Of a stretch of DNA of 64,000 nucleotides, positions 1 through 64,000 are shown piece by piece. The stretch spans positions 1-64,000 of IMG/VR virus record IMGVR_UViG_3300024999_000067; one strand, given 5' to 3'. The translations under genes were made by a program, and so were the position numbers. This stretch comes from a virus. The notes under the pieces were generated by a model. That model saw only the letters and a list, made by a program, of their open reading frames with translations. It searched no databases and was not told the DNA's origin. Position 1 is the first letter of the stretch. Every line of letters begins with the position of its first letter.

Positions 1-69
1 TTAATCATATCATTAACGGCAAACAGTTAAATGGAAAGACGAACTGGTTGCCGTTAATGATATGATTAA
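1..69. repeat. 22-bp perfect inverted repeat (long hairpin) at window start
   Basis: Bases 1-22 are the exact reverse complement of 48-69. After one mismatch the stem continues inward with CAGTT (24-28) against AACTG (42-46), leaving a 13-base loop. The total is 27 paired positions. It lies upstream of the first + strand gene and may be an upstream operon terminator, an RNA processing site or a replication/recombination palindrome. No T-run follows on the + strand, so a plain intrinsic terminator is not obvious. Confidence 0.85.
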
Positions 70-123
70 TCGGTTGTACTTTCATTATGATCAAAATAAT
101 GTAAAATGATTAGCTGACGGCTT

Positions 124-149
124 AGAGGGAACTAGCGATGGTTCCCTCT
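124..149 (+). promoter_or_regulatory. Leader hairpin before first operon
   Basis: AGAGGGAAC (124-132) pairs perfectly with GTTCCCTCT (141-149) around an 8-base loop. It sits about 50 bases before the first gene and 55 bases after the long palindrome. No U-tract follows. A 5' UTR stabilising or processing hairpin is the simplest reading. The stretch 70-123 is AT-rich and could hold a promoter (TTGTAC at 74-79), but no convincing -10 box is properly spaced. Confidence 0.5.
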
Positions 150-197
150 GACATGTTACGTTGGTCAACATTACTTCAACTCTATAAGGAGAATATT

Positions 198-575
198 ATG
201 GAAACAAGATTACTGTGTTCTAGCGGTTGTGTTAATGATGGTGATGTACTGCCTCTTGGTGCTACGGCATGTGAGGTATGTCCTGTATGTGGTCATCTGG
301 TAACAGAGTTTGATGAACTGCAATGCTTCAAGGGAAGACCACAACTGGGAATGGCCCACATGCATCAGAACAAAGGTAAACTATACAAGGAGATTGGTAC
401 CAATTGTGTGTACATGCTGGCGCAGGTTGGTTACAAGAAGTACAACATGATCAATGTTGATACTGGTAACAGGATGCATGGTGATCCTTCTAGTTTTGCT
501 CATGAAGTATTATGTGGGTTTGAGAAGCTGGAAGGGTGGAAACTGGAACTTCATCAGGAAGTGGAAGACTTATGA
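198..575 (+). CDS. Cysteine-containing protein of unknown function
   Basis: A 125-aa protein I do not recognise. The start at 198 is chosen because AAGGAG lies 8 bases upstream; the longer in-frame start at 138 lies inside the leader hairpin. The N-terminal part has a Cys cluster ending in CEVCPVCG, like half of a zinc ribbon. The rest is mixed alpha/beta with no membrane segment. Its stop overlaps the next start (ATGA), so the pair is translationally coupled. Confidence 0.7.
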   Translation: METRLLCSSGCVNDGDVLPLGATACEVCPVCGHLVTEFDELQCFKGRPQLGMAHMHQNKGKLYKEIGTNCVYMLAQVGYKKYNMINVDTGNRMHGDPSSFAHEVLCGFEKLEGWKLELHQEVEDL

Positions 576-778
576 AGAAAGGATACACTGGAAAGAAGGC
601 CTGTCCTGATGGTGAAATATACACCTTCAAGAACGGGATAGCGGTTGTACCTGGGTTCAGGTTGTTTCATGAACCCGTTCTTATTACATTGGCTCAATTC
701 AAGGAGATGGCAAATGGAAATAAAAGAAGTGGATCATCAGAAATTACACAAACATCAGGGAACGATTTGGGAAAGTGA
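572..778 (+). CDS. Small hypothetical protein
   Basis: A 68-aa protein beginning MKKGYTGKKACPDG. Its start overlaps the upstream stop as ATGA. No family is recognised. It overlaps the following gene by about 65 bases in another frame, an unusually long overlap even for this compact region. The C-terminal 20 residues are low-complexity Ser/Gly/Thr and may exist mainly because of that overlap. Confidence 0.55.
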   Translation: MKKGYTGKKACPDGEIYTFKNGIAVVPGFRLFHEPVLITLAQFKEMANGNKRSGSSEITQTSGNDLGK

Positions 779-944
779 AAAACTTGGAAGATACGTTCTT
801 TGTCAAGTGGGACCCGCAGAATATGTAATGATTAGCATTCACTCGTGGAATCGGTTACGTTCTGCTTCTAAGTCATGGAGAGAAGTTACAGCAGGGTTGA
901 CGTTGGTAGCTGGTAGAGCAGTTTACAGAAAAGGAGGAAAGTAA
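714..944 (+). CDS. Small hypothetical protein
   Basis: A 76-aa protein starting MEIKEVDHQKLHKHQG. The start is set by AAGGAG seven bases upstream. No domain is recognised; it ends in a basic tail. It overlaps the previous gene substantially and shares its last base with the next start (TAATG), so translation is probably coupled. Confidence 0.6.
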   Translation: MEIKEVDHQKLHKHQGTIWESEKLGRYVLCQVGPAEYVMISIHSWNRLRSASKSWREVTAGLTLVAGRAVYRKGGK

Positions 945-1195
945 TGGTACCGTTAAGAGCACATGCAACGGCAAAGTTTCTTCCTGCGACAGATAAGCAG
1001 GGACCACGGTTCGTGGTACAGGTAGGAGCATACCGTAAGAAGGTAATGGGAGAAGATTTAGTACCTGAGATGGATAGGTATGCTGAACTGGCACAAGCGT
1101 TAGTGGAATTGAGGATGCAGGAATTGGGAGTGCTGTGGAAGATTAAGTCTGCTTCTATTCTGCATAACGGCGTCTATGTATTCATAATGGAGTAA
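944..1195 (+). CDS. Small hypothetical protein
   Basis: An 83-aa basic protein (MVPLRAHATAKFLP...). AAAGGAGG lies just upstream of the ATG, a strong ribosome binding site. The composition suggests a small beta-containing fold with a C-terminal helix. No recognised family, membrane segment or metal motif. Confidence 0.65.
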   Translation: MVPLRAHATAKFLPATDKQGPRFVVQVGAYRKKVMGEDLVPEMDRYAELAQALVELRMQELGVLWKIKSASILHNGVYVFIME

Positions 1196-1199
1196 TGGT

Positions 1200-1400
1200 A
1201 TGCTGAACCAATTGAAGGACATAATGGCAAACAGTCTGTATGGTATGTCAGTAAAAGAAGCATTGGATAAACTGATCTGTATTGACTGCAAGAAACCGAT
1301 CACAGAAGATAGCTTCTATTCAGTAGCTGGTAGAAACGAGTATTTTATTACTGGTATGTGTGAATACTGTTATGATAAAATCTTTGAAAAGGAGGAATAA
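1200..1400 (+). CDS. Small two-CxxC zinc-ribbon protein
   Basis: A 66-aa protein with CIDC near residue 27 and CEYC near residue 55, the spacing of a treble-clef or zinc-ribbon knuckle. Such proteins often bind nucleic acid or partner proteins, but nothing here shows the target. It is the first of at least a dozen tiny CxxC proteins in this genome. A start at internal Met codons is possible. Confidence 0.65.
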   Translation: MLNQLKDIMANSLYGMSVKEALDKLICIDCKKPITEDSFYSVAGRNEYFITGMCEYCYDKIFEKEE

Positions 1401-1402
1401 TT

Positions 1403-1570
1403 ATGGATGATTGGAAACTATATTGCCCTAAATGTGATATGATTATGACTCTGTTTGGGATAGGAGAAATCGGAGATGATTACCTCTATGGTAAATGGAT
1501 CTGTCCTATGTGTGGTCTGGTACTGGATATTCATGAAGATGTAGAAACAGAGCAGAACAAAACAGAGTAG
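1403..1570 (+). CDS. 55-aa zinc-ribbon protein
   Basis: A short gene starting MDDWKLYCPKCDM, with CPKC at residues 8-11 and CPMC near residue 36. This is a minimal zinc ribbon. AAAAGGAGGAATAATT before the ATG is an excellent ribosome binding site and supports a real gene. The acidic C-terminal tail ends at TAG 1568-1570. Function unknown. Confidence 0.7.
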   Translation: MDDWKLYCPKCDMIMTLFGIGEIGDDYLYGKWICPMCGLVLDIHEDVETEQNKTE

Positions 1571-1677
1571 TACAAGCAAGAATAGCGGAGATTGTATCGG
1601 GAGTCAACGATTGTTTGCAGGGTATAGTGTTCTATCCTGTAAGCGTAAACAGTAAAATTTAAACATCGGAGATCACA

Positions 1678-1968
1678 ATGACTTCAACTAAAGTGGACTT
1701 TTCAGCAAGGGAAGTGGTAGGAGCGTTAAGACGGGCCTTCCCACAGATACAGGGTATCAAGATGGAAGATGAAGATAAGGTATTCCTTGGTAATGCAGCA
1801 GAAGGCGGAGAGATTAATGGTCTTCCTGCCTGTGACTATTACAACGAGGATTATGAAGAGACAGTATATGTAATGGGAGTTCATCGGAAACTGCATACTT
1901 TACTTGATACACTGGGATGGTTTGTTGAGCCGCATGATCCTGGTACCTATTATGCTTACAGGGGGTAA
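1678..1968 (+). CDS. Hypothetical protein
   Basis: A 96-aa protein (MTSTKVDFSAREVVG...) after a 107-base gap, with CGGAGATCAC before the ATG. The N-terminal segment reads like a small helical domain. The C-terminus is rich in Tyr and acidic residues. The gap 1571-1677 has only a weak imperfect hairpin around 1618-1639. No family recognised. Confidence 0.65.
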   Translation: MTSTKVDFSAREVVGALRRAFPQIQGIKMEDEDKVFLGNAAEGGEINGLPACDYYNEDYEETVYVMGVHRKLHTLLDTLGWFVEPHDPGTYYAYRG

Positions 1969-1973
1969 TGGTT

Positions 1974-2180
1974 ATGAAAGAAGCTATTGTTTGGGTAAAC
2001 AACCGACAAGTTTCCATAGTTACTACCCGAGAAGAACTGATAAAAGAGATAAATCATTACCAGGCATTCTGGTTGTCTTCCATAGGCAATGAATACTCTA
2101 GTAAGATAACCAAGAGTAAGATTATTGTGAATGGATTGACAGAAGAAGATAGAAAATGGTTATCCGCTCGTATGCGGTAA
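1974..2180 (+). CDS. Small hypothetical protein
   Basis: A 68-aa protein beginning MKEAIVWVNNRQVS. The start at 1974 rather than 1968 is preferred because the G-rich Shine-Dalgarno stretch is eight bases upstream of it. It shares an 'IVWVN' start with the gene at 2374, so the two may be distant relatives or share a beta-strand unit. Function unknown. Confidence 0.6.
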   Translation: MKEAIVWVNNRQVSIVTTREELIKEINHYQAFWLSSIGNEYSSKITKSKIIVNGLTEEDRKWLSARMR

Positions 2181-2191
2181 GGGGAATAGAT

Positions 2192-2377
2192 ATGAAACTA
2201 TTTTGCCAATGCAACAGTACGTGGATTGTCACTCCTGGCTATGAATCAAGACAAATCAATGGTACTGGAACCATTGAAAGGAAAACATTTGGAATGTGTC
2301 CTGAATGTGGTTATTATTTTTGGATAGAAGCCGATTATGAAAACATGATGCATGATTTACGGGAGATGAACTCATGA
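2192..2377 (+). CDS. Small zinc-ribbon protein
   Basis: A 61-aa protein (MKLFCQCNSTWIV...) with CQC near the N-terminus and CPEC near residue 37, a likely single zinc site. AAGGGGAATAGAT precedes the ATG. Its stop overlaps the next start (ATGA). Function unknown. Confidence 0.65.
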   Translation: MKLFCQCNSTWIVTPGYESRQINGTGTIERKTFGMCPECGYYFWIEADYENMMHDLREMNS

Positions 2378-2766
2378 TTGTATGGGTAAACAAAAACTTG
2401 ACAGAATTCTCTACTCCATGGTCGATCAAGAGTAGCCGGGTACTATTGATACACAATAGTACCGGTAAGCATGGAAAGTGTTTCAAGAACGTGTATCTTG
2501 GGTATTCAAGGGATGGGCGGATCCATCGTATCAGTATCCGTCCTCATCTCAATAGGAAACCTGTAGTGGAGAAAGTAGTTGGAATATGGGTTGCTGACAG
2601 TGATTATTCCGTGATGGGGAATGAAGTGTTTTCTGGCAAAACTAAACGGAACCAATCTATAGATGGTAGATTTGGTATCTATGAGACTGGTACAGTTATT
2701 GAGTGTCAAGATATTCAATGGGAACTGAAGGAGGATCGGGGATGGGTAATATCAAGGAGACAGTAG
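2374..2766 (+). CDS. Hypothetical protein
   Basis: A 130-aa, mainly beta-predicted basic protein starting MIVWVNKNLTEFSTPW. It is coupled to the upstream zinc ribbon by an ATGA overlap and overlaps the next gene by 25 bases. The alternating hydrophobic and polar residues suggest a small beta-barrel, but I recognise no domain. Confidence 0.65.
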   Translation: MIVWVNKNLTEFSTPWSIKSSRVLLIHNSTGKHGKCFKNVYLGYSRDGRIHRISIRPHLNRKPVVEKVVGIWVADSDYSVMGNEVFSGKTKRNQSIDGRFGIYETGTVIECQDIQWELKEDRGWVISRRQ

Positions 2767-3014
2767 AGTTATCGGAAAAGTATACAAAACTGGATCCAGA
2801 TAAAGTATTCCTGTTCTGGGGAGCCACCTGTAACTGTGATATTGATCAGGAAACGGATCAGACACTAGAACAGTTTATGGAAAATGGCCCTCCTACTTGT
2901 CCCTTATGCAAGAAAGAGTTTTGGTTTGGTTCCTGTGTTACCGAGAAATCGGAGACTGAAAAATCGACCACGGAAGACAAAATAATTGTTGACGTAAGTA
3001 AACGGATAGACTAG
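2742..3014 (+). CDS. Small Cys-motif hypothetical protein
   Basis: A 90-aa protein with a CNC motif near residue 32 and CPLC near residue 57, a plausible zinc site. AAGGAGG eleven bases before ATG 2742 sets the start. The tail is Glu/Ser/Thr/Lys-rich and probably disordered. Last member of the first run of small genes. Confidence 0.65.
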   Translation: MGNIKETVELSEKYTKLDPDKVFLFWGATCNCDIDQETDQTLEQFMENGPPTCPLCKKEFWFGSCVTEKSETEKSTTEDKIIVDVSKRID

Positions 3015-3019
3015 AATAT

Positions 3020-3060
3020 AGACATAGAGACAGTTGCGTCCATAAGGCATAGCTATGTCT
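3020..3060 (+). promoter_or_regulatory. 8-bp inverted repeat in intergenic gap
   Basis: AGACATAG (3020-3027) and CTATGTCT (3053-3060) are perfect inverted repeats around a 25-base loop, in the 78-base gap before the next gene. No poly-T follows. It could be a weak mRNA hairpin or an operator-like site. Confidence 0.35.
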
Positions 3061-3092
3061 GGTCAATGGTGACTAAAACAAAACGAGGTGAT

Positions 3093-3758
3093 ATGATGGC
3101 TAAGACGAAACAAATGTGGATAGACGAGGTTAAGGCGTTCGGTCAGGAAGCACTCGGTGATGTTACTGAAGCTGATCTGAATGGTATGCAGATTGGGCAA
3201 CTTAAAGCCCTGAAAAAAGAACTTGAGAAAGAGACTGGTAAGGTGGAAGAACCTGCTGCCAGTAAGCAGGAAGAGAAGACGGAAGAACTTCCTAAGAGCC
3301 AGTTCATTTCAATGTGTGGAAGTGAATACGATCCCAAGAAGTCGGGATCATGTGCCAAGCAGTGCAGTAAAGATTTCCCGGAAGCATTCAAGGCTTGCTC
3401 CGAGAATTTCGCGGCTAAAGCTTCAGTCGGTACAACTACTAAAACGAAAAAGACGAAAGCACCTACTACCGGTGGGAAGACAGTATGGAATCATGTTGCT
3501 TCAAGTCAAGCTGGCTTGATTGACGAGTGCATCATCGGTGGCAAGCAGATGACTCTAGCGGAGATTGCTGAGTTTGCAAAGGCGAAGGAAGCACGGACTT
3601 TGAATCATCTTCAGCATCTGGTTGCTGACTGGCAGATCACGATCTTGACTGACAAGCGGAAAGTTGGTGAGGAAGAGAAAACGTACTACTTCTGGAAAGA
3701 CAAATGTCCGGCAGCAGTTGGGGAACCGTTGGCAGGCAGGTCTGCGTATAAATCTTAA
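3093..3758 (+). CDS. Putative DNA-binding protein with C-terminal winged-helix-like domain (paralogue of 18713-19327)
   Basis: A 221-aa protein. The start at 3093 (or 3096) follows GAGGTGAT, a near-perfect ribosome binding site. The N-terminal helix-rich part is followed by a Lys/Thr/Pro linker and a C-terminal domain of about 90 residues. That domain matches the one in the 18713-19327 product: NH near the start, G-L/I-ID, G-x-MT..EI, H-x-x-HLV-x-D, then a beta hairpin ending in K-T-x-Y. I infer a small winged-helix fold acting as a nucleoid-type or regulatory DNA-binding protein. A Cys-containing segment (CGSEYDP...CAKQC) in the middle is absent from the paralogue. Confidence 0.6.
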   Translation: MMAKTKQMWIDEVKAFGQEALGDVTEADLNGMQIGQLKALKKELEKETGKVEEPAASKQEEKTEELPKSQFISMCGSEYDPKKSGSCAKQCSKDFPEAFKACSENFAAKASVGTTTKTKKTKAPTTGGKTVWNHVASSQAGLIDECIIGGKQMTLAEIAEFAKAKEARTLNHLQHLVADWQITILTDKRKVGEEEKTYYFWKDKCPAAVGEPLAGRSAYKS

Positions 3759-3788
3759 TTCAAGTATCTTTTTGGGAGAGAAGAGTGC

Positions 3789-3815
3789 TTGAATGGAGTA
3801 CGGAAATATTATAAC
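3789..3815 (+). promoter_or_regulatory. Possible promoter
   Basis: TTGAAT (3789-3794) and TATAAC (3810-3815) resemble sigma70 -35 and -10 boxes, but the spacer is only 15 bases. The location is sensible, directly ahead of a structured 190-base leader. Weak call. Confidence 0.3.
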
Positions 3816-3837
3816 TTACTGAATGGAGGTAGAGCTA

Positions 3838-3890
3838 TGACGAGCCGCTAAGAACGGCAACCATAAACAGAATCTTCGGATTCTGTTTAT
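3838..3890 (+). promoter_or_regulatory. Structured leader: four-codon ORF plus UUCG hairpin
   Basis: TGGAGG precedes a tiny ORF of four codons (Met-Thr-Ser-Arg-stop, 3838-3852). Its end lies in a small GCCG/CGGC hairpin. Next comes ATAAACAGAATC (3863-3874), a TTCG tetraloop, and the exact complement GATTCTGTTTAT (3879-3890): a 12-bp perfect stem. The layout resembles a leader-peptide attenuator or a translation-coupled mRNA element ahead of the gene at 3952. No U-tract follows the stem. The 3759-3951 gap has no other gene. Confidence 0.55.
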
Positions 3891-3951
3891 GTACTGGTAA
3901 TGAATAAAAGGATTTGTTATCGGTATATAAACAGAAACCTTTGGAGGCAGC

Positions 3952-4149
3952 ATGAATGAGTACGAATTCAAGATCAGGTATTTCGGTGTAAGTGGATTTT
4001 TAGAAGAGGAAACTTTCACTATCAAAGCGGAAAATGGAGACATAGCAAGAGATAAAGTTGATAATTATGCGGAAGTAGAATCGGATTTCAACGATTTTGA
4101 TAGATGGGAAATTGATCTTATCAAGGAGAACAATAATGGAACAGAATGA
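3952..4149 (+). CDS. Small acidic hypothetical protein
   Basis: A 65-aa acidic protein starting MNEYEFKIRYFGV, with TTGGAGGCAGC before the ATG. It reads like a small alpha/beta domain. It overlaps the start of the DUF2786 gene by 14 bases. Function unknown. Confidence 0.65.
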   Translation: MNEYEFKIRYFGVSGFLEEETFTIKAENGDIARDKVDNYAEVESDFNDFDRWEIDLIKENNNGTE

Positions 4150-4858
4150 GAAAATTGTAGATCGGATCAAGAAGCTGTTTGCCCTTGGACTGAAAGCCCC
4201 TGATACACCGGAAGCACAGTCATCCATGTCCAAAGCGAAGGAACTTATGGACAAGTACAATATTGCCACTATCGACATGGAAGATGATGGCACCATCAAA
4301 GACAGCAACGTTATCCGGGCTGACCTTGATTTCATGGATCAGTCCAACACATGGGAAGGTGTTCTTTGTGTCCACATCTGCAAAGCATTTCAATGTGAAG
4401 TCATCCGCAGCATAGACTACCTTACCAAGAATAAGAAACTGGTAATGTTTGGTGCTAAAACCGACATAGATTTTGCCAGTTTCCTGCTTAAATTCACCAG
4501 ACTACAAATCCAGAAACTTCTGGAGAAGTCAGGATATATTACCGTTGCCGACAAGAAAACCTATTGTCTTGGTTGTGTCAATACAGTTGGCAATCTGATC
4601 AAAGATGCATTTGTCGATCCGCCTAAACCGGAGAACGTAACCAGAACAGAAGCGGAAGAGAAAACGCAACATGCTTTGATAGTGGTTAAATCTGATGCGG
4701 TGGTTAAAAAGTTTGAGGAAGCATTTCCCGAGCGTAGAAAGGGACGGAAGATAAAGGCAAATGGTTCAAGGGATGCTTACATGAACGGTATTGCTGATGG
4801 TAACAAGGTGAAGATCAATCGTCAGTTGGGTGGTGGATCCCACAGTAAACTGAAATAG
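4136..4858 (+). CDS. DUF2786 family protein
   Basis: A 240-aa protein. Its first 45 residues (KIVDRIKKLFALG...SKAKELMDKYNI) fit the DUF2786 helical motif as I recall it. That domain is found in many phage and bacterial proteins of unknown function, usually followed, as here, by a longer uncharacterised C-terminal domain. AAGGAG lies upstream of ATG 4136. The C-terminus is basic and glycine-rich (GDGNK..GGGSH), suggesting nucleic-acid contact. The role is unproven. Confidence 0.75.
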   Translation: MEQNEKIVDRIKKLFALGLKAPDTPEAQSSMSKAKELMDKYNIATIDMEDDGTIKDSNVIRADLDFMDQSNTWEGVLCVHICKAFQCEVIRSIDYLTKNKKLVMFGAKTDIDFASFLLKFTRLQIQKLLEKSGYITVADKKTYCLGCVNTVGNLIKDAFVDPPKPENVTRTEAEEKTQHALIVVKSDAVVKKFEEAFPERRKGRKIKANGSRDAYMNGIADGNKVKINRQLGGGSHSKLK

Positions 4859-4867
4859 GAGGTTAGT

Positions 4868-4906
4868 ATGCGGAAAGTTCTCCCTTACAAAACTTATGGA
4901 AATTAA
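4868..4906 (+). CDS. Possible 12-residue micro-ORF
   Basis: ATG 4868 opens a 12-codon frame (MRKVLPYKTYGN) behind a strong AGGAGG with good spacing. It ends just before the ribosome binding site of the DUF932 gene. It may be a leader peptide that couples translation, or chance. Nothing beyond the ribosome binding site supports it. Confidence 0.3.
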   Translation: MRKVLPYKTYGN

Positions 4907-4918
4907 GGAGATTGCCCT

Positions 4919-5791
4919 ATGAACGGACAAGAGAAGATCATGGAAGAAGAGAAATTGGAAGCTATCCGGGAAGAGATTCATGCACGTTTTCCAGATGTAG
5001 CATGGCCGGAACCTGTGCTGGAACCAATCTACCATGGCAGAATCAAGAAAACCGAGATTAAGAATCGGAAAGCTATAATGGATGTAAATACAGGTATCGT
5101 ATGGGATATCGTGTCAAATGTATATGGCTTGATTCCCCATGAGAAAGCCCTGTATGATGTACTGGCCGGTATCCCTGAAGAGATGGGAAAACCTGAAATT
5201 GATCTGAGCATCTGGAATTATGGTTCTCGTTTCAGAGCAGATATCAAGTTTCCTGAAGTCGGAAAAGATGTGGAGATCAAGGTCGGGGACAAGGTACGAC
5301 CAAGATTTACAATTCAATCTTCCTATGACCGTTTCCTGTTGCATGATCTGGAATACGGTGCAGAACAGTTAAAGTGCACTAACGGATTGATGATTTTCAA
5401 TGGTAAGAAATCTTCACGGAAACATATAACCACGGCACACATTACCCCTGAAGTGTTGGCAAAACTTGCAGAAAATTTCCTGATCGAATATAGTGAAGCT
5501 ACAGAGCAATGGCGCAAGTGGGCTAACAGGCAGTTGACCCAAGTGGAACTGGATGATGTGTTTGAGGCACTGCCTTTCTCTCAGCCGGAAAAAGAGAAGA
5601 TAATGGCACTTCCCCTGATGAATAGTGACAATCAGTTCTTGCAGCAGATGGAGAATCGTACACTGTGGGATGTGAACAGCGCCGCTACCCAGTTCACGAA
5701 ACACGAAATTCGTGGTGATCAGAGGCGTAATGACCTGGAAAGGGACATTGCAATCGCTATGAGTAAAGTCGGGAAGGACTTGATAAAATGA
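4919..5791 (+). CDS. DUF932-like phage/plasmid protein
   Basis: A 290-aa protein. The central region (VNTGIVWDIVSNVYGLIPHEKAL, then a beta-rich segment with SYDR and LMIFNG) fits the DUF932 (phage/plasmid-like, TIGR03299-type) family as I remember it. These proteins occur in phages and conjugative elements and have no settled function. AAGGAG lies 11 bases before ATG 4919. The stop overlaps the next start (ATGA). No catalytic motif is evident. Confidence 0.65.
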   Translation: MNGQEKIMEEEKLEAIREEIHARFPDVAWPEPVLEPIYHGRIKKTEIKNRKAIMDVNTGIVWDIVSNVYGLIPHEKALYDVLAGIPEEMGKPEIDLSIWNYGSRFRADIKFPEVGKDVEIKVGDKVRPRFTIQSSYDRFLLHDLEYGAEQLKCTNGLMIFNGKKSSRKHITTAHITPEVLAKLAENFLIEYSEATEQWRKWANRQLTQVELDDVFEALPFSQPEKEKIMALPLMNSDNQFLQQMENRTLWDVNSAATQFTKHEIRGDQRRNDLERDIAIAMSKVGKDLIK

Positions 5792-5979
5792 TTTATGAAA
5801 TCTTTTTGTCGGCAGGACAGGAGGATGGTTTTATCGTGCGTGGTGCTAAGTCTATGGACGAAGCTGTCACAAGGACAATTCACCATGCAAGACAGAAACA
5901 CCCCGATCTATTTGACGCTAATGGGATGGTAAAAGAGTATGGATTCCCATTAGTATATGAAATTCCACGATGGCAATAG
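5788..5979 (+). CDS. Small hypothetical protein
   Basis: A 63-aa protein (MIYEIFLSAGQEDGF...) coupled to the DUF932 gene by a four-base overlap. The predicted pattern is beta-strand, helix, beta-strand. No family recognised. Confidence 0.6.
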   Translation: MIYEIFLSAGQEDGFIVRGAKSMDEAVTRTIHHARQKHPDLFDANGMVKEYGFPLVYEIPRWQ

Positions 5980-5987
5980 GAGGAATT

Positions 5988-6272
5988 ATGCCAACAAATA
6001 TAAATGTGGTATCAGGCAAAGGACCGACAAGGGTTGGTGAATTGAAGTATGGTTCTTATCTGATATACAATAGCTCTTTCTACATTAAACTGGATAAACA
6101 TAAATTGGGAGAACATATTACACTTCTGATTAAGAAAGGGGAATCCGCTCTGGTAAATCTGAAACTCGGGACAATACGTTCAATCCCTGGAAACACAATG
6201 GTTACACCGCTTCAAGCAAATATTGATGTTTATGAATTGGATAAAGTGGAATTGCAGGAGTACCTGAAATGA
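5988..6272 (+). CDS. Hypothetical protein
   Basis: A 94-aa protein beginning MPTNINVVSGKGPT. AGGAGG six bases before ATG 5988 decides the start. Mostly beta-predicted, like a small barrel. Its stop overlaps the next start (ATGA). Confidence 0.65.
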   Translation: MPTNINVVSGKGPTRVGELKYGSYLIYNSSFYIKLDKHKLGEHITLLIKKGESALVNLKLGTIRSIPGNTMVTPLQANIDVYELDKVELQEYLK

Positions 6273-6700
6273 CAGAAAAAGTGGGAGTATGGATACCAGT
6301 AGATCAGAACGGTACTTCATTCAAACAGATATTTGAAACTGATGGTATGACGTATGCTGATTTAGTGGAGAAGGTATATCGTGGAATTGACTTGTATCTT
6401 GTCCATAGTGTGGATAACAGTTTCAATTATATTTTTCCTATGGCTTTTGCAGAGAATAGATTGATTCCACTTTCTGCTATCATGGCAAACAATTACAGTA
6501 TCATGCCTACAGGAAAGAAGTTGGGGGAACTGGAATGCAGTTCCATTACACCTAATTACTGGACATGTGACTGTAAGAAAAACTTTGTATGGCACAAGAT
6601 TGTGCAGAAATGCCACAGGTGCAATCAAACAGTTGGTAATGCTCGTAACAGGCTACCAGATTTAAACAATCTCATCAAATGGGACTATTTGGTTCCGTAA
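6269..6700 (+). CDS. Hypothetical protein with C-terminal zinc ribbon
   Basis: A 143-aa protein. The first 90 residues are an unrecognised alpha/beta domain. The C-terminal part has CDC near residue 98 and CHRC near residue 113, a likely zinc site. ATGA coupling to the upstream gene. Confidence 0.65.
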   Translation: MTEKVGVWIPVDQNGTSFKQIFETDGMTYADLVEKVYRGIDLYLVHSVDNSFNYIFPMAFAENRLIPLSAIMANNYSIMPTGKKLGELECSSITPNYWTCDCKKNFVWHKIVQKCHRCNQTVGNARNRLPDLNNLIKWDYLVP

Positions 6701-6719
6701 ACAGCACAATCCTAATTAA

Positions 6720-7064
6720 ATGGAGAACAAAATGGGTATTGATAATTTGACAATCGGTGAAATTAAACAATTAGCTTGTATGTTTGGATCTAAACAGTGT
6801 GATAATTCAGCATGGGAACTGGATGAAGTTTACCTGATCAGAACAGTTACTATGATTGATACTGGTAAAGTGGTTAAAGTTACTGATCAAGAGATTGTAT
6901 TGGAAGATGCTGCGTGGATAGCAGATACTGGAAGATTTTCGGATGCTATTAAAAAATGTGAATTTAATGAAGTAGAACCGTTTCCAGATGGCAAAGTTAT
7001 TATTGGTCGTGGGGCTATTATCGACGCGGTAAAGATTAAAAAATCTCCCAGGAGCCAAAAATGA
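6720..7064 (+). CDS. DUF6948-like protein
   Basis: A 114-aa protein with LTIGEIKQLACMF near the start and a C-terminal half containing IVLEDAAWIADTGRFSDA, VEPFPDG and VIIGRGAIIDA. These signatures fit DUF6948-type proteins as I recall them, which recur in phages and bacteria next to genes built from short repeats. Here the neighbour is also a repeat gene, started by ATGA overlap. Function unknown; the conserved pairing suggests a joint role. Confidence 0.6.
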   Translation: MENKMGIDNLTIGEIKQLACMFGSKQCDNSAWELDEVYLIRTVTMIDTGKVVKVTDQEIVLEDAAWIADTGRFSDAIKKCEFNEVEPFPDGKVIIGRGAIIDAVKIKKSPRSQK

Positions 7065-7294
7065 ATACAGCAGTTTTACGAACTGGTTTTGACTGGTCAA
7101 GGTCAGGGCCAAGGTCAGGGTCAAGGTCAAGGTCAAGGTCAAGGTCAGGGTCAGGGTCAAGGTCAAGGTCAAGGTCATGGTCAAGGTCAAGGTCAAGGTC
7201 AGGGTCATGGTCAAGGTCAAGGTCAGGGTCAAGGTCAGGGTCAGGGTCATGGTCAAGGTCATGGTCAAGGTCAAGGTCAGGGTCATGGTCATGA
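7061..7294 (+). CDS. Low-complexity Ser/Arg/Gly repeat protein (frame uncertain)
   Basis: The frame starting by ATGA overlap at 7061 reads MNTAVLRTGFDW and then Ser-Arg/Ser-Gly/Ser-Trp dipeptides for about 60 residues. It is the best-supported start because of translational coupling. A second + strand frame (TTG at 7089, to 7445) reads the same DNA as Gly-Gln/Gly-His repeats followed by a non-repetitive tail. Both frames stay open because the repeat unit is six bases. Whether any product is made is unclear. Confidence 0.4.
   Translation: MNTAVLRTGFDWSRSGPRSGSRSRSRSRSGSGSRSRSRSWSRSRSRSGSWSRSRSGSRSGSGSWSRSWSRSRSGSWS
7095..7291 (+). repeat. GGTCAN hexanucleotide tandem repeat (about 33 units)
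   Basis: A near-continuous array of GGTCAA, GGTCAG and GGTCAT units about 197 bases long, with one GGCCAA variant near the start. The sixth base is the main variable position. The unit length keeps all reading frames open on both strands. Likely formed by replication slippage; its length should vary between isolates. Confidence 0.95.
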
Positions 7295-7314
7295 AAATGC
7301 AATAGTTGGAACCT

Positions 7315-7382
7315 ATCGGGATTTTGTTTTCCTGTCAGTCAATAGTCAGGTAAGCATGATAGGCAGAAAACAAAATCCCGAT
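7315..7382 (+). terminator. 17-bp perfect inverted repeat between genes
   Basis: ATCGGGATTTTGTTTTC (7315-7331) and GAAAACAAAATCCCGAT (7366-7382) are perfect inverted repeats with a 34-base loop. The stem is AT-rich at its top. It fills the gap between the repeat tract and the next gene, so it may act as a terminator, an mRNA end-stabiliser or a regulatory hairpin. No U-tract lies immediately downstream. Confidence 0.55.
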
Positions 7383-7404
7383 GCAATCTCCGCGAGAATC
7401 CAAT

Positions 7405-7704
7405 ATGAGCAGATTACAGAAGAAAGTTATTCCCTCAGAAGATGAACGAGTGAAGTTATTGGTTAAACGCCATTCAAGAGTATATTACAAAAGACTTGGT
7501 AAGTACCGATACGTTGTAGTTTTCCCTATGCTACCTGGTATCCCACCGTATAAACAGGGACTTTTTATTAATGCAGAAAATAATGGAATTTTTAATAGAG
7601 TTATTGAATCAGAAGTAAATGGAACATTACTGGAATATGAAGACATTCCAGAACTGATTCTCAATCTCATAAAGAGAGAGTTATACCATGGCGGATATTT
7701 GTAA
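7405..7704 (+). CDS. Hypothetical protein
   Basis: A 99-aa basic protein (MSRLQKKVIPSEDER...). An in-frame ATG at 7381 is possible, but it sits inside the inverted repeat, so 7405 is preferred; neither has a strong ribosome binding site. It overlaps the helicase gene by 17 bases. No family recognised. Confidence 0.55.
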   Translation: MSRLQKKVIPSEDERVKLLVKRHSRVYYKRLGKYRYVVVFPMLPGIPPYKQGLFINAENNGIFNRVIESEVNGTLLEYEDIPELILNLIKRELYHGGYL

Positions 7705-9172
7705 ACTACACACATACGATCCTATTTTCACTTGGTGCAATCGAAAGGCGGCAGACACTTTACGGAACCTGCTTTCATACGAGTACGAGGTATGGGAAAA
7801 GAAACAATTCGGGAAGAAGAAGAAAATATATAAACGGTACCTGATTGAAGGACGGAATTATGGTGACTACTTTTTCCTTTCGGGATTGGTTGACCGATGC
7901 ATTGACTACCTCCATAAAAACGACATAGAGTATGAATACGTATCAGACATACCCGAACTGAGATTCAGTAGTCCCCACCTAGAAACAATCCAATTCCGTG
8001 AATATCAACTGAACCTGATTAATGTTGCTATTGAACGGGGATACGGTGTTATCATTTCGCCCACAGGTAGTGGCAAAAGTATCATCCTCTATGGGGTTAT
8101 ATCTTGTTTCCCTAAAGAGAATGTTCTGATACTGGTTCACTCCCTTGATCTTGTGAAACAGTTACATGATGGATTAAAAGAATGTGGATTTGATGGTACT
8201 GGTATATATTCCAGAGGAAAGCCAATGTGCAGGATAACGGTTTCTACAGTACAGAGTTATTCTAAAGTTGCTAAAGACTGGAAAAATCATTGGGATGTGG
8301 TAATAGTTGATGAAGGGCATCATGTTGGTAATCCAAATAGAGGATGGTACTACGATGCTCTGACTTATACGAAATGTCCTTGGCGGTTCGCATTCACTGC
8401 TACCTTATCTGATAGAGTGGAAGCAAGATTTGCTTTAGAAGGATTGATCGGTCCTGTAATTGGTGAGTTGACAATGGCAGAAGGGCAAGACCTTGGATTC
8501 CTTGCTACTCCTGAGATTATATTTCGGATAGTTCCTGTACCAGAAACAGTTCGGAACATTCGTAAGGATACTTCTTACAGTAAGATTTATACTAATGGTA
8601 TAGTGGATAACTGGACAAGAAATGCTAAGATTGTCTTTGAAGCTGAACGGGAAGTGAAAAATGGTGGTACAGTTTTGATCCTTGTCAGCAGGATCGCCCA
8701 CATACATGCTATTATTGAATTTATGGACATGCCCGTTGAGATTGTTCAAGGATCAGTGTCTAAGGAACAGCGGTCAATCATAAAGGAAGAATTAAAGAAC
8801 GGTGATATTGGTTGTGTCATTGCTACCATTGCTTGGGTAGAGGGTGTGGATATTCCGTCACTGTCTATGGTCATCAATGCTGCTGGTGGCATCTCTGAAA
8901 GAGAAACCTTACAGAAAATTGGTAGAGGGTTGCGGAAAACAGAGAATAAGAATACAGTAAAGATTATTGAGTTTATGGATATTGCTAATATTCCCAGAAA
9001 CATATTGAAACCAGCACAAGGAGCCCACATTCTTCATAGACAAAGTGTTATAAGATGGGAGATTTATGAGGGACAAGGTTGGAAACCAATTCTGGAACAA
9101 GATGATAGTCATTACATAAAGGAACCTTTACGGAAAAAGCTTTATGCTAAAGAAAACCAAGACAGACTATAG
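7688..9172 (+). CDS. SF2 DNA helicase (UvsW/DEAD-like)
   Basis: A 494-aa superfamily 2 helicase. Walker A is SPTGSGKS near residues 123-130, Walker B is VDEGHH near 207-212, motif III is FTATL, and motif VI is IGRGLRK. An N-terminal region of about 100 residues precedes the RecA-like core. T4 UvsW-type helicases remodel branched DNA and R-loops and help recombination-dependent replication; I infer a similar role from the neighbouring primase. The 3' end overlaps the primase gene by 29 bases. Confidence 0.9.
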   Translation: MADICKLHTYDPIFTWCNRKAADTLRNLLSYEYEVWEKKQFGKKKKIYKRYLIEGRNYGDYFFLSGLVDRCIDYLHKNDIEYEYVSDIPELRFSSPHLETIQFREYQLNLINVAIERGYGVIISPTGSGKSIILYGVISCFPKENVLILVHSLDLVKQLHDGLKECGFDGTGIYSRGKPMCRITVSTVQSYSKVAKDWKNHWDVVIVDEGHHVGNPNRGWYYDALTYTKCPWRFAFTATLSDRVEARFALEGLIGPVIGELTMAEGQDLGFLATPEIIFRIVPVPETVRNIRKDTSYSKIYTNGIVDNWTRNAKIVFEAEREVKNGGTVLILVSRIAHIHAIIEFMDMPVEIVQGSVSKEQRSIIKEELKNGDIGCVIATIAWVEGVDIPSLSMVINAAGGISERETLQKIGRGLRKTENKNTVKIIEFMDIANIPRNILKPAQGAHILHRQSVIRWEIYEGQGWKPILEQDDSHYIKEPLRKKLYAKENQDRL

Positions 9173-10091
9173 CAGTTTCAACATTATCGGATTCTTGGAT
9201 GAATATGGTATATCATATAGAACGTCAGGAAAGAACATTGCAAATGGTTGGATAGGTATTGAAACTTGTCCTTTCTGTTCTGGTGGCGGGTTTCACTTTG
9301 GGGTAAAGCTTTCTTCTAATAATGGTAGTTGTTGGATATGTGGTGATGGTGGAAATGCTGTCAGTATCATAGCCAATGTTGCAGAAGTAAGTTGGAAAGA
9401 AGCTTACCAGATACTGCATAAGTTCAGTTCAGATGTTGTGGATTGGATTCCAGAATCGGATAAACCAGGGCAACAGGTTATTTTACCTGATGGTATCAGA
9501 GAAAAATTAACCAAATCGGCAAAACAGTATTTGATTGGCAGAAAATATAACCCAGACTTTCTGATTCAGCAGTACAAGATCCGTTGCACCGATCAGTATT
9601 CTACTCTATACATTGAAGACAGAGAGTGGGACTTTTCAGAACGGATATTGTGTCCTGTATATATGAATCGGCAGATGCAATGTTATGTTGCTAGAGATTA
9701 CACTGGGGAGAAAGATCCAAAGTATATGAATTCCCCTGTAGTGGCATCGATACGGGAACCCAGAAGCTGTATCTACAATTATGATACCTTGAAAGGGAAG
9801 ATTATAATTGTGGAAGGAATTACAGATGTATGGAGATTTGGTGCAAAAGTAGGTGCATTTCTTGGGATAACATTTACACCACATCAGATAAGAAGTTTGG
9901 CGGAAAAAGATATTGAAGAAGCTACGGTATTGTTTGATCGTGGTGCAGAGAAGAGGGCAAAAGAATTGGCACATGCTTTGGCTTCTGTTATCCCTGTTGT
10001 CAGAAGGGCTTTTATCGAAGAGGATGATCCTGGTGTAATGGAACAGGACGTGGCGTTAAAAGTGAAATACCAACTTATAGGGGAGGTATAA
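9144..10091 (+). CDS. DNA primase (zinc finger plus Toprim)
   Basis: A 315-aa primase-like protein. CPFC near residues 42-45 and CWIC near 63-66 form a CHC2-type zinc ribbon. The Toprim core shows IIVEGITDVWRFG (motif E) and VLFDRGAEK, where the usual DxD reads D-R-G, a variant. It should make RNA primers together with the DnaB-type helicase at 15283. It is shorter than bacterial DnaG and lacks a helicase domain, unlike T7 gp4. Confidence 0.85.
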   Translation: MLKKTKTDYSSFNIIGFLDEYGISYRTSGKNIANGWIGIETCPFCSGGGFHFGVKLSSNNGSCWICGDGGNAVSIIANVAEVSWKEAYQILHKFSSDVVDWIPESDKPGQQVILPDGIREKLTKSAKQYLIGRKYNPDFLIQQYKIRCTDQYSTLYIEDREWDFSERILCPVYMNRQMQCYVARDYTGEKDPKYMNSPVVASIREPRSCIYNYDTLKGKIIIVEGITDVWRFGAKVGAFLGITFTPHQIRSLAEKDIEEATVLFDRGAEKRAKELAHALASVIPVVRRAFIEEDDPGVMEQDVALKVKYQLIGEV

Positions 10092-10360
10092 TGGAAAAGT
10101 GGAAAGACTGGATTGTAACAAAGCATTTAGTGTTTCATTGGATGACAGTAGTATTAATAATTTGGGTATCGTTTGCTGCTGGTGTATTAGCCCACTATAA
10201 CTTTCCCAAAATAAAAGCACCAGACAAAATTGTTGCACAGAAGTATCGGTTCCATCATAAATGTTTAGATGGGACAGATGTAGAATATATTGCCACCGCA
10301 AAATTGAATGCAATGGTGGTTTGTAATGAACTACCAATAGAACCTACTGAGGTAGAGTAA
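10091..10360 (+). CDS. Single-span membrane protein
   Basis: An 89-aa protein with one hydrophobic helix (about residues 14-38, HWMTVVLIIWVSFAAG) and a soluble C-terminal part with two Cys. It starts on the last base of the primase stop (TAATG). It lies just before a cell-wall hydrolase, so a role in envelope interaction is possible. No family recognised. Confidence 0.65.
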   Translation: MEKWKDWIVTKHLVFHWMTVVLIIWVSFAAGVLAHYNFPKIKAPDKIVAQKYRFHHKCLDGTDVEYIATAKLNAMVVCNELPIEPTEVE

Positions 10361-10741
10361 ATGATTGGCGGGCTTGAAGCCATCTTATGGTTAACCCTCA
10401 ATGTTTACCATGAAGCCCGATCAGAAGATCAGTTCAATCAGATTGCGGTGGCTCATGTAACTTTGAACAGGGCTAATAAAGATGGCAGAACAATCAAGCA
10501 AACAGTTCTTAAAGACAGGCAGTTCAGTTGGACGTTTCAGAAAACCAAAGATGAGTATTGGCCAGATGATTTAAACGCTTTTCTGAAATGTCTTAAAAGT
10601 GTACGGGTTGCGGCTACTGGTTATGATTTCACCCAAGGAGCCACACACTATCATGAGAGAAAAGTAAAACCTTATTGGACTAAAGGGATGCACCAGATAG
10701 GTACATTTGGAGCACATAAATTCTATGTATCACGGAGGTAA
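10361..10741 (+). CDS. SleB/CwlJ-type cell wall hydrolase
   Basis: A 126-aa protein matching the Hydrolase_2 (SleB) domain: LWLTLNVYHEARSE near residue 7, VAHVTLNRA, RQFSW, GATHYH and FYVSR. SleB-type enzymes act as lytic transglycosylases on peptidoglycan. The conserved Glu of YHEAR is the expected catalytic residue. No signal peptide is seen, so it may need a holin or be part of a particle. It is unusual to find it among replication genes, away from the lysis cluster at 45-50 kb. Confidence 0.85.
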   Translation: MIGGLEAILWLTLNVYHEARSEDQFNQIAVAHVTLNRANKDGRTIKQTVLKDRQFSWTFQKTKDEYWPDDLNAFLKCLKSVRVAATGYDFTQGATHYHERKVKPYWTKGMHQIGTFGAHKFYVSRR

Positions 10742-10742
10742 T

Positions 10743-10928
10743 ATGAGCGAGAAAATCGAGCTAGCCGGAGGTAAATATACAGTGATCCAGTACGACAACC
10801 ATACTATGGAAGCTTTGCGTCACGGTGAATCCTGGAGAGATTTAACAGGGGATAATTTGGTATACTATATGATGCAAAAGATACTGGATTTACAGAAACA
10901 GTTGGAAGATAAGGAGCCAGTAAAATGA
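10743..10928 (+). CDS. Small hypothetical protein
   Basis: A 61-aa protein (MSEKIELAGGKYTV...) with GGAGGTAAT before ATG 10743. The C-terminal half is a predicted amphipathic helix. ATGA overlap with the next gene. Confidence 0.65.
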   Translation: MSEKIELAGGKYTVIQYDNHTMEALRHGESWRDLTGDNLVYYMMQKILDLQKQLEDKEPVK

Positions 10929-11245
10929 GTAAACCAATTATGGCAAGTTTCACAAGAGAGACAGGTAGGTGGAACGGTAAGACATTTGTTGATCGTGAAT
11001 TCTATAATTATAGTAAAGAAATACAAATGGAAATAGTGGATAAAAATGATAAACCTATACTGAGATTTATTGGTGGGCCCACTGGGTATGAATCCTATTA
11101 CATTGAAGATTTTCTGAAACCCTGGCCCAATAGACCTGATGAAGTATGTATATGTGGTGGTACCATAAACAGTTACCACAGATGCAGTGTTCCTTGGAAG
11201 GAAGTAGAGCAATTCTTGTCAGATAATGGGTATCAGGAGAAATGA
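10925..11245 (+). CDS. Hypothetical protein with Cys/His motif
   Basis: A 106-aa protein coupled by ATGA overlap. The C-terminal part has CICGG near residue 76 and HRC about a dozen residues later, a possible metal site. Otherwise unrecognised. Confidence 0.6.
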   Translation: MSKPIMASFTRETGRWNGKTFVDREFYNYSKEIQMEIVDKNDKPILRFIGGPTGYESYYIEDFLKPWPNRPDEVCICGGTINSYHRCSVPWKEVEQFLSDNGYQEK

Positions 11246-11246
11246 T

Positions 11247-11423
11247 ATGACTACATGGGATATTTTGCATATACTTCGTAGCCCTTATGGCCACAGTGAA
11301 GACGAGGTTAGGCTTGTCCGGTTAGAGGCTGCCGATCTTATAGAAAAGATGGAGAATAAAATGGGTATTAAATCAATAGTAGATATTGGTGATATAATTC
11401 TTCCAGTTACAGCATTTACTTAA
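11247..11423 (+). CDS. Small hypothetical protein
   Basis: A 58-aa protein starting MTTWDILHILRSPYG, with AGGAGAAATGAT before ATG 11247. The helical first 35 residues look like a complete unit. The tail may be altered by a frame change, because coding-like sequence continues in another frame (next entry). Confidence 0.55.
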   Translation: MTTWDILHILRSPYGHSEDEVRLVRLEAADLIEKMENKMGIKSIVDIGDIILPVTAFT

Positions 11424-11526
11424 TTGCAAAGAGCTTCTGGAAGAATTATATCACCAAGTTGAAGCAACCAGTTACATAGATGATATGACTTGGGCACGGG
11501 TAAAGTTACTGATAGGAGAGAAATGA
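11398..11526 (+). pseudogene. Startless open stretch, possible frameshifted gene end
   Basis: Read in the frame ending at TGA 11524-11526, this encodes a protein-like 42-residue stretch (CKELLEELYHQVEATSY..., then WARVKLLIGEK) with no usable upstream start. It may be a degraded gene or the frameshifted continuation of the gene at 11247, whose helix pattern (LRSP...RLEAADLIEKM) is somewhat similar. Confidence 0.3.
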
Positions 11527-11648
11527 TCTTAACTATATTTTTAGTTGGCATTTTCATATTGCTTTTATGCAAAGTTGGGGAAGATAAACAACAAACCAAT
11601 CAACAGAGACAGTGGAAGAAGCAGATGAAATTCTTAGAAAAATTATGA
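11523..11648 (+). CDS. 41-aa membrane peptide
   Basis: MILTIFLVGIFILLLCK is a clear N-terminal transmembrane helix, followed by a Gln/Lys-rich polar tail. AGGAGAG precedes ATG 11523. Such peptides in phages can be holin-like, inhibitory or host-modifying. Nothing here discriminates between these. Confidence 0.6.
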   Translation: MILTIFLVGIFILLLCKVGEDKQQTNQQRQWKKQMKFLEKL

Positions 11649-11658
11649 GAATTTTTTC

Positions 11659-11687
11659 TTGCAATGTGTTTACTTTGTTTGTATGCT
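11659..11687 (+). promoter_or_regulatory. Putative sigma70-type promoter
   Basis: TTGCAA (11659-11664) and TATGCT (11682-11687) with an exact 17-base spacer, in the 220-base gene-free gap before the next operon. Each box matches consensus at four positions. The rest of 11649-11868 holds only the nested hairpin listed next. Confidence 0.45.
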
Positions 11688-11793
11688 CTCTAGGTATGCA
11701 GCATGTTAGGAAACTGGTCACTTCTTAACAAAAGAATAACAGGTTGGTAAGGTAAACTGGATATTTAAAATAGGCAAATCATGTTGCGACCCC

Positions 11794-11848
11794 ATAGCCA
11801 CGTGGGAAGTACCGGTTCGCCTATACCGGTACTTTTCATTGTGGCTAT
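11794..11848 (+). terminator. Nested terminator-like hairpin
   Basis: The outer stem ATAGCCAC (11794-11801) pairs with GTGGCTAT (11841-11848) and is followed by TTTTTATTT. The inner stem AAGTACCGGT (11807-11816) pairs with ACCGGTACTT (11825-11834) around an 8-base loop. Because it lies between a putative promoter and the next gene, it could act as an attenuator rather than a simple terminator. Its ACCGGTA core recurs in the hairpin at 19350. Confidence 0.7.
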
Positions 11849-11868
11849 TTTTATTTAAGGAGAACAAA

Positions 11869-12171
11869 ATGGCAAAGCTGATCAAGAAAGAAGTTCCAGA
11901 AGAACTGGAAAAAGAAGAGGTCATGGTAGGAATCAGTAATCCATGGGCTATCCCTATTATGGTTCCACAGGAATCCGTTGACACAATAGTACAAATGTAT
12001 CAAGAAGGAGATGATTTGGCATTAACAGCGCTGTTAATATATTTGCAATGCCGCTCATGGAAATTTAAACGTGTAGCATGGAATGATGAAATACTTTGCA
12101 CCACTTTTAAAATTAGTAAAGAAGAGTTAGATCACGTAGTAAATATATTGGATACCCTCAAATTTTATTAG
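11869..12171 (+). CDS. Small acidic/basic hypothetical protein
   Basis: A 100-aa protein starting MAKLIKKEVPEELEKEEV. AAGGAGAACAAA before ATG 11869 sets the start downstream of the hairpin. The C-terminal 60 residues (LTALLIYLQCRSW..WNDEILCTTFKIS) resemble a small helical HTH-like unit as found in replication-associated proteins. It lies directly ahead of the initiator-like gene. Confidence 0.6.
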   Translation: MAKLIKKEVPEELEKEEVMVGISNPWAIPIMVPQESVDTIVQMYQEGDDLALTALLIYLQCRSWKFKRVAWNDEILCTTFKISKEELDHVVNILDTLKFY

Positions 12172-12181
12172 GAGAAAGGCA

Positions 12182-13498
12182 ATGGTTATGGAATATAAAT
12201 CGCAACCATTAGCAATCTTTGGTTCTACCTTATATGATTTTTTTAAACAAGGTAAGGATCAGGAAAAGTATTGGAAGGATGCTTACATATTGTACAGTTT
12301 TTATTATGATCTGGCACTAAAGCAAGATACTCATACAATATATTGTACAAAAAATTGGACAATGGAAGTAACGTGCTTGTCTGTCAGAAGTCTGCAAGGT
12401 GGAAGGGAATTGTTAAAAAGAATGGGTTTAATTTCTGAGTATGAGTACAGCAAAAAATACAATAAATATTTTTTCACAGTTAAAGTGGATACATTGGTAA
12501 ATGCAGAGGGAGGGGGGGTACGGTCCGTAGGGGGGGAGGGGGGTACGGTCCGTATATACAATTCTCCTACTACTATTTATTCTCCTACTATAAAACCCAT
12601 TAATATAAATATTAATGAATCCAGTTTAGAAAAACCAACTGATAAGCAAAAGTTTATCCGAAAAGATATTGCTCAAGAACCAGAAGAGAAAGAAAAACCA
12701 TTGCTTGTTAAAAAGATAATAAGACCATCTTTTGTAGATTCAAACGGAAAATATAGGGAAACCAAAAAGAATGTAGAATCTATTGAAATAGCGGCAAATA
12801 TTAAACACGCACTGGAATACTGGAACAGTAAGGAGGAACTGGTTACACATACCATAAATGAAGATAGCCCGTCAAAAACTTTGCTGCATTGTGTCCAGTT
12901 AGTAAAAATGTTTTTCTCTGGTAAACTGATTAAACATGCTTTATTGCCAAAAAATTTCGATCAGTCTTTATGGAAAGGGGGAAGACAGACACTGGAAGAT
13001 TGGAAATATTTTGTTGATGAAATTTGTTTATGCTTGAATGATCCCGGTTTATTGCCTAAGAAAAACGGTAAAGCATTGGCACTGCCTATATTCCTTGAGG
13101 GAAGTGAACGGTTAGAATTACCCGCTTTCATTTTCAATTACTGTTTGGGAGACTACAAAACGGCAGCAGTAGATGTAAACCCGAAGAATACCGTTAAGAT
13201 TAAGACATTTTGGGAACAATTAATTGGTAAGTTTAAAGATACACCAGAGAATCAGAAAGCCTTTGTAGCTATAAGTAATCTCAGTGAACAGACATTTGCC
13301 GAAAGGAGAAAGGTAAATAAAAATTGGATACCTGCAATGAATGAATACTTTCCCGCCAACATTGTCAAGAGTATTTTGCGACAGAATCTTTGGATAAAGG
13401 AGAAAGGACACCAGCCCGTGTATATGGATACAAAGTTCTTTAAAGGAATGGTGTCCCGCTATGACTATGATCGTACTACAGGGAAAATCATATTTTAA
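12182..13498 (+). CDS. Replication-initiator-like protein (winged-helix N-terminus)
   Basis: A 438-aa protein, with TTAGGAGAAAGGC before ATG 12182. Residues 1-110 look like a winged-helix unit (WKDAYILYSFYYDLALKQ...LSVRSLQGGRELLKRMG). Residues 110-135 are Gly-rich because the DNA here holds G-runs and palindromes. A charged linker and a C-terminal helical domain follow. The layout resembles lambda O and DnaD-like initiators, with origin-like repeats inside the gene and the helicase gene 1.8 kb downstream. Assignment is by architecture, not by a diagnostic motif. Confidence 0.55.
   Translation: MVMEYKSQPLAIFGSTLYDFFKQGKDQEKYWKDAYILYSFYYDLALKQDTHTIYCTKNWTMEVTCLSVRSLQGGRELLKRMGLISEYEYSKKYNKYFFTVKVDTLVNAEGGGVRSVGGEGGTVRIYNSPTTIYSPTIKPINININESSLEKPTDKQKFIRKDIAQEPEEKEKPLLVKKIIRPSFVDSNGKYRETKKNVESIEIAANIKHALEYWNSKEELVTHTINEDSPSKTLLHCVQLVKMFFSGKLIKHALLPKNFDQSLWKGGRQTLEDWKYFVDEICLCLNDPGLLPKKNGKALALPIFLEGSERLELPAFIFNYCLGDYKTAAVDVNPKNTVKIKTFWEQLIGKFKDTPENQKAFVAISNLSEQTFAERRKVNKNWIPAMNEYFPANIVKSILRQNLWIKEKGHQPVYMDTKFFKGMVSRYDYDRTTGKIIF
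12508..12616 (+). other. Origin-like repeat cluster inside initiator gene
   Basis: Two copies of TACGGTCCGTA, an 11-base palindrome with odd centre, lie at 12519-12529 and 12544-12554. Each is preceded by G-runs (GGGAGGGGGGG and GGGGGGGAGGGGGG) able to form a G-quadruplex. Then come two direct copies of ATTCTCCTACTA (12561-12572 and 12579-12590) and the AT palindrome ATTAATAT-AA-ATATTAAT (12599-12616). Iterons next to an AT-rich unwinding segment inside an initiator gene are the hallmark of lambda-type origins. Confidence 0.5.
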
Positions 13499-13511
13499 CG
13501 GGGGTATGGCC

Positions 13512-13703
13512 ATGAACATATACGATATAGATGGAATAACCTATGAAGCTTTTAACGAATACGAAGCCACTAAGAAAGCTTTTAAATCTGCTAAGAGTAT
13601 TAGTCTGGTAAAGTACCTTGGTGAAGATAAATGGAATTACAACATAGAATTTCCACATGGAAAAGCCACAGTTCTTGTTGTAAGAACATACCCCATACGG
13701 TAA
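13512..13703 (+). CDS. Small hypothetical protein
   Basis: A 63-aa protein (MNIYDIDGITYEAF...). Start 13512 is preferred over 13506 for spacing from the G-rich ribosome binding site. Mixed alpha/beta, unrecognised. Confidence 0.6.
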   Translation: MNIYDIDGITYEAFNEYEATKKAFKSAKSISLVKYLGEDKWNYNIEFPHGKATVLVVRTYPIR

Positions 13704-13709
13704 ATAATA

Positions 13710-14069
13710 ATGTTACATATATTCCATGGATCAACTAGAACTGTGATAGTAGGTGGTAAATATGCGTTCAAAATACCAAGAATGTGGTCATGGAAAACAT
13801 TTCTTACTGGTTTACTAGCCAACATGCAGGAGGTTGAGTTTTATTTAACAAAGTGGATTGAGCTTTGTCCTGTAGCATTTAATTTACCTTTGGGATTTTT
13901 AGTTGTAATGGTTAAGACCAATCCTATTTCTGATAAAGAATGGGAAATAATAAAAGAAACATCGGGAACCTTTCCTCCTGGAAAGGATTATATAATTCTA
14001 GTAGAGAGAAAAAGAAACAGTTTTGGAAAACTAAATGGCAAAATAGTGGCTATAGACTATGGAACTTGA
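13710..14069 (+). CDS. Conserved-looking phage protein, kinase-like N-lobe features
   Basis: A 119-aa protein. GGKYAFKIPR resembles a glycine-loop/lysine strand, QEVEF could be the helix-C Glu, and IVAIDYGT resembles a DFG-type strand. No HRD catalytic loop is present and the protein is far too short for a complete kinase. It could be a degenerate kinase-fold protein or an unrelated fold. Low confidence in function; the gene itself looks real. Confidence 0.5.
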   Translation: MLHIFHGSTRTVIVGGKYAFKIPRMWSWKTFLTGLLANMQEVEFYLTKWIELCPVAFNLPLGFLVVMVKTNPISDKEWEIIKETSGTFPPGKDYIILVERKRNSFGKLNGKIVAIDYGT

Positions 14070-14103
14070 ACAGGTAATTAATATCTTTTAAGTGGAGATT
14101 GTG

Positions 14104-14748
14104 ATGGATGTTTTAGACTATACAGTGAATAGAAACTATTCAGTACCAGCTGCCTATGCGGTTTTTGTAAATATGGGTAAGGTACTACTGTTAAAGCGGT
14201 ACAACACTGGATATGGAGACGGTTGTTACTCATTACCTGCTGGTCACGTTGAACCTGGGGAAGCCCCATCTGACTGTCTGGTAAGGGAAATAGCCGAAGA
14301 GATCGGTGTGAGACTTACTGTATTTCGGTTTGCCCACATAATGTATAGGGTTTCAGAAAATGCTACATCTAGTAGATGTGATTGGTTCTTCCTTGTAGAA
14401 GACTGGGAAGGAAATATAACTAACTCAGAACCCCATAAGTGTTCTGAGTTAGTTTGGGTACCTATTACATCTTTACCAAAAAATACACTTCCTTATATAC
14501 GACTAGCTATTAACAGCATCATTGTGGGAAATAGCAGTAGTGAGTTTATACTTTCATTTGGTGAAACAAAACCCTTAGATATTTGTTATCTGTGCGGCAG
14601 AAAAGTATTAAATGGTATAGAGGCAATAGTGGACGTTGAGGGGAATGTTTTCCATGGTTGGTGTGTAGAACGAAAAACGATACCAACTATAGAGGCTATG
14701 GGTATTTTGTCAAATAGGTATTTCAATAAAGGCACAAGTAAAGATTGA
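14104..14748 (+). CDS. NUDIX hydrolase with C-terminal zinc motif
   Basis: A 214-aa protein. The Nudix box GHVEPGEAPSDCLVREIAEE is complete (Gx5Ex7REUxEE). The C-terminal 70 residues add CYLC and HGWC, a probable zinc-binding appendage not usual in small Nudix enzymes. Likely substrates are nucleoside diphosphate-X compounds or oxidised or modified dNTPs. In a phage with modified guanine, pool sanitation is plausible but unproven. GGAGATTGTG precedes ATG 14104. Confidence 0.85.
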   Translation: MDVLDYTVNRNYSVPAAYAVFVNMGKVLLLKRYNTGYGDGCYSLPAGHVEPGEAPSDCLVREIAEEIGVRLTVFRFAHIMYRVSENATSSRCDWFFLVEDWEGNITNSEPHKCSELVWVPITSLPKNTLPYIRLAINSIIVGNSSSEFILSFGETKPLDICYLCGRKVLNGIEAIVDVEGNVFHGWCVERKTIPTIEAMGILSNRYFNKGTSKD

Positions 14749-14818
14749 TGTGCTAAATAGGGTGTTTTCTTCTTTTTTAACGGGAATGCCCCTAATTTCA
14801 ATTTTCGAGGTAACAGGT

Positions 14819-15283
14819 ATGAGTGATAAGACTACCCCTAAGCCGTTAAATCCCGAGGGAATCTCCGCTATTCCTGAAGGGGAAAAGGATACAGAACAGG
14901 AGAGCAGAGCAGAAGCAAAAGATTTAACCATAGGAGAAAGATTTGGTACATTTATTGGAAGGATGAAGCTGAACAAACCCAATTTTGAAGAGATAGAAAG
15001 AAAACCTGGCGCTGACAAATTATTTAGAAAGGGAAAGGAATGGATTTTAGAAGGAATTGACTTCCATGAAGCGGAGGTAAAAGCTATGGCACTTGCTTTA
15101 AAAGAACAGAAAACAGATAAGTGGTTTATACAAGTGGAAGAGGCCGATCAGCTTATGAAAAAGATAAAAGAAGGGGTAGTTTTTAATTGCCCTATTTGTG
15201 GAACCCCTGCTAAATTCGATGGAATAATCCATGAGGATTACTTGTTCTCATTACAATGTACTTGCAATAAAGAGGGCAAGTAA
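14819..15283 (+). CDS. Hypothetical protein with C-terminal zinc ribbon, upstream of helicase
   Basis: A 154-aa protein. The N-terminal 45 residues are polar and probably disordered, the middle is helical, and the C-terminus has CPIC and CTC. GAGGTAACAGGT precedes ATG 14819. It ends one base into the helicase start (TAATG), so co-translation and partnership with the helicase (for example as a loader) are possible but not shown. Confidence 0.6.
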   Translation: MSDKTTPKPLNPEGISAIPEGEKDTEQESRAEAKDLTIGERFGTFIGRMKLNKPNFEEIERKPGADKLFRKGKEWILEGIDFHEAEVKAMALALKEQKTDKWFIQVEEADQLMKKIKEGVVFNCPICGTPAKFDGIIHEDYLFSLQCTCNKEGK

Positions 15284-16794
15284 TGGGACTGGTACGAGTA
15301 GAGGAAGTGGATAATGTTACAGAGGAATTGATAGTGGCTGGAATGATATCCAGTAACTCCTATCTTTCCTACGTTGCAGAGAGGTTACAGTTACGGTACT
15401 TCCGAAGTGAACAGTGTAAATTTATTGCAAAATTAATATTGGAGTTTTTCAACAATCATAAACGGTCTCCCGGTGCCAGTATGCGGGAGCTTTATGAATC
15501 GGCTGTTGATGATCTACCAGAAGACGATGCCTTTATTGTTGGTAGATTGCTGAAGAACATAGCAAAGAAATATGGTGACAGGGAAATATCTTTCGAGGTA
15601 TTGAAGGATACTACTGATGGTTATTTTGAGATTAGAGCGGTAGAAACCTTAGTGGATAAGATATCAGGGTTGACTGCTCGTGGTAAAACGGAAGAAGCTT
15701 TAAAAGAGATTGATGATTGGTACAAAGATCCAAAACGGCATATAATTTCTTCGATCAGTCCATTTGATACGTCTATGGCTGAAGCAGTGATGACTGCCGA
15801 CAGATTGCTGTATAGATTCAAGAACGATCTGGACTCAGTGCTTCCACCACAAATGTCAAACAAACTGTATACATTTCTTGGTGGAACAAAATCAGGAAAG
15901 TCTCAGTGGTTAGCTTACCTTGCTGTATGCTTTGCAGAAGCAGGTTTGAAAGTGGCTATATGGCAGTTTGAGTTGACAGAAACAGAATATATTGGCAGGT
16001 TAATTTCTGGTATATCTGGTAAGGAAATAGATCCAAGACATGACAGTGATACCAAAGATGTAGAATTATCCGTATTCGATTGTGAGCATAACAGGGACAG
16101 AAGTTGTGCAATGGAAGACTGTCCAGATAATGATGACTTTGAAAACTTTGAAAAGTATGTGCCAGAAGCATGGGCCCCATGCTGTTTCTGTAAAGGGCAT
16201 CCAGAATTTAGTCCTGTAGTATGGAAAATGGAAGCAAAGATCGGTGTAATTAATTCCATCAACTCCTTGAAGAAGGAACAGATTACATGGCTCAGACAAT
16301 TCGGTGACAACATCAAAATGTTTCCTGGTGGATCTGGTCATGTAACTTCAGAAGATGTAAAGAACCAACTGTTACGGTTACGGTTATCAGAAGGATTTAT
16401 TCCAGATGTGATAATAATTGATCAAGCGGACAATATTGCTGCAAGTTCCCGGTATAATGAGAAGAGGCATGAGATAGGCAGTGTATGGTTGGAATTAGCC
16501 ACTCTTGCAAAGCAGGGATACCTTGTTTGGACTGCTAGTCAGACGAACAGGGGTGGCTGGGGTAAGGAATGGATAGAGACTTCCGATGTAGGGGAAGATG
16601 CAAGTAAGTTTATGGTATGTTCTGGTGTCGTCACTATTAACCAGTATAAAGGTGGGGACTTTGACGAGTACGAATGGAATACCCAAAGGTTAAGGGCTTT
16701 TTACTTTCGTAATGCAAAGATACCTGGACGTGATGTCCGAGTGCTGAACGACTTCTCTCGGTACATTGCCTGTCTTGATTGCTGTAAAATGTAA
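15283..16794 (+). CDS. DnaB/gp41-type replicative helicase
   Basis: A 503-aa helicase. Walker A is GGTKSGKSQW near residues 200-208 and Walker B is VIIIDQADN near 378-386. A short N-terminal helical domain precedes the RecA-type core. An unusual Cys-rich insertion of about 60 residues sits inside the core (CEHNRDRSCAMEDCP then CCFC), a likely metal site not present in DnaB or T4 gp41. It should unwind duplex DNA at the fork and work with the primase at 9144. Confidence 0.85.
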   Translation: MGLVRVEEVDNVTEELIVAGMISSNSYLSYVAERLQLRYFRSEQCKFIAKLILEFFNNHKRSPGASMRELYESAVDDLPEDDAFIVGRLLKNIAKKYGDREISFEVLKDTTDGYFEIRAVETLVDKISGLTARGKTEEALKEIDDWYKDPKRHIISSISPFDTSMAEAVMTADRLLYRFKNDLDSVLPPQMSNKLYTFLGGTKSGKSQWLAYLAVCFAEAGLKVAIWQFELTETEYIGRLISGISGKEIDPRHDSDTKDVELSVFDCEHNRDRSCAMEDCPDNDDFENFEKYVPEAWAPCCFCKGHPEFSPVVWKMEAKIGVINSINSLKKEQITWLRQFGDNIKMFPGGSGHVTSEDVKNQLLRLRLSEGFIPDVIIIDQADNIAASSRYNEKRHEIGSVWLELATLAKQGYLVWTASQTNRGGWGKEWIETSDVGEDASKFMVCSGVVTINQYKGGDFDEYEWNTQRLRAFYFRNAKIPGRDVRVLNDFSRYIACLDCCKM

Positions 16795-16832
16795 AATGAA
16801 CGGCAATAGTTGGGATAGTTGAATAAATTTTA

Positions 16833-16861
16833 TTGACAATAGGTAAACGTATTAGTAAACT
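16833..16861 (+). promoter_or_regulatory. Strong sigma70-like promoter ahead of the deazaguanine cluster
   Basis: A consensus TTGACA (16833-16838), exactly 17 bases, then TAAACT (16856-16861). The -10 and following bases (GTAAACTTAT) are identical to those of the promoter-like site at 32539. It lies in the 107-base gap between the helicase and the modification genes. Confidence 0.65.
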
Positions 16862-16901
16862 TATAGGTAAGAGTAGTTCAATCCAATTACAGGAGGGGTT
16901 T

Positions 16902-17105
16902 ATGGCAGGGTTACGGAATACATTTAATTGGTACTTAATAGGAATGCTACTGGTATCCCTATTTCTAGCTGGATGTTGGGCACAGAACCTGCACAAATTT
17001 AGCCAATGCGATTTTGAATCAAGTTATAAGGCAGAGATACTGTACGGTATGGGATTATTTACTCCCACCTTTGTTGTATCTGCTTTTATGGATTTTGGTA
17101 AATAA
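16902..17105 (+). CDS. Two-span membrane protein
   Basis: A 67-aa protein starting MAGLRNTFNWYLIGM. AGGAGGGGTTT before ATG 16902 sets the start. One hydrophobic segment covers residues 10-28 and ends in a Cys (LFLAGCW, lipobox-like); a second, weaker one lies near the C-terminus. It is the first gene after the strong promoter. Function unknown. Confidence 0.65.
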   Translation: MAGLRNTFNWYLIGMLLVSLFLAGCWAQNLHKFSQCDFESSYKAEILYGMGLFTPTFVVSAFMDFGK

Positions 17106-17119
17106 AATTCGGAGGAATG

Positions 17120-17530
17120 ATGTACACAATACGAAAAGTGTTTAAGTTGGAAGGAGCCCACATACTGTCACGGTCATTCTCTAAAGAGTGCCAAAGAATC
17201 CACGGCCACAGCTATCGTGTGGAAATATTTATTTCTACTGAAGAGTTGAATGCTGACGGTATGGTAGTTGATTTCAAGTTGATGAAAAATAACATTGGTT
17301 ACATGATAGACTGTTGGGATCATAGATGTTTGGTATCAAGTGATTCATATAAAGGCATTGAGTTACTGGGAACATTCCATGACTCCTTTGTTGTTGTTCC
17401 GTTTAACCCTACTGCCGAGAATATGTGCAAAGATATTTACGATCGGGTAAAAGAATGTGTTCCCAATGGTTTCACTTTAAAAGTAAGAATACATGAAACG
17501 GATACTGGCTATGCAGAATACTATGAATGA
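17120..17530 (+). CDS. queD: 6-carboxy-5,6,7,8-tetrahydropterin synthase (QueD)
   Basis: A 136-aa PTPS-fold protein, normal for QueD. It should convert dihydroneopterin triphosphate, the FolE product, to 6-carboxytetrahydropterin, step 2 of preQ0 synthesis. Zinc ligands are visible as GAHIL and RIHGHSY. C..RIHGHSY provides the catalytic Cys, WDHRCL the second His, and the C-terminal ETDTGYAEY the substrate-binding Glu. GGAGG is four to five bases upstream; ATG 17117 or 17120 are both possible. The first of the deazaguanine enzymes. Confidence 0.9.
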   Translation: MYTIRKVFKLEGAHILSRSFSKECQRIHGHSYRVEIFISTEELNADGMVVDFKLMKNNIGYMIDCWDHRCLVSSDSYKGIELLGTFHDSFVVVPFNPTAENMCKDIYDRVKECVPNGFTLKVRIHETDTGYAEYYE

Positions 17531-17639
17531 GTTAAATATAAACTATGGTATTAACCGTAAAGAGAAGAAAGGGGTTATCCACAGAAACGGTAAAATGGTA
17601 ATAGAGGGGGATTGGGAGAAGATGAAACCCACAAAATGA
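17523..17639 (+). CDS. 38-aa basic hypothetical protein
   Basis: Starts at ATG 17523, overlapping the QueD stop, and reads MNELNINYGINRKEKKG to TGA 17637-17639. Strongly basic, no Cys, no membrane segment. Its stop overlaps another small ORF (ATGA), forming a coupled chain toward QueE. Confidence 0.45.
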   Translation: MNELNINYGINRKEKKGVIHRNGKMVIEGDWEKMKPTK

Positions 17640-17722
17640 TACGGGCTAAGATTTCACAAGATCACCCAGGATGGAACATTTCAGGGTATTGCCTACCTAG
17701 TGGTGATGAAAATGGCAAATGA
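17636..17722 (+). CDS. Possible 28-aa coupled ORF
   Basis: ATGA overlap at 17636-17639 opens a 28-codon frame (MIRAKISQDHPGWNISG...) that runs 17 bases into the start of QueE. Translational coupling is the only evidence. It may simply hand ribosomes to queE, which lacks a good ribosome binding site. Confidence 0.35.
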   Translation: MIRAKISQDHPGWNISGYCLPSGDENGK

Positions 17723-18554
17723 AAAAATAGGACACCACGCTACTTACTGGGATGGTAAAAGTATGGTAGATTCTTGGGGAAATACATGGCAAGCATTTAT
17801 TCCAGAAATTAAACCATATCCTTATTTTATAAGCGAAGGAGATATTACGGCACCGTGGAAGTTGGCAAATTCATGGATATTAAAGAAAGACATTAAATTT
17901 AACCAGAGGGATATTATGCCAATCCTGTTAAGGGAAGTACAATACACATTTAGTGGTGAAGTGGGCCACATAGTCCAAGGTTCTCCGGTGCTTTTAATAC
18001 GTATCCAAGGTTGCAATCTCCCATGTCCTTGGTGCGATGCTAAAGGTACACAAGACTTTGAACATGGTTTATCTGTAGACCACCGAGTACTGGCAGAGTT
18101 GATGTATAACTCAGCATTTCCTATTCTGCTTACTGGTGGTGAGCCACTGTTACATTCCCAAGCTATTTTAAAAGCATTTGAATTACTTGCCACAAAATAT
18201 AACGTAAACAGAGTAGTGCAGATTGAAACAAACGGATCAATAGCCATAGATCCAGATTTATTTGAATATGCCACATTTGTTGTCGATTACAAGTTCAAGT
18301 ATGAAGACCAGATGAGGAAAGATAATTGGGATATTCTAACCAATAAAGATTTCATCAAGATATTGGTTACCGACCAAGATGACGTAAACGAATTAGAACA
18401 GTTTATTGCCGAGTTTTCAACAAGCTGTAAAGCACGACTGGCAGTATCCTGTACAGATAACCAACTTTATAAGGAAGTCTGTGATTTGGTACTTGACAAC
18501 AAATGGCCCATTATTGTAAACGTACAGATACATAAACTTTTAGGAATAGCATAG
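17706..18554 (+). CDS. queE: 7-carboxy-7-deazaguanine synthase (QueE), with N-terminal extension
   Basis: A radical SAM enzyme that ring-contracts 6-carboxytetrahydropterin to 7-carboxy-7-deazaguanine. The cluster motif is CNLPCPWCDAKGT (Cx3Cx2C). LLTGGEPLL and IETNGS are the GGE and substrate-strand motifs of QueE. The QueE core begins near MPILLREVQYTFSGE (ATG 17916, preceded by AGAGGGATATT). The upstream in-frame 70 residues (WDGKSMVDSWGNTW...) look protein-like but are not part of standard QueE. Either the gene starts at 17916 with a separate ORF before it, or QueE carries an extra N-terminal domain. Confidence 0.9.
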   Translation: MKMANEKIGHHATYWDGKSMVDSWGNTWQAFIPEIKPYPYFISEGDITAPWKLANSWILKKDIKFNQRDIMPILLREVQYTFSGEVGHIVQGSPVLLIRIQGCNLPCPWCDAKGTQDFEHGLSVDHRVLAELMYNSAFPILLTGGEPLLHSQAILKAFELLATKYNVNRVVQIETNGSIAIDPDLFEYATFVVDYKFKYEDQMRKDNWDILTNKDFIKILVTDQDDVNELEQFIAEFSTSCKARLAVSCTDNQLYKEVCDLVLDNKWPIIVNVQIHKLLGIA

Positions 18555-18567
18555 GAGGTGGTTCCCG

Positions 18568-18711
18568 TTGTCTGAAACTAAAACATTGAAGTGTAAAAAA
18601 TGTGGTTGGAAATGGATTCCCAGAAAGGCAGATGTAAGGCAATGCCCTCATTGTAAAACAGCGTACTGGAATGTGGACAAGAAAGAAGTACAACCAAAAA
18701 AGGAGAAGTAA
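18568..18711 (+). CDS. 47-aa zinc-ribbon protein (TTG start)
   Basis: AGGAGGTG followed by eight bases and TTG 18568 opens MSETKTLKCKKCGWKW..., with CKKC at residues 9-12 and CPHC at 26-29, a classic minimal zinc ribbon. It ends at TAA 18709-18711, just before the ribosome binding site of the next gene. Its place in the deazaguanine cluster may be fortuitous. Confidence 0.7.
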   Translation: MSETKTLKCKKCGWKWIPRKADVRQCPHCKTAYWNVDKKEVQPKKEK

Positions 18712-18712
18712 A

Positions 18713-19327
18713 ATGGGTGAAGTTAACGAGGTAAAGAAAGTCAATGCCGCCAATCTGAAGAAAGCAGTCAAAGAGTTGAACGACCTGGCAGTAGAAGGGG
18801 TTGCCAAAATCAGGACAGTTGGAATCAATGTCAATGATATGGCTCTCCAGTTTATCAAAGCCTGTAATGCCGTGAATGACATTGATGAGAAACTTCTCAC
18901 TGATTCAATGGTGGAAGTATATAATTCCCTGCCTGCCCCGGAAGAGTTGGCCGTAGCTCAGAAGGCACCGAAGGAGAAGAAAGCCAAGGAGCCCAAAGAG
19001 AAGAAGGTAAAAGCACCGAAAGAGCCCAAGGAAAAGAGAGAGCGTAAGGGACCGCATGATGGTGCAGCCCGCAGCCGGTACAATCATCTTCAGGGGGCTA
19101 AATCTGGTAAGCTTGATGACATGCTCTTTGCAGGTGGTACGATGGAAGAGATTATGGCTGGATGTGATGTTCCTATGATCCGTGTAAAAGGGCATAGTGC
19201 CCATCTTGTTAAAGACCTTGGTCTTACTCTGGTTATTACCGAGAACAAGGAAGACCCGATGAAGACCAAGTACAAGGTGAAGGAAGAGAAGTGGGTGCCT
19301 CCCGCTGCTGAAGCCGCAAAAGAGTAG
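18713..19327 (+). CDS. Putative nucleoid-type DNA-binding protein (paralogue of 3093-3758)
   Basis: A 204-aa protein. A helical N-terminal 75 residues lead to a very basic linker of repeated PKE-KK and PKEPKEK units (about residues 80-115). The C-terminal winged-helix-like domain then shows YNHLQGAKSGKLDD, GGTMEEI, HSAHLVKDLG and LVITE. The linker resembles histone H1 tails. AAGGAG sets the start. It is followed directly by a strong terminator hairpin, so it ends this transcription unit. Abundant DNA packaging or regulation is my inference. Confidence 0.6.
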   Translation: MGEVNEVKKVNAANLKKAVKELNDLAVEGVAKIRTVGINVNDMALQFIKACNAVNDIDEKLLTDSMVEVYNSLPAPEELAVAQKAPKEKKAKEPKEKKVKAPKEPKEKRERKGPHDGAARSRYNHLQGAKSGKLDDMLFAGGTMEEIMAGCDVPMIRVKGHSAHLVKDLGLTLVITENKEDPMKTKYKVKEEKWVPPAAEAAKE

Positions 19328-19349
19328 CAGTAAATGAAGTCAGTCTGAT

Positions 19350-19386
19350 ACAATGGAACCGGTACATTAGTTACCGGTTCCATTGT
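19350..19386 (+). terminator. 15-bp perfect terminator-like hairpin
   Basis: ACAATGGAACCGGTA (19350-19364), loop CATTAGT, and TACCGGTTCCATTGT (19372-19386), followed by TTAAACTTT. The T-rich tail is modest. It lies in the 83-base gap between the DNA-binding protein and folE. The ACCGGTA core is shared with the hairpin at 11794-11848. Confidence 0.75.
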
Positions 19387-19410
19387 TTAAACTTTACCAA
19401 AGGTAACCAG

Positions 19411-19986
19411 ATGCCTGATCATTCCAGACTTAAAATGTCCGCAGCTAATATAATCGAAGCTGTTGGTGAAGATTTAGATGATCCAAATTTTAAAGAAACC
19501 CCTAACCGATTTGCAAAAGCTTTCTCATTTCTGTTCAAAAATCCCAAAGTTATTGAACTAGAAGTGGCTGAAGTAATGAAGACCAGTTTCCCTACTCAGT
19601 ATGATGGTTTAATATTCTGTGATGGTTTAGAGTTCACTTCCTTCTGCCCGCATCATCTTTTACCTATCAAGTATGAAGTTATTATTGGTTACATTCCTTC
19701 AGAGGGAATGGTAATTGGTGCTTCTAAACTGGCAAGGGTTGTTGAACTGTACTGTAAACGGGCAATGTTGCAGGAGGAATTGACCAGAACCATTGCTGAT
19801 ACGATTGAGAAATATATTAAACCTGCTGGTGTAGCTATCCTGATTATTGGGTATCATGATTGTATGAGGATACGTGGTATCCAGCAGAGAAATGCCAGAT
19901 TCAAAACTTCTGAAATGCGTGGTGCATTTAAAACCAATACTGAAACAAGGGAAGAGTTTTTCCATCTTATGGCTAAAGGAGTTTGA
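19411..19986 (+). CDS. folE: GTP cyclohydrolase I (FolE)
   Basis: A 191-aa GCH-I. It converts GTP to dihydroneopterin triphosphate, step 1 of preQ0 synthesis. ETPNRFAKA, FCPHHLLP (usually CEHH; here the second residue is Pro) and HDCMRIRGI give the zinc Cys/His/Cys ligands and the catalytic His. Length matches the bacterial enzyme. No clear AAGGAG lies ahead of ATG 19411 (AAAGGTAACCAG is close). Presence with QueD, QueE and QueC in one cluster argues for a dedicated deazaguanine supply rather than folate synthesis. Confidence 0.92.
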   Translation: MPDHSRLKMSAANIIEAVGEDLDDPNFKETPNRFAKAFSFLFKNPKVIELEVAEVMKTSFPTQYDGLIFCDGLEFTSFCPHHLLPIKYEVIIGYIPSEGMVIGASKLARVVELYCKRAMLQEELTRTIADTIEKYIKPAGVAILIIGYHDCMRIRGIQQRNARFKTSEMRGAFKTNTETREEFFHLMAKGV

Positions 19987-19988
19987 CT

Positions 19989-20198
19989 ATGATTCGGGTA
20001 CCAGAAGATTCAGAGAGTATTACAGTAAGTGTTTATCTAAAAAATGGTGATTTCTTTGAAAGAAAAGACTGTACTATGGCCCCTACTGGTGAACACGAAA
20101 CATTAATAAGTTTTTGGGAAGGGGATGATATAGTTGTTTTTCCGCTGGAGCAAGTTGACCGTTTTATATATCATTTTGATACTGTAAAAGGTGATTGA
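19989..20198 (+). CDS. Small hypothetical protein
   Basis: A 69-aa protein (MIRVPEDSESITVSV...), acidic and beta-predicted. AGGAG lies ten bases before ATG 19989. Possibly a small barrel. Unrecognised. Confidence 0.6.
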   Translation: MIRVPEDSESITVSVYLKNGDFFERKDCTMAPTGEHETLISFWEGDDIVVFPLEQVDRFIYHFDTVKGD

Positions 20199-20200
20199 AT

Positions 20201-20569
20201 ATGGCAGAGGTAAAACGGAATACCCATATTGTCATAAAGAGGGATGACGTTACCGAGTTTCTTTCTGAAGAAGAAAGATCAACGCTGGACAAACTGGTGT
20301 ATGAAATAAAAGTACGGAGACTGCACAAACTAAAACCACCACATAATGAGTATATTGTCTGTAACTGGAATGAACCATATGCCCAGAAGGTTTTAGATGT
20401 TATACTGGAAGGGGAGGAATTAAAAAGTGGTACAATTTTTATTGATGTAGAAAAAGAAGCTTGGGAATCAATTAAACAAGCAGTAACTGAATCTCCTTGG
20501 ATACCTGAAGATTATTATATGAATGATTGGGTAGCCGATATTCGTTCTTTTCTTCTTAAAAAGGATTGA
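20201..20569 (+). CDS. Hypothetical protein
   Basis: A 122-aa protein (MAEVKRNTHIVIKRDDV...) located between folE and the radical SAM gene. It has no Cys-rich or nucleotide-binding motif. Helical N-terminal half. Its stop overlaps the radical SAM start, so the two are coupled and may work together. Confidence 0.6.
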   Translation: MAEVKRNTHIVIKRDDVTEFLSEEERSTLDKLVYEIKVRRLHKLKPPHNEYIVCNWNEPYAQKVLDVILEGEELKSGTIFIDVEKEAWESIKQAVTESPWIPEDYYMNDWVADIRSFLLKKD

Positions 20570-21561
20570 TGCAAATGAACTTGGTGAAAGCCGAAATACT
20601 GTTCAGCAGAAAGTGTAATCTTGGTTGTAAGCATTGCGCTATGGTGACTGGGCAAAGTAATTCTCTTACCATAGAAGAATGGAAAGCTGGCTTTGATAAT
20701 CTGAAGGAATTGGGATGTTCTTTTTCTGCATTCTATGGAGCGGAACCATTCCTTGAGTTTAATAAACTGAAAGTAGTTTTGCCCTACGCTGAATCTATTG
20801 GTATCCATACTACGGTAATTACTTCTGGTACACGTATTCCAGATTTTCATAACAAGTTGAAGGAACTGCATAAGGCAGGTGGTAAAAGTCTGTCCATGTC
20901 CTATGACATTCTGGCATACGATATGAGTTCCGCAAAGAAAAGAGATGCTGCTTTAAAATCTTTGAAGTACTGGAAAACCTTTACCGATATACGGGATGCA
21001 GCAGCTATCACCACTTTGACAGCAAGAAACTTTCACCTGTTACCCGCAATGGTTCAACAGATGAGTGATCTTGGGATATGGACTTTCTATGATCTGATTC
21101 ATGAAGATCGTGGACAGCCTGGATCGAAGTGCAAAGGTAAAGCTGGTAACTTGATGTTCAAACCTGATCAACTGGACAAACTGTTTGAAGTATTGGAACT
21201 GGTTACTGATATGAGTAAGAATGGGTTCCTTGTCCATAACTCTGATAACTTTGTGAAAATGCTTCAGTATATGTACGGTAATACATCTGGTATTTATAAC
21301 TGGTGTTGTGCCAGACATAATGAATTCCCATCATGGTTGACTATTGACTGTGACGGTACCGTTTTACCGTGTGACGATTTCCATATTACCAGAGAGTTTA
21401 AATTCCATCATAATTTGGATACTTGGTGGCCTAAATGCATACCAGTATTCAGGGAAGAGATACAGAAGAAGGAATGCCACTGTGCTTGGAACACTCATAT
21501 CGATGCCCACTTTATCAAAGCAGGGCATGGTAAACTTTCTGATTACATTCATGGGGTATGA
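20569..21561 (+). CDS. Radical SAM enzyme with SPASM-like Cys-rich C-terminus
   Basis: About 330 residues. CNLGCKHC (Cx3Cx2C) near residue 15 binds the SAM cluster; FYGAEPFLE replaces the usual GGEP strand. The C-terminal 90 residues hold CC, DCDGTVLPCDD and CHCAW, fitting an auxiliary-cluster SPASM or Twitch domain. Lying between FolE and QueC but not being QueE, it is a candidate to further modify preQ0, the modified base in DNA, or a peptide or protein. SPASM enzymes are best known for peptide modification. Start at 20569 or 20575 (AAAAAGGA upstream). Confidence 0.8.
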   Translation: MQMNLVKAEILFSRKCNLGCKHCAMVTGQSNSLTIEEWKAGFDNLKELGCSFSAFYGAEPFLEFNKLKVVLPYAESIGIHTTVITSGTRIPDFHNKLKELHKAGGKSLSMSYDILAYDMSSAKKRDAALKSLKYWKTFTDIRDAAAITTLTARNFHLLPAMVQQMSDLGIWTFYDLIHEDRGQPGSKCKGKAGNLMFKPDQLDKLFEVLELVTDMSKNGFLVHNSDNFVKMLQYMYGNTSGIYNWCCARHNEFPSWLTIDCDGTVLPCDDFHITREFKFHHNLDTWWPKCIPVFREEIQKKECHCAWNTHIDAHFIKAGHGKLSDYIHGV

Positions 21562-21562
21562 A

Positions 21563-22261
21563 ATGACTAAAGAAGTCTTATGTATTTCTGGTGGAGTTGA
21601 CTCCGTTATTGCTTGGTACTACCTGAACAAACCCACAGCAGTGTATTTCAATACTGGTGTTCCATATGCTGCAAAAGAGAAGAGAGCATTAATGAATCTG
21701 GGAATACCGTTCATTGAGGATCACTCCCTGGAGTTTCCAGAAACCAGTATCTACATTCCACATAGAAATTTGCTGTTTGCTTCAAGGGCATCACAGTACG
21801 GGGACACTGTATATATGGCAGGTCTGAAAGATGATATGGTGGAAGACAAGAATGAAATGGCCTTTGCTGTAATGTCAGATTGCCTAACTGCTATTGGCAA
21901 GAAGCCAGTACAGGTATTATCCCCTTTCTGGAATATGATGAAGGAAGATATTATTAGATGGTTTCTTGCCAATAATGGTCATGCTGAATACCTTCTGAAA
22001 TGTACCTGTTCTTGCTACTCTGCTAAAGGGATAGAGTGTTTGGCATGTGAAGCATGTTTCCGAAAGAACTGTGCTTTATTTGCTAACGGTATAAAGCGTC
22101 CATTTGAATTCAATAAACTGGTACAGTATTACACCAATAGAGCATTGGAAGGGGTTTACATTTCAGAAAGAAACGAAAGTATTCTTAATTATGTGGAGTG
22201 GTTAAATGGACAGAGGAAAACTGTACAACACACCGAGAGACAAGCAAGTTTATTTCTTTGA
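21563..22261 (+). CDS. queC: 7-cyano-7-deazaguanine synthase (QueC)
   Basis: A 232-aa PP-loop ATPase. SGGVDS near residue 9 is the pyrophosphate-binding loop. CTCSCYSAKGIECLACEAC near residue 160 gives the QueC zinc-binding cysteines. It should convert carboxy-deazaguanine and ammonia with ATP to preQ0, the last step before insertion. Length matches family. I see no fused amidotransferase (Gat) domain and no QueF in the window, so preQ0 is the predicted free base. Confidence 0.88.
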   Translation: MTKEVLCISGGVDSVIAWYYLNKPTAVYFNTGVPYAAKEKRALMNLGIPFIEDHSLEFPETSIYIPHRNLLFASRASQYGDTVYMAGLKDDMVEDKNEMAFAVMSDCLTAIGKKPVQVLSPFWNMMKEDIIRWFLANNGHAEYLLKCTCSCYSAKGIECLACEACFRKNCALFANGIKRPFEFNKLVQYYTNRALEGVYISERNESILNYVEWLNGQRKTVQHTERQASLFL

Positions 22262-22532
22262 TATTGACGGTACTATTACTGTTGAAACTGAAGGGTGGGA
22301 TTATCTTAAGAGAACCCCACGATTGGAAGTTATCGATAAGATAAATACCCTGTATGATTCTGGGGTAGTGCATGTGGTGTTTTGGACTTCACGGTTATCT
22401 ATTGACAGGAAAGCAACAGAATTCTGGATGGATGTTCATGCAGTAAAGTATCATGAATTAAAGTTTGGTAAACCATTCTTTGACTTATATATCTGTGACA
22501 AGGCAATAAACATTGAACAGTGGGAGAAGTAA
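22206..22532 (+). CDS. Small HAD-superfamily hydrolase
   Basis: A 108-aa protein. FFDIDGTIT is HAD motif I (DxDGT), WTSR near residue 60 is motif II, and the K...FFDLYICDKA segment fits motifs III/IV. It lacks a cap domain, like other very small HAD phosphatases. It overlaps the QueC end by 56 bases. A role in dephosphorylating a nucleotide is plausible, given its place in a base-modification cluster, but the substrate is unknown. Confidence 0.8.
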   Translation: MDRGKLYNTPRDKQVYFFDIDGTITVETEGWDYLKRTPRLEVIDKINTLYDSGVVHVVFWTSRLSIDRKATEFWMDVHAVKYHELKFGKPFFDLYICDKAINIEQWEK

Positions 22533-22533
22533 A

Positions 22534-23136
22534 ATGCTGGTAAATATAATTAGAAATGGAAAATGCCCAACTAAATTAAACTTTGGTTGTGGCACTAATA
22601 TTTTGCCTTGTTTTTGGAATGTGGATATTCATATTGAAAAACATTTACTAGATGTGGCTCTTGATGGTACATGGGTATCAGAAGGTTTTGTGAAATCACC
22701 GCATGATTTTCCCAGGAATCATTTTAATACAATATTAGCGGAAATGTGCTTGGAACACATTCACCAAGATTTAATTCCTAATATTTTATTTAGTTTTTAC
22801 CACTCTTTGGCAGAGGATGGGGGACTGGAAATAATTGTTCCTAATTTTTATAAATTAGCAAAGAGCTTGGTTGAATTAGAAGAAAATGATTCTGGTTTGA
22901 TTTACGTAGATGGAATGCGGAATGTTACCAATGAATTTTTGGACCCATCTATGGATGACATAGGATTTGCTAGAGGACACCAATCTATTTGGACAAAAAA
23001 GTCCGCATACAGATGGCTTCATAATGAAGGGTTTATAAATATGGGATTTACTGAAATTGATAATTGGCATGTAAAAATAACAGCAATAAAGCCCGCTAAT
23101 AACTTTTATGGTTCCCCAATAAATAGACATGAGTAG
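22534..23136 (+). CDS. Class I SAM-dependent methyltransferase
   Basis: A 200-aa protein. KLNFGCGTNILP is motif I of Rossmann methyltransferases, NVDI supplies the acidic motif II, and EMCLEHIHQD matches the typical post-motif segment. No DNA-methylase DPPY/NPPY motif, so it is unlikely to be a classical adenine or cytosine methylase. In this cluster it might methylate a modified base, a sugar or a small molecule. It is not obviously DpdM, which has a different fold. Confidence 0.75.
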   Translation: MLVNIIRNGKCPTKLNFGCGTNILPCFWNVDIHIEKHLLDVALDGTWVSEGFVKSPHDFPRNHFNTILAEMCLEHIHQDLIPNILFSFYHSLAEDGGLEIIVPNFYKLAKSLVELEENDSGLIYVDGMRNVTNEFLDPSMDDIGFARGHQSIWTKKSAYRWLHNEGFINMGFTEIDNWHVKITAIKPANNFYGSPINRHE

Positions 23137-23668
23137 AATACTATTAACGCAAAAAGAATTTATTGAAAAATTTCAATATGTAGATGGTGAATTGTTTAGA
23201 AAGAAAACTACTTCTGCTAGAGCAAGGCAAGGGGATAAAGTTGGTTACCCTGACAAGAATAAATATTTACAAGTCAGAGTAAATTATAGATTGTACTATA
23301 TAAGTGTAATAGTATGGGTAATGCATACTGGAAAATACCCATTAGGAATAATAGATCATATTGATAGAGATACTTATAATAACCGAATAGAAAATTTAAG
23401 GGATACTACAAAATCGGGCAATAGTATTAATTCAAAAATTAGGGAGGATAATAAATCAGGTGTACGCGGGGTATGTTGGGATAAAGGTAGGGAAAAATGG
23501 AGAATGTTTATAACTCTTAATAGTAAACGGCAATCTCTTGGGTACCATAATGATTTTACAGAAGCTGTTTTTATCCGTTTTGCAGCAGAACAAAGTTGTG
23601 GTTTTGCCAAATGGGATAAAAACAGCTCCGCTTATCAATATGTAAAAACTATGGTTAAAATAAAATGA
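23129..23668 (+). CDS. HNH homing endonuclease with AP2 domain
   Basis: A 179-aa free-standing homing endonuclease. IDHIDRDTYNNRIENLR near residue 75 is an HNH_3 core. SGVRGVCWDKGREKW...GYHNDFTEA near residue 110 is an AP2-type DNA-binding domain. Such genes spread between phages by cutting and repair. It is inserted exactly between the methyltransferase and dpdA with small overlaps at both ends (8 and 4 bases), so it may be an insertion that leaves its neighbours intact. Confidence 0.88.
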   Translation: MSRILLTQKEFIEKFQYVDGELFRKKTTSARARQGDKVGYPDKNKYLQVRVNYRLYYISVIVWVMHTGKYPLGIIDHIDRDTYNNRIENLRDTTKSGNSINSKIREDNKSGVRGVCWDKGREKWRMFITLNSKRQSLGYHNDFTEAVFIRFAAEQSCGFAKWDKNSSAYQYVKTMVKIK

Positions 23669-25485
23669 GTAATATCAATATGGTGCTAGATAGTGGCGCA
23701 TTTTCGGCGGACCAGAAAGGCACTGAAGTAGATGTTTACAAGTACATGGATTTTATCCGTGAGAACAAAGTAAAATTATATTTCAACCTTGATGTTATCG
23801 GTAGTGCTGAAGGTTCTTGGAAAAATCAGGAGATAATGGAGAAGAGCGGGTTTAGCCCATTACCAGTATTTCACGTAGAAGACGAAGAAAGATACCTAGA
23901 CAGGTGCATAAGCGATTACCGATACTTTGCATTAGGCGGAATGGCAGGGGGAGTATCAGAGCAGTCAAGGGAAAGATTCCTTGACAGATGCTGGGAAAAG
24001 ATTTGCCCTGCACCAACATATATGCCCACAAACAAAGTACATGGTTTAGGTTTAGCTAGTCCGTTATTGATTTCTAAATACCCGTGGTATTGTATGACAG
24101 AAGAGGACCATACAGTATTGACAAAATCTGGTTGGAAAGCGTTAAAAGATTTAACTATCGGTACAGAGATTTTATGCTTCAATAAAGGAGTATCAAAATG
24201 GGAGGAAATACTAGAGATACCTATATTTCCCGTGATTAATGCTACCATAAATAGGATGTTTAATCGAAACTTTGATTCATTTACATCTGATAATCATAGA
24301 TGGAATATTTTTAGTAGAAAAGGAGAATATAAATGGAAAACAGAAAAAGAATTTGTAGCCAATGATACTATTCCAAGAATAGGAGAGTATACTTTTCCCA
24401 CTAAAAAAATATATTCGGATGAACAAGTTTCCGCTTTAGCTTGGTTTTGGACAGATGGGACCATAAAAGGAAGGAAAAACTATAAAAGTTCCAGTATTGT
24501 ATTATACCAATCAGTAAAAGCAAACCCACAAAAATGTGATATTATACGGGATATTCTAATAAAGAGTGGGGAAAAATATTGTGAAATGAAACCTACTGGT
24601 GGTAATGGTATAATAGCTTTTGAACTGTATGGGGAACTTTGTAAATGGTTACTGAGTATTGCTCCTAATAAGGAACTACCAGAGTTCCTTCCTCTTCAAT
24701 TAACCAAGGGGCAAACTAATTTATTCATTGAGCAAAGTATTCTTGCTGATGGTTTCAGGGGAAGGTTAGTACGAACTGACGGTTTTGGTATATCTGTCAG
24801 TAGGGGGTATAAAAGAAAAAATTTAGAGATACTACGGATAATGTGCTTGTTGTATGGAATACCTACTTCTATGAATTATACAGATGGTTATTCCAAATTG
24901 GCTTCTTCTTCTGTTAATAGAATTTATATTGGTAATGTAACAAAAGAAAAAGTTAAATACACTGGTAATCTGTGGTGTGTTCGTGTTCCGTCAGGGGCAT
25001 TTTTTACTAAATGCAAAGAGAAAATATATGTAACTGGAAATTCGGCCGACACAGCCAGTGGTATACATTACGGTAGATATGGAATTATTATTATTCCTAG
25101 AATGAAACATGGCGGGGAACCAGACTACCTGTCACCACCTTATTCAATCTATATAACGGAAAGGTCTTCTACTGTACAGGTAGAAGGAAAGCATATACGG
25201 AATGTTGCTCCGTCTGTCAGAAAATGGATATATGAATACATTGTTTCCAGAGGGTTTGCTGTAGGCAAGATTGATCTTGTTCCAGTTCCGAAAGGGTATG
25301 AACTACAGGAAGGGGAAAAGTTTACTGGTAAAGAAAAGGTATTGATTGAACGGGTAATTGAACCTGGGGTTGTTTCTAATGGTACAATCCGAGATTACTT
25401 TAACTTAGATTTTTACCTACAGATGGAGAAGGCTATTCCCGCTTGGCCTTGGCCATATAAACCTAAAATGAAAAGGATGTTTTAA
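23665..25485 (+). CDS. dpdA: DpdA-type 7-deazaguanine DNA transglycosylase, interrupted by an intein
   Basis: A 606-aa precursor. The exteins are residues 1-142 and 460-606 (289 aa when joined). They are TGT-like: LDSGAFSADQKG, ALGGMAGG and HGLGLASP, then YPWY joined to SADTASGIHYGRYG. In TGT enzymes this loop carries the catalytic region, and DpdA swaps guanine for a deazaguanine in DNA. With FolE, QueD, QueE and QueC upstream, the pathway is complete. The C-terminal extein is rich in aromatic and basic residues. The intein lies at the most conserved position, a typical site choice. Confidence 0.85.
   Translation: MSNINMVLDSGAFSADQKGTEVDVYKYMDFIRENKVKLYFNLDVIGSAEGSWKNQEIMEKSGFSPLPVFHVEDEERYLDRCISDYRYFALGGMAGGVSEQSRERFLDRCWEKICPAPTYMPTNKVHGLGLASPLLISKYPWYCMTEEDHTVLTKSGWKALKDLTIGTEILCFNKGVSKWEEILEIPIFPVINATINRMFNRNFDSFTSDNHRWNIFSRKGEYKWKTEKEFVANDTIPRIGEYTFPTKKIYSDEQVSALAWFWTDGTIKGRKNYKSSSIVLYQSVKANPQKCDIIRDILIKSGEKYCEMKPTGGNGIIAFELYGELCKWLLSIAPNKELPEFLPLQLTKGQTNLFIEQSILADGFRGRLVRTDGFGISVSRGYKRKNLEILRIMCLLYGIPTSMNYTDGYSKLASSSVNRIYIGNVTKEKVKYTGNLWCVRVPSGAFFTKCKEKIYVTGNSADTASGIHYGRYGIIIIPRMKHGGEPDYLSPPYSIYITERSSTVQVEGKHIRNVAPSVRKWIYEYIVSRGFAVGKIDLVPVPKGYELQEGEKFTGKEKVLIERVIEPGVVSNGTIRDYFNLDFYLQMEKAIPAWPWPYKPKMKRMF
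24091..25041 (+). mobile_element. Intein with LAGLIDADG-type homing endonuclease in dpdA
   Basis: Residues 143-459 of the precursor (317 aa). Block A starts with Cys143 (CMTEEDHTVLTKSGWKALK), block B has TSDNHRW (TxxH), block F is YTGNLWCVRVPSG, and block G ends VTGN before Ser460. The penultimate residue is Gly instead of the common His, a known tolerated variant. Two DOD-like motifs, ALAWFWTDGTI and FIEQSILADGF, mark a LAGLIDADG-family endonuclease. Splicing would restore an uninterrupted transglycosylase. Confidence 0.88.
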
Positions 25486-25571
25486 TGAAAATACTTCTGA
25501 TAGTGGTAGCAGTGTATGTGGTACAGATACTTCTGTTAAAGCTTAACGGTTACAAAGGAGGGAAGTTTTGA
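25485..25571 (+). CDS. 28-aa hydrophobic peptide
   Basis: Starts by TAATG overlap with dpdA and reads MKILLIVVAVYVVQILLLK then a short polar tail, a single transmembrane helix. Stop TGA 25569-25571 overlaps the next TTG start. Coupled translation and hydrophobicity support it, but it is small. Confidence 0.45.
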   Translation: MKILLIVVAVYVVQILLLKLNGYKGGKF

Positions 25572-25810
25572 TTCTTTATCTCGCAGGTGGATTCCACTTT
25601 AGTAATACTGTAGAGTCCGAGAAAAAACTAGCGGTGCAAATGATTTCCCTATATAATCGATACAATAGACTTGCAACTTTCTTCTACCAGAAGGATGCAC
25701 GAAACATAATAACTGTCATGGAGGAATTAAATGGAGACAAAGGAATTGGTACGGATAGTCAATCTTCTCATGGTTGCAGTAGAGAGGAAAGCAGTAGTAT
25801 CCCAGTATGA
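25568..25810 (+). CDS. Hypothetical protein (TTG start)
   Basis: AAAGGAGGGAAGTT precedes TTG 25568. The first 55 residues (ILYLAGGFHFSNTVESEKKL...) read like a Rossmann-type start and are protein-like. The last 25 are low-complexity Ser/Gly where the frame overlaps the clamp gene by 80 bases. Function unknown. Confidence 0.5.
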   Translation: MILYLAGGFHFSNTVESEKKLAVQMISLYNRYNRLATFFYQKDARNIITVMEELNGDKGIGTDSQSSHGCSREESSSIPV

Positions 25811-26810
25811 TCACGTAGTGTTCTATGGTGGTGCAATCTCAACATTTAACGGTAAGATATTTATTTCCCACCCTGTTGATCTTGATCTGGAATGTTCTGT
25901 TCCAGCAGAAGACTTGTTAAACATTCTGAAGACGGTAGAAGACAAAGAAGTAACATTGACGGTGGACAAAAATCTGTTGAAGATTAAATCCAGTGATGTA
26001 GAAGCAGAACTGTCCACCGATGTTTACGAAGACAATGTTGTTAAAACCATTAAGTTTCTGGACATTGGTAAATTTAACAAAACCGATTACAAGAAGGCAG
26101 CCAAAGAATTCATCCAGGCATTGAACGATTGCCGTTTCAGTGTTGGTAAAGATGTATCCTGTTCCCATAATTCCTTCTGCATTCATGTGGTTGAGGAAGC
26201 TGTGGAATCTACTGACGGTTACAGGTGCTCAGAATATATAATGGATTCTGTTATGGATGAGATGCTTTTACCAGTATCTTCAGTAAATTCTCTCTTGTCC
26301 TTTGCCCCTGTCTACTATGTACTTGACAATGGCTGGGCACATTTTATCGATGAAAACGATGTTTTCTTTTCTATATCGGTTATCAAGGGAACCTTTCCAG
26401 ATGTTCCTAAGATCATGGATAGAGCAAAGGCAGAAGTGGAAGTGGCATTACCGATTCAGATAGCAAATATTCTAAGTGAATTTGGGAAGCTCTCTTCAGG
26501 GGAGACTGATATTTACAAGTTCATGGAAGTGGAAATTAAAGGTAAGGAAATTATCTGTAAGACGGATAAGCAGGGCTGTTCGGTAAAGAAAAAGATTCCT
26601 TTTCCCGAAAGCCAAACTGACCTAACATTCCTTATCAGTCCCACGTTGCTGAACAGTGTATTATCGAAAACGAATATTATCGGTATAAACTATACCAGTA
26701 ACATGGCATCCTTTTCTTCAAAGAACTTTACTCATGTAATGGTTCTGCCTGAAGGGAAGGAAGTGAAAGAGGAAGTATATACTGGAACAGGTTCCGACGT
26801 CCCTTTTTAG
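25731..26810 (+). CDS. DNA polymerase sliding clamp (beta-clamp-like)
   Basis: A 359-aa protein, the length of bacterial DnaN. It has three repeated beta-rich units (LECSVPAEDLLNILKTV..., ...MLLPVSSVNSLLSF..., ...LTFLISPTLLNSVLSK) as expected for a three-domain clamp ring. No catalytic motif. It should tether the polymerase at 28470 and be loaded by the AAA+ protein at 31606. GGAGGAATTAA precedes the ATG. Call is by fold pattern and context. Confidence 0.7.
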   Translation: METKELVRIVNLLMVAVERKAVVSQYDHVVFYGGAISTFNGKIFISHPVDLDLECSVPAEDLLNILKTVEDKEVTLTVDKNLLKIKSSDVEAELSTDVYEDNVVKTIKFLDIGKFNKTDYKKAAKEFIQALNDCRFSVGKDVSCSHNSFCIHVVEEAVESTDGYRCSEYIMDSVMDEMLLPVSSVNSLLSFAPVYYVLDNGWAHFIDENDVFFSISVIKGTFPDVPKIMDRAKAEVEVALPIQIANILSEFGKLSSGETDIYKFMEVEIKGKEIICKTDKQGCSVKKKIPFPESQTDLTFLISPTLLNSVLSKTNIIGINYTSNMASFSSKNFTHVMVLPEGKEVKEEVYTGTGSDVPF

Positions 26811-26811
26811 G

Positions 26812-26979
26812 ATGGTACAAATGGTATATGTAAACGATAAGTATGTGGAACCGGAAGTGTTATGGTGCAGAAGATGTGGAAAAGTTATTTTAGTAGTAGT
26901 TTTTCCTGGAATGCAACCAGAACACTTACTTTGCGAAGACTGTAAACTGGAGAGGAAACATGAAAACAAAAACCATTAA
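26812..26979 (+). CDS. 55-aa zinc-ribbon protein
   Basis: MVQMVYVNDKYVEPE, then CRRC and CEDC about 20 residues apart, a minimal zinc ribbon. It overlaps the next gene by 20 bases. Start 26812 or 26821. Only weak ribosome binding sequence (TTTTTAGGATGG). Confidence 0.55.
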   Translation: MVQMVYVNDKYVEPEVLWCRRCGKVILVVVFPGMQPEHLLCEDCKLERKHENKNH

Positions 26980-27904
26980 GACAGTGCTGCGAAAGAAGAT
27001 TGACAGTTGGCTGAAGTCTATTGCTAATGAAAGAATCCGTAAGATTGCAGAAGAGAATACAATAGTAACTGGTGGTTGCATAGCCAGTATGCTGTTGGGA
27101 GAAAAGGTAAATGATTACGATATATATTTCCGTTCACAGTTAGCAGCAAAAGAGATTGCAGAGTATTACATTGGATTGTTTTCCATTAAGAACAGGGAAG
27201 GAATTCCATGTAAAATCTATGTAGAGTCTACTGAAGACAGGGTAAAGATTGTGGTTAAGTCTGCTGGTATTGCAAGTGCAGATGGAACAGAAAAACCGTA
27301 TGAATATTTTGAAGGATCACCAGAACAGAATGCTTCCAATTATGTATCAGAAGTAATGCAGGACCCAGGAGAAATTGAAGATAAGTTTGAAGAGGTATCG
27401 GAAAAGATTGAAGATCAGGCAGAAGATACCGATACCCAGTACAAGCCTGTCTTCCTGAGTACAAATGCAATTACTTTGAGTGGTAAGATTCAGATGGTGT
27501 TCCGTTTCTTTGGGGAACCTGAAGAAATCCACAAGTATTACGACTTCATGCATTGTACAAATTACTGGACAAGTTGGGACGATAAACTGGAACTGAAGAA
27601 AGAAGCATTAGCCTGTTTGCTTTCCAGAGAATTGATTTATGTTGGCAGCAAATATCCGATATGCTCTATCTTTCGTGTCCGTAAGTTTATTAAACGTAAC
27701 TTTACCATTAATGCTGGGCAAATTCTGAAAATCTGTATGCAGATATCGGAACTGGATTTAACCAAGATAGAAGTATTGCAGGATCAGCTTACTGGTGTAG
27801 ACTGTGCTTACTTTCTAGAAGTTATTGGTAAGTTGAAAGAGAAAGATCCAGAGGTTGTAAATTCAGCCTATCTTATTGAAATAATTGATCGCATGTTTAA
27901 TTAA
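26960..27904 (+). CDS. Nucleotidyltransferase-fold protein
   Basis: A 314-aa protein. VTGGCIASMLLGEKVNDYDIYF carries the GG and DxD of polymerase-beta/poly(A) polymerase superfamily nucleotidyltransferases. The rest lacks the CCA-adding motifs, so a tRNA role is not supported. An acidic insertion (residues ~115-155) separates the two halves. Similar proteins occur in other phages near polymerase genes. GGAGAGGAAAC precedes ATG 26960. Confidence 0.7.
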   Translation: MKTKTIKTVLRKKIDSWLKSIANERIRKIAEENTIVTGGCIASMLLGEKVNDYDIYFRSQLAAKEIAEYYIGLFSIKNREGIPCKIYVESTEDRVKIVVKSAGIASADGTEKPYEYFEGSPEQNASNYVSEVMQDPGEIEDKFEEVSEKIEDQAEDTDTQYKPVFLSTNAITLSGKIQMVFRFFGEPEEIHKYYDFMHCTNYWTSWDDKLELKKEALACLLSRELIYVGSKYPICSIFRVRKFIKRNFTINAGQILKICMQISELDLTKIEVLQDQLTGVDCAYFLEVIGKLKEKDPEVVNSAYLIEIIDRMFN

Positions 27905-27914
27905 TGGAGAAAAT

Positions 27915-28445
27915 ATGATTGATATAATGCTGGATCTTGAGACTATGGGAAATGGTAACAATGCTGCTATTGCCGCTATTGGTGCTGTAAACTTTGATCT
28001 TACTACTGGTGAAATAGGAGAAGGGTTCTATGAAGTAGTTGATCTGGAATCTTCTGTTAGACATGGTGGTGTTATGGATGTTTCTACCGTATTATGGTGG
28101 ATGCAACAATCAGATACAGCAAGAGCCGAGTTTAAGCGGGAAGGGAAACATATACAAATGGCATTAGTGTCCTTCCAAACATATCTTGCATCTTTTACAG
28201 GGGAAGTAGCCTTATGGGGTAACGGTGCTGTTTTCGATAATGTAATTCTAAAATCGGCTTATGATCGTGGTGGATTGATTCTACCGTGGCACTTTAAAAA
28301 CGATAGGTGTTACAGAACAATGCGGGCAATGCTCCCTGTTGTAGAATTGCCTGAGATTGCTGGTACCCATCATAGAGCTATTGATGATGCAAGGTGGCAA
28401 GCCCAGTATCTTATTGAAGCATGGAAGTTAAGAGAACAAAATTAA
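27915..28445 (+). CDS. DnaQ-like 3'-5' exonuclease
   Basis: A 176-aa DEDDh exonuclease. MLDLETMG gives the first Asp/Glu pair, WGNGAVFDN the middle Asp, and HRAIDDARWQA the final His/Asp motif. Residues VLWWMQQSDTAR resemble the ExoVIII/Rv2179c-like branch acting on DNA or RNA. It lies just before the polymerase, which has its own exonuclease domain, so it may proofread, resect or degrade RNA. Confidence 0.85.
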   Translation: MIDIMLDLETMGNGNNAAIAAIGAVNFDLTTGEIGEGFYEVVDLESSVRHGGVMDVSTVLWWMQQSDTARAEFKREGKHIQMALVSFQTYLASFTGEVALWGNGAVFDNVILKSAYDRGGLILPWHFKNDRCYRTMRAMLPVVELPEIAGTHHRAIDDARWQAQYLIEAWKLREQN

Positions 28446-28469
28446 TGGGGACTTTCCCAAGGTGAATTA

Positions 28470-31070
28470 ATGAAGATAAAGAGTTTCTGGAATGATGGGC
28501 CTGCCATCAGTGAGGATTGTGATTCCTGTGGTCTACACACAATCTGTAAATCACCATTCTCAAAACATTATGGTAATGGTAGACTGAATGCTTTGATCAT
28601 TACTGGTAAACCTTCTGCTATAGAGGACAGTAAAGGGTTTGGTTTCTCAGGGGAAACAATGGATACCATGAAGGAATTCTTTTCCAGTGTAGGAGTGAAC
28701 CTGGAGAACAATTTCTGGAAAACATCCGCTGTTTCCTGTTACTGTAAAGGGGAAATAAAAGATGACCATATACTGAAATGTAAACCGAATCTGATAGCCA
28801 AGATCAAGGAACTGAAACCGAAGTATATTCTAACTGTTGGGAATGCTGCAACGAAAGCGGTTCTTGGTAAGATAGGAAGGAAAACTCCACAACTAGAAAC
28901 TCTGGTTATGAGAGCTATTCCCGTACATGAATATGGTGCCTGGGTCTTGCCTATGCTGAACCCAGGCAAGATGAAGACAGAGAATCAGAAAGCTTATTTC
29001 GGCAGACTGGTTAAGTTTGTCATGAACGAAATAAAACAGAAGAAAGAATTGTTAAAGGTAAATCCATTTGAAAATGTAAAAGTCCTAATCGAGTACAAGG
29101 ATATTATAAATGGATTGGAAGACCTGTTATCCGATTCTGATTTCGTTTCCTCAATCGATATTGAAGGAACTGGTTTAAAACCACAGTATGAAAAACACTG
29201 TATTACTTCTGTTGGTATATCTACCAGAAAGGGAACAATATCTTTTCCACTTGATCACAGTGAGGTTTCTTTTTCCGATCAAGCATACGACAATATTGTT
29301 GAATTACTTGTGGAATATCTGGAAAGAGAAGATATAAAAAAGATTGCCCACAAGTTACAGTTTGACACAATGTGGTTAGAAACTATTCTTGGCTGTCACG
29401 TTAATGGATGGTTACAATGTACCAATATAAATCAACATCTTCTTGATCACAGAACAGGGGCCAAAGGATTGAAGGAACTTTGTTTCCTTAAATGGGGTAT
29501 CAGAGATTACGATAAAAAAGCCGACAAGTATATTGAAGCAGACAGGCAGGGGGCAAAGGAACTCAACAGAATGCGGGAAATGCCCCTGTACGATCAATTA
29601 CTCTATGTAGGTGCTGATGCCTATCTTACCCTTAAACTAAGCGATGCCGAGGACGAAGAATATCGGCAACTTGATTCTAAGAAAAAACATTACCCTCGTA
29701 TCCTGTTTACAGAAAGTGCCAGAACTTTATGCACTATGCAAGAGAATGGTATTCCAATAAATGCGGAATATTATGTAAAGGCAGAAGCAGAAGTAACTGG
29801 TAAGATCCAGGATTTAGAAGAAAAGATAGCCAATGAACCGTATGTAAAGAAGTTTACCAATCTGTATCGAAAGAAATTTGAGCATTCAAAGCCAGCCGAT
29901 TTGAAGAGACTGTTCTTTGAAGTGATGAAACTAGATGCTAAGAAACTGGGAACTACCGATGGTGGCAATATCTCTTTAGATGAAAAGGCATTGAAAGATA
30001 TTGGTTTGCCCATATGTGAAAATATCCTGTCACTGAGAAAGTTATTGAAGGTACGGGATACATACCTGTCCCAGTTTGCAAGAGAAGAGGTTAATGGAAA
30101 GATTCATCCATTTTTTAATCTGACTATTGCCCGAAGTTTTAGGTCAAGTTCCAACCAACCGAATTTCCAGAACATTCCGAAGCGGGATGATTATGCTAAG
30201 AAGATAACAAGAACTGGTATTGTAACTGAACCTGACTGTGGTATTGGTGAGATTGACTTTTCGGGAGTTGAGGTTTGTACATCGGCAGCGTATCATAAAG
30301 ATCCAAACTTTATTGCATACCTGACTGTAGAAGGTTCCGATATGCATAGGGATAATGCTTGTGATATTTGGCAGGTACGTAAAGAGAACCTAGATGAAGA
30401 TGGAAAGATCAGATTCTATATAAAGAATCAATGGACATTCCCTCAGTTCTATGGGGATTACTGGGGAAGTTGTGGTCCTACTTTATGGGAAACTGCTATC
30501 GAGAAAGAGAAGTTTATTCTACGGGACGGTACTCCATTAGTGGAACACATGCATAATAAGGGAATCCATAATGTAGACGATTTCCTCAAGCATTGCAAGA
30601 AAGCCGAAGAGAAAATGTGGAATGAACGGTTTAAAGTTTATACTGCATGGAAGAAAGAAGTAAACGATTTCTATATTAAGTACGGTTACGTGGAAACGTA
30701 TTTAGGTTTCAGATTTTATGGTCTACTGGACAGAAAGCAGACAACCAATTACCCCATACAGGGAACAGCGTTTCATATCCTGCTGTGGTCTATCAACCGT
30801 ATACAGGAGTTTATCAAGAAAGAGAAATTACGGTCATACCTTTGTGGTCAGATTCATGATTCTTTGGTGTTTCAGTGGTACCCAGAGGAACGTGATTACT
30901 TATTGACGGAGATGAATGAAGTATGTTCTAAGAGAGTGCTGAAGGAATTTGAATGGATCAACGTCCCTTTCAAAATTGATGTGGAATTGTCAAAGGTAAA
31001 TGGTAATTTTGCAGGGTTATCTAAATATGTAAAATCGGGGGATATATGGGTACCGAAACCAAAGAAGTAA
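28470..31070 (+). CDS. Family A DNA polymerase fused to an N-terminal UDG-like iron-sulfur domain
   Basis: An 866-aa protein. Residues 1-190 match family-4-type uracil-DNA glycosylases: CDSCGLHTIC (FeS Cys pair), GFGFSGETMD, WKTSAVSCYC with a later KCKP (FeS Cys pair), and ILTVGNAA. The usual GEGPGxxED reads GKPSAIED. Residues ~225-420 form a 3'-5' exonuclease (SIDIEGTG). Polymerase motif A (DFSGVEV) is near 595, motif B (NQWTFPQFYG) near 655, and motif C reads QIHDSL instead of HDE near 795. It is the phage replicase. Confidence 0.9.
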   Translation: MKIKSFWNDGPAISEDCDSCGLHTICKSPFSKHYGNGRLNALIITGKPSAIEDSKGFGFSGETMDTMKEFFSSVGVNLENNFWKTSAVSCYCKGEIKDDHILKCKPNLIAKIKELKPKYILTVGNAATKAVLGKIGRKTPQLETLVMRAIPVHEYGAWVLPMLNPGKMKTENQKAYFGRLVKFVMNEIKQKKELLKVNPFENVKVLIEYKDIINGLEDLLSDSDFVSSIDIEGTGLKPQYEKHCITSVGISTRKGTISFPLDHSEVSFSDQAYDNIVELLVEYLEREDIKKIAHKLQFDTMWLETILGCHVNGWLQCTNINQHLLDHRTGAKGLKELCFLKWGIRDYDKKADKYIEADRQGAKELNRMREMPLYDQLLYVGADAYLTLKLSDAEDEEYRQLDSKKKHYPRILFTESARTLCTMQENGIPINAEYYVKAEAEVTGKIQDLEEKIANEPYVKKFTNLYRKKFEHSKPADLKRLFFEVMKLDAKKLGTTDGGNISLDEKALKDIGLPICENILSLRKLLKVRDTYLSQFAREEVNGKIHPFFNLTIARSFRSSSNQPNFQNIPKRDDYAKKITRTGIVTEPDCGIGEIDFSGVEVCTSAAYHKDPNFIAYLTVEGSDMHRDNACDIWQVRKENLDEDGKIRFYIKNQWTFPQFYGDYWGSCGPTLWETAIEKEKFILRDGTPLVEHMHNKGIHNVDDFLKHCKKAEEKMWNERFKVYTAWKKEVNDFYIKYGYVETYLGFRFYGLLDRKQTTNYPIQGTAFHILLWSINRIQEFIKKEKLRSYLCGQIHDSLVFQWYPEERDYLLTEMNEVCSKRVLKEFEWINVPFKIDVELSKVNGNFAGLSKYVKSGDIWVPKPKK

Positions 31071-31276
31071 TGGAAAGCCCAATTTCTTTTGCTCTTAGAT
31101 GGATATTTATTTTTTATATGGTGTATACTTGTTACCAAGAAACTGGATTGTTTACTTCCCTTTTATTTATATTTATTTTTATTCAAATGGATATACACGC
31201 CTATGCTATTCGGAAACTGCTTAATATTCATATAAGGAGGATTAAATGGGAAGAGTGGAAAGCCGATCATTCATAA
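31070..31276 (+). CDS. Two-span membrane protein
   Basis: A 68-aa protein starting on the last base of the polymerase stop (TAATG). Two hydrophobic segments (FALRWIFIFYMVY and FTSLLFIFIFIQM) precede a basic C-terminus. Function unknown. It overlaps the next gene by 31 bases. Confidence 0.6.
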   Translation: MESPISFALRWIFIFYMVYTCYQETGLFTSLLFIFIFIQMDIHAYAIRKLLNIHIRRIKWEEWKADHS

Positions 31277-31449
31277 AGAAAATCTGGTTCTTTCTTTTAT
31301 GTCGTATTGGTATTCATAGACGGAAGCAGCACTACGTAGAGAACATAACCACCGATAGTGATGCTGTTATAACAGTGGGTTGGTGGGACTGTCACGATTG
31401 TGGTGCCAGTAAAATAAACTTCTTTTACGGTAACAAACCATGGCTATAG
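31246..31449 (+). CDS. Small protein with CxxC motif
   Basis: A 67-aa protein, with AAGGAGGATTAA before the ATG. A basic N-terminus with a short hydrophobic stretch (IWFFLLCRIGIH) and CHDC near residue 51. It resembles other half-zinc-ribbon phage proteins. It overlaps the next start by ten bases. Confidence 0.6.
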   Translation: MGRVESRSFIKKIWFFLLCRIGIHRRKQHYVENITTDSDAVITVGWWDCHDCGASKINFFYGNKPWL

Positions 31450-31613
31450 CAAGAAAGAAGCAAGTAACCCGTATTGAACTTGATCTTAAAGAGTATGAAG
31501 CAAAATGGTTATTGAATATGTTGCAGAATTCCTTTGAAGAAAACGAATCACTGGAACATAAGGAAATAAGGGAATCTCTATTTACCGAAATAAAGGAGGC
31601 TTTGGATGAGTAA
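31440..31613 (+). CDS. 57-aa helical protein
   Basis: MAIARKKQVTRIELDLKEYE... from ATG 31440 to TAA 31611-31613, entirely helical and charged. It ends eight bases into the clamp loader gene. It might be a small clamp-loader partner, by analogy with T4 gp62 next to gp44, but it is far shorter, so this is only a thought. Confidence 0.5.
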   Translation: MAIARKKQVTRIELDLKEYEAKWLLNMLQNSFEENESLEHKEIRESLFTEIKEALDE

Positions 31614-32538
31614 CAGTTTACCGTTGAAGTATAGACCAGAATATTTTGATGAAGTATATGGCAATGACGCTGCCATTAAATCAGTTGAATCAATGCTAGA
31701 CAGGGATTTTAAAAATATCCCCAAAAGTTGGCTTTTCACAGGAGCAAGTGGTTGTGGCAAGACTACAATGGTCAGGATCATTGCCAGAATATTGGAATGT
31801 GCTGATACCGATTACCATGAATACAATGCAGCAAATACAAATGGTGTAGACACTATACGGGAGATTAATGCTACGTCAAGACTTTCCCCTATGGGTGGTA
31901 AGGTAAAGGTTATCTTACTCGACGAAAGCCATATGATATCGTCGGCAGCACAGAATGCTATGCTTAAAATGCTTGAAGATTCACCAAAGTATACATTCTT
32001 TTTTCTGGCTACAACAAATCCAGAGAAGATGATTCCAGCAATCAAAACCAGATGTGTTGCAGTAAACATGAAGTCTCTACCGTCTAACACTGCTTATTCT
32101 TTAGTTAAGGATATAGCAGAAGCGGAGAAGGTAGCAGTTCCTAATTCAGTTCTGAAAGCTATCAGTATGGCATGTGGTGGTTCTGCAAGAGAAGCAGTGA
32201 AGTTACTGGACCAGGTTATCGATATCGAGAAAGAAGAAGATGCTCTGGATATGATTGAGAAAACCATAAGTTGTGAGACTTCAGTACGTGACTTATGTAT
32301 GGCTATGATGGAAGAGAAACCGTGGAAGATTCTATCCAAGATTATAACTGATCTTGATTCAGACCCAGAAGCAGCAAGGAGAAGTATTCAAGGATGGTTT
32401 TCCAAGGTTCTTTTGGATAAAGGGGATATGAGATCCGCTATGATTCTGGAATCATTTTCTGAAAACTATTTTGATAGTGGTAAGGCAGGGCTGATTCTCT
32501 CTTGCTTTTCTGTATTTACGGAGTATAGCAGAAAATGA
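31606..32538 (+). CDS. Sliding-clamp loader AAA+ subunit (DnaX/gp44-like)
   Basis: A 310-aa AAA+ ATPase. LPLKYRPEYFDEVYG is the typical loader N-terminus, GASGCGKTT near residue 46 is Walker A, ILLDESHM near 103 is Walker B, LATTNPEK is sensor I, and GGSAREAVKLLD is sensor II-like. It should open and load the clamp at 25731. No separate small subunit is clear. AAGGAGG lies upstream, and the start overlaps the previous gene. Confidence 0.9.
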   Translation: MSNSLPLKYRPEYFDEVYGNDAAIKSVESMLDRDFKNIPKSWLFTGASGCGKTTMVRIIARILECADTDYHEYNAANTNGVDTIREINATSRLSPMGGKVKVILLDESHMISSAAQNAMLKMLEDSPKYTFFFLATTNPEKMIPAIKTRCVAVNMKSLPSNTAYSLVKDIAEAEKVAVPNSVLKAISMACGGSAREAVKLLDQVIDIEKEEDALDMIEKTISCETSVRDLCMAMMEEKPWKILSKIITDLDSDPEAARRSIQGWFSKVLLDKGDMRSAMILESFSENYFDSGKAGLILSCFSVFTEYSRK

Positions 32539-32567
32539 TTGATTCTATTAGTATAGTAAAGTAAACT
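32539..32567 (+). promoter_or_regulatory. Putative promoter with shared -10 motif
   Basis: TTGATT (32539-32544), a 17-base spacer, TAAACT (32562-32567), then TAT. The ten-base GTAAACTTAT is identical to that at 16855-16864. The 73-base gap also has a second AGGAGGG (32578-32584) with no ORF behind it. Confidence 0.55.
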
Positions 32568-32611
32568 TATACTTTCAGGAGGGAATATTATATTTAACCA
32601 TAGGAGAAGTT

Positions 32612-33121
32612 ATGGCAGATCGAATGAATGATTTTCGGATTGATAAACTCAATCTGGATATGGAATGTATTCGTCAAGCGGAACTGTATAAGGAATACAG
32701 TGACAACTTGGCTTCCGCAGTTTTTAATAAAGATAAATGCAAGGAGGAATTGGCAGTATTAAAAGCGGAAGTGGATTCTGAAATAAGGGCGGACCCTTCT
32801 GAGTATGGGTTTGAATCTGTACGTCCAACTGAGACCGCAATAATCAATGCAGTGATTCAAGATTCCAGAGTTGTAAAGAAAACAGAAGAATACCTGGAAT
32901 CCTGTTATCAGGTAAATGTACTTGAAGGAAGTAAGTGGGCAATGGAGCAAAAGAAAACTGCTCTGGAACTCATTGTTAAATTATATGTTTCCGGTTACTG
33001 GGCTGACCCACATGTCAGTAAGACTGATGGTGAACAGTTCGAGAAACAAGTAGTGGATGAAGAAAGTGTTAAAGAATTGGAATCTAATCCAAGAATGAAA
33101 AGGAGGCAGAAGAATGGCTAA
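32612..33121 (+). CDS. Helical hypothetical protein ahead of SSB
   Basis: A 169-aa, highly charged, helix-rich protein with ATAGGAGAAGTT upstream. Its position directly before SSB and the RecA-like gene would suit a recombination mediator (UvsY-type role), but no sequence motif supports that. The C-terminal tail is basic. Confidence 0.6.
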   Translation: MADRMNDFRIDKLNLDMECIRQAELYKEYSDNLASAVFNKDKCKEELAVLKAEVDSEIRADPSEYGFESVRPTETAIINAVIQDSRVVKKTEEYLESCYQVNVLEGSKWAMEQKKTALELIVKLYVSGYWADPHVSKTDGEQFEKQVVDEESVKELESNPRMKRRQKNG

Positions 33122-34076
33122 AGTATCCAAATTCCGTAGTCAGGAAGGGTACCACGAGGAATTGAAGAACAGAACAGATGAAACTGTTGGTGGAAATTAT
33201 ATCACCATTTTCGTCAAAGATACTGATCTGAATTTCTGGAAGGATAAAGAAGGGGATCACGCACTGGATGTTATTCCCTGGATATCGTCAGAGAACCACC
33301 CGAACTATCCGAAAGGTAAACCTGTATACAAGGTTGAGATTTGGGTACATAAGCGTGTAGGGCCAGAGAAAGGGGATTACATCTGTCTGAGAAATTATGG
33401 TGAAGATTGTCCTCTCTGTGATGCAAAATCAGAAGAGATGGCAAAGGATAATCCCAGGAAGAAAGTAGTTGAAGCACTGAAGGGTAGCCAGCGATGTCTG
33501 TATAATGTAGTTGTTTACACCGATAATCAGGAACAGAATGGTGTTCAGATTTGGGAAGCCAGTTCTTACCTTGCAGAAGGCCCGTTCAAAGAGACTGCAA
33601 AGAATAAGCGTACTGGTGAAAGGATTCCCTATTCTGATCCTGACCGTGGTAAGACTATTACCTTTACCATTGCTGGTAAGAGCAAAGGCAAGAAGTTGAC
33701 TGGTATTGTATTTGAGGATCGACCAGCACCAATTGAGGACGACATTCTTGACCAGGCATATACCATTGAGGATTATCTGGTTAAACCCGAAGTGGAAGAT
33801 CTGAAGCTTATTGCAAAGGCCGTTCTTTCTGGTGTATCCGATGATGACGATGAACCAGAATTACCTGTTCGTGGTCGTCGTAGAGGGGAAGATTCTGAGA
33901 AAGAAGAACCCGAAACACGTAAGGAAAGAGAAACTTCCAGACAGGAAGAGGAACCACCCCCACGTAGAGGTCGCAGAACTGAAGAAGAATCTGGTGGGTT
34001 GAACGAAGAACCAGAACAAAAGAAAGAAGAGGAACCAGAACCTCCCCCGACCAGACGTTTACGAAGAAGGGATTAA
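33114..34076 (+). CDS. Single-stranded DNA-binding protein (gp32-like)
   Basis: A 320-aa protein. The core (residues ~20-230) has FWKDKEGDHALDVIPW, a CPLC zinc pair near residue 100, and an OB-like beta pattern, as in T4 gp32-type SSBs. The last 80 residues are a low-complexity mix of Glu, Pro and Arg (RGRRRG, RRGRRTEEE) ending in RRLRRRD. Most SSB tails end acidic; this one ends basic, which is odd. It lies next to the RecA-like gene. Confidence 0.75.
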   Translation: MAKVSKFRSQEGYHEELKNRTDETVGGNYITIFVKDTDLNFWKDKEGDHALDVIPWISSENHPNYPKGKPVYKVEIWVHKRVGPEKGDYICLRNYGEDCPLCDAKSEEMAKDNPRKKVVEALKGSQRCLYNVVVYTDNQEQNGVQIWEASSYLAEGPFKETAKNKRTGERIPYSDPDRGKTITFTIAGKSKGKKLTGIVFEDRPAPIEDDILDQAYTIEDYLVKPEVEDLKLIAKAVLSGVSDDDDEPELPVRGRRRGEDSEKEEPETRKERETSRQEEEPPPRRGRRTEEESGGLNEEPEQKKEEEPEPPPTRRLRRRD

Positions 34077-34079
34077 ACA

Positions 34080-35147
34080 ATGGCTACACTAAAGAGAAAA
34101 GAAGTTTCTATTACTGCGGAAGAGTATTCTGATGCAGTTTCAGAACGGGAAGAAGAAAAAATCCCAATAGATACTTCTATCCTTGTCTCTACTGGTGTCA
34201 CCCTCCTTGACCTTGCCATTTCTGGTGGCAGGGTCAAGGGTGGGGGTATGCCTGGTGGCATTATGGTAGAATTGTTTGGGGGATCAGGTTCTGGTAAGAC
34301 TGCAATTCTTACAGAAATTGGAGCATCGGTACAAGCAAAAGGTGGTGAGGTTCATATCTGTGATCCTGAAGCAAGACTTGATCGGGAGTACACAAGAATA
34401 ACTGGACTGGAACTGCCAAGAGACCATTACTATCGTCCTAATACAGTAGGGGATAGGAAAGATGCAAAAGGGAAAGTAACGGAATTAGGACTGGAAGGTA
34501 TTATAATGGGGTGGGAACCCAAAAACCCAGATGTAATAAACCTTCTCGGTGCTGATTCTATTGCTGCTCTGTCTACTGCAATGGAGATGGATGATGGTGA
34601 TAAACGTGGGCAACGTAAGGCGAAAGAATTATCGGAACTGTGCCGTAAAACTGCAAGGATAATTGCCCATGAACATAAGCTGGTAGTGTTTACTAACCAG
34701 ATAAGGGATGGGGAATTTGGTGTTACTACTCCTGGTGGACATGCTGTACCGTTTCATTCCTCTTTGCGAGTTGCCTGTAACCAAAAGGAAGTAATTAGAA
34801 AAGTAAAGAAGAATGAACATGGTGTAGAAATTAAAAAGGATGTTGGTATTATTTCCAATCTGTTTGTAAAAAAGAGTTCCATTGACGATCCGTTCAGAAC
34901 AGTACCTATGTACTTGATGTTTGGTATTGGAATAGATGATGTGCGTGGCAATCTTCAGTATTACAAGGACATGACCAAAGGAACCGTATACGATTGTGTT
35001 GATAAAACCTATACTTCCTTGGACAAAGCCGTAGAATACATTGAAGAAAATGATCTTGAAGCAGAGTTACGAGAAATGGTAATTGATGTGTGGGAGAGCA
35101 ATGAGGCTCTATTTAAAGTAAACCGTAAAAAGAAAAGGAGATTTTAA
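34080..35147 (+). CDS. RecA/UvsX-like recombinase
   Basis: A 355-aa RecA-family ATPase. GGSGSGKTA near residues 66-73 is Walker A, CDPEARLDREY matches RecA motif 1b, and LLGADSIAAL is Walker B. VVFTNQIRDGEFGVTTPGGHAVPFHSS is the L2/motif 4 region with the classic NQxR. It should catalyse strand exchange in recombination-dependent replication and repair. Length equals RecA. Confidence 0.9.
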   Translation: MATLKRKEVSITAEEYSDAVSEREEEKIPIDTSILVSTGVTLLDLAISGGRVKGGGMPGGIMVELFGGSGSGKTAILTEIGASVQAKGGEVHICDPEARLDREYTRITGLELPRDHYYRPNTVGDRKDAKGKVTELGLEGIIMGWEPKNPDVINLLGADSIAALSTAMEMDDGDKRGQRKAKELSELCRKTARIIAHEHKLVVFTNQIRDGEFGVTTPGGHAVPFHSSLRVACNQKEVIRKVKKNEHGVEIKKDVGIISNLFVKKSSIDDPFRTVPMYLMFGIGIDDVRGNLQYYKDMTKGTVYDCVDKTYTSLDKAVEYIEENDLEAELREMVIDVWESNEALFKVNRKKKRRF

Positions 35148-35148
35148 A

Positions 35149-35319
35149 ATGGACTTATTTGCAGAAATAAAGAAAAAATTGGAAGAAAAGTGTAATGAAC
35201 TGTTGGCAGAATTGAATGGTCGGCAGAGTAAAGCCGCATACAAGAGAGCGAGAAAGTTGACCTCGGAAATTACTGTAATCGGTAAACAATACCGAAAGTT
35301 GTCTACTTCAGAAGAGTAA
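35149..35319 (+). CDS. Histone H1-like (Hc1-type) small protein
   Basis: A 56-aa protein. After an acidic helix (MDLFAEIKKKLEEK), GRQSKAAYKRARKLTSEI and QYRKLSTSEE match the Hc1/phage histone-like motif as I recall it. AAGGAGATTTTAAA precedes ATG 35149. Likely a small DNA-binding or DNA-compacting protein. Confidence 0.6.
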   Translation: MDLFAEIKKKLEEKCNELLAELNGRQSKAAYKRARKLTSEITVIGKQYRKLSTSEE

Positions 35320-35329
35320 TATAAAGTTT

Positions 35330-35435
35330 ATGGTTGTGGCGGAATAGGTAGACGCTATGGTGCTTCCCAAGGGAGGGAACAATGAGCCAATATAAGGACA
35401 CTCCTAAATGTAAGGTGCAAATCCTTACCAACCAT
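35330..35435 (+). tRNA. tRNA-Leu-like element with enlarged anticodon region
   Basis: ATGGTTG (35330-35336) pairs with CAACCAT (35429-35435) as a 7-bp acceptor. TG then GCGGAATAGGTAGACGC is a textbook leucine tRNA D-arm. AGGACACTCCT fits a long variable arm, and TAAGG-TGCAAAT-CCTTA a T-arm (Psi55 position is G; one extra G-C pair extends the stem). Between D-arm and variable arm are about 37 bases where 17 are expected, and no clean 5-bp anticodon stem is seen. It may hold a small insert, be a degraded tRNA, or be a tRNA mimic. No encoded CCA. Confidence 0.5.
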
Positions 35436-35454
35436 AATATAAGGAGGATTAACT

Positions 35455-35658
35455 ATGGAACTATCTGTGGTAGAAGAACCTTTTTCAATGACCAAAATAT
35501 ACACTATAAAGTTTAATTCTATGGAATTTTCGGAAGCCATGTTTAATCTTTCCGATATGGATCGTGCCGTTATACAAGACTGTGATAAACCCGATGCAAC
35601 TATAGCCGATAAATTACTCGCCCTTGAAATCATAGCGAGAAGGATTGAGCGGAAATGA
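35455..35658 (+). CDS. Small hypothetical protein
   Basis: A 67-aa protein, with AAGGAGGATTAACT before the ATG. Begins MELSVVEEPFSMTK and has a helical C-terminus (ADKLLALEIIARRIERK). Overlaps the nuclease start (ATGA). Unknown. Confidence 0.6.
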   Translation: MELSVVEEPFSMTKIYTIKFNSMEFSEAMFNLSDMDRAVIQDCDKPDATIADKLLALEIIARRIERK

Positions 35659-36530
35659 AATATAAACGACTGGTAATCGATTGTTCAAGTCTCTGCTATG
35701 CTGATGCCTATTCCTTGAAAGGATTGAGGACCAGTGAGATAGAGACAAGCGTTATCTTTGGTTTTTTAAATCAGATACTTTCCCTCTCAGAGAGATTCAA
35801 AACCAATAGATTTGTATTTTGTTGGGACAGTAAAGGATCAAAACGGGAAGAATTATTTCCAGAGTATAAGTTAAAGCGTAGACAGAAAAAGAAAGATAGT
35901 ACGGAAGATGAAAGGGCTTTTTACCAGTCCATGATACAGCAAATTATTAAACTTCAACAGGAAATTATTCCATCTATAGGATTCAGAAATTCTTTTTCAG
36001 TTGACGGATTAGAGGCTGATGATATAATGGCTGATATAGTTATTGGTTATGAAGATTGTGTAATGGTTACAGATGATGAAGATTTATTCCAGATGTTAGA
36101 GTACGCCGATTTGTATAAACCAAGAACAGAAGTTCTTTGGACACCAGAGAAATTTAATAAAGAATATGGTATACCTGTTAAACAATGGGTAGATGTAAAA
36201 AGTATCGGTGGATGTACTTCCGATGAAGTGCCAGGAATACAAGGGGTAAGGGAAACAACTGCTATTAAATGGTTACTTGGTACTTTAAAGCCTACCCATA
36301 AAACGTATCAGGCTATTCTTGCTGGTAAAGATATTATTGAAAGAAATCGGCAACTGGTTAAACTTCCCTTTCCTGGTACACCAGAATTTGAACTGAAGAA
36401 AGATGAATTCAGTATGGGTAACCTGATGAAAGTTGCCGATGAATATTGGATTGATTCCTATAAGACCAAAATTGGAATGCAACGGTGGGAAAATTTCTTT
36501 AACAGGGGGCGGATATGTTCTCTTACGTAG
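35655..36530 (+). CDS. 5'-3' exonuclease (Pol I 5' nuclease/FEN family)
   Basis: A 291-aa nuclease. VIDCSSL opens the acidic core, FCWDSKGSKREELFPEYK is the typical bridge motif, GLEADDIMADI gives two Asp, VTDDEDLFQML a further metal-binding set, and KSIGGCTSDEVPG matches the helix-hairpin segment. It should remove RNA primers and flaps; the phage polymerase itself has no 5' nuclease domain. Confidence 0.88.
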   Translation: MKYKRLVIDCSSLCYADAYSLKGLRTSEIETSVIFGFLNQILSLSERFKTNRFVFCWDSKGSKREELFPEYKLKRRQKKKDSTEDERAFYQSMIQQIIKLQQEIIPSIGFRNSFSVDGLEADDIMADIVIGYEDCVMVTDDEDLFQMLEYADLYKPRTEVLWTPEKFNKEYGIPVKQWVDVKSIGGCTSDEVPGIQGVRETTAIKWLLGTLKPTHKTYQAILAGKDIIERNRQLVKLPFPGTPEFELKKDEFSMGNLMKVADEYWIDSYKTKIGMQRWENFFNRGRICSLT

Positions 36531-36784
36531 TGGCTGATCCCAATCTGAATGACGAATACGGTAACCCCAGTAAAGAAGCTGGAATATACATGGATGCCGA
36601 AGGAAAGATGTATGCTATGTGTAATACAAAATTGGCACAGAGAGTAATAGACGGATACTTTGGAATGTTTCAAGTTAAACTGGAGGCAATAGATAAGGAT
36701 GAGTGGGAAAAAGCGGATCACCGTTTCGTCAGCAAAGGCGAAGGGGAGAAGATTACAGCAACTGGTGGCACAGAAAGTATCTGA
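36515..36784 (+). CDS. Hypothetical protein
   Basis: An 89-aa protein (MFSYVVADPNLNDEYG...) overlapping the nuclease end by 16 bases and the following nuclease start by 86 bases. The first 65 residues look protein-like. The last 25, in the overlap, are Gly/Glu/Thr-rich. Unknown. Confidence 0.5.
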   Translation: MFSYVVADPNLNDEYGNPSKEAGIYMDAEGKMYAMCNTKLAQRVIDGYFGMFQVKLEAIDKDEWEKADHRFVSKGEGEKITATGGTESI

Positions 36785-37082
36785 TTTACTGGGAATTCCT
36801 CATGGTAAGGATGAACTTATCCAGTCCAGAGAAATGGGACAGTCTGGTACTGATGTTAAACTGATAGGGGAAGCAAAGGAAAGGTTTCGGTTTTCCATAG
36901 AGTGCAAAGCGCAGGAGTCTTGGTCAATACATGACTGGATAGACCAGGCTAAAGGTAACAAGATTACTGGTACTGATTGGCTTCTTGTTGCCAAAAGATC
37001 AGGAAGTGAACCAGTAGCTGTTATGGATTTAGATACCTTTTTCCGATTGTTGAAAGCAAGACCAACTTTGAAAAGGAAATAA
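36699..37082 (+). CDS. PD-(D/E)XK nuclease (Holliday-junction-resolvase-like)
   Basis: A 127-aa protein. GTDVKL then FRFSIECKAQ form the PD-(D/E)XK signature (Asp, Glu-x-Lys). SSAKAKGRRLQQLVAQKV is the usual N-terminal helix. The family includes junction resolvases and VRR-type nucleases. Context of recombination and ligation genes suggests debranching of DNA before packaging. The start (AAGGATG) is embedded in the previous gene. Confidence 0.78.
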   Translation: MSGKKRITVSSAKAKGRRLQQLVAQKVSDLLGIPHGKDELIQSREMGQSGTDVKLIGEAKERFRFSIECKAQESWSIHDWIDQAKGNKITGTDWLLVAKRSGSEPVAVMDLDTFFRLLKARPTLKRK

Positions 37083-37084
37083 CT

Positions 37085-38491
37085 ATGAGTTTAAAAACGG
37101 TACTGGAGCAGTTAACCATAATTGAAAACATAACATCTACCAATGATAAAGTAGCTAAACTTGCAGAATTTCTGGAAGATCCAACATTCCGTAAAGTAAT
37201 TCAGTATGCCTATAATCAGGGATGGGCGTACAATCTGAAAGAAGTTAATTTCGTGGAAGAGAGTACCGCTACCGATATAAGCAACATTTTCGATTACCTT
37301 GACTTCCTGAAACAGAAAGGTGGTGCAACCAATGTTGAGAAAGCAAAGTTTAATTGGATATGTTCCATAGATAAAGAGACTATTGAAGTTGTTTCCAGGA
37401 TATGTAAGAAAGATTTGCGGGCAGGGTTCTCTTTCAAAACTATTAACAAAGCGAAGAGAGGGATAGTGGAAGAAGTTCCATACCAGAGATGTTCCACAGA
37501 AGATGAAATACATAGAGTATGTTATCCAGCTATTGTACAGAAGAAAGCAGACGGAATGTTTGCTTATGGATTTCCGTGGAAAGATGATGAAATATTCACT
37601 ACAAGATATGGTAATACATTCCATTTATTTGGTTACCTGAAAGAAGAACTTCTTGAACTGCTTAACGGTGAAAAGTTTGTTACTGTTGGTGAAATGGTAG
37701 TTATAGATGAAAATGGAAAAGTGCTTGATAGAAAGACTGGTAATGGTTTCCTCAACTCTTTTGTACAAGGTTGTGGCTCAGAAGAGATAGCAGAACGAGT
37801 GGTTTACGTTCTATGGGGATTGATTCCATTTGAACATTACGAGAAACGATTCAGCCCTATACCATATTCACAGGGTTTTCCTAAGCTATGTGGTATGGTA
37901 GATAAATTTCTCAACAAGAATTATCCTGCTGGTGGATTAGGACCGATAGAAGTTATTCCATATGAGATAGTGCATAGTGTAGACGAAGCCAGAGCATTCT
38001 ACAAAAAGATGCGGGATAATGGATTTGAAGGGGCTGTACTGAAAGACCTCGGTGAAATATGGAAACCTACCACCAGTAGAAAGTTCATCAAGATGAAGAA
38101 CCGGGCTTTTGCTGAATTCAGGATCGTTAAAGCATTACCAGGAACCAAGGGAAAGCAGTACGAACATTGTCTTGGTGCTTTGATAGTGCGAACAGAAGAC
38201 GGTGGTATTGTTACTGAGATAGGGAAAGGGTTCAGCAAAGAGGAACGGGAACGTGGTATTGAATGGTGGGATTCCCACTTTGATGATATTGTTACCTGTT
38301 CTTTTGAATCAGTAATTACGGATAAAACCAATAGGGAAACAAAGAAATTGTTTCTGGAATCATTTGAGGAAACAAGATTCAATGAGAAATGGGAGGCCGA
38401 TACCACTGAGTATTGTGAAAAACAATGCAAACCGAAGAAAGAAGTGAAAGAGGAACCGAAGAAACTGAAAGTAAAATCGCTACTAATATAA
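37085..38491 (+). CDS. ATP-dependent DNA ligase
   Basis: A 468-aa ligase. KKADGM near residue 154 is motif I with the AMP-accepting Lys. VGEMVV is motif III, FEGAVLKD motif IV, and KFIKMKN motif V. An N-terminal 145-residue helical domain resembles T4 ligase, and a Lys-rich tail ends the protein. It should seal nicks on the lagging strand after the 5' nuclease. Confidence 0.9.
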   Translation: MSLKTVLEQLTIIENITSTNDKVAKLAEFLEDPTFRKVIQYAYNQGWAYNLKEVNFVEESTATDISNIFDYLDFLKQKGGATNVEKAKFNWICSIDKETIEVVSRICKKDLRAGFSFKTINKAKRGIVEEVPYQRCSTEDEIHRVCYPAIVQKKADGMFAYGFPWKDDEIFTTRYGNTFHLFGYLKEELLELLNGEKFVTVGEMVVIDENGKVLDRKTGNGFLNSFVQGCGSEEIAERVVYVLWGLIPFEHYEKRFSPIPYSQGFPKLCGMVDKFLNKNYPAGGLGPIEVIPYEIVHSVDEARAFYKKMRDNGFEGAVLKDLGEIWKPTTSRKFIKMKNRAFAEFRIVKALPGTKGKQYEHCLGALIVRTEDGGIVTEIGKGFSKEERERGIEWWDSHFDDIVTCSFESVITDKTNRETKKLFLESFEETRFNEKWEADTTEYCEKQCKPKKEVKEEPKKLKVKSLLI

Positions 38492-38748
38492 GACCATATT
38501 TTGCAATTGTACAAAGTAAGAACCACCAGGGCATGCTTAATGCAATGGCAGAGGCTGCCAGAAAAACTTCATATAGTTTATTAGATTTTAAAGGAGCCAT
38601 GGCTGCTATAAATTCACTTGGAATTAGTTTTATAGCAGCCAACAAAGCTTTAAGAGAGGCATTAGAATCATTCGGTAAGTTTAAAACTAACGGGAGAATT
38701 AAAAATGGAAGAATTTATTTTAAAAGGCGGGTACGTTACAAAAGATAG
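38425..38748 (+). CDS. Hypothetical protein overlapping ligase end
   Basis: A 107-aa protein. The first 20 residues overlap the ligase tail in another frame (67 bases). The core (MLNAMAEAARKTSYSL...ALREALESFG) is helical with a basic C-terminus (YFKRRVRYKR). The true start may be the ATG at 38533. It also overlaps the protease start. Unknown function. Confidence 0.5.
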   Translation: MQTEERSERGTEETESKIATNIRPYFAIVQSKNHQGMLNAMAEAARKTSYSLLDFKGAMAAINSLGISFIAANKALREALESFGKFKTNGRIKNGRIYFKRRVRYKR

Positions 38749-39400
38749 ACGGTTAGATAGAATCCCCGAGTTTGATGAAAGAAGCAAAATGTATCGGGTA
38801 ACTGCTCTGACAACAGAACGGCAACCCATAAATAAGATTCATTTATGTACTTCTGTTTTAGACCAAGGAGTGGAAGGGGCATGTGTGGGTTTTGGTTTAA
38901 GTCATGCATTATTGGCTGAACCATTCCAGATGAAGAAACAACTTATAACCCCTAAATTTGCCAGAGAAAAGATTTACTGGCCAGCACAGCACGACGATCC
39001 GTGGCCAGGTGGCTCATATCCTGGAGCAGATCCGTACTATGAAGGAACATCGGTACTGTCAGGGGTAAAGGTTCTCCATAAAGAGAAATTGATTAAAGGA
39101 TACCACTTTGCATTCAGTTTCACTGATCTGGTTATTGGTGTATGCTACAAAGGCCCACCAGTAATAGGGATAAAATGGTTTGAGGGTATGCAAACACCTG
39201 ACAAGAATGGTTTTGTTTTCCCTACAGGCAGATTGGTAGGTGGTCATTGTTTAATTATCTCTGGCATTAACTGGTTTGAAGAATACTTTCTGCTGCATAA
39301 TTCCTGGGGAAAGAAGTGGGGAATATTTGGCCAGTGTAAAGTCCGTTTTGTTGACATGGCAAAGTTGATGGTAGGTGGTGAATTTATCTTCTTAACATAA
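38705..39400 (+). CDS. Papain-like (C1-type) cysteine protease
   Basis: A 231-aa protein with a full papain triad: Gln54 and Cys60 in LDQGVEGACVGFG, His181 in VGGHCLIISG, Asn199 in LLHNSWGKKWG. Size fits a mature enzyme with no propeptide. No signal sequence, so it probably acts in the cytoplasm. Possible targets are host proteins or phage precursors; nothing identifies one. C1 proteases are known in some viruses and bacteria but are uncommon among phage replication genes. Confidence 0.88.
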   Translation: MEEFILKGGYVTKDRRLDRIPEFDERSKMYRVTALTTERQPINKIHLCTSVLDQGVEGACVGFGLSHALLAEPFQMKKQLITPKFAREKIYWPAQHDDPWPGGSYPGADPYYEGTSVLSGVKVLHKEKLIKGYHFAFSFTDLVIGVCYKGPPVIGIKWFEGMQTPDKNGFVFPTGRLVGGHCLIISGINWFEEYFLLHNSWGKKWGIFGQCKVRFVDMAKLMVGGEFIFLT

Positions 39401-39411
39401 TGGTGGTGTAA

Positions 39412-39681
39412 ATGAATCAGCATGAACCAGAACCAATAAAAAACAATCTCCCTGCTGTATGGGATTTGGTTAAGAAAGACATTGAAGAAAGAGATTCAAT
39501 TGGTGAGAAAAAATATGGAACAAGACTGCAACCTTTCAATGGTAGGGATGTTCTAGTAGATGCCTATCAGGAAGCATTGGATCTTGTTGTATATTTACGG
39601 CAAGCAATATATGAGCGGGATAATCGTGTTGTAAATGTTGATACTAAAACTGGTAAAATAGTTGATACAATAAAACTGTAA
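39412..39681 (+). CDS. MazG-like/pyrophosphohydrolase-related small protein
   Basis: An 89-aa protein. KKYGTRLQPFNGRDVLVDAYQEALDLVVYLRQ resembles a helical segment I recall from phage nucleotide pyrophosphohydrolase-like proteins, with the E...D pattern of MazG folds. It directly precedes a larger MazG-like gene. Probably a metal-dependent dNTP-handling protein or its accessory. Confidence 0.55.
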   Translation: MNQHEPEPIKNNLPAVWDLVKKDIEERDSIGEKKYGTRLQPFNGRDVLVDAYQEALDLVVYLRQAIYERDNRVVNVDTKTGKIVDTIKL

Positions 39682-39698
39682 AAACCGAAAGGAATACT

Positions 39699-40247
39699 AT
39701 GATTGACTTGAAACAAAAAGAACTGGCTGAGTGGCAAAATAGAAATTTTCCACGATCCCGATATGAAGAGATGACCAAGGATCAGTTGATAGATATGATT
39801 CTTGCTATGCAGTTCTCTCTTGGTATGGCTGAGGAAGTTGGTGAAGTAGCCCACCATATACTGAAAGGAGTACAAGGAATCAGAAACGGTGTAAATGGTT
39901 TTGATGTAAACCAAATAGCTGATGGGGTAGTTGATTCCGGTGTTTTCGGACAACAGCTTCTATCCTTATTCGATATAGATTCTGAGAAAGAAACGGAAAA
40001 GGTTATTGATACTGTTCTGCAACGTGATTGGTTAAATAATCCATCTGGTTCCAATCTTAAAGAAGGAGCGGTACAACTTCACAATGTACCAATTACAGAA
40101 TCAGTTCCTAAACCATCTTTATATGAGACTGTAAAAAAGAATGTCCATAATAATTCAATCTATTTTGAAGGCAATATGCCTATTCCAGTTATTACTTGGA
40201 TTAAGGCATTAGCTGATGAAATAGAAATGAGAATGGAGGGAAGGTAA
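39699..40247 (+). CDS. MazG-like nucleotide pyrophosphohydrolase
   Basis: A 182-aa all-alpha protein. GMAEEVGEVAHHILKG and QIADGVVDSGVFGQQL match the EExxE...ExxD (here DGVVD) metal site of MazG/dUTPase-2 enzymes. These hydrolyse NTPs or dNTPs to NMP and PPi. In a phage with altered guanine it could clear unwanted nucleotides or counter (p)ppGpp signalling. GAAAGGAATACT precedes the ATG. Confidence 0.65.
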   Translation: MIDLKQKELAEWQNRNFPRSRYEEMTKDQLIDMILAMQFSLGMAEEVGEVAHHILKGVQGIRNGVNGFDVNQIADGVVDSGVFGQQLLSLFDIDSEKETEKVIDTVLQRDWLNNPSGSNLKEGAVQLHNVPITESVPKPSLYETVKKNVHNNSIYFEGNMPIPVITWIKALADEIEMRMEGR

Positions 40248-40537
40248 TGGAGAAACCAAAATACCCAGCTATTTGTATAGCTCACACACCATCAGGACCA
40301 ACCTATTGCTGTGCAAAACATGCTAAGAAGATAGTGGCTTTGTTCAACTTTATGGGAGCCCATGTTCATATTGAAACCATATCCGATAATGTGGAATGCC
40401 AGAACTGTTTGAATGAAGCCGCAAAGTCAGGACCACCTGAAGAACACACTTGTACTTGTGATATGAGAACTAAACTGGTAGGGGATGGTTGTTCTGTATG
40501 CAATCCAGAATACTATAAGGCTACGTTAGAGGAATAA
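40247..40537 (+). CDS. Cys-rich zinc-binding small protein
   Basis: A 96-aa protein with about ten Cys: TYCCAKH, CQNC, CTCD and CSVC. At least two zinc sites are likely. Starts by TAATG overlap. No family recognised. Confidence 0.6.
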   Translation: MEKPKYPAICIAHTPSGPTYCCAKHAKKIVALFNFMGAHVHIETISDNVECQNCLNEAAKSGPPEEHTCTCDMRTKLVGDGCSVCNPEYYKATLEE

Positions 40538-40538
40538 A

Positions 40539-40802
40539 ATGGAAAAACAAATATGGAAGTATGTTTTAGAACCAGAAACTACAATTGCAATGCCACTTGG
40601 AGCAGAAATTCTTACTGTTCAATCACAACATGGACTCTCTTGTCTATGGGCACTTGTTGATCCATCTGCAAATAAAGTATTAAGGAAATTCCGAGTTTAT
40701 GGTACTGGTCATCCTATTACTGAGAAAAATGGAAAGTATATTGGTACATTTCAGTTGCATGAGGGTTATCTGGTATTCCATGTATTTGAATATCCTATGT
40801 AG
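40539..40802 (+). CDS. DUF7352-like protein
   Basis: An 87-aa protein. IWKYVLEPETTIAMPLGAE, LWALVDPSANK, FRVYGTGHPI and YIGTFQLHEGYLVFHVFE match a conserved phage/bacterial family I recall as DUF7352. Function unknown. All beta-predicted. Confidence 0.65.
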   Translation: MEKQIWKYVLEPETTIAMPLGAEILTVQSQHGLSCLWALVDPSANKVLRKFRVYGTGHPITEKNGKYIGTFQLHEGYLVFHVFEYPM

Positions 40803-40810
40803 AGGAAAAC

Positions 40811-41878
40811 ATGATAAACTATATTGAAGGAGCAGACTGGGAGGGGTTCCCATATTTTTGTATGGATTTTGCTAAAGGGGTTAATGTCATAATTGGTAAA
40901 TCTCATTACGGCAAAAGTTCCCTTGTCCGGTCTATAAACTGGGTATTGGAAAACAGACCACAGGGAACTTCTTACTTCCCTCATGGTAAAAAGAAACCAA
41001 GTACAGAAGTATCCATTGATTTTGATGATGGTGGATACATAAACCGTTTAAGAAGTAATACCAATAACTACTATGAAGCTTCTGGTGAAGAGGAACCATT
41101 TTCAGCTTTACGAACAGGAGTACCAGAACAGATAACAAAACTGTCCAATATGACCGGAATTAATATCCAGTTACAGAAAGATGTTAATTTCTTTCTTGCA
41201 GAGCATTGGACACCAGGAAAACGGTCAAAGTTTCTGAACAACATTGTTCATCTGGAAGAAATGGATGTAGCTACAGAGATTATTAATTCCACTATAACCG
41301 AGATGAATTCTAGTTACAATTCAAAAACGGCTGAATTGAAATTGGAAAAAGAAAAGTTTCAAGAACTAGAATGGGTAGACAAAGCGTTAGAATTTCTGGA
41401 TAAAATATCTGAACTGGAAAGTAAGATTACAAATAATAGGGGCAAAAGTTTAAGTATTGGTTTTATTAGAGAGGCCATTTTAATACTAGAACACCAGATT
41501 GCAGAATTACCAGATATGACTGCTTTGCCGTTTGCTGAAGCAATACTGGTGTTCGATGAAAATCTTTGCAGGAAAGAGGATCAGGAAGAGAATATTAAAA
41601 AATTAGCGGGAGACCTTCGGGACTTGAAAGTCAGGGCAAAGGGAATCAGTATACCTCCCCCTACTGAATTGAAGAAATTAGAGGTATTCTCCGCTATTAT
41701 TGAAAGCAGGAAAGCATCTGTAAAGCTATTGCAATCGATAAAAGCAGACTTGCAGGTACAGAAAGATATGGAAGATAAAGCCATTAAGATAGTGAATGGT
41801 AAAGAAAAGGAACTGAATACACTGTTACAGTCAATCGGTATATGTCCATTGTGTAATGGAAAAGGAAAATGGATATGA
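40811..41878 (+). CDS. N-terminal half of a split Rad50/gp46-type ATPase
   Basis: A 355-aa protein. VNVIIGKSHYGKSSL near residue 29 is Walker A. VLENRPQGTSYFPHGKKK and SIDFDDGGYINRLR match the gp46/Rad50 N-lobe. A coiled coil follows (residues ~160-330), and the last residues hold CPLC (345-348), the zinc-hook position. There is no Walker B or ABC signature here; these lie in the separate gene at 43002. The stop overlaps the Mre11 start (ATGA). Confidence 0.75.
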   Translation: MINYIEGADWEGFPYFCMDFAKGVNVIIGKSHYGKSSLVRSINWVLENRPQGTSYFPHGKKKPSTEVSIDFDDGGYINRLRSNTNNYYEASGEEEPFSALRTGVPEQITKLSNMTGINIQLQKDVNFFLAEHWTPGKRSKFLNNIVHLEEMDVATEIINSTITEMNSSYNSKTAELKLEKEKFQELEWVDKALEFLDKISELESKITNNRGKSLSIGFIREAILILEHQIAELPDMTALPFAEAILVFDENLCRKEDQEENIKKLAGDLRDLKVRAKGISIPPPTELKKLEVFSAIIESRKASVKLLQSIKADLQVQKDMEDKAIKIVNGKEKELNTLLQSIGICPLCNGKGKWI

Positions 41879-42765
41879 GAATTATTGCAACTGGTGATTG
41901 GCACATACGTGGTAAAGGACCACGTATCAGGAAAGATGATTATGCCGAAGTACAGTTTAACAAAATTAAATGGATCCGTAATTTAGCGAATGAACTAGAT
42001 GCCACCATTATTTTGGCAGGGGATGTATTTGATAAACCGTATTGTTCCCTGTATTGGTTAAATCGCTATATCTTTTTGCTGAAAACAGTAGAGAATGGGG
42101 TAGGTGGTATATTTGGTCAGCATGATATCTTTTACCATAACCCTGTACTGGATAAAACACCATATAATACTTTGTTGGCAGCAGGAGCAATAAGAGAATC
42201 CAATTACTTTGATTATGAATGGGAAGATGTATCGTTTGGACAAGAGCCACGTAACTTAGAAGGATCAGACTGTTTGCTAATCCATTTTCCGGTAACATTT
42301 AAAGAACCGCCTTTCTTTATGCCCGATGCTTTGTCAGCTAAACAGTTTATGAATAAGTATCCCCAGTACAAACTCATAGTTTCTGGTGACTACCACGATC
42401 ACCATATTACCAAGTACAAAGATCGGTTACTGATTAATCCTGGACCGATAATGAGAAGTGCCAAAGATAAAATGAACTATAAACCCAGTGTAACCTTTGT
42501 TGATACAGATACACTGGAATACAAAGTTTATTACATTCCCATAGAAGAAGATGTATTTGATCTGGATAAGATTGATAAAGACGATATGTCCTCTTACAAA
42601 CAGGACGTTAAGGAATTGGCACAAAGCATCAAGTTCCAAACACAGGGTAAGGAATACGAGGAAGTTCTCCAGATAGTTATAGAAGAAGCAAAAGCGGATA
42701 AGGTAACCAGAAAGATTATATCAGACATAATGGAGAAAGTACATGAACGACTTGGAACGAATTGA
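41875..42765 (+). CDS. Mre11/SbcD-like nuclease (gp47-type)
   Basis: A 296-aa calcineurin-like phosphoesterase. TGDWHIRG (motif I), LAGDVFDKPY (motif II), GQHD (motif III, usually GNHD) and SGDYHDHH (motif IV) provide the two-metal site. It should process DNA ends with the split Rad50 halves that flank it. The C-terminal 60 residues are helical and may bind the ATPase. Confidence 0.88.
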   Translation: MRIIATGDWHIRGKGPRIRKDDYAEVQFNKIKWIRNLANELDATIILAGDVFDKPYCSLYWLNRYIFLLKTVENGVGGIFGQHDIFYHNPVLDKTPYNTLLAAGAIRESNYFDYEWEDVSFGQEPRNLEGSDCLLIHFPVTFKEPPFFMPDALSAKQFMNKYPQYKLIVSGDYHDHHITKYKDRLLINPGPIMRSAKDKMNYKPSVTFVDTDTLEYKVYYIPIEEDVFDLDKIDKDDMSSYKQDVKELAQSIKFQTQGKEYEEVLQIVIEEAKADKVTRKIISDIMEKVHERLGTN

Positions 42766-43000
42766 AGATATAAAAAACAAACTGGAAAAGTCCAAGGAAA
42801 CTCTTGCAAATATTCGGGGTAAGATATCTGCTAAAGAGGATCAGTTAGTGGCAGCTGGTTTCAAGAAGTCTGATAATATTCTGGCGGACGTGGACAAGGA
42901 ACTGATCCGATTAGGGAAAGAGATAAAATCTGATACCGAGAAGCTGAATGAAATGATTGAAGACTTCAAGGTAAAGTTCCCAAGTATATTTGAGGACTAA
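42743..43000 (+). CDS. Coiled-coil protein between Mre11 and Rad50 C-half
   Basis: An 85-aa, almost fully heptad-patterned protein (MNDLERIEDIKNKLEKSKET...). It starts 23 bases before the Mre11 stop. It could be the returning arm of the Rad50 coiled coil as a separate polypeptide, placed exactly where that arm would be expected. Confidence 0.6.
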   Translation: MNDLERIEDIKNKLEKSKETLANIRGKISAKEDQLVAAGFKKSDNILADVDKELIRLGKEIKSDTEKLNEMIEDFKVKFPSIFED

Positions 43001-43001
43001 T

Positions 43002-43610
43002 ATGGAAATAGCAACCGTAAGAGAAAAACTCAGGGACAAACGGTCAGAGAGAGCAATTCATAAAGATAACATTACCCGATTAAACAAAGAACTGGATACA
43101 CTATTTACTTCTACTGCTGGGCATATCAAAGCCAGGGAGTTGATGCAGAAAGCGGCAGAGTTGACCCAGAAGAATCTGGAAGAACACCTGTCTAAGATCA
43201 CGACAAAAGCTTTGGATATTGTCTTTGAAGAAGAGGCACCGAAGTTTATTGTCCGGTTTATCTCAAGGAGAAATGTATCGGAATGTGATATGTTCTTTTC
43301 AGATGATGGTATAAATGAAATGAATCCATTAGATTCTTGTGGATTCGGTGCAGTAGATGTAGCCAGTTTTGCTTTACGTGTTTCCATTTGGGCATTAAGC
43401 AAAACCAGAAACTGTCTAATCATAGATGAACCTTTCCGGAATCTGGATGAAGAACGTATGCCCAGAGCATCCCAGATGCTGAAGATTTTATCGGATGAAT
43501 TGCAGATACAAATGATAGTGGTTACCCATGAAACATATCTGGAAGATGCTGCCGATAAAGTATTTGTGGTAACCAAGAAAAACAAGATCAGTTCAGTAAA
43601 GGAGAAATGA
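43002..43610 (+). CDS. C-terminal half of a split Rad50/gp46-type ATPase
   Basis: A 202-aa protein. An N-terminal coiled coil (residues 1-75) leads to a C-lobe: LDSCGFGAVDVASFALRVS is the ABC-signature helix, CLIIDEPFRNLDEER is Walker B/D-loop, and MIVVTHETY is the H-loop. It completes the ATPase begun at 40811. TGAGGACTAAT precedes ATG 43002. Confidence 0.75.
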   Translation: MEIATVREKLRDKRSERAIHKDNITRLNKELDTLFTSTAGHIKARELMQKAAELTQKNLEEHLSKITTKALDIVFEEEAPKFIVRFISRRNVSECDMFFSDDGINEMNPLDSCGFGAVDVASFALRVSIWALSKTRNCLIIDEPFRNLDEERMPRASQMLKILSDELQIQMIVVTHETYLEDAADKVFVVTKKNKISSVKEK

Positions 43611-43611
43611 T

Positions 43612-43800
43612 ATGGCTTATCCACAAATAGTAATGGTTAAAGAAAAGATACAGCAAGTGATTGATTCTACAGAATGGGAGAAGTTTGATACCCCATTACT
43701 TATGGAAAAAGGAATAGAATTGCGTAGCAGTCTCATTATCGCTACACGGAAATGTGATAAGATATTGGATATTATTTTAAAGTATGGAGAATCAAAATGA
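43612..43800 (+). CDS. Small helical hypothetical protein
   Basis: A 62-aa protein (MAYPQIVMVKEKIQQV...) with GGAGAAATGAT before the ATG. Helical, one Cys. Overlaps the next start (ATGA). Unknown. Confidence 0.6.
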   Translation: MAYPQIVMVKEKIQQVIDSTEWEKFDTPLLMEKGIELRSSLIIATRKCDKILDIILKYGESK

Positions 43801-44531
43801 TAAATGAGGAATTCTGTTGTGTACGGGCAGCAACTATTGAAGATGCTTGGCGAGAAGCAATGTGGCTGTGTGTCAAGAAAGGATACGATTTTATGGTAAA
43901 AGGTGGATCATACGTCGGTCAGATTAGTAAGCAACTGGAAGACGTAAAGATTGTAATAGATAAACCGTGGATCAGGCCACTTGCTCCGATCTTACCGCCA
44001 GGTATTCCAGCACCGACAAGTGATGAAAAGATTGAAGAGTATTTTTTCCGTTATATTTTCGGTTCAGAGAAACGGGAAAACGAGGTTTATACTTACGGTG
44101 AGTTTATTTCCAAGCAATTAAGTAGAATTTTGGAATTACTCATATCATCCAATGGTAATACCAATCAAGCAACAATTTGTATTGGTAATGTGGAAACAAC
44201 TTTTCTTGACGATCCACCATGTCTAAGATCGATATCCTTTAAAGTAGTTGACAGTAAATTGAATATGACAGTATATTTCAGGTCATGGGACCTGTATGCT
44301 GGGCTACCAGAAAACCTTGGTGGGTTACAAAGGCTGAAAGAAATTGTACTTGAATACCTTTTGGATGCTGGTCTTAAAGTTGAAGATGGGAAGATAATTG
44401 CATTCTCAGACGGTTTGCATTTATATGACCAATACTTCCAGATAGTGGATACTTTGAATGTGGACAAGGTTCAAGTAGGGGCCCAAGCATTAAGAGATAA
44501 GCAAGAATTTCTATCCAAAGAAGGAATATAA
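43797..44531 (+). CDS. Thymidylate-synthase-fold protein
   Basis: A 244-aa protein. FLDDPPCLRSISFKVVD aligns with the TS catalytic PPC-H loop; Cys142 is the nucleophile position, but the following His is Leu. VYFRSWDLYAGLPENLGGLQRL matches the RSxDxFLGxPFN region, with FN replaced by EN. FSDGLHLYDQY matches GDAHxYxNH. Length equals short archaeal-type TS. Changed active-site residues suggest a substrate other than dUMP or a different one-carbon reaction, such as pyrimidine hydroxymethylation. Confidence 0.7.
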   Translation: MINEEFCCVRAATIEDAWREAMWLCVKKGYDFMVKGGSYVGQISKQLEDVKIVIDKPWIRPLAPILPPGIPAPTSDEKIEEYFFRYIFGSEKRENEVYTYGEFISKQLSRILELLISSNGNTNQATICIGNVETTFLDDPPCLRSISFKVVDSKLNMTVYFRSWDLYAGLPENLGGLQRLKEIVLEYLLDAGLKVEDGKIIAFSDGLHLYDQYFQIVDTLNVDKVQVGAQALRDKQEFLSKEGI

Positions 44532-44541
44532 AGAGTTTCTT

Positions 44542-44817
44542 ATGAGAGCCGAGTATCCGAAAAAGATGAACAAGGTTTGTCATGATTGTGGCAATAGGGC
44601 AGCAATAATGGTGCATAACTGGAGAGAAGCCAGAGACCGTTACTATTGTCCTACCTGTAGAGAGAGCAGGGCTAAAAAGGAATTAGAAATTTCTAAACCA
44701 GCTTTACCTAAAACAGAATTGGAAATATTTATATGGAAAAAACCAGAAAGGAGAAATAGAGAAGAGGAAGAGAAGGAATATTTATTGGCTTTACGGAAAC
44801 AAAAGGGGTTACGCTAA
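44542..44817 (+). CDS. Small zinc-ribbon protein
   Basis: A 91-aa protein. CHDC near residue 12 and CPTC near 34 form a zinc ribbon; the rest is a charged helix. Ends TAATG into the next gene. Function unknown. Confidence 0.65.
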   Translation: MRAEYPKKMNKVCHDCGNRAAIMVHNWREARDRYYCPTCRESRAKKELEISKPALPKTELEIFIWKKPERRNREEEEKEYLLALRKQKGLR

Positions 44818-44996
44818 TGGCAAATATTCAAGTGATACGGGCATTCAAAAGAGATGGTATTACTAAAGTATATAATTATACTGGTGATCCTATTTCGACA
44901 GGTCCTATCTATCCACTGAAACAGATAGTGATTAGTCCTACTCTGATTAGAGTTGTGGACGATCCACCTGATAAAGAGAAGAAAGATAAATCATAA
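44817..44996 (+). CDS. Small hypothetical protein, last + strand gene
   Basis: A 59-aa protein (MANIQVIRAFKRDGITK...) from ATG 44817 to TAA 44994-44996. Beta-predicted with a Lys/Asp tail. It is the final gene of the + strand arm. Its end overlaps the ferredoxin stop on the other strand by six bases. Confidence 0.6.
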   Translation: MANIQVIRAFKRDGITKVYNYTGDPISTGPIYPLKQIVISPTLIRVVDDPPDKEKKDKS

Positions 44997-45197
44997 TGGT
45001 GAAAAAGAAATAGCTTTGGTAGGGCAGGAATTGACTACCAAAGCTATTCCAGCTTTAACATCTTCTCGTTCCAATGCCCAATCGGATACGTCAATTCTTC
45101 CCTCATAGATAGTTTTGAATCTTGGCAAAATCTTTTCGCAAGAACCACAGTTTTCACATTTACTTTTATCCATTTTCAGAACGTGTTTATAATACAA
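44991..45197 (-). CDS. Ferredoxin (single [4Fe-4S])
   Basis: A 68-aa ferredoxin. CENCGSC (Cys14, 17, 20) and the distant SCPTKAI (Cys58) are the four ligands of a monocluster bacterial ferredoxin. TTG start 45197 follows AAAGGAGAACTATT. It could donate electrons to the two radical SAM enzymes of this phage (QueE and the SPASM-like one) or to host enzymes. A phage-encoded monocluster ferredoxin is unusual outside cyanophages. Confidence 0.8.
   Translation of the reverse strand: MYYKHVLKMDKSKCENCGSCEKILPRFKTIYEGRIDVSDWALEREDVKAGIALVVNSCPTKAISFSPL
45009..45048. terminator. Convergent bidirectional terminator hairpin
   Basis: AATAGCTTTGGTAG (45009-45022) pairs perfectly with CTACCAAAGCTATT (45035-45048) around a 12-base loop. 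Both transcription arms converge here. On the + strand it lies just past the last gene. On the - strand it is within the 3' end of the ferredoxin gene, so that message would end near its stop codon. Flanks are A/T-rich on one side only. Confidence 0.75.
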
Positions 45198-45209
45198 AAT
45201 AGTTCTCCT

Positions 45210-45725
45210 TTAATCGGTGTCTTCCGCACCATACAACAGGTTATTGGCTATTCGATCAGCCCAGCCTCTGGAATTCTCATGCCAGTTATCCAAGTCTTTC
45301 AGAAACTTTAGCCTACCAGCAGTAAGTCTCATTACTAGATCACTATCTGTAAAGCTAAGAATCTTTGCTCTGGTATATGGTCCTATTACCCCATCAGGTT
45401 CAACTTTCTCACCACCAATTACTATATTCATTTGACGTTGCAATTCTTTTACTGCTCTACGTATACCGCTATGAACACCAAAATCAATCAACTGGAAAGT
45501 GATTCCGTCAGGGAGTTGCCTTGAAGATATAGGAGCAATGAAATCCCGCTCGTATATTACTGCGGCATCTTCAAGTGACAGGTTTTTGATATCTAGGTAA
45601 GGGTACGACCTTTTCGAGATACCCCACTTAGTTTCTCCCCCTGGATCAGCTTTAGGGGATCGATTAGAATAACCCCCTTCATGGCCGTTTATTCTGATAA
45701 GCCATTTCTTAATTTTTTCCTTCAT
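45210..45725 (-). CDS. Endolysin: GH108-type N-acetylmuramidase
   Basis: A 171-aa enzyme. NGHEGGYSNRSPKADPGGETKWGIS near residue 13 matches the GH108/ZliS catalytic motif, with Glu in HEGG as the proton donor. FQLIDFGVHSG and PDGVIGPYTRAKI match the C-terminal peptidoglycan-binding part. No signal peptide is visible, so export via a holin is expected. It is near the end of the - strand lysis/tail arm. Confidence 0.9.
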   Translation of the reverse strand: MKEKIKKWLIRINGHEGGYSNRSPKADPGGETKWGISKRSYPYLDIKNLSLEDAAVIYERDFIAPISSRQLPDGITFQLIDFGVHSGIRRAVKELQRQMNIVIGGEKVEPDGVIGPYTRAKILSFTDSDLVMRLTAGRLKFLKDLDNWHENSRGWADRIANNLLYGAEDTD

Positions 45726-45726
45726 C

Positions 45727-46305
45727 TTAGTTCCTTATTCCCCTTGCATATTCCCGCGAAAATTTTAGTGCGGCATTCACTTTTTCTTTATTGTATGATA
45801 GTTTGTACCTGTCACAAATAGAAACGAATTTAGATATATATTCCGCATGAAATGAGATATTAGGAGGTAACCATTTATCTGGGCTACTATCCCCTTTTCC
45901 ACTATGAACAGTTCTGTTTACTGCCAAAAGATTTTCTACATCATTGGCAAATTCTTCTCTTTCTTTATCTGTCCAGTTCTCAGCACCATGTTCCCAGGCA
46001 TATTTCAATGGCACAACATGATCAATATCTAGGTAACTGGCTGAATAGAATATTTTACCAGAATATGGACATACCCATATACCTAGTTTAATATCATTTC
46101 CGACAATGGATATAAGGTAATTACCATTAGCCGTCTGAACAGATTGCCTTATCAATACATCTTCACGGGTATTGAAACCATTTCTGTCTAAATCAGACCA
46201 GTGTTTAAAGTGTTTAGTTCTATTATACTGTTCCGTATAGGCAAAACTTGGAAATAAAAACAGTACCAAAATACAGATGATTGCTCTACTCATTTTATAA
46301 ACCAT
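45727..46305 (-). CDS. Secreted HNH nuclease (DUF1524/GmrSD C-terminal-like)
   Basis: A 192-aa protein. AIICILVLFLFPSFAYTEQ is a clear signal peptide. YLDIDHVVPLKYAWEHGAENWT and FANDVENLLAV match the HNH fold of secreted DUF1524-type nucleases (DHVVPL and N). It would act in the periplasm or outside the cell, perhaps on competing DNA or on DNA freed at lysis. ORF starts in the end of the previous gene; Met5 is an alternative start. Confidence 0.82.
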   Translation of the reverse strand: MVYKMSRAIICILVLFLFPSFAYTEQYNRTKHFKHWSDLDRNGFNTREDVLIRQSVQTANGNYLISIVGNDIKLGIWVCPYSGKIFYSASYLDIDHVVPLKYAWEHGAENWTDKEREEFANDVENLLAVNRTVHSGKGDSSPDKWLPPNISFHAEYISKFVSICDRYKLSYNKEKVNAALKFSREYARGIRN

Positions 46306-46759
46306 TTATATCTTCAATAGGTTTTAATAGTGGCCGAATCCACTCCAGTACTTTAACCGCAGCAACCGAAGCTACAACTAAATATATAACAAGCCTTTGC
46401 CAATTTGCTTTCTTCCAATCTTCTAAAGCAAGAACTCTAGCCACCAATAAAGCAAGTTCTACTTTATCGGCTTTTGCATTCTCAACCTCTTTTAGTCTAC
46501 TATAAATTTCACCACGGCGAAGCTCACATTTATTGGAGCAACTGGTATTAGTCTTTTCAATCCTTTGCAGTTCTGTATCGATGGTTACTTGCCTAGCAGT
46601 GGTGGTTGAATTAATCAAATCTCGTAGAGCTTCCAATTTCTCTTTGATATTAGTAATCAACCTATCTTCAACTCTTCCTATGGATTCTTCCACCCGGCCT
46701 TCAAGCCTCTCCATAGCTTCGTAGACTGATCTACGTCTTTCCTCGGGGGAATCTTCCAT
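46295..46759 (-). CDS. Coiled-coil protein with C-terminal transmembrane helix (XhlA/holin-accessory-like)
   Basis: A 154-aa protein. Long heptads in residues 1-110, then WQRLVIYLVVASVAAVKVLEW as a membrane helix. This is the layout of hemolysin XhlA-like holin partners. Two Cys (CSNKC) lie in the middle. Its position between endolysin and holin-like genes supports a lysis role. Confidence 0.65.
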   Translation of the reverse strand: MEDSPEERRRSVYEAMERLEGRVEESIGRVEDRLITNIKEKLEALRDLINSTTTARQVTIDTELQRIEKTNTSCSNKCELRRGEIYSRLKEVENAKADKVELALLVARVLALEDWKKANWQRLVIYLVVASVAAVKVLEWIRPLLKPIEDINGL

Positions 46760-46762
46760 GAA

Positions 46763-47185
46763 TTATTTCTCCAAAAGTTCGTTGAAATTCTTTCTCTTAA
46801 TCAGTAAATCCAACCATATTGGCAACTTTCCCTCAATTTCATTTAGATAGTTTTTGGATAAAGTACCATCAGCGCCAGCACTCAACGATTGTCCAATAAA
46901 AGTGATACCAGATTTCTTAGATGATATAAGAAATAATATTTCTGGTCTCACTCTCTTTGCTACCCCACAAAGGAAAACCCCTGTGGGGCGTAAATCTTCA
47001 TCGGTTAAATCAGCAATGACTAAATCTATATTTGGATCTTGTTCAATTATAACCATTGCCTCTTTATAGTCATGAACACATATAATGGTTTCTACTCCCA
47101 AAGATCGTAGGGAGGTACAGGTTTTTTCCAATTCATTATCGTTCTGCTCTACTACCATAATTATTAGATTTTTAACAGTACACAT
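46763..47185 (-). CDS. CheY-like receiver-domain protein
   Basis: A 140-aa protein that is nearly all receiver domain. VVEQND gives the acidic pair (E/D), IDLVIADLTDEDLRPTG has the phospho-acceptor Asp, FLISSKK the conserved Ser, and GADGTLSKNYL the Lys. Start 47185 follows GGAG; an in-frame TTG at 47227 is upstream. There is no output domain and no histidine kinase nearby. It may mimic or titrate a host response regulator. Rare in phages. Confidence 0.75.
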   Translation of the reverse strand: MCTVKNLIIMVVEQNDNELEKTCTSLRSLGVETIICVHDYKEAMVIIEQDPNIDLVIADLTDEDLRPTGVFLCGVAKRVRPEILFLISSKKSGITFIGQSLSAGADGTLSKNYLNEIEGKLPIWLDLLIKRKNFNELLEK

Positions 47186-47216
47186 TGGCTGAGTCTCCAT
47201 TAGAAAACTGGTTGCA

Positions 47217-47477
47217 TTACTTTTCAATCTGATCGGTTACCTCAACTTCAGGTTTTTTAAATACACCTGTAAGATTGGCGAGTTTAACCATAGCACCAAT
47301 AAATACTTCAACTGCTGGCCATACTGAATCAATTTCCTTAAAAATTACACTGAGACTTTCCCTGATGGAGGCAATTTTCTCCTTACCCCAACCAGAAGCA
47401 GGAATAAATTCTTCAATCTTCTGTACTGCTTCAATAATAGCTGGTACCATTTGCAAGAACATAAGTATGTATTTCAT
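47217..47477 (-). CDS. Small protein with hydrophobic N-terminus
   Basis: An 86-aa protein. MKYILMFLQMVPAIIEAV is a hydrophobic helix and the remainder is amphipathic. Next to the holin-like gene, with a four-base overlap. It could be a holin partner or a small virion protein. Confidence 0.55.
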   Translation of the reverse strand: MKYILMFLQMVPAIIEAVQKIEEFIPASGWGKEKIASIRESLSVIFKEIDSVWPAVEVFIGAMVKLANLTGVFKKPEVEVTDQIEK

Positions 47478-47794
47478 TTCGATTCCTCCACTAAAGGTCC
47501 AATTTTCAGGGCATCTTCCCCGCTTAACTTCCGTGTAGTAACTACAGTGATAATGATATTTGCTACCTGTAACAAACCAGCAATAGATCCAGAGGCAATA
47601 ATTATAGCTTCATCTGTAACCGGTAACTCTACGTCAATCACTTTCAATCCAAGAATGATTGCAGTCAGGATAAGAGCAATTTGATTGGTTGTGATGCTGA
47701 CATTCTTCCACCCTGCTGGATCGGAAACTTGTTGTCCCGCTTCCAGTGCTGTTTTGAATTTTCCCACATTTGCTATTAGAGTTCCCCATCTCAT
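47474..47794 (-). CDS. Holin-like membrane protein
   Basis: A 106-aa protein. Two hydrophobic segments (QIALILTAIILGLKVIDV and EAIIIASGSIAGLLQVANIIITVV) and a charged C-terminus match small phage holins. AGGAGATAAGGC precedes the ATG. The lysis cluster (endolysin, XhlA-like) is adjacent. Confidence 0.65.
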   Translation of the reverse strand: MRWGTLIANVGKFKTALEAGQQVSDPAGWKNVSITTNQIALILTAIILGLKVIDVELPVTDEAIIIASGSIAGLLQVANIIITVVTTRKLSGEDALKIGPLVEESK

Positions 47795-47900
47795 AATATG
47801 CCTTATCTCCTATAATCAGTTTAATGTAATCGTTTCCAGTCATTGTTCTTGGTTGACAAGATATACAAATAATTCCGATCAACCAAACAATAAATCTCAT
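47634..47900 (-). CDS. Possible small lipoprotein overlapping the holin gene
   Basis: MRFIVWLIGIICISCQ is a hydrophobic leader with a weak lipobox; the frame then runs 160 bases inside the holin gene and becomes low-complexity. Rz1-type spanins often lie in overlapping frames, so a real product is possible, but the second half has poor composition. Confidence 0.3.
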   Translation of the reverse strand: MRFIVWLIGIICISCQPRTMTGNDYIKLIIGDKAYYEMGNSNSKCGKIQNSTGSGTTSFRSSRVEECQHHNQSNCSYPDCNHSWIESD

Positions 47901-47906
47901 TTCTTT

Positions 47907-48092
47907 TTATTCTTCTGGAATAACTGTTTTATCCATTTCACCACTTTCTTGATATCTACTTTTATTCCAATTACCTTGTCTTTCGGTGGGGGAGGATAGT
48001 CGTTCATGAGTTTCCTCATTTGGATAATTGCATACTGGGCATTTAGACCCACCAACATATAAATGATGGCAGGTCTTGCAGATATTAGCCAT
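47907..48092 (-). CDS. Small zinc-ribbon protein
   Basis: A 61-aa protein. CKTC near residue 5 and CPVC near residue 18 form a compact zinc knuckle, followed by a polar tail. Coupled to the upstream lipoprotein by a one-base overlap (TAATG). Confidence 0.6.
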   Translation of the reverse strand: MANICKTCHHLYVGGSKCPVCNYPNEETHERLSSPTERQGNWNKSRYQESGEMDKTVIPEE

Positions 48093-48721
48093 TAGTTGTC
48101 AGTTACTGTAACAGGAGTATCTACAATATCTATTCCACCAGGAACTACAGGGTCAGCCACTGGTGTAGTAGTATCAAAGCCTCCACTTGTAGTCGCTGTA
48201 CCTTCTTCCCCAGTATTAGTCACATCCGTAACTGTTTCTGTATTGGTCCTGGAATTAGTAACCGTAGAATCTCCTCCACCAGTATCAATATTTGACGTAC
48301 TCCCAGCATTCTTACCAATACTGTCTACAATCTCTGTGGCGGCCCAGGCTCCCGCTACCCATTTCAAGGTATTCAATACTCCACCACCTAGGACTTGAAC
48401 ACTTCTGTTTCTGTTATTGGAATCGGCAATGACTACATCATTCAGATTCGTCCCCCCACCACATGGATCGATCTGCTTACCAGTAAGTGCTCCAACAAGT
48501 TGTGCTGTAGCCTTCTGCTGCTCAATCATGACGATTGCCATATCTGACAACTTATTGTAATCTGGGCCATTCATCGCCAGGGCTTGATAGCAAGCTGTCC
48601 GGGAATTTTCTTTGTTCATCTCAACCTGGAGAAGACCATCGTCAGGTGCGAACTTATGCATACTACACCCAGTCAATAGAACAATAACAGAAAGTAACAG
48701 TACAGTAGCAACTCTTTTCAT
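48092..48721 (-). CDS. Lipoprotein
   Basis: A 209-aa protein. MKRVATVLLLSVIVLLTGCSM is a lipoprotein signal peptide with lipobox LTGC. Mature part: helical first half (residues 30-90), then a Thr/Asn/Gly-rich low-complexity region with poly-Thr-like repeats. Probably outer-membrane-anchored. AAGGAG precedes the ATG. Lysis (spanin-like) or superinfection exclusion are options. Confidence 0.75.
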   Translation of the reverse strand: MKRVATVLLLSVIVLLTGCSMHKFAPDDGLLQVEMNKENSRTACYQALAMNGPDYNKLSDMAIVMIEQQKATAQLVGALTGKQIDPCGGGTNLNDVVIADSNNRNRSVQVLGGGVLNTLKWVAGAWAATEIVDSIGKNAGSTSNIDTGGGDSTVTNSRTNTETVTDVTNTGEEGTATTSGGFDTTTPVADPVVPGGIDIVDTPVTVTDN

Positions 48722-48732
48722 AACAATCTCCT

Positions 48733-49236
48733 TTAATAGTAAAATGAAACTCGGGATGGATGTCTTCCAAATGGTGAGTGAGCAAATGTATTCGTTCTAT
48801 CTTTTGCATTCTTTACTACGAATCCATTGTGTTCACCACTACTTATTCTATTCGCTTTACCTAACTGTACTCTATACCCCTGCCTTGGTCTATCCGAGAA
48901 TACAACTATGGCAGTACCACTTCTAAACATGGGGAATATACGGAATGCTTGACGACCCCCATTGGCAACCCTGTATGTATTTGCACTCTTTACCGCAGAT
49001 GCAAATTGACCAGCACCTGAATAAGGTACAGGAGTAGCTTCTACCCACTGTACTCCTTCAAGTTCCGCAGCATCAATATCCTGTTCAATTGCTCTATCTT
49101 CATCATCTTTAGCAAATGGGTCATACTTTGCAGTAGTATCTCCTGGCCCTGTCTGTTTGTTATCATTATCGCTGGAACAGGCAGTTACCAAAAATAACGA
49201 TAACACTGATAGCACTAAAACCATTAATCTTTTCAT
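48733..49236 (-). CDS. Lipoprotein
   Basis: A 167-aa protein. Start at 49236 (MKRLMVLVLSVLSLFLVTACSS) gives a proper lipobox VTAC; an upstream in-frame start at 49284 would place 16 residues before the signal. Mature domain: acidic then beta-rich (VQWVEATPVPYS...AIVVFSDR). AGGAGGATCAG precedes the ATG. Function unknown. Confidence 0.72.
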   Translation of the reverse strand: MKRLMVLVLSVLSLFLVTACSSDNDNKQTGPGDTTAKYDPFAKDDEDRAIEQDIDAAELEGVQWVEATPVPYSGAGQFASAVKSANTYRVANGGRQAFRIFPMFRSGTAIVVFSDRPRQGYRVQLGKANRISSGEHNGFVVKNAKDRTNTFAHSPFGRHPSRVSFYY

Positions 49237-49246
49237 TCTGATCCTC

Positions 49247-49747
49247 CTACTGTAACGAATTCCATAAAGCAAAACTCCCACCAATTACGCCAAACGTACC
49301 GTATATCCAATTTCTGTATTCCTGCTGTTTCGGATGATCTTTTAAATAAAATTCGGCCATCCAAATAACAAATGAAGTTGCAACCACTTTCGAAGCAATG
49401 ACTACTCCTTTTTCTGGGTTTGTTCCAAATAGAGGATTTGCTTCAATGTACCCATCATCAAGCTTGTCGAATGTAGTTAACGTATCCGCAACCTGTCCTG
49501 CTACTGCTGTTCCAAGCCAAAACTTATTCCAATTAGTAAAAAGTACTTGAGTATTTGAAGTATCTACTTCCTTTTTCGGTTCTATCAATCCCATTGGTTC
49601 TACTGGAACCACAAACATTTCTTCGATAGGTAATTGTTCTACTGGCTCAAGGTATACTTTTCCACACCCTATAAGCTGCGAAATAACGAGTATTACAGCA
49701 ATGCCCCAGAGTATACCAGATACTATCTTTTCAGTTCTGCTTATCAT
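49247..49747 (-). CDS. Lipoprotein with two further membrane segments
   Basis: A 166-aa protein. The N-terminal helix (ILWGIAVILVISQLIGCGK) ends in a lipobox LIGC. A Pro-rich spacer is followed by segments resembling a two-helix membrane region (KVVATSFVIWMAEFYL and WIYGTFGVIGGSFALW). Third lipoprotein in a row; roles may be linked. Confidence 0.65.
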   Translation of the reverse strand: MISRTEKIVSGILWGIAVILVISQLIGCGKVYLEPVEQLPIEEMFVVPVEPMGLIEPKKEVDTSNTQVLFTNWNKFWLGTAVAGQVADTLTTFDKLDDGYIEANPLFGTNPEKGVVIASKVVATSFVIWMAEFYLKDHPKQQEYRNWIYGTFGVIGGSFALWNSLQ

Positions 49748-50019
49748 TTCCCTGTTTCCAACTCCAAATTTAGTACAGCCAAATCTAGCAAAGGTCTTAC
49801 TTCAATCTTTGACTGCTCGGCAAAGTGGAGCAAATCTATTAGTAGACCAAGAATATCTGTTTCCAGCTTATCTTCACTAAATCCATCTGTATCTGGTGGT
49901 ATCCATGCGAGTAGTGCTTTCTTTGCGCGTTCAGCACGTTCCTTATTAACGTACTTCATCGCAGACTTTCTACCATGTAAAGCGGCATGAACGATGGTAC
50001 TTGAACTTACTTTCTGCAT
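49744..50019 (-). CDS. Hypothetical protein
   Basis: A 91-aa protein beginning MQKVSSSTIVHAALHGRK at 50019, just after the stop of a small membrane ORF. Basic N-terminus and helical C-terminus (ILGLLIDLLHFAE). A 12-residue longer start is possible. Unknown. Confidence 0.6.
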   Translation of the reverse strand: MQKVSSSTIVHAALHGRKSAMKYVNKERAERAKKALLAWIPPDTDGFSEDKLETDILGLLIDLLHFAEQSKIEVRPLLDLAVLNLELETGK

Positions 50020-50020
50020 T

Positions 50021-50104
50021 TTACATAGGTCCAGCAAGTTGCCACAAGAGAGCAACCAATTCGATGATCAGCACTACAAGCAAGATATTAATTGCTCGAT
50101 TCAT
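50021..50104 (-). CDS. 27-aa membrane peptide
   Basis: MNRAINILLVVLIIELVALLWQLAGPM, one transmembrane helix, stop at 50021-50023. AGGAGG lies about ten bases upstream of its ATG. It directly precedes the next gene. Possibly a holin-like or anti-host peptide. Confidence 0.45.
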   Translation of the reverse strand: MNRAINILLVVLIIELVALLWQLAGPM

Positions 50105-50142
50105 GGCACCATGTCCTCCACTATCGTTAGGTTATATACCAA

Positions 50143-50562
50143 TCACACTACATCATCGATATCTACATTCATTACTTCTTCCTTGGATTTTGCCTCTTTG
50201 ATTTTCTCCTTAGCGGCAAAGTATCCATCCTTTACATGCTTCATAACAGGCATCGCGTCAAACTCCAGTACATCCATTACAGCAGACGCACCACCATATC
50301 CGGCAAGCATTTGAGTAACGTAGTTGTCCAGTCTGGCAATGATCATAGGATCTTTAATAATCCCAGAGGATACTGCATAGCATAGAAGCACCCCGCGAAG
50401 AACATCGGTTATATTATCTTCGCAATCTCCTATTTCTGCTGCTAGTTTCTCTCGCATTTTGATTTTCAAGAATCTTTCACGAGACAGTTTATCTAATTCA
50501 ATATCAGTCTCTTCACCTGTAAGGTATTTGCCGTACACTTGAAATTCTTCTACTGGTAGCAT
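50143..50562 (-). CDS. Hypothetical protein downstream of the DGR reverse transcriptase
   Basis: A 139-aa helical, charged protein (MLPVEEFQVYGKYLT...). It overlaps the RT stop by 13 bases. It does not look like Avd, the usual DGR accessory protein. Tail assembly or chaperone functions are possible. Unknown. Confidence 0.6.
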   Translation of the reverse strand: MLPVEEFQVYGKYLTGEETDIELDKLSRERFLKIKMREKLAAEIGDCEDNITDVLRGVLLCYAVSSGIIKDPMIIARLDNYVTQMLAGYGGASAVMDVLEFDAMPVMKHVKDGYFAAKEKIKEAKSKEEVMNVDIDDVV

Positions 50563-51191
50563 AATCCTAACCTCCCTTGATGTGATTGTGGTAGACGACT
50601 CACCATTGCAGCGTTATTCAAAATAACAGACTTTAGTATTTTTATACTACTAGTCTTTTGTGAATGTGCAATTATAGATCCAACTGTAATTATATTTCCT
50701 TTAAGTACTGCCTTCTTAAATTTACATAAACTATACTTACGGATCAATCTGTGAGTAGGCCACGTTCTATACCCAACAAAGTTTATACCGTCAGCAACAG
50801 TTCTTTTCGACCATTTGGATAAATGCAGGTGTAGTCTAGTAAACAAATACTCTTCAATATTCTTTCTGGCCATGGAGGCTTCAGCAGATGACATTCCTAT
50901 TAGTACCATATCGTCAACATAGCGGACATACCTGCATATTTTAAGTTTTCTTTTAATATAATGATCTGCAGGATTTAGATAAATTAAAGCGTATAGCTGT
51001 GATAGTAAATTTCCTAATGGGATTCCCTTACCCATTCCTAGGCAAGTGTAAAATTGTTTCATTACGCTAAGCAGCTGTTCATCTTTTATCTTATTTCTTA
51101 TTAATTTTTCAAGAACTATTCTATCAATAGAAGGAAAGAATTTTCTTACGTCAAGATGAAGTGTGTAAAGACTTTTAGAACAATTTTTCAT
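50550..51191 (-). CDS. DGR-type reverse transcriptase lacking its N-terminus
   Basis: A 213-aa RT. LHLDVRKFFPSID holds the first catalytic Asp, GIPLGNLLSQLYA is the motif 4 variant typical of DGR RTs (SQ rather than SP), RYVDDMVLIG has the YVDD Asp pair, and FVGYRTWPTHRLIRKY matches the DGR thumb. Typical DGR RTs are about 300-380 aa; roughly the first 90-100 residues are absent. The start at 51191 is only 13 codons before the catalytic motif. Activity is doubtful. Confidence 0.85.
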   Translation of the reverse strand: MKNCSKSLYTLHLDVRKFFPSIDRIVLEKLIRNKIKDEQLLSVMKQFYTCLGMGKGIPLGNLLSQLYALIYLNPADHYIKRKLKICRYVRYVDDMVLIGMSSAEASMARKNIEEYLFTRLHLHLSKWSKRTVADGINFVGYRTWPTHRLIRKYSLCKFKKAVLKGNIITVGSIIAHSQKTSSIKILKSVILNNAAMVSRLPQSHQGRLGLCYQ

Positions 51192-51273
51192 AGAAAAGTA
51201 AGCGTAATCGCATAAGTTCTATATACTTATGCATTATTACTCCTTCTCTACTATACTTCTTTCCTGTAGACAT
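51175..51273 (-). pseudogene. Frameshifted remnant of RT N-terminal region
   Basis: Read from ATG 51273: MSTGKKYSREGVIMHKYIEL. SREGVIMHK resembles the R-x-G-x-G-THK motif that precedes the palm in DGR RTs. About one base shift near 51215 joins it to CDYAYFSMKNCSK of the RT frame. A good AAGGAG precedes ATG 51234. It looks like a truncated RT start with a +1 frameshift. Confidence 0.5.
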
Positions 51274-51280
51274 ATTACAG

Positions 51281-51300
51281 AGCCGCGCTATCGCGCGACT
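51281..51300 (-). promoter_or_regulatory. DGR target-site hairpin
   Basis: On the - strand, AGTCGCGC pairs with GCGCGGCT across a GATA loop: an 8-bp stem (one G-T pair) with a 4-nt loop, immediately after the variable region and overlapping the stop. DGR targets need just such a hairpin beside the variable region, as in Bordetella phage BPP-1. It supports the DGR identification. Confidence 0.8.
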
Positions 51301-51420
51301 AGACAGGGTAACAGGCGGAGCGACCACCATAGTGCGCGTTAGAGAAGGAACGGATGCTGCCCAGGTAACGGAGCCAAACCCCGGCAAGCGAGCCAGCGTT
51401 CCAGTTCCCACTACCTATAA
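51299..51420 (-). other. DGR variable region (VR) of the target protein
   Basis: Encodes the last ~40 residues, GSGNWNAGSLAGVWLRYLG through HYGGRSACYPV. The pattern of Trp/Asn/Gly scaffolding with interspersed Ser, Leu, Arg and Tyr matches C-type-lectin-fold VRs of DGR targets. These codons would be rewritten at adenines of a template repeat. I see no matching template repeat nearby. Confidence 0.75.
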
Positions 51421-52948
51421 CGCATAACTGATCTCTAATGTACTGATAGAATCCATCTTTTCCAAATAAGTCTGTACCTGTGGTTGAAATCCCTGAACTG
51501 TCTTTAGGAAAACCAATAGAAGTCAAGGCGTAGGAATTACCACTTGCTCCATTAGATAAAACTTGGTTTGTTCCGTTACCAAATAATTGAGTTACGGAAG
51601 AACCACCAGATGCAGCAATAAAAGGCATAGTAATAGCCTCCATCATTGCTGCAACTCCAACTGATCCCCAATGATCTGTGGCTAGAGTAGCTCCTGCAGT
51701 GAAAGATTTCATAGATACTGACTCTTTCGCTACATAAAAAGACCCTGTATAGATTGTTCCACCAGAAACCCATGCAGTATACCCAGTAGCATTAACTCCA
51801 TCTAAAGTAAAATTAGTAGGATCAACTACAGTCACAGTAAACAATTTATCGTTTAGCTGCGTAGTTCCCACAATAGATGTAATATTAACAATTTGTCCAG
51901 TAGTATATCCATGGGCTGCTGTGGTTGTGACCTGACATGGATTAGCTAACGTAATAGCAGATATGGCTTTAGTTGTTACAATGCTTGTCATTCCAATTAA
52001 AATCTGCCACATATTTCCATTTATATCAGATACACCACAAGCTTGTCCATTGTGCGTAGTTTTAGCAAATAGATTTCCAGATCCTGTTTTGGCACAATTT
52101 GGATATCCATCAGAAACATACAGGACTGTAGTATCATTAGTATCCCTTAGTGCGTTATTGTTGTTCCCTTTAGGAAAGTTTGTAGTAGCGGATGCCCACC
52201 AAGCGCAATTCGCAGTACCAGTCGCAGCTTGCCCATGCGCTAAAGAAAGCATAGCAAGTGCAGAACTCATGAATACAGATTGATTAAAAAATATACTTGA
52301 GTTATTTACAGCACCATTTACACCATCTCTCGCTTTCGCAGCAGTAAGGAAAGCATAATTTGCATTTATTCCTAATACTGACGTAAGAGCACTGATAGGA
52401 TTATGATCTGATCCAGAAGAAAGTGGTAATCCATTCTTTATAGAACTTGCGATAAAACCAGTCCCCTTGGCGTTTTTACTGACTTGATACTTATCAATGA
52501 AGAATCCAGGCTGCTCTACACCACCATCAATAAATGCCCTATGTAACACGAATCCAGCAGCAGTCGCAGCAGCCCTATTAGCAAATGTTTCTGATCCGAC
52601 AATATTAATATCGTTAGGAGTGTAAATTGAATAAGTAGGGTTTTCAGAATGGTTTATCCTGTAAAAGAACTTAGGAATCCAGACCATTACGGAACCATCA
52701 GAGAACTGGTAGTTTCCATAATTAGGGGAAAGAGGATCGGAATATCCTGACATGGGGGTAAATCCAACAGGTAGTACAGCAGGATCACAAACTCCTACTC
52801 CAAATCCAGTAGAACCTGGGAGTCCTATGGTCATTACATTTCCAAGTATGCCAGCATGCATCCAGCCAGGATTGCCAAGTGTATCTTGACCGTAAACTTT
52901 TGCTCCATTGGTCGATATTGGGGCAGCCGAAGTATTAATGTTTGGCAT
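51299..52948 (-). CDS. DGR target: tail-associated receptor-binding protein
   Basis: A 549-aa protein, starting MPNINTSAAPISTNG. N-terminal ~120 residues resemble tail-fibre attachment sequence; the centre has FFIDKYQVS and NGNMWQILIG, fitting FGE/C-type-lectin-type folds. An Ig-like insert (CQVTTTAAHGYTTGQIV...) sits at residues ~350-410. The C-terminal CLec domain ends in the VR. This layout matches known DGR targets. It is followed by the hairpin and RT. Confidence 0.8.
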   Translation of the reverse strand: MPNINTSAAPISTNGAKVYGQDTLGNPGWMHAGILGNVMTIGLPGSTGFGVGVCDPAVLPVGFTPMSGYSDPLSPNYGNYQFSDGSVMVWIPKFFYRINHSENPTYSIYTPNDINIVGSETFANRAAATAAGFVLHRAFIDGGVEQPGFFIDKYQVSKNAKGTGFIASSIKNGLPLSSGSDHNPISALTSVLGINANYAFLTAAKARDGVNGAVNNSSIFFNQSVFMSSALAMLSLAHGQAATGTANCAWWASATTNFPKGNNNNALRDTNDTTVLYVSDGYPNCAKTGSGNLFAKTTHNGQACGVSDINGNMWQILIGMTSIVTTKAISAITLANPCQVTTTAAHGYTTGQIVNITSIVGTTQLNDKLFTVTVVDPTNFTLDGVNATGYTAWVSGGTIYTGSFYVAKESVSMKSFTAGATLATDHWGSVGVAAMMEAITMPFIAASGGSSVTQLFGNGTNQVLSNGASGNSYALTSIGFPKDSSGISTTGTDLFGKDGFYQYIRDQLCVIGSGNWNAGSLAGVWLRYLGSIRSFSNAHYGGRSACYPV

Positions 52949-52949
52949 A

Positions 52950-55637
52950 TCAAACTCCTAGGTATAGATTTTCATTGTTTATTGTAAGTTCTACAAAGTT
53001 TACAGATATGTATGGTGGTAGCCCTAAAACACGGTCTACTCTTAGTTGGTCGGCGAAACTAAGAGGTGTTCTGTAGACCGCCATGCCCCTATCCCCGATC
53101 CGTATCTTCGCTGTCGGCACCAGCGCAGCCAGATCGACACTGGCGTTGCCGGTGAACTCGGGGATGAGCTGAAAGTCTCTGCCGAGGGGGGCCTGAAAGT
53201 TGCCGACTGGGAAGGCTGTACCATCGAATGCGCCGTCTATGCCGAGGGGTCCGGGAACAACAACAGGAGTGCTCTCGGCTTTGGCAAAATCAAAAATTGT
53301 CCCATTGAATACGCCCACTCCATCAGTTTTACTGCCGATAAAAATAGTCTCTCCCCAGCCGATTGCGGCGGTAACTGTCTCGTCGGTATCAGTTGCGCCG
53401 TTCAGGATCATTGTTGTCCCTGTGGGTGTGTGATCAATCACTAGAGTGTTGATCTCGTTCAGCGCCACTGAGCCTGATGAAGTCAATATCGCGGACCCGC
53501 CGCCCGAATAAACAATTTTGTTCAGAGCCGAGATATAAATACCATTTGTTCCATCAGACAACAGCCATTGCTCTGTGTCGGCCAGGTTGGGGATAAACTT
53601 TATACTGATTTCGTCGCGTCCGCTCAGTCCAGTGTCCGTCAGGGTGTCAGCAATATTTGTCTCCCCAGGAATTGATACAACGCCATCAATTGTGTGATAA
53701 TTACTCGCCGCCCCGGTCCACACAACATCTCCGTCAGATACAGGGGCAGAATTATCAGGGAATGTGACGGCATCAGCAGAAGTTGTCCCGCCAGTCGTGC
53801 AGGTAAACCATCTCTTAATGCTGTCTGAGCATACAGCAGAGATCTTATCTCCGATGGAGTATGCAGTTGATCTCCTGGATGGTAAGTGTGTGTCAAATAT
53901 TTTATTGCCATCAACAGTGGTGTATGGCTGCAATGTTACGGACTGGTTCGGAGATAGTATGGCTATTCCTGCGGCAATGGCCAGGTGGCCGGCTGAATTA
54001 GAATGGAGACCATCTGAGGAGTCGTAGGCAGCTAATATATTAATGGTTCCAGGATCACGGAGGATCTCATACAAATCAATCTTGTCACGGTCTAGCGTCC
54101 TCACCCATGCGCTGTATGCCTCTGCCCTTGACTGTTTGTCTGCGGTCCAGCCAGAATAATTTCCAAACGGTGGAATTGTACAGATAATCGGATGGATAGA
54201 TGCTGCATCAGCCTTAGCAAGCATTGAGTTGAGCGATGCTTGCATGTCTGCCAAGGTCCGTGCAGTATTAATCACATCATTAACACCACCCATTATCAGC
54301 ACTGCAATCGGAGCACCAGCAACAACGTCAGTGGCAAACCGAGTATCAAGATCAGCCAAAGTCTGCCCGGAGATACCAGATTTAACCATCCCTGTTATCC
54401 CGATGATTTGACCGAGATGCGTGATATATGTTCCGGTGGCTGTGTAGGAATCTCCAATAGCTACAGACTTGTTGAGTTTGTTGTACTGGACAGTGTCATG
54501 CAGCACAGATTTAGTGGCACTGGTGGTTTTGATATACTCGAATGGCATCAACCGTGGCCGGCCTGTAATAATCTCAGCTTGATATCCAGTAACTGTAAAC
54601 GCCTTATTGGAATTTGTTGGGTATGCAATAACCCCAAAATTTCTGTTTGCTGCGCCAGCAGTAGTGGTGCGGACCGCAGAACATTTGTACGTTCCATCTG
54701 GTTGCAACTCAGGGATATTTGCAACTGTGGTTATGTTAGCATCTATACTGAGCATCAGGTCGCTATTAACGTCAGTTGTGGAGACCCCAATACGTGGGAC
54801 CGAATCGTCTGCCATCTTGACAAAACAGGAAAATCTGTACACATATCCAGTCACGGTGGTTAATTGCTTAAACGCTGACCGGAATGTAGCTGATTCGGGG
54901 AAAAGTAGAGCATTAACAAAACCGGCAAGCGAGGTGACAGTTACATTTGCGGTCGTGGAGTTGAGATCGGCTTTGCCGTTTGTAAACTCTGACTCTAATA
55001 GCAGATTCTTCGCAATCCTACTGCCTTTAATAGCTGGAGATAGTCCACCAGAGGAATACACAGCCGACATATCAGCATCAGTGCCACTGTAATCTGCTAC
55101 AGCCGTTGTAGGTGCGTCAATGGTCAACGCCCCGGTTGTTACAGCGCCTGTGGAGCTTATCCGGTAAAGCACACCACCCGGGAGGGAGAATCCGTTCTCA
55201 TTGACATAGTTCGTCCCGCTCCCGTCCAGCCTTTCGGTAATTGTCGTACCCACCAGCCCTGTCAGGTGATGACCATTACCCGAGGCGTCAAGCTCCGTAG
55301 CCTGGCCGACATTAATCCCCTTCCAACTCGCCCACCTCACACCATCCCGGAACACATCAATATCCCAACAATCCGGCCCAGGGAATGTCAGCGTACCATT
55401 CACGGTACATGTCGGAGCGTCGCCGGAGGCTGTGATGGTGTCGGTGACCAACAGGCCGGGGCAGGGTGAGCTGCCCGCGCCGAGGAAGCCGCTGGACTTT
55501 ACTTGCTGGGTGGTGTGGTTGGCATGAGGATATCTGGCGACGAGCTTGCCGTCTGTTACAGTAGTCTTGTAATAAGCAAGCAGGGTATCCCGATTAGGAA
55601 GTGATCTTCTATTATTAAGTAAACCAAAGTTTAGCAT
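52950..55637 (-). CDS. Tail fibre/spike with SGNH-hydrolase domain (chimeric)
   Basis: An 895-aa protein. SVAIGDSYTATG near residue 393 (Ser nucleophile), GGVNDV near 450 (Gly/Asn oxyanion) and SDGLHSN near 540 (Asp/His) are the SGNH set, so it is probably a deacetylase of host polysaccharide. N-terminal parts look LamG-like. The first ~25 and last ~30 residues are AT-rich and native-like, whereas about 53.06-55.56 kb is GC-rich, so a module was swapped between conserved ends. Confidence 0.85.
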   Translation of the reverse strand: MLNFGLLNNRRSLPNRDTLLAYYKTTVTDGKLVARYPHANHTTQQVKSSGFLGAGSSPCPGLLVTDTITASGDAPTCTVNGTLTFPGPDCWDIDVFRDGVRWASWKGINVGQATELDASGNGHHLTGLVGTTITERLDGSGTNYVNENGFSLPGGVLYRISSTGAVTTGALTIDAPTTAVADYSGTDADMSAVYSSGGLSPAIKGSRIAKNLLLESEFTNGKADLNSTTANVTVTSLAGFVNALLFPESATFRSAFKQLTTVTGYVYRFSCFVKMADDSVPRIGVSTTDVNSDLMLSIDANITTVANIPELQPDGTYKCSAVRTTTAGAANRNFGVIAYPTNSNKAFTVTGYQAEIITGRPRLMPFEYIKTTSATKSVLHDTVQYNKLNKSVAIGDSYTATGTYITHLGQIIGITGMVKSGISGQTLADLDTRFATDVVAGAPIAVLIMGGVNDVINTARTLADMQASLNSMLAKADAASIHPIICTIPPFGNYSGWTADKQSRAEAYSAWVRTLDRDKIDLYEILRDPGTINILAAYDSSDGLHSNSAGHLAIAAGIAILSPNQSVTLQPYTTVDGNKIFDTHLPSRRSTAYSIGDKISAVCSDSIKRWFTCTTGGTTSADAVTFPDNSAPVSDGDVVWTGAASNYHTIDGVVSIPGETNIADTLTDTGLSGRDEISIKFIPNLADTEQWLLSDGTNGIYISALNKIVYSGGGSAILTSSGSVALNEINTLVIDHTPTGTTMILNGATDTDETVTAAIGWGETIFIGSKTDGVGVFNGTIFDFAKAESTPVVVPGPLGIDGAFDGTAFPVGNFQAPLGRDFQLIPEFTGNASVDLAALVPTAKIRIGDRGMAVYRTPLSFADQLRVDRVLGLPPYISVNFVELTINNENLYLGV

Positions 55638-55641
55638 AATA

Positions 55642-55899
55642 TTACCCGAAATGGAAAGTTCCAGTAGTAATAGTTACTGACTTAGCCCCTATAATAGAAA
55701 AAGTATTTCCTTCAATGGCATCTATGCTACTGGTTGTATCATCATCCCATGTAATGGTAAATCCACCATCAACTACACAATAAACAAGGTTAGTTATTTG
55801 GGCACCATCTGCAATAGTTAAATTTACTTTCCCCTTAACTAATGGCATGGCCTGTATCAGACCGTTACCATCACTCTTAGCTAACACCGAATCTCTCAT
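55642..55899 (-). CDS. Small structural-type protein
   Basis: An 85-aa protein, start 55899 (MRDSVLAKSDG) with TGGAGGAAATT upstream; a longer start at 55911 is possible. Beta-predicted repeats of V-x-x-x-G. Directly upstream of the fibre gene; likely a small tail or fibre-assembly protein. Confidence 0.6.
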   Translation of the reverse strand: MRDSVLAKSDGNGLIQAMPLVKGKVNLTIADGAQITNLVYCVVDGGFTITWDDDTTSSIDAIEGNTFSIIGAKSVTITTGTFHFG

Positions 55900-55959
55900 A
55901 ATTTCCTCCATAAATTGGATAAGAATATCATTACTTGGATCATACTACAAAAATTTGTA

Positions 55960-56190
55960 CTATACAAGAAAAGTTTTTCTTGACTTTTCAATACCTGCGT
56001 ATCCTTGGATAACTCGGTCAAATACTACTACCCGATCACCAACTTTATATGGAGTAGTGGATTCTACCTGCATTTTACCGGTATCAGTAGAAATAATGTA
56101 CCGAAGATATTCAGGGTTCCCAACTATAGTTCCAATTATTTTAACCGTCTTTTTCTTACTGTTCAGGATACTGTCTAAAATTTCTTTCAT
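55960..56190 (-). CDS. Small tail-region protein
   Basis: A 76-aa protein (MKEILDSILNSKKKTVK...) with an OB-like beta pattern (VKIIGTIVGNPEYLRYIIS...GDRVVVFDRVIQ). It overlaps the next upstream gene by four bases. Unknown role, perhaps in baseplate or tail. Confidence 0.55.
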   Translation of the reverse strand: MKEILDSILNSKKKTVKIIGTIVGNPEYLRYIISTDTGKMQVESTTPYKVGDRVVVFDRVIQGYAGIEKSRKTFLV

Positions 56191-56528
56191 TCTGCCACCT
56201 TTTCTATTTCAATTGAAGAACGTGCTGAGAAAACACCCCCTTTCTTCTTCTGAATTGTAATGGAAAATTTCAATAACTTACCACGGTAAATACCATATTC
56301 TTTATCAATTGCTTCTACTAAAGAGGAAGGTTTCAAATAAGGGGTCAAGGAGCAATTGGCACTGACGATTTCTTTATCCTGTTCCTCTCTATCGATGACA
56401 GCCCTTGCAGCAGATGCCGCAACTAAATCCGTTAAAATAAGGCTATTAGAAATAGTATCCCCTACGATGCATTGATCAGAAAGTTCCACGCAACATTCCG
56501 GCTTTCTCGTAACACATAAATTTATCAT
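56187..56528 (-). CDS. Tail-region protein
   Basis: A 113-aa protein starting MINLCVTRKPECCVE. Helix-beta composition with no recognised motif. Overlaps neighbours at both ends by four bases, part of the tail operon. Confidence 0.6.
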   Translation of the reverse strand: MINLCVTRKPECCVELSDQCIVGDTISNSLILTDLVAASAARAVIDREEQDKEIVSANCSLTPYLKPSSLVEAIDKEYGIYRGKLLKFSITIQKKKGGVFSARSSIEIEKVAE

Positions 56529-57058
56529 GATTTCTCCAAGTAAATGGCGATATATACTTCATAGGTATCAAATGAGAGAACTTGTGGTGTTAACCGATAA
56601 GAATTGAAAGAAACTGGATAAGTTACTTTACAGTAACATGGAATAGTACCAGTTCTAATATCTACTTTCATCTGTTCTTGATCTACGTAAAGTGGGCCAC
56701 CTACGTTACCATACCATACTGGGGGTAAAGAATCACTAGGAACGTAGGATATACTTGGTTTATTATCAACAGAATTGATTTCAGTGAACACTAAATCGTT
56801 TTCTCTGGTTCTGGTAACTGAACCGAGAGCAGTAATATCACCAGCAGTAGCCAATATTTTAGAGATGTAAATACCATCAGGACATTTAGTTAAGAAATGG
56901 TATGGATCCCCTGGAGCAAAACTGGTTTTCTCTACCACTTTACCATCAGAATCGGTAACAGTATCAAGTATTTCATCATGTTCAACGGTACAAGAACTGG
57001 AATCTTGGGTTACCCCTTCCCCATAATGCAAAACTATTGTTGCATGTACTTTACTCAT
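56525..57058 (-). CDS. Tail-region protein
   Basis: A 177-aa protein rich in beta-strand (MSKVHATIVLHYGEG...). Several Gly-Asp-Tyr turns and one CYC. Its start overlaps the end of the 773-aa tail protein by eight bases. Unrecognised; probably virion structural. Confidence 0.6.
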   Translation of the reverse strand: MSKVHATIVLHYGEGVTQDSSSCTVEHDEILDTVTDSDGKVVEKTSFAPGDPYHFLTKCPDGIYISKILATAGDITALGSVTRTRENDLVFTEINSVDNKPSISYVPSDSLPPVWYGNVGGPLYVDQEQMKVDIRTGTIPCYCKVTYPVSFNSYRLTPQVLSFDTYEVYIAIYLEKS

Positions 57059-59372
57059 GTACTGGCCTCAGTATGCATTGGACGTCTTTAATATTGGGGG
57101 AAGTTACCAACCATTTATGGTATTTAGTAGTATAAGTAATCTTCAGCAAAGATTCACCAGGAATTTCAGAGGTTAATGTACCATCTTCAGCAAAAGTAAT
57201 TCCTCCTAAAGAGTCCATAACCCATTCAATAGTATTTCTTACATATATCGGTTTAGAGACATGCCCAGAACCATTGACAAATTCAATCAATTCATATGGT
57301 ACCTCTGAATCGATTGAATGCATGTTTTCTGTAACCACTCCAAGGTACTCAATAAGCACAGAAGTGCCACCAGAAGTATCAAGATAAACTTCTTCACTAT
57401 CCCATGGAGTATGGAATCCTTTCACATATTTTGCAATACTGGATACTACTTCTTCTTCCAAATTATAGGTACTATTGGCAGTTAATTGATCCGATACATA
57501 AACAGTGTTTACCCCTGATCTTTCTTCTGAAGTAGTGGAAACATTCTCGTAACGGATATCTTGTTTCAGATCAATATCAACTGTTTCTGTTTGGTAACTG
57601 GGAACCTTCTTTGGGTACACATGCATGATCTCCAATCCACCTGCTGGGGTAGACTGCATTATGGCCCCCAAAGGTTCCAGTATTTTTCTGATCACTGCCA
57701 GTGGTTTCTCATTATTAGCAAACAGATAACCAGCAGGTATAAGTTCATCTACCAATTGACCACTCTCATACACATTCCAACTTACAGGAATACTATGAAT
57801 GGCTGCAAGTTCTACTACTGTGGTAGATGCCAAATTAGCAGGAAATTCTTTCTGCAATGTTGGGGAATATTTACTATCCAGAAGCACAGATTGACTTCTG
57901 CAAGTTAAAGTGTATATGGTAGAATTAACAGTAGTAGTCCTGGTTTTCTCCCATAACAATAAATGGAATTCTTTTGTATCGGAACCAACTGTTATGGTAA
58001 TTACAACATTGGCTTTCTTAATGCATAATGGAAAGTAATCTGGTTTATGTAAAGTGAATGTTCCCTCGATGTAATGTTGTTCAATATCACAGTTTACGTT
58101 TACATTTTCGGATGGTACTTGTACTCCCGAAATAGTAACTTTATAATCTATTGTATTGTTCAACAAAATATTGGAAGTTATGTTCCAATTCTGCCGTAAA
58201 CCAGAAACTATAGAATTAAGCAATTCCAAATTATAGTTCTGGGACAGTTTTAATGGTGCCCCAACTGTATGTTCTGTAATAGAATAGGAATGATCGGAAC
58301 TGGCAACAATATTTCCAATTAAAGTAAATGCCTGTTGTAATTGAACAATGGTTCTTATTTCTTTTCCGTAAACCTGTTCCAATATTTTTATAATATTCCT
58401 ACTGGAACTATAATATTGTTCCAAGAATTTTGTAATGGATTTGGCATCCCCGTAATGTTGGGTGAGGGTAATTAGAAGTTGTAGACCATACTGTTGTTGG
58501 CATAAGTTAAAACAAGTTAGAGTTAAAATGTATGGTTGTTCTATAAAACAAAGAAGATTCTCCCGCAAATCGTAAGATTGGGAAATTGAACAAATTAAAT
58601 CTTCTTCAAAATTATACAGTTGATCTAAGTTAATATGTATTGTCGGATCAAGAATAGTCGGGGCCGCATCCTTGTACGGATGATCAGCCGCCAGGTTGCC
58701 CTGTAATCCAAAGTTCCAGGCGTAAAATCCCTCGACACGCTGGCGATTATCGTCGGTAGGAATCCCGGCTAAAAGCAAAAATGCGGCAATATAACCATCT
58801 AAAAAATAAACATTTGAACCATTCGTCCGGCCCAAATAAATTCCGGTAGCCGTTGTGACAATATTGGAGGTAGTGGAATAAAGTTGAACGCCGTCCAAAC
58901 GGTTTTTCCAACTTCCAGCCGCCGATTCGACTGAATAAATACGGGGGTCTCCAAGGGACGGCGTTGGGTTTACCGTTGTTTTTCTCGCCGATGATGCAAA
59001 ATTGTCGTAAATTGATCCATTTGTACCTGGATACATCGTGACCAGGCTGGCAGTGCTATATCCCCACAGGCCGCTATTATAGACATCCGGTTGAGGATCG
59101 GTGGCCTTGACCACCACAAACCCGGTAACGGCGGTTTGTGCAGGCACGCCGGAAATCAACAGGAAATCATTAACGGCATCAAACTGGATGACGTTCTTCC
59201 CGTTCAATCCGCCGCTGACCAATGCCGGTTGGTTTGCGGCAGTAGCCTGCACTGCATTTCGGCCGTTACCAGACTTATCGGCCCAGATACTGACACCGGT
59301 CTCGACAGTGACTGCACAGGTGTCATCCAGTTCGACAAGCGGGGCAAGCTGCGCTGGAGTCCAGAGGGCCAT
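57051..59372 (-). CDS. Chimeric tail protein: LamG-like N-terminus fused to a repeat-containing tail protein
   Basis: A 773-aa protein. Residues 1-240 (GC-rich DNA) form a LamG/concanavalin-like domain (SGNGRNAVQATAANQP, GLNGKNVIQFDAVNDFLLI, and YLGRTNGS...FLDGYIAAFLLL). Residues ~245-350 are the 14-residue EQxY repeats. Residues 400-773 (AT-rich) look like a tail/baseplate hub protein with ALPHA-beta composition. The base-composition break at ~58.65 kb lies inside the gene, showing it is a fusion of acquired and native parts. Confidence 0.7.
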   Translation of the reverse strand: MALWTPAQLAPLVELDDTCAVTVETGVSIWADKSGNGRNAVQATAANQPALVSGGLNGKNVIQFDAVNDFLLISGVPAQTAVTGFVVVKATDPQPDVYNSGLWGYSTASLVTMYPGTNGSIYDNFASSARKTTVNPTPSLGDPRIYSVESAAGSWKNRLDGVQLYSTTSNIVTTATGIYLGRTNGSNVYFLDGYIAAFLLLAGIPTDDNRQRVEGFYAWNFGLQGNLAADHPYKDAAPTILDPTIHINLDQLYNFEEDLICSISQSYDLRENLLCFIEQPYILTLTCFNLCQQQYGLQLLITLTQHYGDAKSITKFLEQYYSSSRNIIKILEQVYGKEIRTIVQLQQAFTLIGNIVASSDHSYSITEHTVGAPLKLSQNYNLELLNSIVSGLRQNWNITSNILLNNTIDYKVTISGVQVPSENVNVNCDIEQHYIEGTFTLHKPDYFPLCIKKANVVITITVGSDTKEFHLLLWEKTRTTTVNSTIYTLTCRSQSVLLDSKYSPTLQKEFPANLASTTVVELAAIHSIPVSWNVYESGQLVDELIPAGYLFANNEKPLAVIRKILEPLGAIMQSTPAGGLEIMHVYPKKVPSYQTETVDIDLKQDIRYENVSTTSEERSGVNTVYVSDQLTANSTYNLEEEVVSSIAKYVKGFHTPWDSEEVYLDTSGGTSVLIEYLGVVTENMHSIDSEVPYELIEFVNGSGHVSKPIYVRNTIEWVMDSLGGITFAEDGTLTSEIPGESLLKITYTTKYHKWLVTSPNIKDVQCILRPVHE
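58330..58640 (-). repeat. 14-residue protein repeats (EQxY-x10) in the tail protein
   Basis: The coding strand encodes DQLY, SQSY, EQPY, QQQY, TQHY, EQYY, EQVY and QQAF, each about 14 residues after the last (one is 12). Residues between are hydrophobic/helix-like (for example FEEDLICSI, DLRENLLCFI). Further degenerate units (SQNY, RQNW, EQHY) follow. DNA copies have diverged, so it is an old repeat. Confidence 0.8.
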
Positions 59373-59758
59373 TATTTAACGCCCCCGGTGATCTCGAGAG
59401 CACTCTTGGCGCTGTATTCGGTGTGCCGACAGTCAGTATTCATGCAAACTATCGCCGTCCGCAGTCCCTCGCCGACATTGGTAGCCGGGGAGATGTTAAC
59501 CAGCTCGATGGTTGCCGGGGCCCCGCAGGCCGCACAGACGGTGGTCGGTCTCGTCGCCCGGCGCAGACTCCGCTCTTTGCGTTTTTCCCTGGGCAGGACA
59601 GCCATGGCCGTCTTTTTGGCATCGATTGCTCTTGCTGCAATATGCTCATGCAAACGCTGCCGAATGATCCTTGGATCGGTAACGCCAGCAGCCTCGCACT
59701 GGGTGAGCAGTTGCTGCATGTTACGCAAATCAGATAGCCCATACGCCTGGAAATTCAT
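59372..59758 (-). CDS. GC-rich zinc-ribbon protein in the acquired island
   Basis: A 128-aa protein starting MNFQAYGLSDLRNM at 59758, with GGAGGTG upstream. Helical first half (DPRIIRQRLHEHI), basic patch (REKRKERSLRRATR), then CAAC and CMNTDC, a zinc ribbon. It lies wholly in the GC-rich island; its codon use (CGC, GCC, CTG) differs from the rest of the phage. Function unknown. Confidence 0.65.
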   Translation of the reverse strand: MNFQAYGLSDLRNMQQLLTQCEAAGVTDPRIIRQRLHEHIAARAIDAKKTAMAVLPREKRKERSLRRATRPTTVCAACGAPATIELVNISPATNVGEGLRTAIVCMNTDCRHTEYSAKSALEITGGVK

Positions 59759-61596
59759 CAGCACCTCCACTCATAGACATAACTGTAGACCACAGATCTG
59801 AAATGGGCCTTGGCATACCACCAGTAGGAATCTGGTTCGAGTAATCCGTAATAGGCAAAGACGTCCATATCACAACTAGACACCCAGGCGGGATCATAAT
59901 TAGGAAAAGATGTGCCGGTATTTGCACATGGAGAGTAGCCACTGCCGTGAAAACAGACCTCACAGCGGTTATTTTGAGCACAATAGGTAGATATTTCGGC
60001 CAAGTGGTCATTGTATTTTCCCATACAAGCAGTGTGGGCTGCTTCCTCAGAGGCATAGGCTTGACCCGCTTCAAACGACGGATAAATACTTTGTTGAATT
60101 TTGAAATTATTCTTAATTACTTCAAACTCATCACCACTGATATGGTCGCTACTACAATCACCAAACACTCCACAACTCGCGACACTGCCGTCGCCCTGGA
60201 AGGTTAATACCCATGAACCATTGGTCGATCGCACCCCGCCATTCGCAATACTGCAGCCGTCCGTAACCTCAATCGGGCACCAGCCGCAGGCGTCTCCGAC
60301 ATAGACTCTGATCCAGGGTACGTCAGTCTCGGCCTCGCGCAGAGAATAATTGTCGAATGTCATGCCGACACCGCGGATCTGCCAGCGGTACGGGGCGCGG
60401 CCGCCGGTGACGAACACTAATCCCGATGAATAATCAGCCAGAACTTCTACCGAACTCTCGTAGTCCCAGACAATCGGCGTGGCATCCTCGCAGCAGTTCT
60501 GCGGTCTGACGATCTGTTCTGTATAAATGGCACCACATCCTTCAGGGGTAATGGGTCCTAATGCTATAAATTCTATTGGTCCAGGCCATTCTCTGGTCAA
60601 CTTATCAATAACTTCTTGTGGCAAAACATTACCCCCTGGATTTGGGGATTTCCAAGTTCTACATGGATTTGGTGTTCCCTCTACACAGCATTTCTCCGCA
60701 TAGAAAGATGGTTCAGCTATGGGCATGGGTCCAAATGGACCAGAACCATATTCAATACATCCGTACTCAACAGGTTCTATAGGTTCTGTTTCAGGTTCTG
60801 GTTCTTCCTCTTCTTCTGTATTACCATCAGACCAACCACATATCTTAGCCAACATTTCTTTATCTGCTGCTATATCTTCTGTTGGTGCAGTAACACTTCC
60901 TTCATAAAACTGGTAATGGTAAAAAACCAAAATATTTGCATTTTGTGGTTCCCCAAATTCTGATCCTATATATTTAGGTATTCCTGGAACTTCTATTTCT
61001 AATACATCGTAAACGGTAACAAATTCTGCTCGTAAAACACCAGTTACAGGTCTATCCCAAAATAGAGTATTACCATAAATTTCTTTTATGACAGGAGGGG
61101 GGATTAAACCAGAAGTATCAAAAACAGAACCTACCCATGAAGCAACTAATCCAGACTTTATTGGAAAATCTAATTTAAGAGAAGACAATCCTTCTATGGA
61201 AATAATAACAATTTTCTCTTTAGTTAAAGTAACTGTACTTTTTACTTTACCAACATCTAAATGCAAAGTGTATGGTTCATCAGGATGGCTTCGGTAAATG
61301 TTTACCAAGGCAGTGTATGTTCCACTTTTTAACCTTTTGCATTCTTCCAAATCTAATTCAGCTTTGGCTACTTCCAATAATTTTTCTTCAGTGGGTGGTT
61401 CTTCCGGTACTGCATCTGTCTGTTCTTTATCACCGTAACATGGATTCAGATCATATAATTTATCTATTACTTCCGCCACTTCCCCCGCAGTTACCAGGTC
61501 TTCTTCAATATCCTGCTCAATTCGTAACCAATATTCTTCTGCTGGAATTTCAGAAGCACTAGAAGAATATGTTACCGATGTAATTTGGGTGTTCAT
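59758..61596 (-). CDS. Chimeric structural protein of the SVTY family
   Basis: A 612-aa protein. Start 61596 (MNTQITSVTYSS) is chosen because it overlaps the previous stop as ATGA and aligns with the starts of the next two upstream proteins. The AT-rich first ~355 residues are a family member (long N-terminal helix, then beta-rich). The C-terminal part is Cys-rich (CCVEG, CCED, CGWCP, CEVC) and GC-rich, so it was replaced by acquired sequence. An acidic Glu/Pro linker sits near residue 280. Confidence 0.65.
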   Translation of the reverse strand: MNTQITSVTYSSSASEIPAEEYWLRIEQDIEEDLVTAGEVAEVIDKLYDLNPCYGDKEQTDAVPEEPPTEEKLLEVAKAELDLEECKRLKSGTYTALVNIYRSHPDEPYTLHLDVGKVKSTVTLTKEKIVIISIEGLSSLKLDFPIKSGLVASWVGSVFDTSGLIPPPVIKEIYGNTLFWDRPVTGVLRAEFVTVYDVLEIEVPGIPKYIGSEFGEPQNANILVFYHYQFYEGSVTAPTEDIAADKEMLAKICGWSDGNTEEEEEPEPETEPIEPVEYGCIEYGSGPFGPMPIAEPSFYAEKCCVEGTPNPCRTWKSPNPGGNVLPQEVIDKLTREWPGPIEFIALGPITPEGCGAIYTEQIVRPQNCCEDATPIVWDYESSVEVLADYSSGLVFVTGGRAPYRWQIRGVGMTFDNYSLREAETDVPWIRVYVGDACGWCPIEVTDGCSIANGGVRSTNGSWVLTFQGDGSVASCGVFGDCSSDHISGDEFEVIKNNFKIQQSIYPSFEAGQAYASEEAAHTACMGKYNDHLAEISTYCAQNNRCEVCFHGSGYSPCANTGTSFPNYDPAWVSSCDMDVFAYYGLLEPDSYWWYAKAHFRSVVYSYVYEWRC

Positions 61597-62582
61597 CCGT
61601 TCAAAAGACTCTTTAACCATGGACTAGGATCAGTAAAAGAAGACATTTTACTGCAATAACTTTGTGGATCTTCTCCATCAAATATTGCCACTACTTCAGC
61701 AGGGTTCGTACAAGTATTATAGTACACTTGACGGGTAGAAATAGTTTCACACCACAATAAAATATAGGGGAACAACCCAGGACAAAACGCCAAAATGTCT
61801 TGTACACATTGTGGTATCTCTAAAGGCAGTTGTTCCGTCATTGTCAGCATTTCTTCATTTAACCAAGTAGCTGTTATTGTATTTGTTAAATTTTCTATTT
61901 TATAACCATTAAATCTGGTAGTAGGAATTTTGGAAAGTATATGATATTCTACCCCATCTTTTGTGTACTCAGCTTGTTCTTTAATTTCTTCTTCGGGAAC
62001 TTCCTCTTCCTTTACTTCTTTATCTAGTACCATTTCACAAACATGATATTGGCCTACCGCTTTACCAAATATTCTTACTGCACCGAAACATTCTCTATCA
62101 AATTTTAATTTTATTCCATCAAAAGTTGCTGTTGGGTATGGGATCATTTCCCCGACCGAGTTGAAACAAGGGGATTCCCAAATGATTGTAGCATCTTCAA
62201 GATAAAAATCAAGGGAAACTTCAGAAGAGTTATCCACAAATACAGAAAATTCTCTAGGCTTCTTAACTATTTCCGTGCTGAAAATAGTTCCTACAGCTGG
62301 TGTCACATTGTAAATTAGATCAGGTTTTGATGGCCAAGAGTAAAAACCAAGGTAAACTTTTATTTTTGTTCCGTCAAATTCAACTGGACACCCCACTATC
62401 TTTATTGCCTTTGCAGATGTTCCAGTGGCAGCAGCAGTCCACAATCGATATACGTCCCAAATATTAGCATACTTCAAAACCTTAGATGGAATGATCTGTT
62501 CCAGTTTTACCCATAATTCCAGTAAAGATAAATCAGAATCATCTACCGTATATGTAACACTATGTAAAGTATTATTTCCCAT
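61593..62582 (-). CDS. Structural protein of the SVTY family
   Basis: A 329-aa protein. LHSVTYTVDDSDLSLLELWVKLEQ at the N-terminus matches the neighbours. The remainder is beta-rich with a short acidic helix (KEVKEEEVPEEEIKE). Linked to neighbours by TAATG and ATGA overlaps. Likely a tail fibre or decoration protein; fold unknown. Confidence 0.6.
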   Translation of the reverse strand: MGNNTLHSVTYTVDDSDLSLLELWVKLEQIIPSKVLKYANIWDVYRLWTAAATGTSAKAIKIVGCPVEFDGTKIKVYLGFYSWPSKPDLIYNVTPAVGTIFSTEIVKKPREFSVFVDNSSEVSLDFYLEDATIIWESPCFNSVGEMIPYPTATFDGIKLKFDRECFGAVRIFGKAVGQYHVCEMVLDKEVKEEEVPEEEIKEQAEYTKDGVEYHILSKIPTTRFNGYKIENLTNTITATWLNEEMLTMTEQLPLEIPQCVQDILAFCPGLFPYILLWCETISTRQVYYNTCTNPAEVVAIFDGEDPQSYCSKMSSFTDPSPWLKSLLNG

Positions 62583-63334
62583 TAGTCTTCAATAACCGTT
62601 TGATCACAATAATCTATCTTTGTAAACTGATCTTCTGGATCAACATGATCTGGTCTAGGTTTATCTGGATTAATATCCACTGAACCAGAATTATTACATT
62701 GACCTTCTTCTGCTCCTTCTGGTGCTTTCAGTTCAATAAACTCGTTTCCACCATCCCATATAGCATAAGCAAAAGCAGTGAACGGATTCTCTATAGCCCC
62801 TACTCTTCTTTGTACTGAAAACGGATACAGGTGCTGGCATACTTTATACTTGACAATAACAGTACCGTATACTTTACTGGCAACATGGGCTCCTGTATCA
62901 GTTAAAGTCAATGCAGGTGGCGTTACTATTGCACCATCAGAACCATAAGCACCCCCTTTCCATCCTGCACTAATAATTTCCATTGCAGGGTATTTGAGAT
63001 CAAGGTCTTGCTCCATATTACATTGAAGCAGTTCTGTAAATATTGGAAACTGGATAATTTTATCCACGTTCAGAGCATTTACCCATCCCATTGAATAAGC
63101 TAAATCCTCTCTTGAAGGGTAAGCGTACACTTTACTGGAATACGTAAGCCCATCGGAAGCACAGTTTGTTTCTGGATCTTTTCCACTAAACATTATTTTG
63201 TTTAGTGCCGTTATAAACTGTACTTTGGTTAACACCCCTACATATGGATCCCATGGCTCTTGTTCTAACAACACAAAATCATTACTGGTCTTGGATTGAA
63301 CTGAGTAAGTGACTGAATGAAGTTGAGTAGACAT
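62582..63334 (-). CDS. Structural protein of the SVTY family
   Basis: A 250-aa protein. LHSVTYSVQSKTSNDFVLLEQEP shares the N-terminal motif. Beta-rich (GAYGSDGAIVTPPALTLTDTG...). No metal or catalytic motif. First gene of the trio in transcription order. Gap 63335-63406 is only 72 bases and shows no promoter that I can support. Confidence 0.6.
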   Translation of the reverse strand: MSTQLHSVTYSVQSKTSNDFVLLEQEPWDPYVGVLTKVQFITALNKIMFSGKDPETNCASDGLTYSSKVYAYPSREDLAYSMGWVNALNVDKIIQFPIFTELLQCNMEQDLDLKYPAMEIISAGWKGGAYGSDGAIVTPPALTLTDTGAHVASKVYGTVIVKYKVCQHLYPFSVQRRVGAIENPFTAFAYAIWDGGNEFIELKAPEGAEEGQCNNSGSVDINPDKPRPDHVDPEDQFTKIDYCDQTVIED

Positions 63335-63406
63335 TTATTTAAACTATTCCATTAAAAATTTTACTTCGGGAATCAATTTATATTCCTTTTGAATACAAGA
63401 CTACCT

Positions 63407-64000
63407 TTACGCAGTTTCTAACGAGACCGCTAAAGTGAAGCTATTGTTTGCAAATGAGGAACATCCCGCAGGAACCACCCTATTCTCTCCTATACAAATA
63501 CTTGCCTCATTAGTGGGTAAAGTCAGGGTATCATTATTCGCCCAAGTACCACCCCAGAATTCTGATTCAATTGTGAAGTAAGGGCGACTACATCTTGGGT
63601 TATTTGGGGAGTAATCAGAAGTGGTAACACCAGCAGCCAATGCCCCGTATCTTGCACTAACACAAGTGAAGTTAGTGGCATTGCTGAAAGTAAAAGTAAA
63701 AGTATCTTGTATGGTACCAATATTGTCAAGCAAAGGTGGGTAAGTGGAATCATCGAATGTACCAGCAGCCGATGATTTAGTGATAGTTCCCTGAGTAGCT
63801 TTCAATGATGCTACTTCGGAAACCTTACTGCAACGGGAACCTTCTGCTACTGTATAGGCGTAGGCAGTTACTGGTGTAAAGGTAAAGGAAGTTTGGGTAC
63901 CAGCTATAGAAGGAACGCTATTTACCGTAACAAACTCTTCGGTTCCTGTAACAGCATCAGGAGTGGCTTTATTGGTTAATCGAATTTTGCTTCCGTTTAC
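63407..64000 (-). CDS. Partial structural protein (5' end beyond window)
   Basis: The frame stays open to base 64000, so at least 197 residues are encoded with the start outside. The visible part has two beta-rich halves: RLTNKATPDAVTGTEEFVTV...FTFTPVTAYAYTVA, then TFTFSNATNFTCVSARYG and NDTLTLPTNEASICIGE. Ser/Thr/Asn-rich like tail fibres or tube proteins. Two to three Cys in the second half. Confidence 0.65.
   Translation of the reverse strand, partial: VNGSKIRLTNKATPDAVTGTEEFVTVNSVPSIAGTQTSFTFTPVTAYAYTVAEGSRCSKVSEVASLKATQGTITKSSAAGTFDDSTYPPLLDNIGTIQDTFTFTFSNATNFTCVSARYGALAAGVTTSDYSPNNPRCSRPYFTIESEFWGGTWANNDTLTLPTNEASICIGENRVVPAGCSSFANNSFTLAVSLETA

Follow-up and report, generated by a model that had tools for sequence, protein, structure and literature searches.

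The closest described system is the DpdA pathway of phages such as 9g and CAjan, in which FolE, QueD, QueE and DpdA are encoded in one cluster (PMC6884629). In a queC deletion, Gat-QueC together with DpdA suffices for the formation of dG+ (PMC6884629). Formation of preQ0 by Escherichia coli QueC requires Tyr35, Arg99 and Tyr131, three residues of the canonical motifs; QatC has lost these motifs and no longer produces preQ0 (PMC13329287). Cap9 of type IV CBASS and QatC of the qatABCD system are QueC-family deazaguanylation ligases (PMC11996544, PMC13329287); Cap9 conjugates 7-deazaguanine to protein (PMC11996544). In amide decoration of the Campylobacter jejuni capsule, the amidoligase Cj1438 links a carboxylate with a phosphorylated amino-alcohol, after which the HAD enzyme Cj1435 removes the phosphate (PMC11800397).

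The stretch of DNA analyzed here (64,000 nucleotides, hereafter the window) belongs to a viral record 86.6 kb long (86,588 bases). It carries FolE, QueD, QueE and DpdA in one cluster, as in the described phage pathway. Unlike in that pathway, the canonical QueC or Gat-QueC is replaced or supplemented by a short QueC, a small HAD-family protein and a radical-SAM protein (rSAM). The order of genes is QueD, QueE, a Lys-rich protein, FolE, two small ORFs, rSAM, the QueC-like gene, HAD, a methyltransferase, an HNH endonuclease, and DpdA (Table 1). The module is best placed with the known deazaguanine pathway of phages, as a variant centered on a new radical-SAM family. No paper on the set of short QueC, HAD, and rSAM was found in the literature covered, two key papers on phage deazaguanines being outside this coverage, so that a prior mention is possible. 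DpdL, DpdM, and DpdN are enzymes known in the context of further phage deazaguanines.

Table 1. Features of the deazaguanine gene cluster and their positions in the window.
Feature	Position	Strand	Remarks
QueD, 6-carboxytetrahydropterin synthase	17117..17530	+	family matches
QueE, 7-carboxy-7-deazaguanine (CDG) synthase	17700..18554	+	best family, below NCBIfam cut-off
Lys-rich protein in the QueE/FolE interval	18671..19324		conserved in rSAM (23/35) and canonical (21/26) clusters
FolE, GTP cyclohydrolase I	19411..19986	+	E=6e-53
rSAM with Twitch-like C-terminal four-Cys site	20575..21561	+	328 aa; alternative starts TTG 20566 (331 aa) and ATG 20569; stop 21559-21561
CxxxCxxC (C14, C18, C21), predicted [4Fe-4S]-SAM cluster	20614..20637	+	invariant in 20/20 homologues
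Twitch-like cysteines C245, C266, C301, C303 (W-x-C...D..G..CDD...CxC-x-W-x-T-H)	21307..21483	+	C245, C266, C303 invariant
Short non-canonical QueC-like putative ATP-dependent ligase	21551..22261	+	start approximate, ATG 21551 or 21563
Small HAD-family phosphatase, putative (DIDGT, TSR, GKP, D..ICDK)	22206..22532	+	fused to short QueC in several relatives
Class I methyltransferase-like protein, sporadic accessory	22513..23136	+	Methyltransf_23 just below cut-off
HNH_3 homing-endonuclease-like gene	23129..23668		methyltransferase on one side, DpdA on the other
DpdA (DNA guanine transglycosylase family)	23665..25485	+	phrog_887 E=2e-34; interrupted by intein-like insert
Intein-like insert in DpdA	24091..25041		317 aa (Cys1 ... 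Gly-Asn / Ser)

Genes annotated as queuine tRNA-ribosyltransferase in isolated phages were 28–36% identical to the DpdA. Its intein-like insert is located exactly at the conserved YPWY-S-x-D motif; it had no match in Pfam, and its best PDB match, the AceL NrdHF intein, was weak (E=0.07). In the closest related locus, L001, DpdA is intein-free and about 95% identical to that of the window. A 36% identical relative of the HNH_3 gene is found elsewhere in L001.

The radical-SAM gene and its relatives

The rSAM ORF is intact. Among its three candidate starts, ATG 20575 corresponds to the starts of relatives in the alignment. The protein matched Pfam Radical_SAM (PF04055) with E=4e-12 and 47 bits against a gathering score of 29.5, and all 20 homologues compared matched the same family. 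Residues 14–21 read CNLGCKHC. Across these 20 diverse homologues, 35 columns were invariant, including C14, C18, C21, C245, C266, C303, CDD, and WxTH; the motif YG[AG][ES]P was likewise present in all of them. The C-terminal signature of the family is W-x-C ... CDD ... C-x(1,2)-C-x-W-x-T-H, the fourth auxiliary cysteine being the CxC or CxxC partner in 20 of 20 sequences. Given this conservation and the 91% identical copy in L001, where the gene order is the same, the rSAM gene is evidently under selection and is not a chance ORF.

The initial annotation had described an enzyme distinct from QueE, with a Cx3Cx2C motif and a Cys-rich C-terminus, and these observations hold. QueE is likewise a radical-SAM enzyme of the same cluster; however, it is encoded by a separate gene, rSAM adds the Twitch-like C-terminus, and no QueE family was listed among its matches. 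The further description as SPASM-like stands for the presence of a Cys-rich C-terminal site but not for a full SPASM domain. The Pfam SPASM model (PF13186) gave a sub-threshold 14.3 bits against a gathering score of 21.5, and only three of the 20 members matched it at E<=0.01. Four C-terminal cysteines are conserved, vs. seven in a full two-cluster SPASM domain. The spaced four-Cys pattern is one that we take to be of Twitch type with one auxiliary cluster, and the C-terminus fits a predicted Twitch-type, single auxiliary-cluster site rather than full SPASM.

The top NCBIfam matches of rSAM were NirJ (E=3e-12; 46 bits vs. a cut-off of 515) and other heme enzymes, and the PADLOC model of prokaryotic viperin matched with E=3e-9. 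These matches, like that to PqqE, rest mainly on the common radical-SAM core, which is all that the protein shares with characterized radical-SAM families. Assignment to viperin, NirJ, AhbD, PqqE, or BlsE was rejected, the NCBIfam scores being 22–46 bits against curated cut-offs of 180–650. The scores for all curated NCBIfam models stayed well below the cut-offs, and tblastn with two members of the family gave no relative in 50,697 phage records; as far as profile and sequence comparisons tell, the rSAM therefore represents a family of radical-SAM enzymes that has not been described before.

Homologues were present on approximately 22 distinct viral contigs and on one contig assigned to a bacterial (Sulfuricurvum) assembly, mostly at 35–50% identity. 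Searching viral contigs with a single sequence retrieved one near copy only, and searching genome contigs with two sequences retrieved no relative; the homologues beyond L001 were reached by alignment-based scans of viral contigs and genome contigs. With one exception, the loci lie on viral contigs from metagenomes. Six further loci (L015–L020) were rejected as members of the family; they encode other radical-SAM proteins of 23–30% identity, and no DpdA was detected there.

The AlphaFold2 model of rSAM had a pLDDT of 90.5 and a pTM of 0.90. Its top PDB matches were all radical-SAM enzymes with the partial TIM-barrel fold. Comparison with SPASM/Twitch enzymes, proposed in the initial annotation, placed PqqE, SuiB, SkfB, and BlsE (TM 0.68) among the nearest solved folds, together with viperin and MoaA, at 12–20% identity; model TM-scores against PqqE, BlsE, MoaA, and SuiB were 0.53–0.68. 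Like these enzymes, rSAM combines the radical-SAM barrel with a Cys-rich C-terminal site, but it differs from them in its low identity, its own signature CDD...CxxCxWxTH, and the lack of a curated family. The fold neighbors span peptide, nucleoside, and nucleotide enzymes, several of them acting on nucleosides or nucleotides, and the match of the predicted fold alone gives no substrate identity. The rSAM fold was also matched, over about 350 columns, by a 571-aa protein of Myoviridae sp. ctgXL3 (BFVD A0A8S5QS09) named 7-cyano-7-deazaguanine synthase, which may be a natural rSAM-QueC fusion.

The neighboring QueC-like and HAD proteins

The QueCs of the collected loci fell into three types: the canonical one, Gat-QueC, and a short form, approximately 215–250 aa in length. 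The QueC of the window belongs to the short form. It retains SGGVDS, IPHRN, and the C4 zinc site and has lost YxQxHxxE and YPDC. In nearly all short QueCs, SGGxDS, PxRN, and the zinc cysteines (C(x)nCxxCxxC) were present, and none of the strong members carried either YxQxHxxE or YPDC; most canonical phage QueCs from the same scan kept YPDC. Judged by these motifs, the neighboring QueC is a divergent paralogue and not a canonical 7-cyano-7-deazaguanine synthase. The placement of rSAM between FolE and QueC is correct as to position, with two small ORFs following FolE, but the gene taken for QueC is this paralogue.

A profile search of the PDB with short QueCs retrieved QueC and Cap9. The structural matches of the short-QueC model (pLDDT 89.4) were ranked Cap9 (9nto_B), then QueC, then QatC. 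The phage protein thus has in common with Cap9 and QatC the QueC fold with SGGxDS and the zinc site. It differs from Cap9, which retains a YxDC motif, in lacking this motif; unlike Cap9 and QatC, it adjoins DpdA, and no CD-NTase or QatB partner was seen. The short QueC is the sole PF06508 gene of the rSAM1 virus records, except where a Gat-QueC is added; in this tally some short QueCs are split into two partial matches, and the bacterial assembly (G019) encodes a QueC of its own.

Short-type QueCs were also observed outside this setting. Bacteroides and gut phages with DpdA carry relatives that have neither HAD nor rSAM in their vicinity. Three loci, including that of the isolated Bacteroides phage BS162P1 (L115; also L116 and L117), contained a short-type QueC, DpdA, and QueE; over the stretch read, neither HAD nor rSAM was detected. 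In the isolated giant vibriophage QD01 (L119, 7983-11646), a divergent QueC-like gene with an altered SGGxDS loop adjoins a nicotinate-phosphoribosyltransferase-like gene and two radical-SAM genes.

In the HAD protein, the catalytic aspartates (DxDG) are kept, as are the positions of Arg and Lys and the final Asp. Its nearest PDB entries were a capsule-biosynthesis protein (9iqw) and 1xpj; it also resembles sugar- and polynucleotide-phosphatases. Short QueC and HAD form a single ORF in four loci (L012, L027, L044, and L053) and in additional loci from the QueC-seeded scan.

Distribution of the module across phage loci

Co-occurrence with dpdA and queC had been suggested as a check on the role of rSAM. 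A dpdA-family gene was present at every rSAM1 locus examined, and short QueC and HAD were near nearly all of them. For queC, the association held for the short form (20 of 20 rSAM loci) but not for the canonical one: at 25 canonical-QueC loci, neither rSAM nor a firm HAD was found. A scan was seeded with DpdA rather than with rSAM; after de-duplication, 62 loci had sufficient upstream sequence. Among these, rSAM and short QueC occurred together in 20, rSAM without short QueC in none, short QueC without rSAM in three, and neither in 39, a weaker rSAM2-like match in L104 falling below the threshold of this count. The association was strong (Fisher p=2e-13, relatedness of the loci not being corrected for). 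On the DpdA tree, the rSAM state changed at least five times on well-supported branches; in five well-supported independent contrasts the traits agreed in 3.3 and opposed each other in 0.1 on average, a trend in the expected direction that, with so few contrasts, was not significant.

Of the 36 strong short-QueC loci whose flanks were complete in a QueC-seeded scan, 31 had rSAM1 or rSAM2 (a second radical-SAM paralogue), 32 had HAD, and 33 had DpdA. The initial annotation had named both the HAD hydrolase and the methyltransferase as partners of rSAM. The HAD was retained on these counts, and the methyltransferase, a neighbor in only seven of 35 loci, was rejected as a core part of the module and is an occasional neighbor. 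When neighboring ORFs were clustered without preset families, rSAM and the short QueC/HAD group separated the cluster types, and FolE, QueD, QueE, and DpdA were common to the rSAM and canonical-QueC types. As the groups compared were defined by rSAM and QueC type, what this clustering adds independently is that the HAD discriminates between them and that no other family does so strongly.

Three loci (L043, L062, and L100) had short QueC and HAD and lacked rSAM; rSAM thus appears dispensable for the ligase/phosphatase step and would act in a later or optional one. Five others (L036, L037, L102, L105, and L009) combined Gat-QueC, short QueC, HAD, and rSAM2, some of them with a short-chain dehydrogenase, and possibly such phages make two guanine derivatives each. 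In L014, a different 559-aa transglycosylase-like (DpdA-type) protein (12995-14674) has HAD, short QueC, and two radical-SAM paralogues as neighbors. L025 has two tandem DpdA-like ORFs (13047-14974) in one cluster.

Proposed pathway and alternative explanations

In our judgment, it is reasonably likely that rSAM tailors a 7-deazaguanine for phage DNA, as part of a three-gene module with the divergent QueC and the small HAD phosphatase. Phages with the rSAM module probably build a DNA base so far unmeasured, presumably a new 7-substituted deazaguanine made by the module in place of, or in addition to, preQ0. By family assignment, FolE, QueD, and QueE would yield CDG. The short QueC would then adenylate the CDG carboxylate with ATP and join it to an amine other than ammonia instead of forming preQ0; this role is suggested by its fold, its lost preQ0 motifs, the precedent of Cap9 and QatC, and its coexistence with Gat-QueC. 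The HAD might strip a phosphate, most simply from the side chain of the amine, and rSAM could subsequently oxidize, dehydrogenate, decarboxylate, or rearrange this side chain. DpdA, again by family, would exchange the finished base for guanine in DNA. The proposed order of ligase and HAD resembles the chemical logic of the C. jejuni capsule amide decoration; this is an analogy only, drawn from chemistry with no sequence comparison of Cj1438 and Cj1435, and Cj1435 is larger than the phage HAD. No gene supplying the amine was found. Where Gat-QueC lies beside the module, the module would add a product rather than substitute for preQ0. A more specific version, in which a Cap9-like QueC, a phosphorylated amine, HAD, and rSAM/Twitch lead to N-substituted 7-amido-7-deazaguanines in DNA, beyond every base measured, is put forward tentatively and is possible rather than probable.

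The most probable competing account leaves the short QueC a fast-evolving phage preQ0/ADG synthase, with rSAM acting on preQ0, ADG, or inserted dPreQ0/dADG and the HAD in a side role, e.g., nucleotide dephosphorylation. It agrees with the short QueC being the only PF06508 gene in most rSAM phages, with its intact ATP loop, PxRN, and zinc cysteines, and with its relatives serving as the sole QueC of other DpdA phages that have no HAD or rSAM nearby. We nevertheless regard it as rather unlikely, because YPDC and YxQxHxxE are lost throughout, yet are required for preQ0 in E. coli (PMC13329287), and because several phages possess both Gat-QueC, sufficient with DpdA for dG+ (PMC6884629), and the short QueC. 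The HAD-QueC fusions, in addition, imply a phosphate-bearing step, which is foreign to canonical QueC. The earlier suggestion of a new deazaguanine-tailoring enzyme is accordingly supported by the tight co-occurrence with dpdA, short QueC, and HAD, but not in its part concerning preQ0 as such, since the adjoining QueC lacks YPDC and YxQxHxxE and canonical QueC never accompanies rSAM. Neither outcome that the initial annotation would have counted against its suggestion, strong similarity to a known unrelated radical-SAM family or missing co-occurrence with dpdA, was observed.

Peptide modification, also raised in the initial annotation, would have the short QueC place CDG on a protein N-terminus, as in Cap9 and QatC, and rSAM modify a peptide in a RiPP-like or counter-defense role. 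Cap9 is indeed the nearest structural neighbor of the short QueC, and many fold matches of rSAM are peptide maturases (PqqE, SuiB, and SkfB). DpdA in 33 of the 36 strong short-QueC loci points to DNA instead, and the clustering of neighboring ORFs gave no further module-specific family. There was no conserved precursor or partner gene; FolE, rSAM, and QueC often overlap or abut (gaps of −4 to +65 nt in many loci), which leaves no space for a RiPP precursor gene, and the explanation is improbable. Least credible, and in our view very improbable, is that rSAM is an unrelated auxiliary metabolic gene, either a heme enzyme similar to NirJ or AhbD or a viperin-like nucleotide enzyme, merely located in the cluster. 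The NirJ, heme-enzyme, and viperin matches speak for it; however, they lie far under the curated cut-offs and reflect only the common core, and such tight co-occurrence with short QueC, HAD, and also DpdA, seen across lineages that are mostly 35–50% identical, would not be expected of a passenger.

The preferred reading, a module tailoring a 7-deazaguanine for DNA, also bears on environmental surveys. A survey of Baltic sediments lists ahbD, along with queC and queD, as one of the most abundant viral genes, its function being considered speculative by the authors (PMC9301287). The rSAM matches the ahbD model weakly, and the viral "ahbD" genes of metagenome surveys may therefore partly be DNA-base enzymes. 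The module indicates an unmeasured type of phage DNA base and supplies the exact gene sets for finding it. If the proposed pathway is true, the QueC fold would have been turned to conjugation chemistry in phages too, as it has in bacterial defense by Cap9 and QatC.
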